A stretch of 38,359 nt of DNA from a virus. The notes beneath the pieces were generated by a model. That model was not told the origin of the DNA, made no database searches, and worked only from the letters and a program-made list of their open reading frames with translations. Where the stretch lies: IMG/VR virus record IMGVR_UViG_3300042559_001102, positions 1 to 38,359 of that record; one strand, 5' to 3'. The position numbers and the translations under genes are program-made. This document shows, in pieces, positions 1-38,359 of this stretch; positions within the stretch are counted from its first letter, which is position 1, and every line of letters begins with the position of its first letter.

Positions 1-592
1 AGTGTGGGATATATTTTACCTGATATTCCTCCTTTGTCTTCTTGTCTTTCTCGTAGAGGATCCTCTCGTGGGCACAGACGAGCAAGTTCTTATCATAGAT
101 TCGACAGACGGAAGAGAGATTGGAAACGAAACCTTCCACGAGTCCCATCTCTGTACCGAAGTCTGCTTGAGTAGGAAGAATGATATGATAGTTCTTGATC
201 TTTGTCTTGGTTTGGCTTCGGTTCTCGTTAAAGTTAATCGAGACTGCCTTGTTCATTGCTGCCGTGCGAAGGAAATCTACATCATCAATGGCGATGTTAT
301 CAAACTCATCTGACTTATTCTCTAGATAACTATTGATAATGTTCGTCATCTGATCGTATGCATTTGCTTTGTCTGGCGTTTCATCCTGATTAACAACTTC
401 GACAAAGGGATTGCAGTCTGGATATTGCTTACGGAATACGGGATTCTTTAGAGTTACCATACCATTCTTATCTGTAATAATAAGAGTGCGGGAACCCATG
501 CTACCTAAGAAGTGTGTCTTTCCTACACCCGGTGCACCATAAAGCATAAGCAGAGTTGCTTTACTTAGTTCTACTTGATTTAGTCGGGGCAT
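1..592 (-). CDS. AAA/RecA-like phage ATPase (Sak4/AAA_24 type), 3' end cut by window
   Basis: The reading frame runs leftward from an ATG at 592 and is open to base 1, so the C-terminus lies outside the window. The first residues read MPRLNQVELSK. A Walker A motif, GAPGVGKT, lies at residues 19-26 and a Walker B-like segment, IAIDDVDF, at about 98-105. This arrangement fits the phage nucleotide-binding family (AAA_24, including Sak4 single-strand-annealing partners), which acts with recombination nucleases. The leader reads GGATTAATTTATG, nearly the same as that of the next gene upstream (GGAAGATTAATTTATG). It overlaps the 79-aa gene by 13 bases and shares a direction with the PD-(D/E)XK nuclease, which supports a recombination role. 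The family is fairly sure; the exact function is inferred. Confidence 0.8.
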   Translation of the reverse strand, partial: MPRLNQVELSKATLLMLYGAPGVGKTHFLGSMGSRTLIITDKNGMVTLKNPVFRKQYPDCNPFVEVVNQDETPDKANAYDQMTNIINSYLENKSDEFDNIAIDDVDFLRTAAMNKAVSINFNENRSQTKTKIKNYHIILPTQADFGTEMGLVEGFVSNLSSVCRIYDKNLLVCAHERILYEKDKKTKEEYQVKYIPH

Positions 593-819
593 AAATTAAT
601 CCTATTTTCGGGTAAAGAAGTTTTTAGTTCCAAGGTTAGCGTGCTATTTATATCTGCTGACTGCTTAGAAAATACAAAGGAGACTGTAAAATTTCCTGAT
701 TCAGTAACTTCCTTTGAAATACTTTCTAGTTCCGCACAATCTCCTAGGATTTCTCCCGCTGCCGACATAAAATCGGTAATGATGGGAGAAGATATACCAA
801 TCTTTCTTTGCTCTGACAT
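580..819 (-). CDS. hypothetical 79-aa protein
   Basis: Starts at an ATG at 819 behind a good GAGGAAGATTAATTT leader. Its end overlaps the start of the ATPase gene by 13 bases, so the two are probably translationally coupled. The product is small and mildly acidic, with alternating beta-prone stretches (about residues 42-70) and no membrane segment. I recognise no family. Its place between the recombination nuclease and the ATPase suggests an accessory role in the same pathway, but that is inference from context only. Confidence 0.7.
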   Translation of the reverse strand: MSEQRKIGISSPIITDFMSAAGEILGDCAELESISKEVTESGNFTVSFVFSKQSADINSTLTLELKTSLPENRINLCPD

Positions 820-822
820 AAA

Positions 823-1008
823 TTAATCTTCCTCGGAAGAGATTACGATACAGGATTGTCCGTCGTTATCTTCATCATGATGAATGTGTTCAAGCTCTAG
901 CTCAACATGATCGTATTCGGCATCATGACAATCGTAGATGTATACGTTTACATTTCCTACCTCTGACTTGATTTGTCGAAGGTTCTCGATAAGCTCAGAG
1001 ATCTTCAT
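823..1008 (-). CDS. hypothetical acidic 61-aa protein
   Basis: The ATG at 1008 overlaps the stop codon of the upstream nuclease gene (TAATG), typical of coupled phage genes. The N-terminus MKISELIENLRQIKSEVGN predicts a short helix followed by beta strands (NVNVYIYD). The rest is Asp/Glu/His-rich (residues 28-50). Small proteins starting MKISELI are common in phage early operons and usually lack a known function. No catalytic motif is visible. Confidence 0.75.
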   Translation of the reverse strand: MKISELIENLRQIKSEVGNVNVYIYDCHDAEYDHVELELEHIHHDEDNDGQSCIVISSEED

Positions 1009-1949
1009 TACTCTGTTCCCCGCTCGTCAGCATCTTTAGTATGATCCCAGAAGTCGGTTAAGAAGTTTGTCTTAAGTTCCCACTCCATAGATCCTGGAGC
1101 AGACTGGCGACAAACACTAGCGTAGTCACACCAACTACAATTATTCTCGTGCTTTGGCCAGACATCTAACGTGCGACAAAGTTCCATCAACTTATGTGTT
1201 TGCATCTGATCGTTTTCCCATTCAATGAGATCATGATGAGACTTAGACACAAGAGTTGTAACTAACTTTGGCGGATGGTTGTTAGACTTGTTCGGCTTCT
1301 GGTTCTCGATAACTACAAACTCTACACCATCTACCTTACCCTTCAATGGATGTTCGATACTCCATCCCGCTAACTTAGATGCGGCATAAGTATAACGTGT
1401 AGGTTGATCGTTAGGATTTAACGAAGGAATAAACCACGCAGCTTGCTTAGTGGTTGTCTTCCAATCTCTAACGAGTAACCTTCCATTGCGAGTGAAGAGA
1501 AGGTCAAAGCGTCCACCAATCTGCTGACCGTCGGGAAGAGTAATGTTAAATGGCTGTTCGATTCCTACAATCTCAACCATTGGATTACTGTCTTCCTTCT
1601 GCCAGAACTCATAGAGAAGCTTACACGTCTGAGAGAATCGTGCAACATCTAGATGTGCAAACTTGTCGTCAGGAGTTGGTGTCTTAAGATGAACGAATGC
1701 TTTCGCAAAGGCAATCTTAAAGTCACCATTGGTGAGATACAGATGCTCCATGAAGGAATGTACCGCCGTTCCCCAACCAAAAATTGTACGCATGGTAGGA
1801 GACTCGCGCTTCTTCCCAATCACAATGCGGTAGAAGAATTTGCGCGGGCATTCCTTGAAGATCTTTGTAGCAGAGTGATCTAGAATTAGTGGTTCCTTCC
1901 GCTCGAAGTTAGGAAGAAACTTTCTATTTGGATGCTCTCTTGTAAGCAT
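1008..1949 (-). CDS. PD-(D/E)XK nuclease, RecB/Cas4-like
   Basis: A 313-aa protein of the PDDEXK_1 (RecB/Cas4-like) exonuclease class. An N-terminal segment SATKIFKECPRKFFY (about 26-40) matches the family's first cysteine-bearing helix. GGRFDLL (about 147-153) supplies the catalytic Asp and RDWKTT (about 161-166) the D/E-X-K pair. CSWCDYASVC near 270-280 gives three cysteines which, with Cys34, could hold a Fe-S cluster as in Cas4 and AddB. Enzymes of this class resect DNA ends; here a Sak4-like ATPase lies three genes downstream, making a phage recombination/repair unit likely. The family is firm; substrate and polarity are unknown. Confidence 0.88.
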   Translation of the reverse strand: MLTREHPNRKFLPNFERKEPLILDHSATKIFKECPRKFFYRIVIGKKRESPTMRTIFGWGTAVHSFMEHLYLTNGDFKIAFAKAFVHLKTPTPDDKFAHLDVARFSQTCKLLYEFWQKEDSNPMVEIVGIEQPFNITLPDGQQIGGRFDLLFTRNGRLLVRDWKTTTKQAAWFIPSLNPNDQPTRYTYAASKLAGWSIEHPLKGKVDGVEFVVIENQKPNKSNNHPPKLVTTLVSKSHHDLIEWENDQMQTHKLMELCRTLDVWPKHENNCSWCDYASVCRQSAPGSMEWELKTNFLTDFWDHTKDADERGTE

Positions 1950-1952
1950 GAT

Positions 1953-2156
1953 TTACTTGTCTAAGGTTTCGTTCGTTCGCTCCGCCGCATCACGCAAGAA
2001 GGAAGATAAACTAATATCATTCTCTTGAATGACGTTATGTAGATGGAAGAGCAGCTCATTTAAAATATAAGAGAGGGAAATACCTGTACCAAACTTCTCT
2101 CTTATCGCAGTGATGTGAGATTCTTCCAATTCTACGTGGCGGTTAACCTTCGCCAT
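1953..2156 (-). CDS. hypothetical 67-aa helical protein
   Basis: Starts MAKVNRHVELEESHITAIREK and overlaps the end of the upstream 103-aa gene by 14 bases. An initial short strand followed by two amphipathic helices loosely recalls ribbon-helix-helix proteins, but no diagnostic residues can be assigned. The stop lies 3 bases before the nuclease start codon, so nuclease expression is probably coupled to it. A small regulator or nuclease partner is possible; neither is shown by sequence. Confidence 0.65.
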   Translation of the reverse strand: MAKVNRHVELEESHITAIREKFGTGISLSYILNELLFHLHNVIQENDISLSSFLRDAAERTNETLDK

Positions 2157-2454
2157 TGTCTACAATGTGATGGATGCGATAACCAAAGCGGCGATCATGT
2201 ACGATAAGATCACGCGCGGCTGGAAAACGTGCACACCACTCAGCATAAGCTGTCGCACAAACGAGATTAGAACCTGAGAGGAGGAGATAATCTCCCTCGT
2301 TTGCGTTCTTGAAATAGGTTTCAAACTTCTTATGAAGAGTGTTAGCTCCAACGACAATCACACCTTCCGTCAGGAAGACGAGTTCTCCAAATTCTTGCGC
2401 GGAGGAATAGTCGTTAGAGTCTACGAAGTTAGGAACGAAAACCTTACGGGGCAT
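2143..2454 (-). CDS. hypothetical 103-aa phage protein
   Basis: ATG at 2454, overlapping the upstream 167-aa gene by 11 bases. The sequence begins MPRKVFVPNFVDSND and has an alternating strand/helix pattern: FGELVFLTEGVIVV, then a helix, then GDYLLLSGSNLVCATAYAEW. This looks like a compact alpha/beta fold. No catalytic motif is recognised. Function unknown; operon membership is clear. Confidence 0.72.
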   Translation of the reverse strand: MPRKVFVPNFVDSNDYSSAQEFGELVFLTEGVIVVGANTLHKKFETYFKNANEGDYLLLSGSNLVCATAYAEWCARFPAARDLIVHDRRFGYRIHHIVDNGEG

Positions 2455-2947
2455 CTGTTTGTTCTCCAGCAGTTGTGTTAGGAATTAACGTGAAAGAAAG
2501 AAACTTCTCGTCTACGATAAACTCGTAGTTGTTTGATGTAGATAGCAATGATAGCTTATCTAGATCTTTGTCTGTTATTTGCGCTGATCGAACGAATCTA
2601 ATCTTGACTGGTTTATCTAGGATTAGTTTGGTTGCGATCATTCCGCGGGAAAACTCTTGTTCGATTGTTTCTCCATCCCACAAATCCAACGAAAGATTAT
2701 CCGTAGAAGATGTGGAAAAGGGAGGAACAATCTCTACCCACACACCATTGAATTGTTTCTTGAACTTGAAACGAAAGGTGTGAGTTGGAAAGAGAGTGGA
2801 ACGAATGGTCCAGAGATCATCATATGTTGCATCTCTCGGACCTTCTACGAGAAAGTTATCATAGCGTGACGATCCCAAAATCCGTGCTATCTTCTCGATT
2901 ACTTCTTTATACTTCGCTGCTTTCCTCTGAGATAGGTAGCGTGGCAT
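2444..2947 (-). CDS. hypothetical 167-aa protein
   Basis: ATG at 2947, overlapping the upstream gene by 41 bases. A basic N-terminal helix (MPRYLSQRKAAKYKEVIEKIAR) precedes a mixed alpha/beta region with several Trp/Phe-rich strands (residues 45-90). No known domain is recognised. The long overlap on one side and short overlap on the other mark it as part of the continuous leftward operon. Confidence 0.7.
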   Translation of the reverse strand: MPRYLSQRKAAKYKEVIEKIARILGSSRYDNFLVEGPRDATYDDLWTIRSTLFPTHTFRFKFKKQFNGVWVEIVPPFSTSSTDNLSLDLWDGETIEQEFSRGMIATKLILDKPVKIRFVRSAQITDKDLDKLSLLSTSNNYEFIVDEKFLSFTLIPNTTAGEQTDAP

Positions 2948-3176
2948 CTTTTTCTATATGAGTTGTTAACCATTTGTATGCGACAACCGCCGCATCTTTT
3001 AGAATCCTATCCACTACTTCAATCTGTTTAGTAGATGTAGTGTGAAGAATGTATGCTCCCGTATATAAGAACAATGCAGCAAGATCTTGTTCTGGAATGT
3101 CGGGATGATTATTTTTGGCGGAGGTAAAGATCTTAGAACATGTCTGTTCGATCTCACTTATAGTGTATGTTTTCAC
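2907..3176 (-). CDS. hypothetical 89-aa helical protein
   Basis: The ATG at 3176 sits in an ATGA overlap with the TSCPD-protein stop, so translation is probably coupled. It is predicted to be almost wholly helical, with a hydrophobic central helix (DLAALFLYTGAYILH, about 31-45) too short and interrupted to be a sure membrane span. No family is recognised. Confidence 0.68.
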   Translation of the reverse strand: MKTYTISEIEQTCSKIFTSAKNNHPDIPEQDLAALFLYTGAYILHTTSTKQIEVVDRILKDAAVVAYKWLTTHIEKDATLPISEESSEV

Positions 3177-3541
3177 GATTCGATTCTCTTAAGTGCGCTA
3201 TACTTCTTAAATGCAATGGCCATTGCTTCGGGACCACTACGAATAGGAATGCCATCCGCAAATTGATAGCGGTCACTCGCGATATCCGAAAGCTCTTCGA
3301 TTACTTCTTCCAGGGGAACTCCCTTAGATAATGCAAAGGAAAGCATACGACTAAATCCATTGCACCATGCCGCAACCGAAGAGCCAGCCTTACCAATCAT
3401 AATATCCACACGTGCAATCTTCCCGCTACTATCTTCAATGATAAAGATGTTAGCTTCTCCATCAGGAGTGGGAAGAGTGAACGTATAGTTTTGATATGCG
3501 ATACCGGGAGTGAGAGATGAAAAGTTATTCGTCGTCATCAT
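3173..3541 (-). CDS. orphan TSCPD-domain protein
   Basis: A 122-aa protein whose core (about 30-118) matches the TSCPD domain. It has an acidic strand (IFIIEDSSGKIARVDIMIGKAG), a helix with AAWCNGFSRMLSFALSKGVP, the hallmark GVPLEEVIEEL, and a tail with GIPIRSGPEAMAIAF. TSCPD domains normally end B12-dependent (class II) ribonucleotide reductases or occur as stand-alone proteins, many of them in phages. Here no reductase is visible, so it may act in trans on a host or phage reductase elsewhere. It overlaps the next gene by ATGA and the previous one by 17 bases. The domain call is strong; the biochemical role is inferred. Confidence 0.82.
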   Translation of the reverse strand: MMTTNNFSSLTPGIAYQNYTFTLPTPDGEANIFIIEDSSGKIARVDIMIGKAGSSVAAWCNGFSRMLSFALSKGVPLEEVIEELSDIASDRYQFADGIPIRSGPEAMAIAFKKYSALKRIES

Positions 3542-3851
3542 CGTCTAACGTACTGAGAAATGAATCATCATCGTCTTCATCCTCATCTTCGTCTGCCATC
3601 ATATCATCCAATGCGAGATCATCGGAGATATCATCCTCATCATCATCGCGAGGATTGTAGTTCATGGTGATGATGGAGTTCTTCAAGCGTTCAGCCTCTT
3701 TCTCTAGTTGGGGTGAAGGAATGAAACCAAAGGACGTAAGCTCTTCATCAAGAAGAGACATGATGTTGATGACTGGTGCAAGAACAGTTGGAGGTAATCC
3801 CTTTTCTCCAAGATGTACACCAACCAACAAACGAATGTCAGAGAGGATCAT
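3525..3851 (-). CDS. hypothetical protein with polyacidic tail
   Basis: A 108-aa protein starting MILSDIRLLVGVHLGEKG. The N-terminal 65 residues are predicted helical. From about residue 68 the sequence is almost all Asp and Glu, ending in DDDDDE. Such tails mimic DNA charge in several phage proteins, but this could equally be a chaperone-like or partner-binding tail. No Shine-Dalgarno is evident before the ATG. It overlaps the TSCPD gene by 17 bases, so both are probably made together. Confidence 0.72.
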   Translation of the reverse strand: MILSDIRLLVGVHLGEKGLPPTVLAPVINIMSLLDEELTSFGFIPSPQLEKEAERLKNSIITMNYNPRDDDEDDISDDLALDDMMADEDEDEDDDDSFLSTLDDDDDE

Positions 3852-3871
3852 AAAAGTTTTGGGTTAGGGGT

Positions 3872-4339
3872 TTATGGAACAGGCCAAACGTAACCATACT
3901 TTGGTTGAGAGTTTGGAAAAAGTGGTTGATAGTGCTCGGGAAATTTATAGACGAGAGAGCTACGATGGGAAGCAATGATGCGATCAAACAACTTCTCATC
4001 AGTTAACCACGATGGATATGTCAGTGGAGCGGAAGCTACGATCTCATCAAAGAAAGGCTTGAGTGAATCCTTGTATCCCCGATTGATCCACTCTTTACAA
4101 ATAGCAGATGCGTAGAGTGCAAGCATTGTATCATGATTACGCCACATTAAAACGGCGGGATGGTTCTTCCAACCTAGATTAAGTGGTGTCGAGTATGGAG
4201 TATACTTAAGTTGGTATGCTCGATACTCACGATTAGTTTGTAGAATTTGTTTGCATTCTACACGCTGCTTACCTAACCGTTCTCTATCTAGTGATGCGGC
4301 GGTATCCTTAAAGGATGGATGGGTTAGGAAGGTTTGCAT
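3872..4339 (-). CDS. pyrimidine-dimer DNA glycosylase-like protein (Pyr_excise family)
   Basis: A 155-aa protein beginning MQTFLTHPSFKDTAASLDRERLGKQ. The features match the phage/bacterial family related to T4 endonuclease V (Pyr_excise): Thr3 near the N-terminus, the DRERLGKQRVE segment, GWKNHPAVLMW, and a C-terminal RSSLVYKFPEHYQPLFP. Family members are proposed to excise UV-damaged pyrimidines by attack from the N-terminal amine and then nick the abasic site. I chose the ATG at 4339 because the family starts MQTFL, although no good ribosome-binding site precedes it. Whether this protein is a true dimer glycosylase is uncertain, since this branch is mostly uncharacterised. Confidence 0.75.
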   Translation of the reverse strand: MQTFLTHPSFKDTAASLDRERLGKQRVECKQILQTNREYRAYQLKYTPYSTPLNLGWKNHPAVLMWRNHDTMLALYASAICKEWINRGYKDSLKPFFDEIVASAPLTYPSWLTDEKLFDRIIASHRSSLVYKFPEHYQPLFPNSQPKYGYVWPVP

Positions 4340-4344
4340 ATAGA

Positions 4345-4539
4345 TTATAGATTATAAAATGCTTTCATCTTCTTATCTAGAGAATCAATGGAGGCAGAGT
4401 CATCCTTCTTTTGATAATCGAATAATAGCTTGTCAGAGTAGGAAAGCACTTCACGAAATCTTGGATCAGCTGAGATAAGGATAGGAAAAATGTTGTTGGA
4501 ATTTGCAACCATACCATAAAGATAGAAAGCAAGGAGCAA
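4345..4539 (-). CDS. hypothetical small protein, non-standard or undetermined start
   Basis: The frame codes a plausible small helical protein ending DSLDKKMKAFYNL. The only conventional start is TTG at 4539, with no ribosome-binding site. The coding look continues upstream in frame (IQLNLSEDEAKLLLAFYLYG), back to a TGA at 4642-4644, but without ATG, GTG or TTG. Either a rare start such as ATT at 4572 is used, or a base is wrong in the assembly. This is the first gene after promoter P1 (-10 at 4644-4649). No family is recognised. Confidence 0.5.
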   Translation of the reverse strand: MLLAFYLYGMVANSNNIFPILISADPRFREVLSYSDKLLFDYQKKDDSASIDSLDKKMKAFYNL

Positions 4540-4643
4540 CTTTGCTTCATCTTCGGAAAGGTTTAGTTGAATAACCTTCTTCTCAGTCGTTTCTATAGTC
4601 GTATGATTTGTAAAATGTAGGAAGGAAGGGGGCCATGTGTGTC

Positions 4644-4672
4644 ACTATAACACACCCGCCGAGGAATGTCAA
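4644..4672 (-). promoter_or_regulatory. sigma70-like promoter P1 with symmetric elements
   Basis: Reading the minus strand, TTGACA (4672-4667), a 17-base spacer and TATAGT (4649-4644) form a near-consensus promoter. Transcription would start near 4637 and run into the 64-aa gene and the leftward operon. The -35 box lies in a perfect inverted repeat TGTCAA-CCCC-TTGACA (4667-4682), and the -10 lies between GTGTGT and ACACAC (4637-4655). Both symmetries look like repressor sites. The motif GTGTGTTATA before and within the -10 recurs at P2. Confidence 0.8.
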
Positions 4673-4717
4673 CCCCTTGACAAGCCGACACGCTTGACAG
4701 GGGAAAACAAAAGAGAG

Positions 4718-4936
4718 TTATACAAGAATTGTATCTTCTTCAATGCTATCGTGGATGATACGGGAAAAGAAGATTCGGCGAAGGTCTTCTAGCTTTGCGG
4801 GAGAAGTGTAAGGACCATACGAATATGTATCTGTGTTGTTGTATGGTGTGCGAATAAGTTCGACGGAGAGTTCGTCTACACCTGTATAATAATAGATGTA
4901 GAGTTCGTCCCAGTAATCATCGTAGATAACTAACAT
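4718..4936 (-). CDS. small protein, last and divergent member of paralogous array
   Basis: A 72-aa Tyr/Asp-rich protein that lies 2 bases after its upstream neighbour and has its ribosome-binding site inside that gene's last codons (GGAGAACCCTAACCATG). It shares with the three preceding 65-aa proteins a short initial strand, a central YYY segment followed by strands, then LEDLRRIFF...IHDS, though it lacks their Asp-(S/D)-Gly-(E/D) ending. I read it as the most diverged fourth copy. Function unknown. Confidence 0.68.
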   Translation of the reverse strand: MLVIYDDYWDELYIYYYTGVDELSVELIRTPYNNTDTYSYGPYTSPAKLEDLRRIFFSRIIHDSIEEDTILV

Positions 4937-4938
4937 GG

Positions 4939-5136
4939 TTAGGGTTCTCCACTATCGTAAATGAGAGCCTTGTTGGAGTTTGGAATAAAATAATCTCTTA
5001 TTTTAGTTAAGCTGGGGTAAATTGATTGCTTTTCAACGCACATGCCATCTCCGTGTGCCCAAAATATAAGTACTCCTTGTTCATTGTAGTACCACATATT
5101 CAAAGCGTTATCACTGATGGTATGCGTTACGAACAT
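4939..5136 (-). CDS. 65-aa paralogous array protein, copy 3
   Basis: Starts MFVTHTISDNALNMWYYNEQG and ends IYDSGEP. It is clearly homologous to the next copy upstream (shared VTH, NALNMWYYNEQGVLIFW, LT(K/E)(I/L)R, FIPNS, IYD.GEP). The gene is 2 bases from its neighbours on both sides. The codons of the final Gly-Glu (GGAGAA) provide the Shine-Dalgarno of the following gene. The small beta-rich protein has no known domain; it may be an inhibitor or binding module that diversified by duplication. Confidence 0.75.
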   Translation of the reverse strand: MFVTHTISDNALNMWYYNEQGVLIFWAHGDGMCVEKQSIYPSLTKIRDYFIPNSNKALIYDSGEP

Positions 5137-5138
5137 CT

Positions 5139-5336
5139 TTATGGTTCTCCATCGTCGTAGATACGAACATCGACGGAATCCGGAATAAATGAAGACCTTA
5201 GTTCAGTTAAACTAATAAAATGGGACTTCTTTTCAAATTCTACATGATCATTTTCCATCCAAAACATAAGTATCCCTTCCTCGTTGTAATACCACATAGC
5301 TAAACTATTACTTGGCAGTTGGTGAGTTACAATCAT
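5139..5336 (-). CDS. 65-aa paralogous array protein, copy 2
   Basis: Starts MIVTHQLPSNSLAMWYYNEEG and ends IYDDGEP. Same length as copies 1 and 3, with the same WYYNEEGILMFW core and SLTELRSSFIPDS helix region. Its last codons GGAGAACCATAA form the ribosome-binding site of copy 3. Function unknown. Equal length and fixed 2-base spacing point to tandem duplication followed by drift. Confidence 0.75.
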   Translation of the reverse strand: MIVTHQLPSNSLAMWYYNEEGILMFWMENDHVEFEKKSHFISLTELRSSFIPDSVDVRIYDDGEP

Positions 5337-5338
5337 GA

Positions 5339-5536
5339 TTAAAGATCTCCGCTATCGTAAATGATTTCATACCAACGACTAGCTGGATTATAATAATGAT
5401 CCCTTATGTCCTCTAAATGTATACAAGAAGCTTCTAACTCTTCATCATGCCACTCAGCCCAGTAGTACAACTTTCCATCATCCTTATAATATAGCATGAA
5501 CAGCTCATTAGTTGCATGAACGTATAAAATAATCAT
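5339..5536 (-). CDS. 65-aa paralogous array protein, copy 1
   Basis: Starts MIILYVHATNELFMLYYKDDG and ends IYDSGDL. Its LYYKDDGKLYYWAEW core and LEDIRDHYYNP segment align with copies 2 and 3 at lower identity, and the LEDIR motif links it to the 72-aa fourth member. The GGAGATCTTTGAG leader is just after the helicase stop. The GGAGATCTTTAATC before copy 2 is nearly the same string, so leader and coding end were duplicated together. Confidence 0.75.
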   Translation of the reverse strand: MIILYVHATNELFMLYYKDDGKLYYWAEWHDEELEASCIHLEDIRDHYYNPASRWYEIIYDSGDL

Positions 5537-5550
5537 CTCAAAGATCTCCT

Positions 5551-7281
5551 CTATCTATTATTCTTAAGGTATTGGATAACTTCCATCATCACCGATTGCT
5601 GTGCCTGTGCGTATTCCTTTGTACCTTCTACTGCCGCTTCAATGATTGCAGCCTTCCTTTGAAGAAGTTCGTTCATGAAAGCATCTACCGTTCCGTTGAT
5701 CTCTGCATACACAGAAGTTGCACCGTGCACATCATTCAATCGTCCATATGCACGAGCTTCTGCTTGTGTGTGATCTTTTGGAGTCCATGCAAGATCGTTG
5801 AAATAGATTGTAGATGCAGCGGTGATGTTAAGTCCTTCTTGTCCGGTAGGAATTGTAAGACAGAGAACTCGTGTAGATGGATCAGATGTAAACTTATCTA
5901 CCATCTGCATACGTCGAGCTAACGGAACATCACCGAAGATAACATCACAACCAATCTCTGCCGCCACTTGGCGAACAGGAAGAGTGAAGTTAGAAAAGAC
6001 TAGAATCTTTTCATCTGTTTCTTCCAGGAAGTTCTGTACATACTCTACCGTATGATCTGCCTTTGCGTCTGCAACAATCTGGCGAAGACGGTTAAGTTGA
6101 ACGAGCGCATTCTGAATGTCGATCTCCTTGCCATCAATCGTCTTATAGATTCCTTCGAGTGCTGACTTATAACGTTCAGCATGAAGGGGAGACAACGATA
6201 CAGAATGTGTGATGCGATTGATAGGAGGAAGATCGGTTAGAACATCTCGCTTCGCACGACGGAACATATATGGAAGCAAGGCTTTTTGTAGCTTCTCTGG
6301 ATTACGTGGCGCACCACTTCCGTTAGCATACGTGTTAAGGAAAGATTGTTCGGAAGGAAAACTATTCGGTGCAACCCAGTGAAGAAGAGGAAAGAGTTCT
6401 GGCAAACGATTAACGAGAGGAGTTCCCGTCATGGGAAGTTTGCGGGGTGCATTCATCTTAAGAATAGCCTTAGTTCTCTTGGCTTTCATGTTCTTAAATG
6501 AATGTGCTTCGTCTGCTACAATACAATCTAGCATACCAGCGGCAGCTAATGTATTGAAGAGGTTAGCCCACGGATGAGAAGTAATCTCCTTGCCATCCTT
6601 TTCTTCTACGATCTCTGTTCCTACTACTTCATAGTTAAGAATGAAATAGCGAAACTCTTTCGTGAAGAGCGCCCGCATACAAGTTTCATCGGGGATTCTC
6701 CCACCTAAGATGACGGGACGGGAGTTTGTTAGCTTGCGAATCTCACGATCTAGATTGTGAACGAGTGCAGCTTTGGTAAGAAAGATTGTGCGGTATTTAT
6801 TTTCCTCTACTAACTTAATAGATACTGCTGTCTTTCCTAGTCCCATGTCGAGAGCGAGGATTTTGTTATCTTGATTAAAGTTAAGATAACGAAATGCCGC
6901 AGCTTGGAAAGGACGTAGAGTAATTGGTCCGAGAGTATGGTCAATCTCTGGAGCTTCGTTTGCAACTGCATAGTCATAAGACAACCTCTCTCGATTAAGA
7001 ACTGATTCGATATACGTAGATGTATGCGAATCAATGGTGAAGTTAAGATGCTTGTACGAAGATGTGAGGAGATTGTACAGGTTTGGAGTTTCTTCGAGAG
7101 GGATATTAAATCCACTACCGAATGTGTTGTGACGGAAATCGTTGAACGAATGAGGAGGAAAGTAAACATCCTTCGCAAGCGTAACGATCACACGTGTGGA
7201 TGATTGCTTACGAATGTCGAGATGAATTACTCTTGGAGTTATGTTCTCGGTAACGCTTGAAGTTACGTTTGGAGTTGTCAT
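5551..7281 (-). CDS. SNF2-type superfamily 2 helicase/ATPase
   Basis: A 576-aa protein with a full set of helicase motifs: a Q-motif-like LRPFQAAAFRYL (122-133), motif I DMGLGKT (145-151), motif II DEAH (257-260), motif III TGTP (285-288), motif IV ILVFSNF (426-432), motif V GQEGLN (480-485) and motif VI QAEARAYGR (506-514). The layout matches SNF2/SMARCAL1-like DNA translocases common in phage replication modules. Residues 1-120 form an N-terminal region without a known domain. The ATG overlaps the previous stop (ATGA) behind GAGGTGAATCT. It probably remodels replication forks or recombination intermediates together with the ATPase and nuclease of this operon. Confidence 0.92.
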   Translation of the reverse strand: MTTPNVTSSVTENITPRVIHLDIRKQSSTRVIVTLAKDVYFPPHSFNDFRHNTFGSGFNIPLEETPNLYNLLTSSYKHLNFTIDSHTSTYIESVLNRERLSYDYAVANEAPEIDHTLGPITLRPFQAAAFRYLNFNQDNKILALDMGLGKTAVSIKLVEENKYRTIFLTKAALVHNLDREIRKLTNSRPVILGGRIPDETCMRALFTKEFRYFILNYEVVGTEIVEEKDGKEITSHPWANLFNTLAAAGMLDCIVADEAHSFKNMKAKRTKAILKMNAPRKLPMTGTPLVNRLPELFPLLHWVAPNSFPSEQSFLNTYANGSGAPRNPEKLQKALLPYMFRRAKRDVLTDLPPINRITHSVSLSPLHAERYKSALEGIYKTIDGKEIDIQNALVQLNRLRQIVADAKADHTVEYVQNFLEETDEKILVFSNFTLPVRQVAAEIGCDVIFGDVPLARRMQMVDKFTSDPSTRVLCLTIPTGQEGLNITAASTIYFNDLAWTPKDHTQAEARAYGRLNDVHGATSVYAEINGTVDAFMNELLQRKAAIIEAAVEGTKEYAQAQQSVMMEVIQYLKNNR

Positions 7282-7580
7282 AGATTCACCTCGTTTTCCG
7301 TCGTCATGTACTGATGAAGGATTTCGTTGTAAAACTCTCTGTCAAACTTAGTTGCACGTTCCTCCGCTGTAAAGAGTTCGGTAAAGATTGATTGAATAAT
7401 CATTACCGTATATTCTCCTCGGCGAACTTCACGTGTCCAGTCCGCATACGAATAGTTAAAATCAACTTGATTGTATGCCCAATCAAAAATGTATCGACGA
7501 ACCTCAAAAGGATCATTGATATTGATTGGAATACGAAAGTCCGTGTCATGCATATGAGTCATGAAGAGTTTCAGAAACAT
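7278..7580 (-). CDS. hypothetical 100-aa protein
   Basis: ATG at 7580 behind GGAGAACTAAATC; that leader lies over the last codons and stop of the upstream gene. It overlaps the helicase start by 4 bases. Aromatic and acidic, with predicted helices (residues 25-45 and 58-95), and no recognised domain. Coupling to the helicase suggests a partner, by context only. Confidence 0.72.
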   Translation of the reverse strand: MFLKLFMTHMHDTDFRIPININDPFEVRRYIFDWAYNQVDFNYSYADWTREVRRGEYTVMIIQSIFTELFTAEERATKFDREFYNEILHQYMTTENEVNL

Positions 7581-7583
7581 GAT

Positions 7584-8360
7584 TTAGTTCTCCGAAAGAT
7601 TGTTAGTGTTGCGGTATTCTACGTGAGTGGATACAGAGTTACCGACAGATGAAATAGTGTAGGATGTAGGAGGTTCTTCTACTACGCTATTCATATGATT
7701 GCGTCGAGTCTCTAGAAGATCTATCACTTCTTCTGTTTCACTATCTTGCAACATGATAAGAGATAGTGCATGCTTTAGAGAAGATAGTTGATCTTCGAGG
7801 GGAATGATAGTGTTAATGGGAGCGGATAATACACGCCCACTAAGCTTATCGGCTAGCGTTAATGTACCGCCAACGCGAAAGTATCTATCATCCAGTGCGT
7901 TATATCCGAGAGAGATTACTTCTCTCCTAAGTCTCTTGCGTTCACGATTGATTGCATACGCAAGATCACCGGTGATTAGTGCGTTACCCGTTGTGGAAAG
8001 AGATGCCGCAAGTTTGATAGCCTTGAATGCAGCAAACTTAAACTTAGCTACTTGAGAACGATTGCTCTTGTCGAGAGATACAAACTCGTATCCATTAACA
8101 AAGATAATCGCAATGTCACATCCGGTGCGTTGGATATGAAAGAGATCGTTGTCGGCTAGGCGAAAGGAAATAATGGTGCGCCAGTTTGTGGCGATATCAT
8201 TATCATCCGCATAGGATTGAAGGACTAGATGCGCGGTTCTAGAGAGATTATCTACTAGAGATTCTAGTGCTTCGGGAGGGATGGATGTTAAGTCCATGGA
8301 AATTGTCCGGTTTGGAAGAGGATGGAATGAATGGAAATGACAATGGCATAAACAAATCAT
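7584..8360 (-). CDS. hypothetical protein of about 237-260 aa, uncertain start
   Basis: The body (from MDLTSIPPEALESLVDN, ATG at 8297) looks like a genuine alpha-helical protein with a basic stretch NRERKRLRREV. Three starts compete. ATGs at 8366 and 8360 lie 2 and 8 bases after a GGAGG box, while the ATG at 8297 has no ribosome-binding site. I use 8360 for its ideal spacing. The extra N-terminus this adds is rich in Cys and His (CLCHCHFHSFH), either a metal-binding tail or a sign that the 8297 start is right. No family is recognised. Confidence 0.68.
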   Translation of the reverse strand: MICLCHCHFHSFHPLPNRTISMDLTSIPPEALESLVDNLSRTAHLVLQSYADDNDIATNWRTIISFRLADNDLFHIQRTGCDIAIIFVNGYEFVSLDKSNRSQVAKFKFAAFKAIKLAASLSTTGNALITGDLAYAINRERKRLRREVISLGYNALDDRYFRVGGTLTLADKLSGRVLSAPINTIIPLEDQLSSLKHALSLIMLQDSETEEVIDLLETRRNHMNSVVEEPPTSYTISSVGNSVSTHVEYRNTNNLSEN

Positions 8361-8430
8361 AATCATAGCCTCCGTAGCCTTGTCCGGAAGTGAAGATGAG
8401 ATGTTTATGCCATTATCAATTTCCTACATT

Positions 8431-8964
8431 TTACGCCTTGATACCAAGCTGTGCCATGATTGCAGCAGCAAGCGCGATCGGATCATTCGCGTTCGCCTTC
8501 GCAAGTTCGGTGAGCTTATCAAGCTTCATCTTCGCACCTTCACGCGCACCACGCTCGGTCGCAGCAAAGATGTTAACTTCTTCCGCCGCATCCTTTGCAA
8601 GCTCTTCCGCATTAGTAGGAAGAATCTTCGCATCCGTCGTGCGGGCACGAACAATCTTAACCGTATCGTTGCGCTCAGCATCATTCAGAAGCGAAAGAAC
8701 GACTTCGTCAAAACGCTCTTCGGTGACGCCGCGGGAAATTGCGGAAGCCTTCGCGTCAGCAACACTAAGATACTGACGAACAAGAATCGAAGCGGGAGAA
8801 ATCTTAATAACGGGAACGTTACGCTTCGACTCACCAGCACCAATAGAAGTAGAAGGAAGATGCGGATAATCTTCCGCCTTAACCGAAGAAGCTGCAAACT
8901 CAAAGAACTTCGGTTCGCCCTTAGCAGTTTCCGACTTACCAGCCGCAACAAGTGTGAACGACAT
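8431..8964 (-). CDS. hypothetical 177-aa Ala-rich protein
   Basis: ATG at 8964 behind GAGGTAGTT. The sequence starts MSFTLVAAGKSETAKGEPKFFEF, is rich in Ala, Lys and Glu, and has a long helical C-terminal half (from about residue 100). It is the first protein gene after promoter P2 and follows a structured, apparently untranslated stretch that includes the tRNA-like RNA. No domain is recognised. The favourable site and first position suggest strong early expression; a DNA-binding role is possible but unsupported. Confidence 0.75.
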   Translation of the reverse strand: MSFTLVAAGKSETAKGEPKFFEFAASSVKAEDYPHLPSTSIGAGESKRNVPVIKISPASILVRQYLSVADAKASAISRGVTEERFDEVVLSLLNDAERNDTVKIVRARTTDAKILPTNAEELAKDAAEEVNIFAATERGAREGAKMKLDKLTELAKANANDPIALAAAIMAQLGIKA

Positions 8965-9023
8965 AACTACCTCACAAAAAATAGTACAGTTTGTATCATC
9001 ATAACCTAAGTGTTATGACGATT

Positions 9024-9160
9024 CTATCCAATATCTCCGATTTGAGAGTATTGGAATTCTTGCGCGGATAGCATCTAGTTTCAAGCTAGTACTATCACTC
9101 CCTAGTTAGTGAGGCTAGGTTTCCATAGAAATACTAAGTGACTAACTTTTCTTTCTATGC
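9024..9160 (-). ncRNA. structured untranslated RNA segment (four hairpins)
   Basis: A gene-free stretch between the tRNA-like RNA and the 177-aa gene can form four successive hairpins: CATAGAAA/TTTCTATG (9124-9131 with 9152-9159), CCTAG/CTAGG (9101-9105 with 9115-9119), GATAG/CTATC enclosing CTAG/CTAG with a 7-base loop (9067-9096), and CCAATA/TATTGG plus TCTC/GAGA (9028-9054). On the minus strand the third has the loop CTTGAAA, like an anticodon loop, but no acceptor or T arm flanks it. It is probably a structured 5' leader or processed RNA. Confidence 0.45.
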
Positions 9161-9179
9161 GCGCGACACCTTAAAAAAA

Positions 9180-9269
9180 TATCCCACCACGGAATCGAAC
9201 CGTGCATATTGGAGCGAAGATAACCGGAGATGAAAAACTTCGCTACAACAATATGGCCAGTCGTGGGAT
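9180..9269 (-). ncRNA. tRNA-like RNA without D arm, long central hairpin
   Basis: On the minus strand ATCCCAC (9269-9263) pairs with GTGGGAT (9187-9181), followed by a discriminator A at 9180. A perfect T arm CACGG-TTCGATT-CCGTG occupies 9204-9188. Between them there is no D stem. A 7-base linker leads to helix CATATTG/CAATATG (9255-9249 with 9211-9205), a small internal loop, helix AGCGAAG/CTTCGCT (9244-9238 with 9219-9213) and an 18-base loop. No 5-bp stem with a 7-base anticodon loop can be drawn. The layout recalls the tRNA-like half of tmRNA or D-armless tRNAs. No CCA is encoded. It lies about 55 bases after promoter P2. Confidence 0.6.
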
Positions 9270-9272
9270 AAA

Positions 9273-9306
9273 CATAAACATAAATCGTTTAAGAAATATG
9301 TTTATG
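9273..9306 (-). repeat. leader hairpin between P2 and the tRNA-like RNA
   Basis: CATAAACATA (9273-9282) and TATGTTTATG (9297-9306) are perfect inverted copies with a 14-base spacer. The element lies in the transcript from P2, directly before the 5' end of the tRNA-like RNA, so it may guide 5' processing or isolate the fold. It has no terminator-type U tract. Confidence 0.55.
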
Positions 9307-9324
9307 CGGGTGCTGCATGGATCT

Positions 9325-9353
9325 AGTATAACACACTAGGTCGGCTTTGTCAA
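9325..9353 (-). promoter_or_regulatory. sigma70-like promoter P2
   Basis: Minus-strand TTGACA (9353-9348), a 17-base spacer and TATACT (9330-9325) form a strong consensus promoter directed at the tRNA-like RNA and the 177-aa gene. A perfect 8-bp inverted repeat CAAGAGGT/ACCTCTTG (9351-9374, 8-base loop) touches the -35 box. The -10 lies in CTAGTGTGTTATACTAG, which shares GTGTGTTATA with P1. A regulator acting on these sites is likely. Confidence 0.82.
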
Positions 9354-9508
9354 GAGGTGCGGTAATACCTCTTGGCGGGTATCGGGGTATGTGGACAAGA
9401 GGGCGGACAGGGTGTGAGATGCGTCTAGCTCTTGACAACACGCCACCCCGTCATGAAAGGTTACAACTAACAAGTTATGTTTGTTAGCTGCAGGAAAGAT
9501 TTTTACTT

Positions 9509-9826
9509 TCATTCTAGAACCGTCCACTTAAGATTGGAGGTGATGAAAGAAAGAACTTCGGGAGTATAAGAATCCAATGCGATTGGAGACTTTCCATCTT
9601 CGATGTAGAAGGAAATGTTGAGATCTTCTAGGAGTTTTCGAAATTCTCCATCTCCCGTCCATGCACGCAGGCCATTCTTAACATCCACGATGAAAGTGAT
9701 GCCATAATCGCCATCACTATAATGCTTGTAATTGGCAATAATAGAATGGCGAAGTGCATCATGGAGATTATCGAATGTCTCTAGGATGTTTACGTTACGG
9801 TAAACAGTGGCGCATGAATAATACAT
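9509..9826 (-). CDS. hypothetical 105-aa protein
   Basis: I start it at the ATG at 9826 (MYYSCATVYRNVNILETFDN) because AAAGGAGAAATC precedes it. A longer frame runs back to 9871 without a site. It is mixed alpha/beta and ends ITSNLKWTVLE. The phrase FDNLHDALRHSIIANY resembles the DNP-helix phrase of the two neighbouring small proteins, so distant relation is possible. Function unknown. Confidence 0.7.
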   Translation of the reverse strand: MYYSCATVYRNVNILETFDNLHDALRHSIIANYKHYSDGDYGITFIVDVKNGLRAWTGDGEFRKLLEDLNISFYIEDGKSPIALDSYTPEVLSFITSNLKWTVLE

Positions 9827-9836
9827 GATTTCTCCT

Positions 9837-10064
9837 TTAGTCGTTGTCGAATGACGGGAATTTTGTACCAAGTGAGAGCCAATCGTTTAAGGATACTCTC
9901 TTAAGTACCTTAAATGAACAACCAGTTTTTTCGGCGCAGTTTTCTGCAAATTCCGTTGCATCCTTAGGGTTATCGAAGGGAAAGTAAGTCATGAATTCGA
10001 TGTCTGGGGAGAACACAACAAACTTCGATTTGATCTTACTTGGTGGAATCACAACGTTACACAT
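9837..10064 (-). CDS. hypothetical 75-aa protein, paralogue of the 10219-10416 gene
   Basis: ATG at 10064 behind AGAGGAAACTAAAAG. It has a strand region (KSKFVVFSPDIEFMTYF), then FDNPKDATEFAENCAEKTGC and VLKRVSLNDWL. The second half aligns with the 65-aa gene on the far side of tRNA-Leu (DNPEDVRYFANHFRSLGW, VKTLSMKEFI), so the two are paralogues. The pattern suggests a small beta-alpha-beta fold. No known family. Confidence 0.72.
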   Translation of the reverse strand: MCNVVIPPSKIKSKFVVFSPDIEFMTYFPFDNPKDATEFAENCAEKTGCSFKVLKRVSLNDWLSLGTKFPSFDND

Positions 10065-10118
10065 CTTTTAGTTTCCTCTGATTTGGAGTGAAGTGATAAT
10101 GCTGAAGAAAAAGAAAAA

Positions 10119-10200
10119 TGCCCCGTGTGGGAATCGAACCCACAAGTCGTTAGACGAGAGATTTTAAGTCTCTTGCGTTTACCAATTTCGCCAACGGGGC
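10119..10200 (-). tRNA. tRNA-Leu(UAA)
   Basis: The minus strand from 10200 gives acceptor GCCCCGT paired with ACGGGGC, D arm GCGAAATTGGTAAACGC, anticodon arm AGAGA-CTTAAAA-TCTCT with anticodon TAA, a long type II variable arm (CGTCTAACGACTT) and T arm GTGGG-TTCGATT-CCCAC. The discriminator at 10119 is A, as expected for leucine. CCA is not encoded. The T loop is identical to that of the tRNA-like RNA and of the tRNA fragment at 11196-11232. It lies between two paralogous small genes and is probably made from promoter P3. Confidence 0.95.
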
Positions 10201-10218
10201 AAACCATCCAGAAGAAGT

Positions 10219-10416
10219 CTAGATAAACTCTTTCATACTCAGAGTCTTTACGGTCACATTCACCGTCCAACCCAAAGAGCGGAAATGGTTGGCAAAATAC
10301 CGAACATCCTCGGGATTGTCCGAAACCATGTACTTGGTAAAATCAAGTTTGGTTCCGTGGGCCTCAAAATCATTATGAATGACTTCGAGAGTATATCCCT
10401 TCTTTTCGCTCGACAT
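10219..10416 (-). CDS. hypothetical 65-aa protein, paralogue of the 9837-10064 gene
   Basis: Start ATG at 10416 (MSSEKKGYTLEVIHNDFE) chosen because AAGGGGTTTGTT precedes it; a longer frame to 10452 would cross the promoter's start point. Shares VSDNPEDVRYFANHFRSLGW and the SMKEFI ending with its paralogue across tRNA-Leu. First gene after promoter P3. Function unknown. Confidence 0.72.
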   Translation of the reverse strand: MSSEKKGYTLEVIHNDFEAHGTKLDFTKYMVSDNPEDVRYFANHFRSLGWTVNVTVKTLSMKEFI

Positions 10417-10442
10417 AACAAACCCCTTGGTTTGGTTGGTGA

Positions 10443-10471
10443 AAGATAACATAACAGATAGGATCTGTCAA
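10443..10471 (-). promoter_or_regulatory. sigma70-like promoter P3
   Basis: Minus-strand TTGACA (10471-10466), a 17-base spacer and TATCTT (10448-10443). The -35 lies inside a perfect 7-bp inverted repeat GATAGGA-9 bases-TCCTATC (10457-10479), a likely operator. Start would be near 10436, about 20 bases before the 65-aa gene's ATG. It probably also transcribes tRNA-Leu and the genes beyond. Confidence 0.75.
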
Positions 10472-10510
10472 GTCCTATCCACTACTAACTTCTTCGTTCC
10501 GAATAAGCCG

Positions 10511-10540
10511 CGGTTCGAGCGAGCGAAAGCGAGCGAGAGG
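10511..10540. repeat. GC-rich GAGCGAGC-type repeat
   Basis: A short low-complexity stretch made of direct GCGAGC/GAGCGA units (CGAGCGAGCGAAAGCGAGCG). A related stretch lies at 19336-19393 before the portal gene. It lies in a gene-free gap of about 190 bases (10472-10661) that also contains the palindrome GCGAAC-AAC-GTTCGC and a double CGCGGGCC-T tract. Confidence 0.5.
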
Positions 10541-10606
10541 TTTCTACCTATTAGATAGAAATTTGTACGCAAGCGGCGAGGAGCGAACAACGTTCGCGAC
10601 GATAGA

Positions 10607-10640
10607 CGCGGGCCTTTTTTAACTTGCGCGGGCCTTTTTT
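10607..10640 (+). repeat. tandem CGCGGGCCTTTTTT units, possible terminator remnants
   Basis: The 14-base string CGCGGGCCTTTTTT occurs at 10607-10620 and 10627-10640, a 20-base period. It looks like the 3' half of a rho-independent terminator for plus-strand transcripts, but no matching upstream arm is present, so function is doubtful. Confidence 0.35.
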
Positions 10641-10661
10641 TTTAGTTTGTGTGGATTTTAT

Positions 10662-10925
10662 TTAATACCCTCCATAGGAAATGAAAGACGAATTTCTTGA
10701 ATCTTCGTATGGAAGTGCAAAGACACATTTTACACACATTGCAGGAAAACCAAGGCCATCATGAGAGTAGAGAAACTGTTCACCAGTTTCGTGATAAATA
10801 AACTCTCCCCACTTTGATATGTGTTCGCGGATCTCTTTGCATTCCTCTGTCGAAAGGTTATTGTCACTTCCGTTATGAAGGAAATTTAACCAATACACAG
10901 GAAGATACTTCTCGGTAGTTTTCAT
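10662..10925 (-). CDS. hypothetical 87-aa protein
   Basis: Start ATG at 10925 (MKTTEKYLPVYWLNFLHNGSDN), after AAAAAAGGAGAAAACAAAAG. The longer frame to 11009 overlaps the upstream gene and lacks a site. Contains CKEIREHISKWGEFIYHETGEQ, then AMCVKCVFALPYED, a single CxxC knuckle. A small cytoplasmic protein of unknown role. Confidence 0.7.
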   Translation of the reverse strand: MKTTEKYLPVYWLNFLHNGSDNNLSTEECKEIREHISKWGEFIYHETGEQFLYSHDGLGFPAMCVKCVFALPYEDSRNSSFISYGGY

Positions 10926-10959
10926 CTTTTGTTTTCTCCTTTTTTTTGTTGTGGGGTTT

Positions 10960-11148
10960 TTAGCTTGAACAAGAAGTGCAGGAACCATAGAGAAGGAGAT
11001 CTCGCTCATCTAAAGAGAGATATGGAAAGGCAGTTTCGATTGTTTCTCCCTTTCTCCAATTAGAGTAATCGGAGGAATTTACAGCAATGAGAATGTGATC
11101 GCCACACTCGCCGCAGAATGCATGAAGAATCTTATCTCTGACTTTCAT
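10960..11148 (-). CDS. 62-aa putative zinc-ribbon protein
   Basis: Start ATG at 11148 (MKVRDKILHAFCGECGDHILI) preceded by a weak AGAGAGAAAATAAAAG site. Two CxxC knuckles, Cys12-Cys15 and Cys57-Cys60, could bind one zinc ion. The longer frame to 11298 runs into the tRNA fragment and palindrome and is rejected. It lies directly downstream of the large palindrome. A nucleic-acid-binding role is plausible for such a fold but not shown. Confidence 0.65.
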   Translation of the reverse strand: MKVRDKILHAFCGECGDHILIAVNSSDYSNWRKGETIETAFPYLSLDERDLLLYGSCTSCSS

Positions 11149-11195
11149 CTCTTTTATTTTCTCTCTTTTTTGGTTGGTGAAGAAACTACGAAAAA

Positions 11196-11232
11196 TGGAA
11201 GTCTTGGAATCGAACCAAGAGTTAGCGCCAGC
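11196..11232 (-). other. tRNA 3'-half fragment (T arm plus acceptor strand)
   Basis: Minus strand: a perfect T arm CTTGG-TTCGATT-CCAAG (11219-11203) followed by ACTTCCA (11202-11196). An ACTTCCC unit at 11261-11267, inside the iteron array, could pair 6 of 7 bases as the 5' acceptor at exactly tRNA-like distance. However, no D or anticodon stem forms between them. The piece is therefore a tRNA remnant, an attP-like core copied from a host tRNA 3' end, or a degenerate tRNA built over the palindrome edge. No integrase is seen in this window. Confidence 0.5.
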
Positions 11233-11563
11233 CTTCCAAAATACAAAATGGTTTCCCATGACTTCCCACGGATTCCCACGGATTCCCCGACTTCCCAAGC
11301 GTTTGTTGGGTATGGTAGGGGTAGGTGGGTAGGTAGAGGTAGGTAGTTGTTGTAATTAATTATTAAATATATAATAATTATATTAATATATATATATATA
11401 TATCTATCTATATAATACAATATATAGATATATACATATACTAACTTACAACTCTACCTTCCTACCCTACCTCCTGAGTGCCATACCCGAAAAACGCTTG
11501 GGAAACTTGGGAAAACATGGGAAACCTTGGGAAAGCATGGGAAAAATATTTGTATTCTTGAAT
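11233..11563. repeat. giant imperfect palindrome with phased iterons (candidate origin)
   Basis: A roughly 330-bp inverted repeat centred at 11398. Core arm: 11294-11315 and 11481-11502 match in 20 of 22 positions (CCCAAGCGTTT...GGGTATGG). Five TTCCC units at 11253, 11263, 11273, 11283 and 11292 are mirrored exactly by five GGGAA units at 11500, 11509, 11519, 11529 and 11539, about one helical turn apart. Between core arms and centre lie a G-rich GGTAGG tract (left) and its C-rich partner (right), then about 90 bp of almost pure A/T. Outer arms continue to AATACAAA/TTTGTATT. No gene fits. Iterons plus an AT-rich core suggest a replication origin; a giant hairpin or telomere-like site are alternatives. 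Confidence 0.8.
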
Positions 11564-11565
11564 TT

Positions 11566-11592
11566 CCGAAAAAGACGAAAAAGCCGAAAAAG
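11566..11592. repeat. three 9-bp tandem repeats
   Basis: CCGAAAAAG, ACGAAAAAG and CCGAAAAAG follow each other without gaps directly beside the right arm of the palindrome. They may be a further protein-binding array of the candidate origin. The next 160 bases up to the 135-aa gene hold a small hairpin (GATATT/AATATC, 11594-11611) and nothing coding that I can support. Confidence 0.55.
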
Positions 11593-11755
11593 TAGATATT
11601 AAGAGAAATATCCATTTTCGAGAGTTTGGTGAACCCTGGAAATTCCGCCGATTTCGTTTTGTTTCGGAAACTCCAAAAACCTCCTAAACCATTTTCCATT
11701 TTCCGGAAAGAGTCTAGGAAGTTTTTGAAAAGGGCTAGGTCACGGGAGATTTCAC

Positions 11756-12163
11756 TTAGTATGGCAAATCATTCGGAATGTTGTTTCCGAAAACCTTTGC
11801 CATTTCTTCCTTCTTCAACTTCTCTGCTGCCGTCGGAATCAATCCGATGTTAGTGGAAACAATCTGTTTCCAGTGATTGAATCCAGCAGCCTTCGTCATA
11901 ACGATTGCGGTGCGGCGGACGTTGTTTTCCAGATAGGAAAGTCTTTCCATTGCACCGGCGGAAACTGTCTTGCGAACGGCTTCGATGTGTTCCTCTGACA
12001 TGTTTGCGGCAATCATGGCAGAAATCGCCAAGCCTACCGCATTTACTTTCTCGCCGAGTTCTTCACGTTCGCGCAACCATGCCGTGACGTTTTCTTGCGT
12101 CAAGCTCTCAAGGATTTGCGTCGGAGTCTTGCGGGTTGCGTTCTTCTTTGCGTTGCGTGGCAT
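11756..12163 (-). CDS. hypothetical 135-aa basic helical protein
   Basis: ATG at 12163 behind GGAGATTACG. The first 14 residues (MPRNAKKNATRKTP) are strongly basic and the rest is helical, with an Ala/Met-rich centre. It stands alone between the 15-bp repeat array and the giant palindrome. This position and the basic arm would suit a DNA-binding protein acting on one of the two arrays, but no known DNA-binding fold is recognised. Confidence 0.75.
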   Translation of the reverse strand: MPRNAKKNATRKTPTQILESLTQENVTAWLREREELGEKVNAVGLAISAMIAANMSEEHIEAVRKTVSAGAMERLSYLENNVRRTAIVMTKAAGFNHWKQIVSTNIGLIPTAAEKLKKEEMAKVFGNNIPNDLPY

Positions 12164-12260
12164 CGTAATCTCCGGTTTTGGTTTGGTTTGGCGCGGCCAC
12201 AGAAATGTAGCTCACACGCCCTGGGCGACCGCCCGTAACCTAGCCTATGTCAAATAGCGT

Positions 12261-12279
12261 TCATACGATAGACGTATGA
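12261..12279. repeat. 7-bp inverted repeat, operator-like
   Basis: TCATACG-ATAGA-CGTATGA is a perfect palindrome with a 5-base centre, located about 100 bases upstream of the leftward 135-aa gene and before the repeat array. Size and symmetry suit a dimeric repressor. No clear -10/-35 pair was found beside it. Confidence 0.4.
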
Positions 12280-12390
12280 CACAATACGAAGGTAACATAT
12301 CCGCCAGAACGCGCCACCGAACAAAACCCGAATTGTTTGTAACAGATATATTTGTACCGCTGGTTCTATACCTTACCACTAATGTAAATA

Positions 12391-12602
12391 TCTCACAACT
12401 ACATATCTCGCTACTAAGATATATCCTTCCCCTAAAGATAATAAGAACGCATTATCATTAAACATATTATCTCACTACTAAGCATCTCACTTCTAAGGTA
12501 TAACCCTCTGTATATCTCACCACTAAGATTCTTACTTCTACACTTCTCACCACTAAGTATCTTACTTCTAAGACATCTTCCTTCCATTATCTCACTGCTA
12601 AG
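12391..12602. repeat. 15-bp direct repeat (iteron-like) array
   Basis: A 13-base core, consensus TCTCACTACTAAG, recurs on a 15-base step at 12391, 12406, 12470, 12485, 12515, 12530, 12545, 12560 and 12590, with weaker copies at 12424 and 12576. Around 12515-12574 two variants alternate (TCTCACCACTAAG then TCTTACTTCTAAG), giving a 30-base higher-order unit. The array lies in the gene-free gap 12164-12873, between the leftward early and rightward late modules. It is probably a binding array for a phage replication, partition or transcription factor. The remainder of the gap (12603-12873) is AT-rich with no gene I can support. Confidence 0.8.
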
Positions 12603-12873
12603 ATGTTTCGTTTAGTGGAAATGATAATGATAACTCAATACCGGGGAGGGGGGAAATCAGCGAGTCCGGAGAATAGTTATACCACCCCCATAATTTTTCT
12701 AATAAAATTTTAAGCCTCCGAATAAAAATAAAAATAATTTTTATACCTCTTCTATGCTTACACACTATTTTTATACTTATACACGAGTGGCTATCTTCCC
12801 AAACCATCCCCTTTGTAGTACCTTATCAATGAGATCGAACACCCTTACAAACAAAAACCTTGGAGAGTATCTT

Positions 12874-13215
12874 ATGTCGCAGAGTAGGGTAAATCGAGTT
12901 GCGGTTACAATTCAAAATGGCCAAACAACTTCAAATGCTCTTTTAGCGTGGCAGACATATGGAAGTGCCACGGGCATTATCATTCATTCCCCTGCTACTC
13001 TCCCCGAAACCGTTTTCATTGAAGTAAGCCCCGACGGAATTAATTGGAATCGTTTACAAGCTGGAAGTCCCTTGGCAGACGTAACCGTTCCAAGCGCGGG
13101 CAAGTCTATTTATCATGATCGTCTTGTTTTGTCGTTTGCCGTTCGTTTGGCAGCCGCCGCAGCAGTTGCTGGGGATCGTACCTTTAACTTCACCTACCAA
13201 GAGGTTTACGGTTAA
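12874..13215 (+). CDS. putative virion-associated 113-aa protein
   Basis: Start ATG at 12874 (MSQSRVNRVAVTIQNGQTTSN) behind GGAGAGTATCTT; the longer frame to 12754 lacks a site and runs into AT-rich leader. The pattern of short strands (VAVTIQNGQ, IIIHSPATLP, VFIEVSPDGINWNRLQ) and an Ala-rich tail suggests a small beta-sandwich like those on phage heads or tails. First gene of the rightward module; its stop overlaps the next start (TAATG). The function call is tentative. Confidence 0.65.
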   Translation: MSQSRVNRVAVTIQNGQTTSNALLAWQTYGSATGIIIHSPATLPETVFIEVSPDGINWNRLQAGSPLADVTVPSAGKSIYHDRLVLSFAVRLAAAAAVAGDRTFNFTYQEVYG

Positions 13216-13832
13216 TGAGGTTCTTATGTCTTCTCTTTCCCCTTCTTCTTTCATCTTGTAGTAGTGCAGATGCAAAGAACTCTAATCTTCCGCGATTGGA
13301 AGTAACATATCAAAATGATTCAACGGTCCTAGTTAAAGCTTCTTGGTCCCGCCCGTGTGATAGCAAAGGTTGCGCGGACTCTTATCGAGTAGTGTGGAAT
13401 AATTCTGATGTTCGCAAGACTATTACAGTTCAACGTGATTCTACAATCTACCGTCTTCCAGTTTTTCCTGACTCCTCTCTCGTAACAATTTCTGTTACTT
13501 CTATTCGCAGAGGAATTCTAGGAACCTCCCGAACATCTTCTCTTTACATTAAGAATCCTGATTCTCCTCCGCCTCCTGTTGATTCCCTTCGTGTCGATAC
13601 TCTTAACATCGAAGAGGCTCTTCTAGATTCCTTCCCATTAGTTACGCAAAGGATTCTTCGTAGTGAGTTTGGTGTGGGAGATTCTACCTTCATCTGCGCG
13701 TTAGCAAAGAATCGCTACACTGGAAGAGTTAGGATTGTTATTGATCCTTCCTGGATAAACTCCGAAGTTGAAGAGGTTAACGTGAAGTGCGAGATTTTAC
13801 GAAAAGGTCTAGAGACCGAGAGAGGAAGTTAA
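13215..13832 (+). CDS. lipoprotein with FnIII-like domain
   Basis: A 205-aa protein with a lipoprotein signal: basic MRF, hydrophobic core LCLLFPLLL and lipobox LSSC with Cys15. Ser at +2 favours the outer membrane in Gram-negative bacteria. Residues about 28-112 look like a fibronectin-III sandwich (VTYQNDSTVLVKASW, SYRVVW, TISVTSI). A proline linker (PDSPPPP) and a C-terminal region follow. Phage lipoproteins can block receptors (superinfection exclusion, as T5 Llp) or help lysis; either is possible. It is coupled to the upstream gene by TAATG. Confidence 0.75.
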   Translation: MRFLCLLFPLLLSSCSSADAKNSNLPRLEVTYQNDSTVLVKASWSRPCDSKGCADSYRVVWNNSDVRKTITVQRDSTIYRLPVFPDSSLVTISVTSIRRGILGTSRTSSLYIKNPDSPPPPVDSLRVDTLNIEEALLDSFPLVTQRILRSEFGVGDSTFICALAKNRYTGRVRIVIDPSWINSEVEEVNVKCEILRKGLETERGS

Positions 13833-13981
13833 ACAAGGAAGTGGATAGTGCGTTGAAGAGGCTTCTTGATATTGGAAGTAAGATGCCGTTAGATTTACAT
13901 GTGCATCGAAGATACAAGAAGCGACAAAGGTTTAAGAAGGGCATAACATTACCTTTAAATTTTCTCCTTATGGAGAGATAG
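13787..13981 (+). CDS. small basic 64-aa protein, GTG start
   Basis: A frame beginning at GTG 13787, overlapping the lipoprotein end by 46 bases, encodes RDFTKRSRDRERKLNKEVD and a Lys/Arg-rich rest. An AGAGG box lies 11 bases before the GTG. Codon pattern and a tidy end before the terminator at 14039 support it, but similarity to no family is visible. It could bind nucleic acid. Moderately likely to be real. Confidence 0.45.
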   Translation: MRDFTKRSRDRERKLNKEVDSALKRLLDIGSKMPLDLHVHRRYKKRQRFKKGITLPLNFLLMER

Positions 13982-14038
13982 GTACCTCGTGCATGGGCAA
14001 ACGATGCTACCACATCTATTGCAGGAAACATTCCTCAC

Positions 14039-14070
14039 AAAGAACCGCTTTAACGGGCGGCTGGTTCTTT
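14039..14070 (+). terminator. hairpin, possible terminator
   Basis: AAAGAACC (14039-14046) pairs with GGTTCTTT (14063-14070), with an inner GC part (CGCT...GGCGG). No long T run follows (CGTCGTCGTCG), so as a rho-independent terminator it would be weak. It separates the small leading genes from the packaging genes. Confidence 0.45.
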
Positions 14071-14125
14071 CGTCGTCGTCGTTTTCGTTCTCTTGATTAC
14101 ATCCTTCTCTTAGGAATTCTCATCC

Positions 14126-14266
14126 ATGAAAAAGCCCGGCAAAGCGTATTCAATGCCTAAGGCGAAACTTCGCCAACCGAAGCAAAAAATGACACCGAAC
14201 AAGAAGCGTATCTCTGCTATGTCTAAGAGGTTAAAGGTAAATCCCTATGCTAAGAAAGGGAAGTAA
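14126..14266 (+). CDS. 46-aa Lys-rich small protein
   Basis: ATG at 14126 after AGGAATTCTCATCC, stop TAA at 14264-14266, just before the small terminase start. The product begins MKKPGKAYSMPKAKLRQPK and is very rich in Lys, Arg, Pro and Met. Short basic proteins directly before terminase or head genes are common in podoviruses, and some are minor virion or DNA-binding proteins. Function unknown. Confidence 0.65.
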   Translation: MKKPGKAYSMPKAKLRQPKQKMTPNKKRISAMSKRLKVNPYAKKGK

Positions 14267-14269
14267 CTC

Positions 14270-14890
14270 ATGAAGATTACCCGCACGTTAGACAAAAATC
14301 ACGGCGGGGCAACTAATCCTTACGACAAGAACTGGAAGCCTATTCATACTTCCATCGTATTAGATTATGCTCAGGGCCGTACAATTAGCCAACTCCAGGA
14401 AAAGTATGGCTATGCAGAATCAACAATCGGTAACATTGTTCGAACCAAGAAGGCAAGGCAAATCCTCTCTAGTATCGAACAAAACATCCTCAAGAATGGT
14501 ACGGAATCCTTTCCTGATGCAATTAAAAAGGGAAAGATTCTCGCCTTCGAACGGATGCAACAACTTCTATCTAACGATGCGCTAGCTGAAAAGGCTCCTT
14601 TTGCTTTCTTTGATCGAGCGGCAAAGGCATTCGAGTCTTTCTCCAAATACGAAACTCCAGATACATCTAATCCAAATGCTCCGCAAAATCAAACAAATGT
14701 ACAAATGAATATTTTTAGTAACGCTGAACAAGTATCTGCACTAACCGAAGGACTTAACCAAGCGTTAGAAGTTACACAACGCTATGCCGACTTAACTTCC
14801 GGTACAGTTGATGGATCTACTACAGAACAACAACTCCTCCCTAAGAGAAGCGGAGAAGCTCAAAGAACAGCTTGGGATGGAGAAGATTAA
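14270..14890 (+). CDS. terS: terminase small subunit (putative)
   Basis: A 206-aa protein directly upstream of and overlapping the large terminase gene. An N-terminal helix-turn-helix (ISQLQEKYGYAESTIGNIVRTKK, about 39-61) would bind the packaging site. A central helical region (70-130) suits oligomerisation, and the C-terminal 70 residues are polar and Gln/Asn-rich, expected to contact TerL. ATG lies 3 bases after the preceding stop. The assignment rests on HTH architecture and position, since small terminases are poorly conserved. Confidence 0.75.
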   Translation: MKITRTLDKNHGGATNPYDKNWKPIHTSIVLDYAQGRTISQLQEKYGYAESTIGNIVRTKKARQILSSIEQNILKNGTESFPDAIKKGKILAFERMQQLLSNDALAEKAPFAFFDRAAKAFESFSKYETPDTSNPNAPQNQTNVQMNIFSNAEQVSALTEGLNQALEVTQRYADLTSGTVDGSTTEQQLLPKRSGEAQRTAWDGED

Positions 14891-16430
14891 GCTTCTTCGA
14901 AGGGAGGCTAAAACTAACCTATATTTTCTCACAACAACTATTCTCAAGTATAACAAGCTCTCTCCAAACTTGCACGGTCATTTCGCCACGTGGGCACGAC
15001 GCACAAACAACAAGCAGTTTAGATTAATTCTTCTGCCTCGCGGTCATTACAAATCTACCCTCACAACAATTGCTGATTCAATTCAAATTTGTTTGCCAGA
15101 CGACGGAGGTAATGAACCCTATCCACGCAATCTCGGACCTGAAGTTAGAATTCTAATTGGCCACGAAGGTCAAGAACATGCAGCACGATTTCTAACTTCC
15201 ATTACTTCCCACTTCCGTACGAATGCATTATTAATGGCACTCTTTCCTAAATGTGTTCCTGGGAAGGGACAGCGAATGAACAAGACAGAATTAGAATTGC
15301 CGCGTGAAAGTTTTTGGGCTGAACCTACGATCGACGTAATGGGTGTGGGAACTAAAGCTCAAGGACGACATTATGATTTCCTCAAGCTTGACGACATTTA
15401 CGGTACAGAAGCTAGAGATTCTGAGTCAGTCCATAAATCCACCATCCTTTGGATCGACAACATTCAGTCATTTCTGCTTACACCCTCAACGGATCATATC
15501 GATTTCATTGGCACCCGGTACAAGTTTGAAGACGTTTACAAACACATCATGGACGTCTACGACACTGAACTTGTCCGGTACGTTCGCCCTGTTGTAGAAT
15601 ATGATCCAAAGTTAGATCGAAAGGTTGCAATCTTTCCTGAACAGTTTCCCGAACATACGTTAAAGATTCTCCAGAAGAATCCTACGGTTTATAATTCTCA
15701 GTATCTTAATGATCCTCTCGCGGGCGATGCAGAATTTGATCGTGCGTGGGAAAGATACTACAAGAGAATTAAGTGGGATAGTGTTGATCGAAGGATCTCG
15801 TACGAAACTCTAGAGGGAAAGCAGATTACTCAATCGTGGCTAGAGCTTGATCGTCTAATCATTGTTGATCCTGCAACGAAAGGTAATAGTGGCATCGTTG
15901 TAACGGGAACGAATGGAGACAGAAATCCTAAGTCTTTCATTCTAGAGGCAATTCAAAAGGCGGTACAACCCCCTGAACTTGTTTCTCTCATCTTCCAGTT
16001 AAATCGTAAGTGGCAACCAAGAGCAGTTATTATCGAGGAAGTTCTCTTCTCTCAACTCTTTCGTCACTGGATTCAAAGAGAGCAACAAGTTAAGAACGAA
16101 TACTTCCGTATTCTAACTGCCAAGACTAAACAGCGCTCCAAGGAAGATCGAGTAAGAGGTTTATCTACTTGGTTCGCTAATGGACAAATCTGGTTACACG
16201 AGAGTGATGAAGAACTTATCCGTCAGTTTAGACAGTTCCCAGGAATTAAGGAATACCATATGTTAGATGCATTAGCTTATGGTCCTGAGTTCTGGAGAGC
16301 TTCTGCGGGAAGTGATGAGATCGAACGGCGGGAAAGTGCAATAGATTATATCAAGCGCACAAGAGATCCAATCACAGGTTATTCCAGAGTCGTTGCACCA
16401 ACACAAAACACTTCGAGGATCTTCCGATGA
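14811..16430 (+). CDS. terL: terminase large subunit
   Basis: A 539-aa packaging motor. The ATPase domain shows a Walker A-like PRGHYKST (76-83) and Walker B FLKLDD (190-195). The RNase H-like nuclease domain has Asp353 (IVDPATKGN), Glu409/Glu410 (VIIEEVLF) and Asp486 (HMLDALAYG). It cuts concatemers and pumps DNA through the portal. I start at ATG 14811, overlapping terS by 80 bases; a TTG lies directly before it and a second ATG at 14877 is possible. An HNH nuclease follows within 200 bases, a common packaging partner. Confidence 0.93.
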   Translation: MDLLQNNNSSLREAEKLKEQLGMEKIKLLRREAKTNLYFLTTTILKYNKLSPNLHGHFATWARRTNNKQFRLILLPRGHYKSTLTTIADSIQICLPDDGGNEPYPRNLGPEVRILIGHEGQEHAARFLTSITSHFRTNALLMALFPKCVPGKGQRMNKTELELPRESFWAEPTIDVMGVGTKAQGRHYDFLKLDDIYGTEARDSESVHKSTILWIDNIQSFLLTPSTDHIDFIGTRYKFEDVYKHIMDVYDTELVRYVRPVVEYDPKLDRKVAIFPEQFPEHTLKILQKNPTVYNSQYLNDPLAGDAEFDRAWERYYKRIKWDSVDRRISYETLEGKQITQSWLELDRLIIVDPATKGNSGIVVTGTNGDRNPKSFILEAIQKAVQPPELVSLIFQLNRKWQPRAVIIEEVLFSQLFRHWIQREQQVKNEYFRILTAKTKQRSKEDRVRGLSTWFANGQIWLHESDEELIRQFRQFPGIKEYHMLDALAYGPEFWRASAGSDEIERRESAIDYIKRTRDPITGYSRVVAPTQNTSRIFR

Positions 16431-16660
16431 AGACAAACTTTTTTCAGTCTCGTGCTACAACTGTTGCAGGTGGAACTCTTGGCTTTGGTGGAATTGTTCT
16501 TTCTCTGATTCCTTCCGAAGTTCGTGATCCTTGTGTTACTGCTGTGGCTACATCTGGTTCTCCTCTTACGACTTCTATTCTTATTATCGCTGGGCTCCTT
16601 CTAACTGTGGTGGGTCCTTCCGTTGCCAAGAACAAGAACGCGCAAGATCAAAGCGAGTAA
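16427..16660 (+). CDS. putative holin / small membrane protein
   Basis: A 77-aa protein overlapping terL by ATGA. Two hydrophobic segments, about 11-28 (TVAGGTLGFGGIVLSLIP) and 48-66 (LTTSILIIAGLLLTVVGPS), are joined by a short polar loop, and a charged C-terminus follows (KNKNAQDQSE). Size and topology suit a two-helix holin. The endolysin gene lies about 8.5 kb further, so the lysis genes would be split. Other small membrane roles cannot be excluded. Confidence 0.6.
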   Translation: MKTNFFQSRATTVAGGTLGFGGIVLSLIPSEVRDPCVTAVATSGSPLTTSILIIAGLLLTVVGPSVAKNKNAQDQSE

Positions 16661-16958
16661 CATCATTCGTGCGTTATCTAGGTTAAAGAAGAAGTGGTTA
16701 CCTCCCGCCGAGTTCTTTAAGAAGTGGAATAAGTATAGGAAACTCCTCTATGATACGAGCGAATATCAAGTATTTTTGGAGGAAGTTAGGACGCGCGCGG
16801 GAGGTTTATGCCAAAGATGCGGGAATAAAGGTAGAGAAGTTCATCATAAAGTTAGAGTTTATGTCGATCCTTCTCTGGCTCTTGATGTTGATAATGGTGA
16901 ATTTCTCTGCAAGAAGTGTCACAACCTTCACCACAAGAAGGAGAAAGCTAAAGAATGA
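16623..16958 (+). CDS. HNH endonuclease
   Basis: A 111-aa protein starting at TTG 16623 within the end of the holin-like gene, after GGTGGG. A very basic N-terminus (MPRTRTRKIK) is followed by a classic HNH core: CQRC (63-66), VHH (73-75), the Asn of DNGEFLC (91) and CKKCHNLHH (96-104). The four cysteines bind zinc and the histidines form the catalytic beta-beta-alpha metal site. Next to terL such proteins help genome maturation cuts. Its stop overlaps the next start (ATGA). Confidence 0.88.
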   Translation: MPRTRTRKIKASNIIRALSRLKKKWLPPAEFFKKWNKYRKLLYDTSEYQVFLEEVRTRAGGLCQRCGNKGREVHHKVRVYVDPSLALDVDNGEFLCKKCHNLHHKKEKAKE

Positions 16959-18877
16959 TTCCTCCTACTAGAAACTTTAATGACTTCTTAAGTAGTCTTC
17001 CTAAAGCACCGGTACAAGATAGAACAACCTCAAAGAAATTTCCAACTCCAAAAGAGCTTCTTGCAGGCATTCTTTTAGCAAAACAACGTCCAGGAGATAT
17101 TGCCGGTAAGTTAATACGTAGTGCTGGGGACGCTCAACAAGAGGCTTATCGTAAATCTATCGCGGGAGATCTCAATGCTACCCTAGATGCGGCAATGGAT
17201 GCGATTACTCCTATGGGGATAGCGGGAAGTCTTTCTCATACTGGAGGAAAAGCCTTCTCTAGCGTAGCTGATAATCCTGCATCGAAAGACTTTCTTGAAA
17301 CTCTTTATTCTCGTCTTGAGGCTGCAATTGTTGGTGGACCAAACAAGGCTCAAGGTAATCAATGGTTAAAGCATCTTGAGAAAGGTGCAACAAAGGGAGA
17401 GATAGATCATACGGGACTAATAGATTTTTTGAATCAAAATAAAGATCGCGTATTCACTAAGGCCGAAATCTCTAGGTTTTCTAAGGTTAATCCAGTTAGA
17501 TTGAAGGAGGTAGATGGAGGGGGGCAATATAGAGGATATTTCCCTCAGGCTCCTGATGGATTTACACCTCAAAAAGGAACATATAAAGAAACTATTCTGA
17601 CTGGGAACCTTCCATATTCTCAGGAAACTTTAGGTGCTTCAGATAGGTTGAAGGAGTTGCCTGCTTTATTAGAAGATGCTCGTCAAGCTTCAATAAAAAG
17701 CAGTGAAAATTTTAATTCTGCTCTGAGTTCCGGTTCCGGAGTGAATGAAGCTGAGAGAGAGTTTTTAGTTTATAACAGAAAATACAGGGAACTTCAAAAA
17801 GAATTTAACAAGCTTTCTAGAATTACTGAGCAAGCTCCCGCCCACTTTGATGAGCCAAACCAAGTCGGTTGGATTCGTACACTTCTAGGAAATAGAGCTG
17901 GTAAGATTTCTCAGTTGTTTGGTGAGGGTCAAGCAGACGTACATCAAAGAGCACGCACTCAGGGAAGACTAGGAAAAGCGGGAGAAACACTTTTCCTAGA
18001 AAGTGAAAGACTTTTTCAGAGGTTTCTGAAGGCTAAACAAGACCTAGAAAATTATAGAAAGCTACAAGGCACGCCAGAATTTACAACTGATGTGGACTTT
18101 GAATTAACTAGGAAATTAGCAGACGCTGAAGATTTTTATAAAATGTATTCTGGAGATGGAAAAGGAATGCTCCCTCTCCCCTTCATGGGAGATAAAGAAT
18201 GGGGAGAACTTCTTCTAAAGCGTGGCCTCTTTGAAGCAGCTCAAAACAATGCAGATGAAATGCTCTTTCCTTCGGGTCAGGCAGTTCATGATGCAATTGG
18301 AACTCCACTGGAAGCTGCAAAGAAGATGTACGAGAAGGACTTTCCAAATCAATTGGTCGAATATCTTAGGAAAAATTTGGGGATTCAGACAAAGGCTGAA
18401 CCAGTTATGAAGGCTCCTACCGGGAATGAAGTTCTGGCTCCCCTGAAATACTTCCAAAGAATTCTCCCTGGAACCCCTACTTCAAATAAATTTGGTCCTG
18501 TTCCGCGGGACTTTGATATGCATGGAAGTAAGATTCTAGATGGATTGTCTCCTCAACAATATAATGGTCTTCCTGGACCTGCACCTAACAATCTAATCGA
18601 AACTCTCCAAAATTATATTCCTGACTTGTCCGCTCACCATGCAATTCCTCAAGTATCGGCTGACGCAGCAAAAGTTGATTTAGACTTGATACGTCAGAAT
18701 CTTCCTTTTGCTGGAACTTTTTCTGGAACTTCCGTACCAATTCCTAAAGAAGCTTATTCAAAGATTATGTCCGATGGTCAACGCCTTTGGGCACTTCTCG
18801 CCGCCGCGGGAATTCCTACCTTCCTCCAACAACAAAAGAAGAATGATCCTAAGAGAACTAAACCTAAAGGAAGCTGA
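16955..18877 (+). CDS. 640-aa polyvalent-type putative virion protein
   Basis: A long protein between the HNH nuclease and the portal. Residues about 118-188 carry a pattern known from large 'polyvalent' phage proteins: QWLKHLEKGATKGEI, HTGLIDFL, VFTKAEISRF, N.V.LKEV. The middle (240-340) has several helices and a charged coiled-coil stretch (YRELQKEFNKL). The C-terminus is Pro-rich and ends in a basic tail (KKNDPKRTKPKGS). No peptidase or transferase motif is seen. It may travel with the DNA into the host or sit at the portal. The polyvalent resemblance is from memory of the family. Confidence 0.6.
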   Translation: MIPPTRNFNDFLSSLPKAPVQDRTTSKKFPTPKELLAGILLAKQRPGDIAGKLIRSAGDAQQEAYRKSIAGDLNATLDAAMDAITPMGIAGSLSHTGGKAFSSVADNPASKDFLETLYSRLEAAIVGGPNKAQGNQWLKHLEKGATKGEIDHTGLIDFLNQNKDRVFTKAEISRFSKVNPVRLKEVDGGGQYRGYFPQAPDGFTPQKGTYKETILTGNLPYSQETLGASDRLKELPALLEDARQASIKSSENFNSALSSGSGVNEAEREFLVYNRKYRELQKEFNKLSRITEQAPAHFDEPNQVGWIRTLLGNRAGKISQLFGEGQADVHQRARTQGRLGKAGETLFLESERLFQRFLKAKQDLENYRKLQGTPEFTTDVDFELTRKLADAEDFYKMYSGDGKGMLPLPFMGDKEWGELLLKRGLFEAAQNNADEMLFPSGQAVHDAIGTPLEAAKKMYEKDFPNQLVEYLRKNLGIQTKAEPVMKAPTGNEVLAPLKYFQRILPGTPTSNKFGPVPRDFDMHGSKILDGLSPQQYNGLPGPAPNNLIETLQNYIPDLSAHHAIPQVSADAAKVDLDLIRQNLPFAGTFSGTSVPIPKEAYSKIMSDGQRLWALLAAAGIPTFLQQQKKNDPKRTKPKGS

Positions 18878-19061
18878 AGCGGTCGCCACCGAAAGTATCA
18901 TCCGAGAGATTATCTCGAAAGCTTTCTGGGCATGGTACTTTCTAAATTCCGACCGTCATCTTACTACCCTTCGTTGGTGGATCTTCCGCAAGACATTCAT
19001 CGTTCGGGACTTACAACCAGTCTTTGAACTTCTCTTTGGTCCTCCACTTCGAGAATCATGA
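18843..19061 (+). CDS. hypothetical 72-aa protein
   Basis: Start ATG at 18843 (MILRELNLKEAEAVATESI) after AAAGAAGA, inside the last codons of the 640-aa gene. A helical N-terminus is followed by an aromatic stretch WAWYFLNSDRHLTTLRWWIF, which may be membrane-associated or a packing helix, then basic residues. Ends in ATGA overlap with the next gene. Unknown function; sits just before the portal. Confidence 0.65.
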   Translation: MILRELNLKEAEAVATESIIREIISKAFWAWYFLNSDRHLTTLRWWIFRKTFIVRDLQPVFELLFGPPLRES

Positions 19062-19294
19062 AAGTCTTCCGCCGCGTCCGAAAGCAAGTAGATGTACTAG
19101 AGATTCCTACTCGTTGGAGTGGAGAGGAATTCAAGATTGAGATTACTAATAACTTTGGAACTCCTCAAGCAACGGGAACCTCTTTCGTCCTGCGGGCCGA
19201 TCTCGCACAAGCCTTAATTAAATCTTTATTCGATGGAATGAGGTTAGATGATCCCGATTCAGAATTACCAATTTATACTGTAGAACAAGACTAA
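19058..19294 (+). CDS. hypothetical 78-aa protein upstream of portal
   Basis: ATG at 19058 overlapping the previous stop. Starts with a basic helix (MKVFRRVRKQVDVLE), then strands (EEFKIEITNNFG) and a helix ADLAQALIKSLFDGM. No domain is recognised. Coupled expression with head genes suggests a minor head or assembly factor. Confidence 0.65.
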   Translation: MKVFRRVRKQVDVLEIPTRWSGEEFKIEITNNFGTPQATGTSFVLRADLAQALIKSLFDGMRLDDPDSELPIYTVEQD

Positions 19295-19335
19295 TCATTA
19301 TTCTCCGAACCAGCGCAGTTGCAGTTCCCACGAAG

Positions 19336-19393
19336 TGGAGCGAGCAACGCGAGCGGAACGAGTGAAAAAGCGCGAGCGGCGAAGGCCGCGAGC
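19336..19393. repeat. GC-rich GAGCGAGC-type repeat before portal
   Basis: A stretch of degenerate GCGAGCG/GAACGAG units (GAGCGAGCAACGCGAGCGG and following) in the 141-base gap before the portal start. It resembles the repeat at 10511-10540. The portal frame is open through it from a TTG at 19319, but its composition is unlike the neighbouring coding DNA. Confidence 0.5.
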
Positions 19394-19435
19394 TATAGAA
19401 CCTTTCCTCTTCCTTTCTTCTCCTTCATAAGAAAA

Positions 19436-21310
19436 ATGTATAACCGCCACGTAAGTCTAACGGAAGAGCAACATAAAGATATTGTGGCGTGGTTGGAAAC
19501 GGAACTCACCAATCATCTTTCTGAGCGTGAAGAACTTATAAATAAGTTCATTCGCTACCAGTCAGACTACCTGGCGGAGCCCTCTACAGAGGTGGCCACC
19601 TTCCCCTTTACGGGCGCCTCTACTATTATTATTCCGTTGACGGCCATTGCACTTGAAGCTGTTCATTCGCGAACAATGCAAACAGCCTTTGCACATGAAC
19701 ACAACATCAGTGCAAAGATTAAGAATCCAAAGATCTCTGATCTAGAGCCAGAACTTGAACGCTACCTCCATGATGAATTTATGGTTGGTGGTGAATTCAA
19801 GAGAAAGCTCGAACCAGCGATTCTTGAAATCGAAAAGCTAGGTACAGGTGTATCTGAGGTAAGTTATTGTTACTCTGTTAAGAGGGGATTAAGAATTAGC
19901 GAAGACGGAAAAGAAGAGGAATTCGAAGTCATTCTGAAGAATGGCCCTGAATTTAATTCGGTTCCGGTCGCGAACTTCATGATGCCATTCGACTGTAACG
20001 ATATCCAAGATGCACGGTGGTGTGGTAAAGTCTTCTGGTTAACTCCAAATGAAATTCGTCAGCGCGAGTTTGATGGTTTTTTTATGGAAGGAACATATGA
20101 GAAGTTAGAACATATGTTTTCTCCTGGAGCCGAAGATCTTGATACTGCATCAAAGTACCGAGACTCTGTTCGTGAGACAACTTTAACTGATCCTGTTTGG
20201 CCTACCGAAGTAGAATTCTATTCGATTTGTACTTCTTGGGAAATTGCAGAGGGTCGTTATGAAGAGTTCTTCATCCTCTATCAGCGTGAACTTCAGGAAA
20301 TTGTAGGCATCTGGAACAACTGGTACGATGATCTTCGTCGTCCTTTTCATAAGGCTGTCTACTTTCCTGTAGAGTTTCGCTGGTATGGTATTGGACTTGC
20401 AAAGCAAAATGAACAGTTTCAGTACGAAGTAACTGCACAACATCGTACGCGACTGGATAATGCGTTAATTGCAAATGCGCGTATGTACAAAGTGAAGCGT
20501 AACACTGGAATCAAAGAGAACGAACCCATCTTCTCTGGTAAGTTTTGGTTTGTCGATGAGATGGACGACATCCAACCGATGGAGATGGGCGATGTAAAGG
20601 CTTCTGCGTATAACAATGAAAACCAAGTTATCATCTTTGCGCAGCAACGTAGTGGTGTAAATGATCTTACACTTGGTATGCCGAGCGCAGGAACTCCAGG
20701 AACTGCAACATCAGAGATGGCGCGAGTTCAGGAAAGTGCACGAAAGTTTGATTACTCTTATTCAAATATTCGCACATTCCTTGATGAAAATCTTAACTCT
20801 GGTTTGCTTGTTCTTGCTCAGTGGGGTCCAGATGTTGAACGTCTTGAATTTAATCCTCGCGGCAATGAAATCGAAACGTTTCTTAAGAGCCCCTTTGAAT
20901 TCTTCCGCAAGAAGATTCTCGTTGATCTTCGCCTAGCCGGACAGAATCAAAACAAGTTTAAGGATCGTCAAGATGCAACACAACTGGTTGGAATTTTCCA
21001 GCAATACTATACTAATCTTATTACGTTGGCGCAGGGGATGCAGAATCCAGAACTTCTTCAGCAAGTTAGCTCCAAGGCATTTGAAGGTGCAAATCTTGCA
21101 ATGCGACATATCATGGAAAGCTTTGATATTCGTAATCCTGAGAGGTTCCTCATAAACCCGACGAACAATGTCCAGCAACCTATCCCCGCTCCAACGCCAA
21201 CAACTCCGGGAGCTTCTCAACCTCCCTCAGTCCAAAGTAATTTGGTCCTTGCTCCAAACGCATCAAGCATCTTACCTAACCTCCCTAACCTCCCAGCACA
21301 ATTGGGATGA
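19436..21310 (+). CDS. portal protein (podovirus type)
   Basis: A 624-aa head-tail portal. I start at ATG 19436 (MYNRHVSLTEEQHK), since the extra N-terminus from TTG 19319 is encoded by a GC-rich repeat. Marks of the podoviral portal family are an N-terminal FPFTGASTIIIPL block, a stem/clip region around VWPTEVEFYSICTSWEIAEG, and a crown-side segment QQRSGVNDLTLGMPSAGTPG followed by TATSEMARVQESARKFDY. The portal forms the dodecamer through which TerL pumps DNA. The last 50 residues are Pro/Ser/Asn-rich and overlap another reading frame. Confidence 0.88.
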   Translation: MYNRHVSLTEEQHKDIVAWLETELTNHLSEREELINKFIRYQSDYLAEPSTEVATFPFTGASTIIIPLTAIALEAVHSRTMQTAFAHEHNISAKIKNPKISDLEPELERYLHDEFMVGGEFKRKLEPAILEIEKLGTGVSEVSYCYSVKRGLRISEDGKEEEFEVILKNGPEFNSVPVANFMMPFDCNDIQDARWCGKVFWLTPNEIRQREFDGFFMEGTYEKLEHMFSPGAEDLDTASKYRDSVRETTLTDPVWPTEVEFYSICTSWEIAEGRYEEFFILYQRELQEIVGIWNNWYDDLRRPFHKAVYFPVEFRWYGIGLAKQNEQFQYEVTAQHRTRLDNALIANARMYKVKRNTGIKENEPIFSGKFWFVDEMDDIQPMEMGDVKASAYNNENQVIIFAQQRSGVNDLTLGMPSAGTPGTATSEMARVQESARKFDYSYSNIRTFLDENLNSGLLVLAQWGPDVERLEFNPRGNEIETFLKSPFEFFRKKILVDLRLAGQNQNKFKDRQDATQLVGIFQQYYTNLITLAQGMQNPELLQQVSSKAFEGANLAMRHIMESFDIRNPERFLINPTNNVQQPIPAPTPTTPGASQPPSVQSNLVLAPNASSILPNLPNLPAQLG

Positions 21311-21473
21311 TGTTCGTAAAACTCAGGGAGAGTATTCAGCAGTTACGCGACTCTTAACTATCTTAGAAGAGGCTACAAAGGATGCCACCGTTGAACAACC
21401 AAACATTGTCGGACGAGACAGACAACAATCTCGACCCGAACCAACAGCAAGGGGATATTCAAGATCCTTCTGA
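21168..21473 (+). CDS. 101-aa protein overlapping portal and scaffold genes
   Basis: A frame from ATG 21168 overlaps the portal end by 143 bases and the scaffold start by 92. Its middle, VIWSLLQTHQASYLTSLTS followed by a D-(V)-R-K-TQGEYSAVTRLL helix, looks like the small helical proteins often encoded between portal and scaffold in podoviruses (pattern LL..HQ..L..L.....D..R.QGE..A...LL). No strong ribosome-binding site is seen, so translation may be coupled to the portal. I consider it real because its coding pattern spans the only gap (21311-21381) between the two neighbours. Confidence 0.6.
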   Translation: MSSNLSPLQRQQLRELLNLPQSKVIWSLLQTHQASYLTSLTSQHNWDDVRKTQGEYSAVTRLLTILEEATKDATVEQPNIVGRDRQQSRPEPTARGYSRSF

Positions 21474-22188
21474 TGATGGCGATAATTCCTCTCAATCTGA
21501 TGATTCAGGTGATAATTCTTCTACCGAAAGTGAAGAGTATCGTCTGTTAACTCAGGTTGCTCAAAACGCCACACGACAGAATCAGATTCTTCAGCAGCAA
21601 CTTCAGCAGCTTCAGCAGCAAGTTGATGGAGTTTCTCGCACGGTTACTCAAGCAACTCCGCCAAAGCCAATTGTTACGGATGAAGATTTCCAAACTGCGC
21701 CGGCTGCGGCTCTTGAGCGTTTGCTCGATGCAAAGCTTTCTGCAACAATCGCCCCGCTGATTAACGAACAGCGTGCAAATCAGCGTGAGCGTGTTATTGC
21801 AAATGCACTTCCTCAGATTCTTGGGAGCATTAATCCTGAAGCTGCGGGTTATGCAGAAGTGATTGCTCCTGTTGTAAAGAATATTCTTGGTGATGCTGAC
21901 CCGACCCCACAGAATTTGCAGATGGCTGTTCTTATGGCAGTTGGTCAGTATGCTCTCAAGCCTCCTACGGAAACTCCTCGCTCAAATAACTCTTCACCGG
22001 CGAATGAAAATATGGGACGGCGTTCAACTCCACCTTCCGTTCCTAATTCTGCTCCTCGTTCTCCCGCGCCACAAAAGACTAAGCTTACCGAAACGCAAAC
22101 GCGACTCTTCAATAAGCTTGGTTATAAGCCGGGACAAGAAGCAGAATTTATTAAGTTCCTTGAAGCCGATGAGGTTACTTTCCAATGA
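21382..22188 (+). CDS. capsid scaffold protein (putative)
   Basis: A 268-aa protein with the hallmarks of scaffolding. It has an acidic, disordered N-terminus (residues 8-50, Asp/Ser/Asn-rich), a Gln-rich coiled coil (IL-QQQLQQLQQQVDG, about 69-84), a helical middle, a Pro/Ser linker (193-225) and a compact C-terminal helix pair (TQTRLFNKLGYKPGQEAEF). Scaffolds guide coat assembly and leave before packaging. Position between portal and coat is typical. Sequence identity is low in this class, so the call rests on architecture and order. Confidence 0.75.
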   Translation: MPPLNNQTLSDETDNNLDPNQQQGDIQDPSDDGDNSSQSDDSGDNSSTESEEYRLLTQVAQNATRQNQILQQQLQQLQQQVDGVSRTVTQATPPKPIVTDEDFQTAPAAALERLLDAKLSATIAPLINEQRANQRERVIANALPQILGSINPEAAGYAEVIAPVVKNILGDADPTPQNLQMAVLMAVGQYALKPPTETPRSNNSSPANENMGRRSTPPSVPNSAPRSPAPQKTKLTETQTRLFNKLGYKPGQEAEFIKFLEADEVTFQ

Positions 22189-22685
22189 GCGAGCGTAACG
22201 TAGACATCAATCTTTCCAATACTAATCTTCGTCCTTCTCGTGAAGAGTATGAAGAGTATGCATCTCGCATGATTCAAGTTCTTGATCGCGGTCATACGAT
22301 TGATCGCTTTCAAGTTGCGGATGCACCGGAAGGAATTCATTATGAGTGGCACAAAGATGATCCTCTTACTCACGCTCGATTGACTGCAAAGGGATTCATT
22401 CCTGATGATGACCTCGCAGCTAAGAGCAACTTTGTACATACCGATGGTGCGGGAAATCCACGCATTGCGGATGTACGTTTGTATGTAATTCCGAAGTGGA
22501 AACATACAGTTCTTGAACAGATCGCTGAAGAAAAGGCAGCCCGTGCTGCTGATCCTCGGCGAGCAGATCAAGACTTTATGACTGCACTTCAAGGTGTCGG
22601 AGGTTACGATGAAGTTGTTGCAACATCTTCGACAGAGAATGTAAAGGGAGTGGAAGTTACACTAACACCATCTAAGAAGGAGTAA
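22185..22685 (+). CDS. hypothetical 166-aa head-region protein
   Basis: ATG overlaps the scaffold stop (ATGA). Starts MSERNVDINLSNTNLRPSREE; central GIHYEWHKDDPLTHARLTAKG and IADVRLYVIPKWKHTVLEQ. Similar proteins occur between scaffold and coat genes in podoviruses and are annotated only as structural or hypothetical. The Ala/Arg-rich helix near 118-130 may mediate oligomers. Confidence 0.7.
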   Translation: MSERNVDINLSNTNLRPSREEYEEYASRMIQVLDRGHTIDRFQVADAPEGIHYEWHKDDPLTHARLTAKGFIPDDDLAAKSNFVHTDGAGNPRIADVRLYVIPKWKHTVLEQIAEEKAARAADPRRADQDFMTALQGVGGYDEVVATSSTENVKGVEVTLTPSKKE

Positions 22686-22688
22686 ACG

Positions 22689-23189
22689 ATGTCGCAGGTA
22701 CTTGGTTTCGGTCCTGCATACGGGCCGGGAAATGGGACTCCAGCAATTCAGGAGTTCAATCATACGGTTGGTGCCGATTTTGATGTTGGTGAAGTTGTTA
22801 TCAATTCCGCTGGCGAGGTTGTTTCTTCGGGTGCTGATCCGGCGGCTGGTACTATTGTTGGTGTTGCACTTGCAGGTACAAATAGTGCGCCCGGTTTTAG
22901 CATGGCCAATCAGCCTGCTACTGTTACGTGGCGTACGCGAAATGTTCCCGTTGCTCTTGCGAACGGTAACGTTTTCCGTGGTAAGATTGTAAGTGGTTCT
23001 GCCGTTGTTGTTGCGCCGGTTCTTGCTGATCTTAATACGGCGGGCTTTGGTATTACGAAGCATGGCCGTGTTTGGTATGTTGATCGTGCAAAGACTGGTG
23101 CGACTGCTCGTGTTGTGATTGTTAAGATTGACACGGAAAACAACAACGTCTGGTTCCGCTTCATTGAGTCCTTCACGACTCAGCTCTAA
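22689..23189 (+). CDS. capsid decoration-like 166-aa protein
   Basis: ATG behind AAGGAGTAAACG. Gly/Ala/Val-rich beta protein with the repeating strand-turn pattern of head decoration proteins (VGEVVINSAGEVVSSGADPAAGTIVGVALAG split over two strands). Placed directly before the coat gene. A second protein with a similar pattern lies directly after the coat gene. Likely binds the outer capsid; the exact family is not certain. Confidence 0.65.
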   Translation: MSQVLGFGPAYGPGNGTPAIQEFNHTVGADFDVGEVVINSAGEVVSSGADPAAGTIVGVALAGTNSAPGFSMANQPATVTWRTRNVPVALANGNVFRGKIVSGSAVVVAPVLADLNTAGFGITKHGRVWYVDRAKTGATARVVIVKIDTENNNVWFRFIESFTTQL

Positions 23190-23207
23190 TCTAAAGGAGA
23201 TATAAAG

Positions 23208-24125
23208 ATGCCCGGTCCAGTAACTCGTAATCTGAATCCGCTTGCATACCGTCCTGGATTGCGTAGCGAATTCTGGGATTCTTACACTCAGCATCCCACT
23301 GAATGGAGTTATTTCCTCAAGCGTCAAACTCGCGATCGTCCCGAGATTGAAATGGCTACGGTTCGTGGTCTGAATCGTATGTACATTACGGGCGACGGTG
23401 AGCCTGTTACGTTTGATCCGATCGAGATTGGTCGTAAGATGGCCGCTGTCGATCGTGAATTTAAGGCTGGTTATGCAATCACTCTTCGCGCACGTGAAGA
23501 TGATTTCTATGGCAAGCTTAATACTGGTGCAAAGCATCTTGGTAATGCGGCTCGCCTGACGGAAGAATATCAGGCAGCTTCTCTCCTTGATGGTGCAATT
23601 TCCAATGCTGTTTATGCTGGTGAGGATGGTCTTTCGCTTCTCAATACTGCACACACTTTAATGGGTGGTGGTACTGTTGCGAATCGTCCGGCCACGGAAG
23701 TTGGTTTTTCGATTGCGGGTGTTACCAATCTGATGGATCTTGCTGGTAAGATGCGCGATCAGAATGGTGATCCGATTGTTGTGAAGCTTCAGAAGTGCAT
23801 CATCCCTAACGATCAGGGTATCACTCAGGATGCGTGGAAGATTTTCTCCATGGACATGGAGCCTTTCACTGCAAACAATGATGAGAACGCGATCAAGGGC
23901 CAGCTCGGTAAGATTTCGTATCAGTGCAATCATTATATGACGAGCACCACTCGTTATTTCATGATTGATCCGAGCCTTAATGATGCGAACTTTGACGTTC
24001 GTTCTGCTCTGTCGATGAAGGATTGGGAAGATAACGATACGGATACGTTTAAGGTTCGTGCCCGTATGCGGCTCTTCTTGTACTTCTACAACTATCGTGG
24101 CTGGTACGGTGCGAGTCCGTCGTAA
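23208..24125 (+). CDS. major capsid protein (HK97-like fold)
   Basis: A 305-aa coat protein preceded by the strongest ribosome-binding site of the module (AAAGGAGATATAAAG). N-terminal arm MPGPVTRNLNPLAYRPGLRSEF; a long helix region with DREFKAGYAITLRAREDDF and AAR-LTEEYQAASLLDGAI; then VGFSIAGVTNLMDL and a P-domain/A-domain pattern ending FKVRARMRLFLYFYNYRGWYG. Position after scaffold, length and expression signal all fit. No separate protease gene is seen, so maturation cleavage is doubtful. Confidence 0.85.
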   Translation: MPGPVTRNLNPLAYRPGLRSEFWDSYTQHPTEWSYFLKRQTRDRPEIEMATVRGLNRMYITGDGEPVTFDPIEIGRKMAAVDREFKAGYAITLRAREDDFYGKLNTGAKHLGNAARLTEEYQAASLLDGAISNAVYAGEDGLSLLNTAHTLMGGGTVANRPATEVGFSIAGVTNLMDLAGKMRDQNGDPIVVKLQKCIIPNDQGITQDAWKIFSMDMEPFTANNDENAIKGQLGKISYQCNHYMTSTTRYFMIDPSLNDANFDVRSALSMKDWEDNDTDTFKVRARMRLFLYFYNYRGWYGASPS

Positions 24126-24162
24126 GTAGTTTAACAATATTGATAGATAGGAGGATGATTGG

Positions 24163-24633
24163 ATGAGGGCTACAACGTTTCCGTGGCTTTCCAACAATGC
24201 TGCTCGACAGGATAAGACTCCTGCTCCGATCGGTGGTATTGTTGAATTGTTCACGGCGGGTGCTGCACTTCTTACGGGCGATGCAGTTTTTCTTTCTGCT
24301 CCCGCCACTGTAAATAAGTCTGGCACACAAACGAACTACGCGGGCTTTGTTGGTATTGTTGTTGGTGGCGCCCTTACGAACGATAATATTGTTGATCGTA
24401 CTGGCGTTCCCGCAGCAAATACTGGTCAGCGTGTTCATGTTCAAATATTCGGAATTGCAAATGCAGTTGCCGGCGGTGCAATTACTGCCGGTACAACCTT
24501 CACTGTAATTCCTGATACTGCAACTGCTGGGCGTGTTATTGCAGGAACTACCGCTGGACAGATTCTTGGTAAGGCTCTTACCACGACTACGCTTGCGGGC
24601 CAGAACGTTCGTATTCTTCTTTCTCACCGCTAA
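24163..24633 (+). CDS. capsid decoration/cement-like 156-aa protein
   Basis: ATG behind AGGAGGATGATTGG. The C-terminal half (GGAITAGTTFTVIPDTATA and ILGKALTTTTLAGQNVRILL) matches the pattern of small cement proteins of the DUF2190 type, which trimerise on the capsid. It follows the coat gene, as decoration genes often do. No catalytic residues. Confidence 0.72.
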   Translation: MRATTFPWLSNNAARQDKTPAPIGGIVELFTAGAALLTGDAVFLSAPATVNKSGTQTNYAGFVGIVVGGALTNDNIVDRTGVPAANTGQRVHVQIFGIANAVAGGAITAGTTFTVIPDTATAGRVIAGTTAGQILGKALTTTTLAGQNVRILLSHR

Positions 24634-24643
24634 ATAAAGAAAC

Positions 24644-24937
24644 ATGAAGCTGCCTCTATTTGTAACAGCAACTCCAGCCGCTTCACTTTCTTCTCCTTCC
24701 GTCTTGCTTAAGAAAGGCCATTGGAGACTGATCTCCAACCAAAAGAGTTCTAGCGTTGAACTCCGGTCTAAGTCACAATCCTTTCTTATTCAAGACGGAG
24801 TGGAGTTAGAGGTAACAGAAGAGTTTCTTTTAGTTTGGGCTTTCATTATTACTAAAGGTGATGAGAAGTCCCTTTCTGTATCTCTTGAGACTGTGAGAAA
24901 AGATGCTCGAATCGACAGCAATCCCCAAGGATCTTGA
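24644..24937 (+). CDS. hypothetical 97-aa protein
   Basis: ATG at 24644, weak leader. Beta-rich (HWRLISNQKSSSVELRSKS, IQDGVELEVTEEFLLVWAFI), suggesting a small barrel or sandwich. Its end overlaps the next gene by 35 bases. May be a head-tail or decoration accessory; no family is recognised. Confidence 0.65.
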   Translation: MKLPLFVTATPAASLSSPSVLLKKGHWRLISNQKSSSVELRSKSQSFLIQDGVELEVTEEFLLVWAFIITKGDEKSLSVSLETVRKDARIDSNPQGS

Positions 24938-25178
24938 TACCATTCTTCGCCTTGTCGAGCTTCTACTCATTCCAATTCTAATTCGCTTCAATCAGAAGCA
25001 AGAGGAACAGGCAAAAGAGATTAACACAATTAAGACGGTGTTGATCGGAGCCGATGGGCAGAATGGAATGAGATCTCGTGTAGTTATGTTAGAAAGGGAA
25101 ACAAAGAAAACCTCTTTAATTGTTGCAAGGCATTTGGGTCTTGAGTCTATTAGAGAGGATAAAGAAACGGAGGATTGA
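24903..25178 (+). CDS. 91-aa protein upstream of endolysin, possible lysis accessory
   Basis: ATG at 24903 inside the previous gene, preceded by GAGAAAAG. A hydrophobic helix LDTILRLVELLLIPILIRF (about 10-28) is followed by a charged coiled coil (QKQEEQAKEINTIK) and NGMRSRVVMLE, recalling XhlA-like or small phage membrane-associated proteins. The stop overlaps the endolysin start (TGATG). A holin-associated or spanin-like role is plausible by place, not proven; the hydrophobic span is short and contains Arg/Glu. Confidence 0.6.
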   Translation: MLESTAIPKDLDTILRLVELLLIPILIRFNQKQEEQAKEINTIKTVLIGADGQNGMRSRVVMLERETKKTSLIVARHLGLESIREDKETED

Positions 25179-25729
25179 TGTTTAAGGACATCCTCCCTAT
25201 TGTACTCCGCCACGAAGGGGGATTTGTAAATGATCCTCTTGATCGTGGCGGGGCTACAAATAAGGGAATCATTCAGCGAACGTATGATGCATGGCGCAGG
25301 TCTAAGGATCAACCCATTCGTCCTGTAAAAGAGATTACCGATGAAGAAGTTGAAGCAATCTATTATAGTAACTATTGGCTGGATGGTCTTTGTGATCGTA
25401 TGCCTATTGCTCTCGGTACTGTCCATTTTGATTTCGCCGTAAACGCTGGAGTCGGTCAGGCCTTTCGCACATTACAGAGGATCATTGGTACTACTGTAGA
25501 TGGACAATTTGGGCCGAAGAGTTTTCAGGCATTGGGTGAGGCCATTCGCACAAGAGGTTTACTCTGGTTGGTTAACGAGTATTCCGACGAGCGGGTGGCT
25601 TTTTATATATCCATTACTGAGCGTCGGCCGGAAAATCTTAGATTTCTTCGGGGTTGGTTTTATCGCACAATCGCCGTACGTGACTATGCACTAAGTTATA
25701 TTCCACAATCTAACATCACAATCGTATGA
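25178..25729 (+). CDS. endolysin, GH108 N-acetylmuramidase
   Basis: A 183-aa peptidoglycan hydrolase. I start at ATG 25178, overlapping the previous stop, behind GGAGG; a TTG lies directly before. The GH108 signature is RHEGGFVNDPLDRGGATNKGI split around catalytic Glu13, then DEEVEAIYYSNYW, HFDFAVNAGVGQAFRTLQR and a C-terminal PG_binding_3-like part with VDGQFGPKS. It cleaves the glycan backbone. No signal peptide, so it needs a holin. It sits between head and tail genes. Confidence 0.92.
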   Translation: MFKDILPIVLRHEGGFVNDPLDRGGATNKGIIQRTYDAWRRSKDQPIRPVKEITDEEVEAIYYSNYWLDGLCDRMPIALGTVHFDFAVNAGVGQAFRTLQRIIGTTVDGQFGPKSFQALGEAIRTRGLLWLVNEYSDERVAFYISITERRPENLRFLRGWFYRTIAVRDYALSYIPQSNITIV

Positions 25730-26373
25730 CGCTAACACTTCAGATGTTTCGAGATGAGGTTCGCGCTGCAACTGGCATGGATGAAGATGATTTATCTAAT
25801 ACAATTGTAGATCGCTTTTTGAATATCTCTTGGTGGGAGCTTTCCGACAAGGTACAATTTAAGGAAAGGGAGGCTACGATTGATGGGCTTTCTCTCGCGG
25901 GTACTCAGTCTTATTCTATTTCTGGTCTTTCTTCTGACATTAATTCTCTTGTATCCGTATTTCTAAAGGTGGATGATGAGTGGATCCCTCTTAAGAAGAG
26001 AGACTACGATCAAATTTTAGATGGGCAGAATGATACAGTTTATGCGCGGGGAGCGCCAGAGGAATACTCTTCATTCGGTGGAAGCATCTTCTTCTCTCCA
26101 ATTCCAGATAAGCAATATAGTTTTCGCGTTAACTATCTTCGCACTCTTGCGGACATTTCAGTTAGCGGAGTTTCTGTTCCCCAAGTGTGGGATGAGTATA
26201 TTATTCTCGGTGCAGTTTCTCGTGTGTTTCGACGAAAGGGAGATTACCAACGTTCTGCTGCCGTGCGACAAGAGCGTAATGAACTCACATTAACTGCACA
26301 AACCGTTAAAGCAAAAGAGACTGTAGATTATCGGATGGTTGGAGTTCAACCCATGAGGCAGAGGTATCCTTAA
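25726..26373 (+). CDS. head-tail adaptor protein (short-tail type)
   Basis: A 215-aa protein coupled to the endolysin by ATGA. An N-terminal helix pair (LQMFRDEVRAATGMDEDDL, NISWWELSDKVQF), central strands (SISGLSSDINSLVSVF), then DEYIILGAVSRVFRRKGDY and a long C-terminal helix agree with the podoviral adaptor/tube family (T7 gp11, P22 gp4 class). It would dock under the portal and receive the nozzle. The general class is well supported by pattern and order. Confidence 0.72.
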   Translation: MTLTLQMFRDEVRAATGMDEDDLSNTIVDRFLNISWWELSDKVQFKEREATIDGLSLAGTQSYSISGLSSDINSLVSVFLKVDDEWIPLKKRDYDQILDGQNDTVYARGAPEEYSSFGGSIFFSPIPDKQYSFRVNYLRTLADISVSGVSVPQVWDEYIILGAVSRVFRRKGDYQRSAAVRQERNELTLTAQTVKAKETVDYRMVGVQPMRQRYP

Positions 26374-26901
26374 ATGCCATATACTTTTCCTTTCGATCCT
26401 ACTCAACCTACTGATGCAAGTCCCGCAACTGTAGATGATGATATGAGGGCAATTAAGGCAGGTATTGAAGAGCGTTTCAATGACCTGTTTGGTATTGATA
26501 TGTCTGCGGACGATCCAATTGTTCCTACAAAGATTGGTCCCGCCCTGCAAATTCAAGCTAACCAAATTGGTACGAATATCTTTAACGCGGGAAATAGCGG
26601 AGCAAGTTTAAACATTAACTGGAATAACGGTGACCAACAGATTGTAACACTAACTGCGAATTGCACCTTTACTTTTAGTAATGTAGTCGCAGGGCGTAAC
26701 TATATTCTCTATCTTGTACAAAACGGTACGGGAGGATTTAGTGCAACTTTTCCAGCGGGTGTGCGAAGCTCTAACAACACTAACTTTGGAACTCCCGCTC
26801 TCACTACTACTGCTAATCGTTTGTCTATTATCGGCTTGTTTGCCTATACTAGCAGTATCGCTGTTGGTACGATTGTAGCCACTGGCGTCAATGTTAGCTA
26901 G
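26374..26901 (+). CDS. tail-associated / fibre-like 175-aa protein
   Basis: ATG directly after the adaptor stop, behind GAGGTATCCTTAA. The C-terminal half (LNINWNNGDQQIVTLTAN, CTFTFSNVVAGRNYILYL, FSATFPAGVRSS) is a beta-sandwich pattern found in many phage tail fibres and appendages. The N-terminal 50 residues include a helix DDDMRAIKAGIEERFNDLF that may trimerise. Likely part of the tail fibre complex. Confidence 0.7.
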   Translation: MPYTFPFDPTQPTDASPATVDDDMRAIKAGIEERFNDLFGIDMSADDPIVPTKIGPALQIQANQIGTNIFNAGNSGASLNINWNNGDQQIVTLTANCTFTFSNVVAGRNYILYLVQNGTGGFSATFPAGVRSSNNTNFGTPALTTTANRLSIIGLFAYTSSIAVGTIVATGVNVS

Positions 26902-27826
26902 AATTGTTCCCGGAAGTATTCCTCCTACATTTGGAGCCGCGTCAATTGTAGAGACGATCTCCGGAGCAGATACCGCGGATTTAGTTACATATGGAAATAC
27001 ATTTACTGTAAGTGTTACGGTTCCTGTAGCTCCCCCTTCCTGGACATTTGGTTATCTTGTTGTTCTTCGTGGTGGGGCCACAAGTGCTGCGGATAGTTAT
27101 GATGCAAGCACTACATCAATTATTAATTCTGTGGGCACTACAAATCGTACTGTAACAATTACTTCACGAACAAAGAATCATCACTACCGCTTATGGGTAT
27201 ATGCTACAGATGCAGGAGGTAATCGTACAGTTCCGCTTGGATCTTCTGGTAATATACAGCTAACTACCCTTCGTTACTATCGTCAGCGTTACCGCGGTGT
27301 CGGTTCCTTTGTCTTTGATACAGTTCCTGCGCGGTGCGATCTTATTGTAGTTAGTGCGGGTAGTGACATTGAGCCCGTTGCTTTAACAAGTCGTGGTGGT
27401 TTTGGTATCGCATTTAAGAACATTGTCCCTCCCGCCGGAACTTTCTTTTATGACTTAGTTAAGAGTTCTGGTGGAACGGTCTATGTGCGAAGAGATTCTA
27501 CAGTAAATACTGCAAATCAAATCTTAGGTGTGAACGCTACAAATTCTCCCGGACATCCCACATTACCCATCGCCGGTTCCGTAACAACAAATTCAGGTAT
27601 CTTTGCTTCTCCCACCTATTCCTCTTCCGGAGGCAATCCAAACTCTGGAGCAAGAATTAATGGAGATGCTCTTGTTAATCTAGTTTATTACTCTGTGCCT
27701 GACGATGATTTCTTTGATTTTGATTACGGCCAGGGTGGAATTTTAAGGGAACTTGATCCTGAAGAACCTGGATTAGAAAGCTACCCAGGAGCGCCTCCCA
27801 CAATTCAGGTACTTTACTATGATTAA
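26891..27826 (+). CDS. tail protein with FnIII-like domain, 311 aa
   Basis: Overlaps the previous gene by 11 bases. An N-terminal FnIII-like domain (about 15-120: SVTVPVAPPSWTFGYLVVLRG, TVTITSRTKNHHYRLWVYATD) is followed by Gly/Ser/Asn-rich strands and a glycine- and serine-rich middle, ending in an acidic tail. Such proteins decorate short tails and may bind host sugars. The call is by domain type and neighbours. Confidence 0.68.
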   Translation: MLARIVPGSIPPTFGAASIVETISGADTADLVTYGNTFTVSVTVPVAPPSWTFGYLVVLRGGATSAADSYDASTTSIINSVGTTNRTVTITSRTKNHHYRLWVYATDAGGNRTVPLGSSGNIQLTTLRYYRQRYRGVGSFVFDTVPARCDLIVVSAGSDIEPVALTSRGGFGIAFKNIVPPAGTFFYDLVKSSGGTVYVRRDSTVNTANQILGVNATNSPGHPTLPIAGSVTTNSGIFASPTYSSSGGNPNSGARINGDALVNLVYYSVPDDDFFDFDYGQGGILRELDPEEPGLESYPGAPPTIQVLYYD

Positions 27827-28682
27827 TCAACTAATACAGCAACTCCGCGATTCAATCATTAACGATGTTCTTTCAATGTTTCAAGACTTTAGATTCTCAA
27901 TGATGAGGGATATACGAGAAGCTCTCGCTACTCCATCTGGCATTCCATTACGCATTGCAGATAACGTAGAGTTTGCTTCTCCTGTTAAGTTTGAAGAGAT
28001 TTCAGAAACTCCTTTAGAAGTAGCAGTTCGTGGAGATGTAACTCCTTCTGTACTCAACATCACCCGAATTCGCTTTACTAATACTGGTCCGATAATGGTA
28101 ACTAACTTCGACAATGGGCAAGAAGGGCAGTATATTATTGTGGTGGGGGACGGACAAACCACTGTTCAAAATTCTCCAAACATCTTCACAACGTCTGGTG
28201 CGAATCTTCTTCTAGCTAATGGAAGAGTATATGCATTCGTTCGTACGCTAGGTGTTTGGAGAGAACAAGGTGGTGCACCAGTTCCTAATCTTTCTCCACT
28301 CTCTTCTGTTCTTGCTACTCCTGTAGTTATCGCCGCGGCAGGAACATACTACAACGTACTCTCTCTAAATTTAGGTATCGGAGTTTGGTTAGTACAAGGT
28401 CAAGTACTGTTTAGAAACTCTTCTGGTGCCGAGTGTAGAGTTGTTGCAAGGTTAAGAGAGGGGACAACAAATTACTCCTCAGTTGAATCCATTCTTCATA
28501 ACAGAAATCCAAACCTAGATACTGTTCCGATTCAAGCATTGATCTCAACTCCTTCTAATATAACCTTATCTCTTCAAGCTACATCAGATCTTTCTGGAAC
28601 GTGTAGTGTACTTCCAGAACTTATCGCACCATATGCAAACGGACTTAACGCAACAAACCTTATAGCCATCAAGGTGGGATAA
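27819..28682 (+). CDS. tail fibre/appendage protein, 287 aa
   Basis: ATG behind AGGTACTTTACT, overlapping the previous gene by 8 bases. An N-terminal amphipathic helix (INQLIQQLRDSIINDVLSMF, 2-21) may anchor or trimerise. A strand-rich segment (FTNTGPIMVTNFDNGQEGQ, YIIVVGDGQTTVQNSP) resembles fibre shaft domains, and a C-terminal sandwich (about 165-287) resembles C1q/TNF-like heads. Likely receptor-contacting. Stop overlaps the next start (TAATG). Confidence 0.72.
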   Translation: MINQLIQQLRDSIINDVLSMFQDFRFSMMRDIREALATPSGIPLRIADNVEFASPVKFEEISETPLEVAVRGDVTPSVLNITRIRFTNTGPIMVTNFDNGQEGQYIIVVGDGQTTVQNSPNIFTTSGANLLLANGRVYAFVRTLGVWREQGGAPVPNLSPLSSVLATPVVIAAAGTYYNVLSLNLGIGVWLVQGQVLFRNSSGAECRVVARLREGTTNYSSVESILHNRNPNLDTVPIQALISTPSNITLSLQATSDLSGTCSVLPELIAPYANGLNATNLIAIKVG

Positions 28683-30262
28683 TGCGATATCTAGTTCCTC
28701 CCACTCAAGTAGAACTTCCTACTATTTCGGCAATTGCAGAAGCTCGAATTACGGGAGGAATGAACTCTCGGATTGATCCTGCAGATTTGCCTAATAATAT
28801 CGCAGCGGTATTGAGTGGTGCACGTACAAGAGCGGACTTTACTTTGCGCGGGCCAGGAAGAGTTTTGATTCCAGGAACTAAACCTGATGCTCTTCCTGTC
28901 CTGTTGCTTACCGAATACACACGATTCGATGGAACGAACATCATCATTCGCTTCTCTCGTTCCCGCGTAGATAAATATTCCGGTAGTGCTTATACTCCTG
29001 TGACAGGAACTTTAGCCGGTACTAATACGGACGGCATTCGCTTTATTACGACTGCTGATGCAACACAAGACTATTTTATCTTTACAAATAATGGGGCAAA
29101 CAATATTCAGGTAATGAATGCGGCGGTAACTAGTTATGGTAATCTGGGAAATGCGGGAAGGTATCGTTATGTGTGTGCTTTCTTTAATCGCATTGTTGCT
29201 GCAAATCTTGCTGGTCCTACGCCTAATCCGGTTCTGTTAGCTTGGAGTGGAGACTTTAACTTTACACAGTGGAATCCCGCGTCAGATCTTTCGGCGGGTT
29301 CTACTCCCTTACAAGAGGCCCAGTCTGATTATGCTGATCCGATTACTGGCTTGTTTGCATTTGCTTCTATTATGCTCATTCTTCGTGAGCGTTCTCTATG
29401 GACAGCTACCAAAAGACCGGTAGCATCTAATCCATTTCTATTTCAAGCCGCATTTAATTATGTTGGCTGTGACTGTCCCGGAAGTGCGACTCAGACTAAG
29501 AATGGCATTACTTGGTTCGATAGGAGAACGGGACAGGTTTATAATTATGTGGTTGGGGGCCGGCCGCAAGAAATTGGCGATCCAGTAAAAAATGAAATTC
29601 TCGCTGCCGTTACATCTAATGATCTCGTGTGGGGATCATACGATATGACGAATGATACATACATTCTAACTGTTCCTTCTTCTGCGTCTACCAGCTCTAG
29701 AATCTTCTTCTATAACTTCTCTACTCAATCATGGAGTTATGAAGATGTCGAGGGCGCGTATGGTTATTATCCCGTAGATGGCGGAGCATCACGAATTACG
29801 TATGGACAGATTACTGGTACATATGGGCAACTAACGGCAGCCAATGCAAACTATGGTGTGATTGGTTTGCTTGCAGAAAGTCCGCCGAAGAATCATATTG
29901 GATATACTAATGGAGATATTCGAAGCGAGGAAGATGTCGACAGTGGTTCATCCCCTTTTATCTTCGCCTCGAAGATATATCGCAATCCCGAAAATGATAT
30001 CGAAGTTTCTCGTCTCATGTTGTTGATTCGTCCTATTCGTAGTGGTAACATCATCGTAGAGTTCCGAAAGAATGGAAGAGAAGCATGGAATGCATGGAAG
30101 ACCTTCTCTTTCATAACGGGACTCGATCGAATTAGACTGTATGCGACAAAGCTTATTCGTGCTAACGAGTTTCAGTGGAGAATTAGGTCCACGGCTGGAC
30201 AGTTTCATCTCATGGAGTATAAGTTAGAAGCATCTTCCACTTCACAGGACAAGAACATATGA
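28682..30262 (+). CDS. tail nozzle / DNA stabilisation protein, P22 gp10-like
   Basis: A 526-aa beta-rich protein. Diagnostic segments are NSRIDPADLPNNIAAVLSGA near the start, LLAWSGDFNFTQWNP, IMLILRERSLWTATKRPV, FNYVGCDCPGSATQ with a WFDRRTGQVYNY strand, and repeated propeller-like blades. These fit the packaged-DNA stabilisation/nozzle family (P22 gp10, T7 gp12 class) that closes the portal channel after packaging. It follows the adaptor and fibre genes as expected. Confidence 0.78.
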   Translation: MRYLVPPTQVELPTISAIAEARITGGMNSRIDPADLPNNIAAVLSGARTRADFTLRGPGRVLIPGTKPDALPVLLLTEYTRFDGTNIIIRFSRSRVDKYSGSAYTPVTGTLAGTNTDGIRFITTADATQDYFIFTNNGANNIQVMNAAVTSYGNLGNAGRYRYVCAFFNRIVAANLAGPTPNPVLLAWSGDFNFTQWNPASDLSAGSTPLQEAQSDYADPITGLFAFASIMLILRERSLWTATKRPVASNPFLFQAAFNYVGCDCPGSATQTKNGITWFDRRTGQVYNYVVGGRPQEIGDPVKNEILAAVTSNDLVWGSYDMTNDTYILTVPSSASTSSRIFFYNFSTQSWSYEDVEGAYGYYPVDGGASRITYGQITGTYGQLTAANANYGVIGLLAESPPKNHIGYTNGDIRSEEDVDSGSSPFIFASKIYRNPENDIEVSRLMLLIRPIRSGNIIVEFRKNGREAWNAWKTFSFITGLDRIRLYATKLIRANEFQWRIRSTAGQFHLMEYKLEASSTSQDKNI

Positions 30263-30810
30263 AGCCCATTCTATCTGTATTGTGTAACGAGAAGAAAGGT
30301 GTTGTGGTTCGTGACATCTATCCGCTTGTGTTTACGTCTGACAATCTTAGGAAGTTCTGGGAGAAGGCATCACAATTTCCAGTGATCTTTGGAAAGCGTC
30401 TTGAATCTCCCGAAGACTTTACAAGATATTTTTTCACTACGAAGGATGGTAACCCATATCCCACTGGACTCTTCTGGGTTGTGGATGACTTTGTCGGCGT
30501 ATTCTATATAACAGAAATTTTCCCTGAACAGGCAGACGCACATTTTACATTCTTTGATCGTAAATTAGAAGGGCGTGAAGCTCTTACGGTTGAGATGGTA
30601 AAATACGTGTTTGAAGAGTTTCCCTCCTTTCAACGACTTAATGTATCTCTTCCGTGTTACGTAAACAAGAAAGTATTCGAGTTTGTTTCACGGATTGGCT
30701 TTAAGTTAGAAGGTCGGAAGCGAGCTTGTTCTTATTGGAAAGGGAAGTGGTTTGATGCCGTGCAATACGGTGTACTTAGACGCGAACTTCTTTCAAGCAA
30801 AGAGGAATAA
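30259..30810 (+). CDS. GNAT-like acetyltransferase
   Basis: A 183-aa protein coupled to the nozzle gene by ATGA. The fold pattern agrees with phage GNAT proteins: an N-terminal strand-helix, GLFWVVDDFVGVFYITEIFP (strands 4-5), a helix with EALTVEMVKYVFEEFPSF, LNVSLPCYVNKKVFEFVSRI and GFKLEGRKRAC near the end. The classic R/Q-x-x-G-x-G/A loop is not clear, so activity is uncertain. Podoviruses often carry such genes between nozzle and ejection proteins. Confidence 0.72.
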   Translation: MKPILSVLCNEKKGVVVRDIYPLVFTSDNLRKFWEKASQFPVIFGKRLESPEDFTRYFFTTKDGNPYPTGLFWVVDDFVGVFYITEIFPEQADAHFTFFDRKLEGREALTVEMVKYVFEEFPSFQRLNVSLPCYVNKKVFEFVSRIGFKLEGRKRACSYWKGKWFDAVQYGVLRRELLSSKEE

Positions 30811-30813
30811 AAG

Positions 30814-32586
30814 ATGGGTGCAAGAGAAAGGCAGATTGGTGGTGGTGCAGCAACTGGCGTAGCAAATGATTTTAATAGCTTCCTTCGGGAACAACTGCAA
30901 GGTCCGCGAACTGCAATGCCGCGAAATCCCTATAATATGGGTGGAGGGTTTGAGACAGGAAATGGTATGATTGATGGCAATAATACTATGATGCAAAACA
31001 ATGCACAGCAGCCACAAATGCAAGGTGGAAGTTCTTTCCGTGATGCGTTTGGTAATGCAATGTCTGGGCAGGTTAGGGATATTTCCGGCGCGGGTGGCGC
31101 TCTAAATAACTTCTTCCAGAATCCAAATGCAATGAATTTGCCGACAAATTTCGGTAATCAATTCTCTGCACCTAATGCAATTAATCCTCAATTCAGTCAA
31201 CTTCCTACTAACTTTGGTCAAGGCCAGACAGGTATGGCAGATCTTAGTGGCTTTGGTCAAACTGCAACATCCAACTTTAACTCACAACAAAATCTTGGTG
31301 GAGTTAATAGTGGGTTTACTGGTACCCTTAATGATCTAATTTCCCGCGGTTCTAATAACATGAATATGGGTGGTGGGTTTAGTGCTGCAAGTGCAGGCCA
31401 AGATATTAGTATGCAACCTGGAATGGATTTCCGTCAAGCATATGATACTCTTGGACAAGATCCACTAATGGAACGTAATCGTATGCGTGCTATTGCAGAC
31501 CAACGTGCACGGTTTGGTGCAGAAGGTGCGGGAGGTTTAGGCACTGGTGCACAATTTGCAGAGTCTAATCTTAATGCAGAACTGACAGCACAAGATGCTT
31601 CTCGCCGTAGGGCAGAGGCCATGCAATTAATGGGACAAGATCTAAATAATCGCAGTGCTATGTCTAACGTTGGCTTGCAAAATCGTGGACAGAATGTTCA
31701 GACTGCGATCGCAAATATGCAAGGTGGCTTACAAGGAAATCAGAATCAAATCGGTGCGCTTAATGCCTTAACTAATGCTGCGGTTGCTGGAAGAGGCCAA
31801 GATTTTTCCACTGGTTTAGGTATGCGTGGACAGAATCTCCAGCAACTTGGTATGGGAATGGAGCAGGATATGTTCAATGCAGGACAGACAAATAACGTTA
31901 ACATGAACATGTTGGGAGCCACTCTCCAGAATCAAGGTATGGGTAATAACTTTGGCCTTGGTGCGGCGGGCCTTAACAATGCTGCAATGCAGAATAACAA
32001 TATGAATTCGTTTAACAATGCGAACATGTTGAATAACTTTAACCAGAACAATGCACAGTTTGGTGCACAGTTTGGACAGGCTGCTAATCAGCTGAATTCT
32101 CAGAACCAAGGAATGAATAATAATATGTTTACTAATATGGTTGGACAGGGGATGGGTATGAATCAGCTGGGCAATCAAAATACAATGGGTATGCTTGGTC
32201 AGATGTTTGGTGGATTTGGACAGGCCAATCAGTTAGGAACCCCACAAGCACAAATGATCCAGCAACCAAATCCGTGGGGACAAGCTCTTAATGCTGGTCT
32301 TACAATTGGTGGTGCACTTTTAGGTGGTCCTGGCGGGGCAGCAATTGGTGGAGCCCTTGGCGGAATGTTTGGAAGGGGGGGTCAATCTGCTTCACTTCCC
32401 GTAGGAATTGGTGGAAGTGCATTGCCACGGAGTATGGGTAACTTTAATCTTGGTGCAATGCCTAACTTTAATATTGGTTCTTTTGGTGGAGGCTCTCCCG
32501 CATTCTCACTTCCTAATACACAACTTCCCACGTCTTTGTTTGGTGGTAGTGGGATGTCTCCGATGTCTCAGTGGAGGACTTTATAA
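30814..32586 (+). CDS. Asn/Gln/Met/Gly-rich ejection protein with glycine zipper
   Basis: A 590-aa protein behind GAGGAATAAAAG. Residues 35-490 are low complexity, dominated by Asn, Gln, Gly and Met, with recurring NFGQ, NNMNMG, GQNQ-like motifs; only 215-290 look regularly helical (LMERNRMRAIADQRARFG, LTAQDASRRRAEAMQL). Residues 495-520 form a glycine-zipper stretch (LTIGGALLGGPGGAAIGGA) of the kind that packs into membranes. Located in the ejection-protein block, it may form a channel across the host envelope. Function is inferred from place and composition. Confidence 0.7.
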   Translation: MGARERQIGGGAATGVANDFNSFLREQLQGPRTAMPRNPYNMGGGFETGNGMIDGNNTMMQNNAQQPQMQGGSSFRDAFGNAMSGQVRDISGAGGALNNFFQNPNAMNLPTNFGNQFSAPNAINPQFSQLPTNFGQGQTGMADLSGFGQTATSNFNSQQNLGGVNSGFTGTLNDLISRGSNNMNMGGGFSAASAGQDISMQPGMDFRQAYDTLGQDPLMERNRMRAIADQRARFGAEGAGGLGTGAQFAESNLNAELTAQDASRRRAEAMQLMGQDLNNRSAMSNVGLQNRGQNVQTAIANMQGGLQGNQNQIGALNALTNAAVAGRGQDFSTGLGMRGQNLQQLGMGMEQDMFNAGQTNNVNMNMLGATLQNQGMGNNFGLGAAGLNNAAMQNNNMNSFNNANMLNNFNQNNAQFGAQFGQAANQLNSQNQGMNNNMFTNMVGQGMGMNQLGNQNTMGMLGQMFGGFGQANQLGTPQAQMIQQPNPWGQALNAGLTIGGALLGGPGGAAIGGALGGMFGRGGQSASLPVGIGGSALPRSMGNFNLGAMPNFNIGSFGGGSPAFSLPNTQLPTSLFGGSGMSPMSQWRTL

Positions 32587-33794
32587 TGTCCCTTCCTTAT
32601 CTTCCTGGTTGGTGGGATTCGATTGATAAGAATGCACTTAGTTCTTTCATCAGTGGTGCGACTTCTGCATTTGCTCCAGATGCAACAGCTAAGTTTAAGT
32701 TTGATCGAATGGTTCAACAAGATCCTGAATTGCTCGGACGGATCTCTAACATGGATGAATCTGCTCGACAAGCATTTGCACAATCGTTAGGTTATCGTGA
32801 TTATGGAAAGAGTGGTCTAGCAAATATTGCGACGGGACAGGAATTAAAGAATCGTCAAGCGATTGATTCTTTTTTATCCGGAGCAACTAAAGAACAGTTA
32901 GATATTCGTAATGCAGGCTTGGCAGGAACGAAGCCAATCAGAGATCTTGAAAGAGAAGATACAATGTTTGGCCTTAATGTGAAGGGAAAGGAAACTTCAA
33001 TCAAGAAGGACGAACAGGATATTAGGCTTAACGATCTTGAATTAAAAGAGAAAGAAGAGTTCAATACTCTGATGGATACACTTAAGATTAAGTATCCTAC
33101 TGAAAATATTGATCTTAATAAGTCTCTTAATGCATATGTATCCGGTCGAATGGATATTCCAGAGATGCAGCGCATTATGAATGATAAGACGATTGCTCCT
33201 GCATTTATGAGGCTTGTAGATTTTTATCAGCAACGTCTCACTCATGCGGCACAATTTAGACTTGCCAGTCTTAAGGGCCCTGAAGAAAAGTTCACTGCTC
33301 TTCAATTAATGGAGCGCGGTGTGGATAACGCACTCGCTAAGATTAATTCTGCACAAGGCTATCTTGATAAGTTAGGATTAGCTGGACAGAGTATGAAGCC
33401 CGAAGAGTATGCTACTGGAATGACCGCACTTAAGGAAGCCCGCGATGAACATACTCGTATGAGTAATGCATATAAGACGATGCTTCAAACTGAATTTGGT
33501 GGTAAGTATCCCGGTGCATTTAATCCTGAAAATCCTGGATTGATTGCTCCTCCTAATGTTGCCGCACCTAATAGTTTTCTTTCCAAGCCAAAGGTTAATG
33601 CTCCTGCTGATCCACGTGCTGTTGCAAATGATAGTGCGCGAAGTGCATTTGCAGCGGATGGGACTAGTAGGACTATAAGTAGACAGGCTTTTGCGGCTAA
33701 GTGGAAAAAGAATAATCCACAACAGGCGACGGAACCAGATGCTTCTTATAGGATGAGATTTGAACGCGCATGGTTAGCAGAAGGAGGTAAATAA
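32586..33794 (+). CDS. putative internal virion protein, 402 aa
   Basis: Start ATG at 32586 (MSLPYLPGWWDSIDKNALSSF) chosen for the GGAGGACTTTATA leader, overlapping the previous stop. Mostly helical, with charged stretches (KGKETSIKKDEQDIRLNDLELKEK as a coiled coil, about 139-162) and a basic C-terminal part (AFAAKWKKNNPQQ). Order and character match internal/ejection proteins such as T7 gp15 class. No enzymatic motif. Confidence 0.65.
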   Translation: MSLPYLPGWWDSIDKNALSSFISGATSAFAPDATAKFKFDRMVQQDPELLGRISNMDESARQAFAQSLGYRDYGKSGLANIATGQELKNRQAIDSFLSGATKEQLDIRNAGLAGTKPIRDLEREDTMFGLNVKGKETSIKKDEQDIRLNDLELKEKEEFNTLMDTLKIKYPTENIDLNKSLNAYVSGRMDIPEMQRIMNDKTIAPAFMRLVDFYQQRLTHAAQFRLASLKGPEEKFTALQLMERGVDNALAKINSAQGYLDKLGLAGQSMKPEEYATGMTALKEARDEHTRMSNAYKTMLQTEFGGKYPGAFNPENPGLIAPPNVAAPNSFLSKPKVNAPADPRAVANDSARSAFAADGTSRTISRQAFAAKWKKNNPQQATEPDASYRMRFERAWLAEGGK

Positions 33795-36700
33795 TGACTT
33801 CACCTTTTCAACCTAGAATTGATCCAGAAGTAGATGATATTTTATTTGGGAGGGCTGAAGATCCTTCAGACGTAGATGACATTCTTTTTGCTAAACCAAA
33901 GAAAGCTTCCCTCTTCGATCGTGGCTTGTCTGCCGCGGTCGCAGGAGGTGGGGATATTGCAGCAAATGTATTTGGCGGTCTTGGTAAAGTTGCAGAAAGT
34001 TTAGGTAAAGAACGTAGTTGGTTCTCTGATGTGTCGGATAGATTTAAGGCTACAGCAAGTAAGCATAAGGCTGCACTAGCTGCTGATCCTGCTGATACAC
34101 TTGGAGAAAAGACTACAGAATTTGTAGGTAATGTTCTCCCATCTGCGGCAGTTGGTGGAGCATTGGCTAAGAGTATTTTTAATCCAATCACATCTTCTCT
34201 TGCGAGAACCAAGTTTGCTGGAACGGCTGCAAGAATCTCGCAACTTGCAAGTTCTAATAAGGCAGTACAGAAGGGAGTTGCGGCAGGTATTGTTTCTGCC
34301 CCTGCGGAAATTGCAGGCTCTCTTGCAACCACTGCCCTTACTACTCCAGAAGATACATTCTCTGGTACGTCAGCGGTTGGTGCGGGAATTGGAATTGCGT
34401 TAAATACTTTCTCTGCTGGTCGTGCATTTTCGACGGCGGCGAAGCAAGCTAAGATTGCTGCTGCAATGAATCCAGAATCTATTGCACCCGATGCAGTTAA
34501 CGCTGCATTCGAGGATGCATTAACTGGTGCAAGAAAGACAGCACAACAAGCAGCAAGATTATTCAGAACTAACTTCGTTGGATCGAAGAAGAATCCAATC
34601 AATGCACCTTATGTGCCCCCTGAACTTAAGAGTGCATATACAAATGTAAACAAGATTCTTAAGTCTCTTGATGTAGACGGACCTACACTAAAAAATGTGG
34701 AAGCTTTAGCAGCCGAACAGCAAAGGTTAATTGATATCGCAGATGGGATGTACAATCTAAATCGAGATGCCATTGATGAAAAGCAATTCAAGGCACTTCT
34801 CGAATCTGTAACAAAGATTGAAAGCATTAGTCTTCCTCAGTATAATTGGGCAGCTCCTACTCCTACTGTTGCTGCACTGCAAAGGCTTCAAGATAATCTA
34901 GAAGTAGAAGGTCCTCTTCGTCTTAATCCTAATGCAAAGCTTGGTACAATCGAAGCATTAATTGCAGGTGAGCGTCCGAAGAGTCCTTCTGCATATACTG
35001 GAATTAATAAGTGGTTTCAAACCATACGTGAGCAGTATGTTAACTATAAGAATCCATTAAAGGTCTTTGGCACAGAAGGTGCAGAAGATCCTTATAATGT
35101 TGCATTGAGGTTATCTGGTAACAATGGTCGTGTGTATCAGAATCTTGAAGTACAACCTAAGATGTTGAATAAGGCTACCGGTGAATGGGAAGATGCAATG
35201 ATTGATGGGAAGAAGGTTAAATCTCTCCGAGAGGTTCTTGAGATCTCTGGAACGGATGACGAGAGTCTTGCGAAACTTAATGCGTATGTTATTGCGAAGC
35301 AGCTTGCCAATTCAGCAGATCCTAATATGAGGCCCACTGCTAAGCTCACTATTTCTGGATATAGCCCAGAGTTTGCTAAGAAGGAACTAGAAACTCTCAT
35401 TAAGGAACGGCCCGATATTCAGGCGGCGGGAGAAGAGTTCTTCCTTCGCACAAAGATGATGGCTGAATATATGAGAGATTTAGTTGGTGATGAAGTAGCA
35501 GATGAATGGTTGAAGATTGATTACGCTCCTGCTTCTCGTGCATTACAGACTAAAGGAGATCCATTTGGATTCCGTATTGGTCGTACGGGTGGAAGTGAGA
35601 TGGTATACAATCCAATCGTTAAGCATATCGAGAATACACAGATTGCAATTGCTGCGACAGAGAAGACAAGGATGTGGCAGAGGTTGCATGATGTGATCTC
35701 AAGTAATAAGGATAAGTATGTAAGCTCTGCTACAATTGTAGAGACTAATCAGAAAGTTTTGCAGCGTACGTATGATGCAGTAAAGAAAGCTAATCCAGAT
35801 ATGAATGAAGTTGCACTTCGAAAGATTGCTAATCTCATGGCATCTACAGCAGTAGATAAATCAAGTAAGAGTGTGAGTTATCTTAAAGATGGACAAATGC
35901 GCACGATTCGTTTTAGTGATGACTTCATGGAAATGTTCAACGGCTTCGAAGGTCCGGCTGAATTGGGAGTATTCGGACAAATTGGACAGAAGATGGAAAG
36001 TCTTCCGCGTACATTATTCTCTCTCGTTAATGACCTGACACTCTCAGGTCCGATGCGAGATATGGCAGAAGTCTATGTAAATGATCCAAACGTTAAGCCT
36101 GGACTTCGTGGGATGGCTTCGATGTTTGTGGATACAATGAAAGGACTTAAGGAAGTTTGGACAGAAGGTGATCTTTATCAGCGTGTTCTTGCGGCAGGTG
36201 GAGGAATTGGTGGGAGATATGTTGGACCTACCGGTGGATTTGCTGCAACTTCTTTCGAAGAAATGAAGAGACGGGCGGATAAGGAGATGCCGAACGTTCT
36301 TCGTAAGTTAGAGGAAGTGTCTGCAAATCTTTCTCAAGCTTCTCGCATGGGCGCAGCAATGAGAGTATTTGCAAATGGTGGAAGTGACAATGAAGCTGCA
36401 AAGATCTTCCGTGCGGTAATTGCAGACCCACAACAGATTGGTTCTAAGATGCAGAGTGCTGCTCGTATTACTGCATTCATGAACATGGGTATTCAATCTG
36501 TGGATAAGTTTGCAACACAAGCGCGAAATAATCCAGAGCTTGTTGCAATGAAGGGATTTGCGGGTATTAGTATTCCCGCCATTGCTCTCTGGTACTATGG
36601 TAGAAATGACAGCGAGATTCAACAACTACGTGGATCGAAGGGAGGTGAGAATTATTTCTATGTTCGCTTCACTGAAGATTCTCCTCTTCTTCGTATTCCT

Positions 36701-37477
36701 AAGCCATACCTTTATGGACAAATTTTTGGTACTGGAATTGAGACTATATTAGACAAAGCAGTTGGAGATAATCCGCAAGCAATCGAACAGTTGATGCAAG
36801 GTATCTGGGGACAGACTGCCATCAATATTCTTCCTCTTTCTGCACAAGGGTTAGCTAATACGGCCCTTGGTCAGAAGTATCTTGGTTTAGGTGAAGGGTT
36901 AATTCCCTCGGGTGGTTCTACGAATAATCAAATGGCGGGAGATCAGCGATTCCAGAATACAACAACTCTCGCACGAACTCTTGGTGATAAGACTGGAATT
37001 CCTGCGGCTAATTGGGATGACTTAATGAGAACCTTCCTTACGAATGAGCCATATAAAGTGGTGGCTCTTGCGGATAGGATGATTACAAATCGCACCTCTC
37101 CAACTAGAGAGGATGTTCCTTTGGTGGGTAAGTTCTTTCCCACACAAGATAAGTCTAACGTTGGAAGTGTGAATAGGTTCTATGATCTAGCCAACAAGTA
37201 TGCTAACGTATTAAACTCTTTGAATGATGCAGAGAATAAAGGAGATGTAGGTAGGTTAAATAAGCTAATTGATAACAATCTCCCTCAGATCGAACAAGCA
37301 ATGGTATTTGCAGAAGGATTAAAGGAAGTACAAGAAATGCGAAGTGCGATTAATCTTATCAATGAGAATCAGATGATGACGCCAGAAGAGAGAAGGAAAA
37401 TGATTACTGAATTGAACAAGGGAATTAGAGATTATGCTGTGCTATTTCTTGATGCGTGGGATAGCAAAAAGAAATAA
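33794..37477 (+). CDS. giant internal virion / polyvalent-type protein, 1227 aa
   Basis: ATG overlaps the previous stop behind GGAGGTAAATA. The N-terminus has acidic repeats (VDDILFG, VDDILFA). Residues about 70-220 are Ala/Gly-rich with hydrophobic helices (GKVAESLG, VLPSAAVGGALAKSIF). The C-terminal part, about 720-1100 (SLPRTLFSLVNDLTLSGPMRD, YQRVLAAGGGIGGRY, ARITAFMNMGIQSVDKF, ISIPAIALWYYG), resembles a C-terminal domain of large polyvalent phage proteins injected with DNA. Probably ejected into the host. No lysozyme or protease motif is seen. Ends directly before the terminator. Confidence 0.72.
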   Translation: MTSPFQPRIDPEVDDILFGRAEDPSDVDDILFAKPKKASLFDRGLSAAVAGGGDIAANVFGGLGKVAESLGKERSWFSDVSDRFKATASKHKAALAADPADTLGEKTTEFVGNVLPSAAVGGALAKSIFNPITSSLARTKFAGTAARISQLASSNKAVQKGVAAGIVSAPAEIAGSLATTALTTPEDTFSGTSAVGAGIGIALNTFSAGRAFSTAAKQAKIAAAMNPESIAPDAVNAAFEDALTGARKTAQQAARLFRTNFVGSKKNPINAPYVPPELKSAYTNVNKILKSLDVDGPTLKNVEALAAEQQRLIDIADGMYNLNRDAIDEKQFKALLESVTKIESISLPQYNWAAPTPTVAALQRLQDNLEVEGPLRLNPNAKLGTIEALIAGERPKSPSAYTGINKWFQTIREQYVNYKNPLKVFGTEGAEDPYNVALRLSGNNGRVYQNLEVQPKMLNKATGEWEDAMIDGKKVKSLREVLEISGTDDESLAKLNAYVIAKQLANSADPNMRPTAKLTISGYSPEFAKKELETLIKERPDIQAAGEEFFLRTKMMAEYMRDLVGDEVADEWLKIDYAPASRALQTKGDPFGFRIGRTGGSEMVYNPIVKHIENTQIAIAATEKTRMWQRLHDVISSNKDKYVSSATIVETNQKVLQRTYDAVKKANPDMNEVALRKIANLMASTAVDKSSKSVSYLKDGQMRTIRFSDDFMEMFNGFEGPAELGVFGQIGQKMESLPRTLFSLVNDLTLSGPMRDMAEVYVNDPNVKPGLRGMASMFVDTMKGLKEVWTEGDLYQRVLAAGGGIGGRYVGPTGGFAATSFEEMKRRADKEMPNVLRKLEEVSANLSQASRMGAAMRVFANGGSDNEAAKIFRAVIADPQQIGSKMQSAARITAFMNMGIQSVDKFATQARNNPELVAMKGFAGISIPAIALWYYGRNDSEIQQLRGSKGGENYFYVRFTEDSPLLRIPKPYLYGQIFGTGIETILDKAVGDNPQAIEQLMQGIWGQTAINILPLSAQGLANTALGQKYLGLGEGLIPSGGSTNNQMAGDQRFQNTTTLARTLGDKTGIPAANWDDLMRTFLTNEPYKVVALADRMITNRTSPTREDVPLVGKFFPTQDKSNVGSVNRFYDLANKYANVLNSLNDAENKGDVGRLNKLIDNNLPQIEQAMVFAEGLKEVQEMRSAINLINENQMMTPEERRKMITELNKGIRDYAVLFLDAWDSKKK

Positions 37478-37482
37478 AAAAA

Positions 37483-37523
37483 GCCCCGCCCTCTCGATGC
37501 GTTGAGAAGGTGGGGCCTTTTTT
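37483..37523 (+). terminator. strong bidirectional rho-independent terminator
   Basis: GCCCC-GCC-TCTC pairs with GAGA-GG-GGGGC around an 8-base loop, followed by CCTTTTTT on the plus strand and preceded by an A run that serves the minus strand. It ends the late rightward operon 5 bases after the 1227-aa gene and also faces the convergent leftward genes. Confidence 0.92.
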
Positions 37524-37662
37524 ATTGTCCGAAACTTTTTTCTATATTCCCACTTTCGAGAAACTTTACACACTCTCTTGGATAGAAGTAAACTCCGATC
37601 AGCATCAAGATGAGAAGGATTAGAAAAGGCCTCTTCTCTTTCTCTATGAATTTAATTGGCAT
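37522..37662 (-). CDS. 46-aa single-span membrane protein
   Basis: ATG at 37662 inside the end of the upstream zinc-finger gene (19-base overlap), stop TAA at 37524-37522 at the terminator edge. The product has a charged N-terminus (MPIKFIEKEKRP), one clear membrane helix (FLILLILMLIGVYFY, 13-27) and a polar C-terminus. No strong ribosome-binding site, so coupled translation is likely. Could be a small membrane toxin, holin-like or inhibitor protein; unknown. Confidence 0.65.
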   Translation of the reverse strand: MPIKFIEKEKRPFLILLILMLIGVYFYPRECVKFLESGNIEKSFGQ

Positions 37663-38063
37663 GAATATCCACTCTTCTGTTTAGGTGGTGATGGATCTAA
37701 CTTAAAGGAAGAATAACCACGACGCTGAAGAATCTCTAGCTTTTTTCGTTGATACCTCTTCTTTGCTTTCTCCCGCTTGTTCTCTAATCCCTTCTCGCTT
37801 TGGCGATAACGAAGGATAGCCTTTCTTCCCTTCTTAGTTTGTGCGTAATTCTTGCGATCATTTCGCGCGCGGGCTTTTATACACTCATTACAGAAAGCAG
37901 ATAGACTCTTTATTCTGAGATCTCCACACTTCCAACATCTTCCCCTAGCGACTAAAGAACAGCGCGGGCATCTATAAACGATGTTACCTAGCGAATCAAA
38001 CTTTTCTTCAAGCCGTGTATTGCACTTGCTTCTCCATCCTTTATATGTGCTATCGCATCTCAT
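37644..38063 (-). CDS. zinc-finger protein with basic helical repeats
   Basis: A 139-aa protein with eight cysteines in the first half: Cys3/Cys14, CPRC (32-35), CWKC (43-46) and CNEC (58-61), enough for two zinc sites. The second half is highly basic and shows a repeat of the type KGR-KAILRYRQSEKG / KREKAKKRYQRKK. Related phage proteins bind DNA and some precede HNH domains, but no HNH is present. Probably a DNA-binding regulator. Confidence 0.7.
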   Translation of the reverse strand: MRCDSTYKGWRSKCNTRLEEKFDSLGNIVYRCPRCSLVARGRCWKCGDLRIKSLSAFCNECIKARARNDRKNYAQTKKGRKAILRYRQSEKGLENKREKAKKRYQRKKLEILQRRGYSSFKLDPSPPKQKSGYSCQLNS

Positions 38064-38066
38064 AAC

Positions 38067-38359
38067 TTAATCGTTGGGGTAGTATCTCGTTTCACTTCCG
38101 GTTGTCTTGAATAGAAGATCTCCCGTCATAACACAACCTCGCAGAAGCTCGACGAACTTATCATAGGTTGCAACATTCTTGAAGATGTTGTAGATCTCTT
38201 TCTGTTCCGCGCCGGGATTCTTTAGTACATATCCGGTAATGGCATCCATGTCAAAGACATATTCATTCTTACCGATGCCGCCGAAGATCTTGTTATGTCC
38301 ATCTTCTGTTTGTTCTAGCGCGCCTACCGCCCACCAAAAATCTTGTTCGTTAATGATTA
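38067..38359 (-). CDS. C-terminal part of an unknown early protein (5' end outside window)
   Basis: The frame is open from the right window edge to a stop at 38067-38069, giving at least 96 residues. An internal Met at 38249 is not a convincing start, as the coding pattern (FWWAVGALEQTEDG, KIFGGIGKNEYVFDMDA) continues upstream. The end, EQKEIYNIFKNVATYDKFVELLRG, then VMTGDLLFKTTGSETRYYP, looks like a winged helix. It could be the tail of a primase or helicase-like protein, but this is a guess. Confidence 0.7.
   Translation of the reverse strand, partial: IINEQDFWWAVGALEQTEDGHNKIFGGIGKNEYVFDMDAITGYVLKNPGAEQKEIYNIFKNVATYDKFVELLRGCVMTGDLLFKTTGSETRYYPND

Follow-up and report, generated by a model that had tools for sequence, protein, structure and literature searches.

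What is the role of a near-palindrome of about 330 bases in a viral genome, when five short units on one side match five on the other and the centre is rich in A and T? The element is found in IMG/VR virus record IMGVR_UViG_3300042559_001102, whose 38,359 bp constitute the whole stretch of DNA that was analyzed (here called the window). This record is listed as complete and is classed as linear. To our knowledge, replication origins have not been identified for most phages. We propose, with a probability of about 65%, that the palindrome is the origin of bidirectional DNA replication for this virus, in which arrays of initiator sites flank an AT-rich unwinding element.

Layout of the palindrome

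An initial sequence-only reading had described two mirrored arrays of short repeats, and all its coordinates were found to be correct when the sequence was checked again. In the left outer array (11253 to 11296, plus strand), five TTCCC units begin at positions 11253, 11263, 11273, 11283, and 11292. Each is the exact reflection about 11398 of a GGGAA unit in the right outer array (11500 to 11543, minus strand), where the corresponding units begin at 11539, 11529, 11519, 11509, and 11500. The two arrays are the only clusters in the whole window that have at least four such units within 40 bp. The steps of 10/10/10/9 bp between units had been taken to mean that all units lie on one face of the helix. 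This is roughly true but not exact, since the steps sum to 39 bp, which corresponds to approximately 3.7 turns at 10.5 bp per turn.

When aligned without gaps, the two arms (11234 to 11315 and 11481 to 11562) are each 82 nt long, are 77% complementary, and are separated by 165 nt. A gapped alignment reveals that the mirror symmetry runs on through a G-rich or C-rich segment into the A+T core. Three layers are thereby distinguished: the outer TTCCC array, an inner box that ends in GGGTATGG and leads into the G-rich segment on the left or the C-rich one on the right, and the A+T core. The left inner box, CCCAAGCGTTTGTTGGGTATGG (11294 to 11315, plus strand), is mirrored by the right inner box (11481 to 11502, minus strand) with two differing positions, as previously stated. 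The left G-rich segment (11316 to 11349, plus strand) carries GTAGG repeats and is an imperfect mirror of the right C-rich segment (11450 to 11480, minus strand). The AT-rich middle was likewise borne out, given that positions 11350 to 11449 are 91% A+T and include one run of 51 bp that is purely A/T. This core is the proposed unwinding element.

The palindrome received a score of 62.3 in our palindrome scan. The null distribution was built from the best palindrome found anywhere in each of 60 dinucleotide-shuffled windows, and these scores had a mean of 21.9, a standard deviation of 1.75, and a maximum of 26.4 (Gumbel p of about 8e-14). The element centred at 11398 is thus by far the window's strongest palindrome, and it stands well clear of anything in the shuffled sequences. 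When folded as single-stranded DNA, it has a predicted energy of -80 kcal/mol (z = -14.7). Matches to Rfam families on the palindrome were all below gathering scores and reflect the noise of a long hairpin. The second-best gapped palindrome of the window (37456 to 37553) is located where the late and early modules converge, between their ends, and is probably a two-way terminator.

Close relatives and gene context

A search based on the terminase yielded three relatives: G1 (IMGVR_UViG_3300008113_000098) and G4 (IMGVR_UViG_3300031885_000024), which are about 49 kb each, and L062 (IMGVR_UViG_3300035663_000133), which is 20.5 kb. Symmetric iterons are present in these close relatives, and the element occupies an equal map position in all three. 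It is whole in G4 (19316 to 19580) and in L062 (1747 to 1993), and is represented by two halves in G1. These halves sit at the two ends of the G1 contig, which starts and stops in the A+T core of the palindrome. This arrangement is most simply explained by an assembly break at the palindrome. The window, G1, and G4 contigs open at three different points of one circular map, which are located in early genes, in the palindrome, and near the early/late convergence, respectively. The ends of the G4 contig (L020 1 to 600 and the end of L022) carry G+C-rich repetitive DNA that is unmatched in the relatives and is either an insert or an assembly artefact.

The possibility that the structure is an assembly chimera, in which a sequence is joined to its own reverse complement, had also been raised. 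We reject it because the arms of a chimera would be identical, whereas these arms are only 77% alike, and because the relatives share the element at the same map position. The four genomes that carry it have differing flanks. DNA similarity to the palindrome was not found among annotated phages, and a search of genome contigs for a host by means of the terminase returned no relative.

The left arms of G1, G4, and L062 have the same arrangement as that of the window, with five units each in steps of 9 to 10 bp. Right arms in the close genomes carry four to six units, some of which are degenerate. Each of the eight arms in the four genomes retains GGGTATGG, while other positions vary. Furthermore, the two arms change alike within each clade: the window and G1 each carry CCCAAGCG on both arms, and most arms of G4 and L062 have CTTG, then G or T, and then a run of T residues. 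Alignment scores between the two arms of one genome range from 75 to 99, which equals or exceeds the 55 to 91 obtained for the same arm between the two clades, and shuffled arms score 12 on average with a maximum of 33. Concerted change of this sort would be expected if a single recognizer read both sets of sites.

To the right of the palindrome is a late module of the short-tailed-phage type, including terL (phrog_38), portal (phrog_1216), and endolysin genes. The leftward early module encodes a PD-(D/E)XK exonuclease, an SNF2-type helicase, and a pyrimidine dimer glycosylase. A piece that is absent from the window and present in G1 encodes a split family-A polymerase (PolA), a DUF3987 protein, an AAA_24 ATPase, a GroES-like protein, and a dATP/dGTP diphosphohydrolase. 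The polymerase is carried by two genes in both G1 (L017 16008 to 18687) and G4 (L020 1798 to 4597), with a small ORF or a gap between them, and the front gene carries a uracil-DNA-glycosylase domain.

The sequence-only reading had placed the site between the early and late modules. It is indeed near their divergence, but it is actually set about 1 kb into the leftward early module, and one conserved leftward gene (11756 to 12163, minus strand) separates it from the divergence point. The 135-aa product of this gene was considered as an initiator and rejected, as its all-helical model (pLDDT 79) has no fold match and the protein was found in the close clade only. To the left of the palindrome, the first leftward gene (10960 to 11148, minus strand) encodes a small CxxC protein with homologues in L062 and G4. 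Farther left, a tRNA-Leu(UAA) gene (10118 to 10201, minus strand) is shared with G1 and EBPR podovirus 3 and was not found in G4 or L062. Three tandem leftward ORFs of equal length (65 aa) that are spaced at 200-bp steps (4939 to 5536) are apparently duplicated genes.

A tRNA-like RNA element (11197 to 11237, minus strand) touches the left end of the palindrome. It has an acceptor-like stem and a T-arm with the loop TTCGATT, and lacks an anticodon arm. On the minus strand its order is GGAAG, a 12-nt loop, TCTTGG, TTCGATT, CCAAGA, and CTTCC. A hand-made alignment of the window, G1, G4, and L062 reveals conserved pairing with compensatory changes, wherein 11 of 11 pairs are kept in the four genomes and 10 of these occur as more than one pair type. 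The element would lie in the leader of a leftward early transcript, and our suggestion that it directs processing by RNase P or RNase Z is a guess. An attP integration site at this tRNA-like end was also considered. We discarded this candidate because a tyrosine integrase (PF00589) is absent from the window, G1, and G4, and because in each of the four genomes the tRNA-like stem is self-paired.

Similar palindromes in distant viruses

Terminase aside, the proteins common to nearly all the genomes that we compared are PolA and DUF3987. Distant genomes were chosen by their matches to these two proteins (about 20 to 32% identity) and were then subjected to a palindrome scan with local-composition scoring. 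Single outlier palindromes were observed in MW202554 (score of 64.3; next best 29.3), MW202489 (51.9; 22.5), vir526 (51.8; 24.3), OP947158 (37.9; 26.3), and Mel-JY34 (34.4; 23.0). OP947158 and Mel-JY34 (PP438425, palindrome at 44116 to 44304) are the weakest positives. Some control loci, which had been preselected for TTCCC repeats, reached 35. On the basis of deposited annotation tables, all five palindromes lie about 0.8 to 2 kb from the early/late divergence, as in the window. Like the window's element, each is an unannotated outlier in a genome that has PolA and DUF3987. However, they differ from it in unit sequence, unit number, spacer length, and A+T content, and do not align with it.

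A matching geometry is seen in vir526 (BK063670, L076), whose record assigns a Methanomicrobiales host. There, in the region 385 to 782, TGCAT units at 393, 404, 413, and 422 reflect exactly, over a long spacer, onto ATGCA units at 770, 759, 750, and 741, as determined by arithmetic on the scanned unit positions. This 4+4 array is mirrored about 583.5 with steps of 9 to 11 bp, and has the geometry of the window's palindrome spelled in other letters.

No such palindrome was found in the control genomes T7, lambda, HMO-2011, A-4L, Muddy, and ANMV-1, for which the best scores were 21 to 24. The frequency of these palindromes outside the PolA and DUF3987 module was gauged from these six genomes plus further viral contigs totalling about 370 kb. 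VS-ABTNL-3, Tiera, Kuura, AeroP5, and EBPR3 carry the module and have no comparable palindrome, and the top ungapped palindromes of VS-ABTNL-3 and Tiera fall inside a large gap at the divergence. The genome of 119X has a borderline palindrome of 104 bp in its early region. In total, four close and five distant genomes have a conserved repeat and A+T-rich site at a fixed map position along with shared replication genes. The association with DUF3987 takes no account of relatedness, and selection of the distant genomes was itself based on PolA and DUF3987.

Pattern scans for TTCCC arrays returned mostly unrelated loci, and a second pattern based on the inner box recovered no new member. One hit, L033, is an otherwise unrelated phage contig that has four TTCCC units followed by an A/T run at its end (1 to 100). 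It encodes a PrimPol-DUF3987 protein (6543 to 8948) and an AAA_24 protein (9699 to 10439). This contig may hold half of a similar element, and a search for the other half did not find it.

Candidate functions and known systems

The mirror symmetry persists in close relatives and distant viruses while the letters change, and for this reason we favour a replication origin. An origin recognized by a phage initiator had been among the first suggestions for this locus, and it is now the best supported of them, given the conserved layout and position, the gene directions, and the occurrence of palindromes in distant genomes with the module versus their absence from the six controls. Symmetry, conservation, map position, and co-occurrence with PolA and DUF3987 are direct observations. 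A pair of forks moving outward would suit the two-fold symmetry, the A+T core, and the orientation of almost every flanking gene. GC skew does not mark the palindrome independently of gene direction, because coding direction confounds skew.

From these features we infer a path from initiator binding through melting and helicase loading to fork movement. A putative phage initiator would bind in a row along the TTCCC units of each arm, forming two oppositely facing complexes that would both also touch the inner GGGTATGG boxes. The paired complexes would strain and melt the intervening A+T core, perhaps aided by extrusion of the palindrome strands. One helicase complex might then be loaded per arm. 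The candidate is the DUF3987 protein, as DUF3987 domains are predicted helicases that, in primase proteins, take the place of known helicase domains (PMC5862659). The two forks would diverge to the left along early genes and to the right along late genes, each co-directional with transcription.

An alternative in which the palindrome is a hub for transcription control is unlikely, albeit worth considering. Early promoters would be located in the A+T core, and the iterons would be operators for a regulator of the early-to-late switch. Consistent with this idea, the site is near the early/late divergence, the tRNA-like element and then the first leftward genes lie left of the core, and all three sigma-70-like sites in the region 10900 to 12800 fall within it. 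However, promoter-like sites are no more numerous than chance predicts (3 versus 4.4 expected), and a rightward promoter would run antisense to the gene at 11756 to 12163, which points towards the palindrome. Moreover, five matching units per side over 330 bp exceed the symmetry needed for divergent regulation. A double role as origin and promoter region, as at herpes oriS, is possible. We regard as quite improbable a site for packaging, recombination, or cruciform resolution that is acted on by terminase or a junction-cutting nuclease. The palindrome could extrude as a cruciform, and a putative small terminase gene (14270) is about 2.7 kb away, but pac sites are usually in or beside this gene. 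In addition, cruciform cutting does not require phased short units on both arms, and the position of the palindromes in distant genomes tracks the early side rather than the terminase.

Short phased repeat arrays are also typical of partition sites, and a centromere-like element could keep a circular genome as an episome. A 119X relative is reported to be pseudolysogenic (PMC13348215), which favours such a role. Nevertheless, we consider it very improbable, as no ParA/ParB-type gene was seen beside the palindrome in the window, G1, or G4, and partition sites do not usually take the form of mirrored arrays about an A+T core. The sequence-only reading had also suggested a telomere-like site, at which a linear genome with closed hairpin ends would be resolved. 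The G1 contig does begin and end in the palindrome core, but assemblies commonly break at palindromes made of A and T only. The arms are not identical (77% complementary), and three contigs open at different points of one circular map. Likewise, a protelomerase of the known family (PF16684) is absent from the window, G1, and G4, whereas a control search finds the family elsewhere. These facts leave a telomere hardly credible.

At somewhat less than even odds, the origin reading can be extended to an undescribed class of two-fold symmetric origins. Such origins would be inherited with the PolA and DUF3987 module among short-tailed phages and also in at least one virus with an assigned archaeal host. 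Their mirrored, helically phased arrays would recruit the DUF3987 protein or a partner, with letters that vary by lineage and a geometry that is kept. If true, a simple palindrome scan would locate the origin in a whole phage group and in at least one archaeal-host-assigned virus, and would provide a direct route to the initiator and to the function of DUF3987 proteins. A host is on record for Mel-JY34, a deposited Microcystis phage, and this would make the origin reading testable.

Among known systems, the telRL site of N15-type phages is also a long palindrome in a circularly mapping phage genome. The element in the window differs by its imperfect arms and iteron arrays, and by the absence of a known protelomerase. 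The iteron origins of Rep_3 plasmids and lambda (whose ori has four iterons) likewise place short repeat arrays beside an A+T-rich stretch. Here, however, the arrays are mirrored on both sides and are built from 10-bp units rather than units of about 18 to 22 bp, and lambda lacks such a palindrome. A Rep_3 initiator (PF01051) is absent from the window, G1, and G4. DnaA boxes (TTWTNCACA) have no match between 10737 and 33319, and thus none at the site, and their total in the window is as expected by chance. Our literature search agreed with the sequence-only reading that no phage element or origin with this layout has been described, although most subscription papers fell outside the search, and the evidence for novelty is therefore weak. 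Unannotated elements of this kind are nevertheless present in at least five other deposited genomes.

A two-fold symmetric layout is better known from herpesviruses than from phages, and the origin reading would imply that a herpes-like origin of this form exists among tailed phages. Herpes simplex oriS and oriL have inverted recognition sites on either side of an AT-rich spacer, an arrangement matched by the mirrored arrays and the core of 91% A+T, where the arrays would serve as initiator sites. In a model for oriS, two protein dimers bend and melt the AT-rich spacer, and the herpes origin establishes that inverted initiator sites and such a spacer can work as an origin (PMC12543377). The UL9-type origin-binding helicase (PF02399) has no match in the window, G1, or G4, and therefore the element is not a member of the herpes type, though its layout would work alike. 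It is further distinguished from oriS and oriL by five short helically phased units per arm, an A+T core of 100 bp, and a second, inner box.
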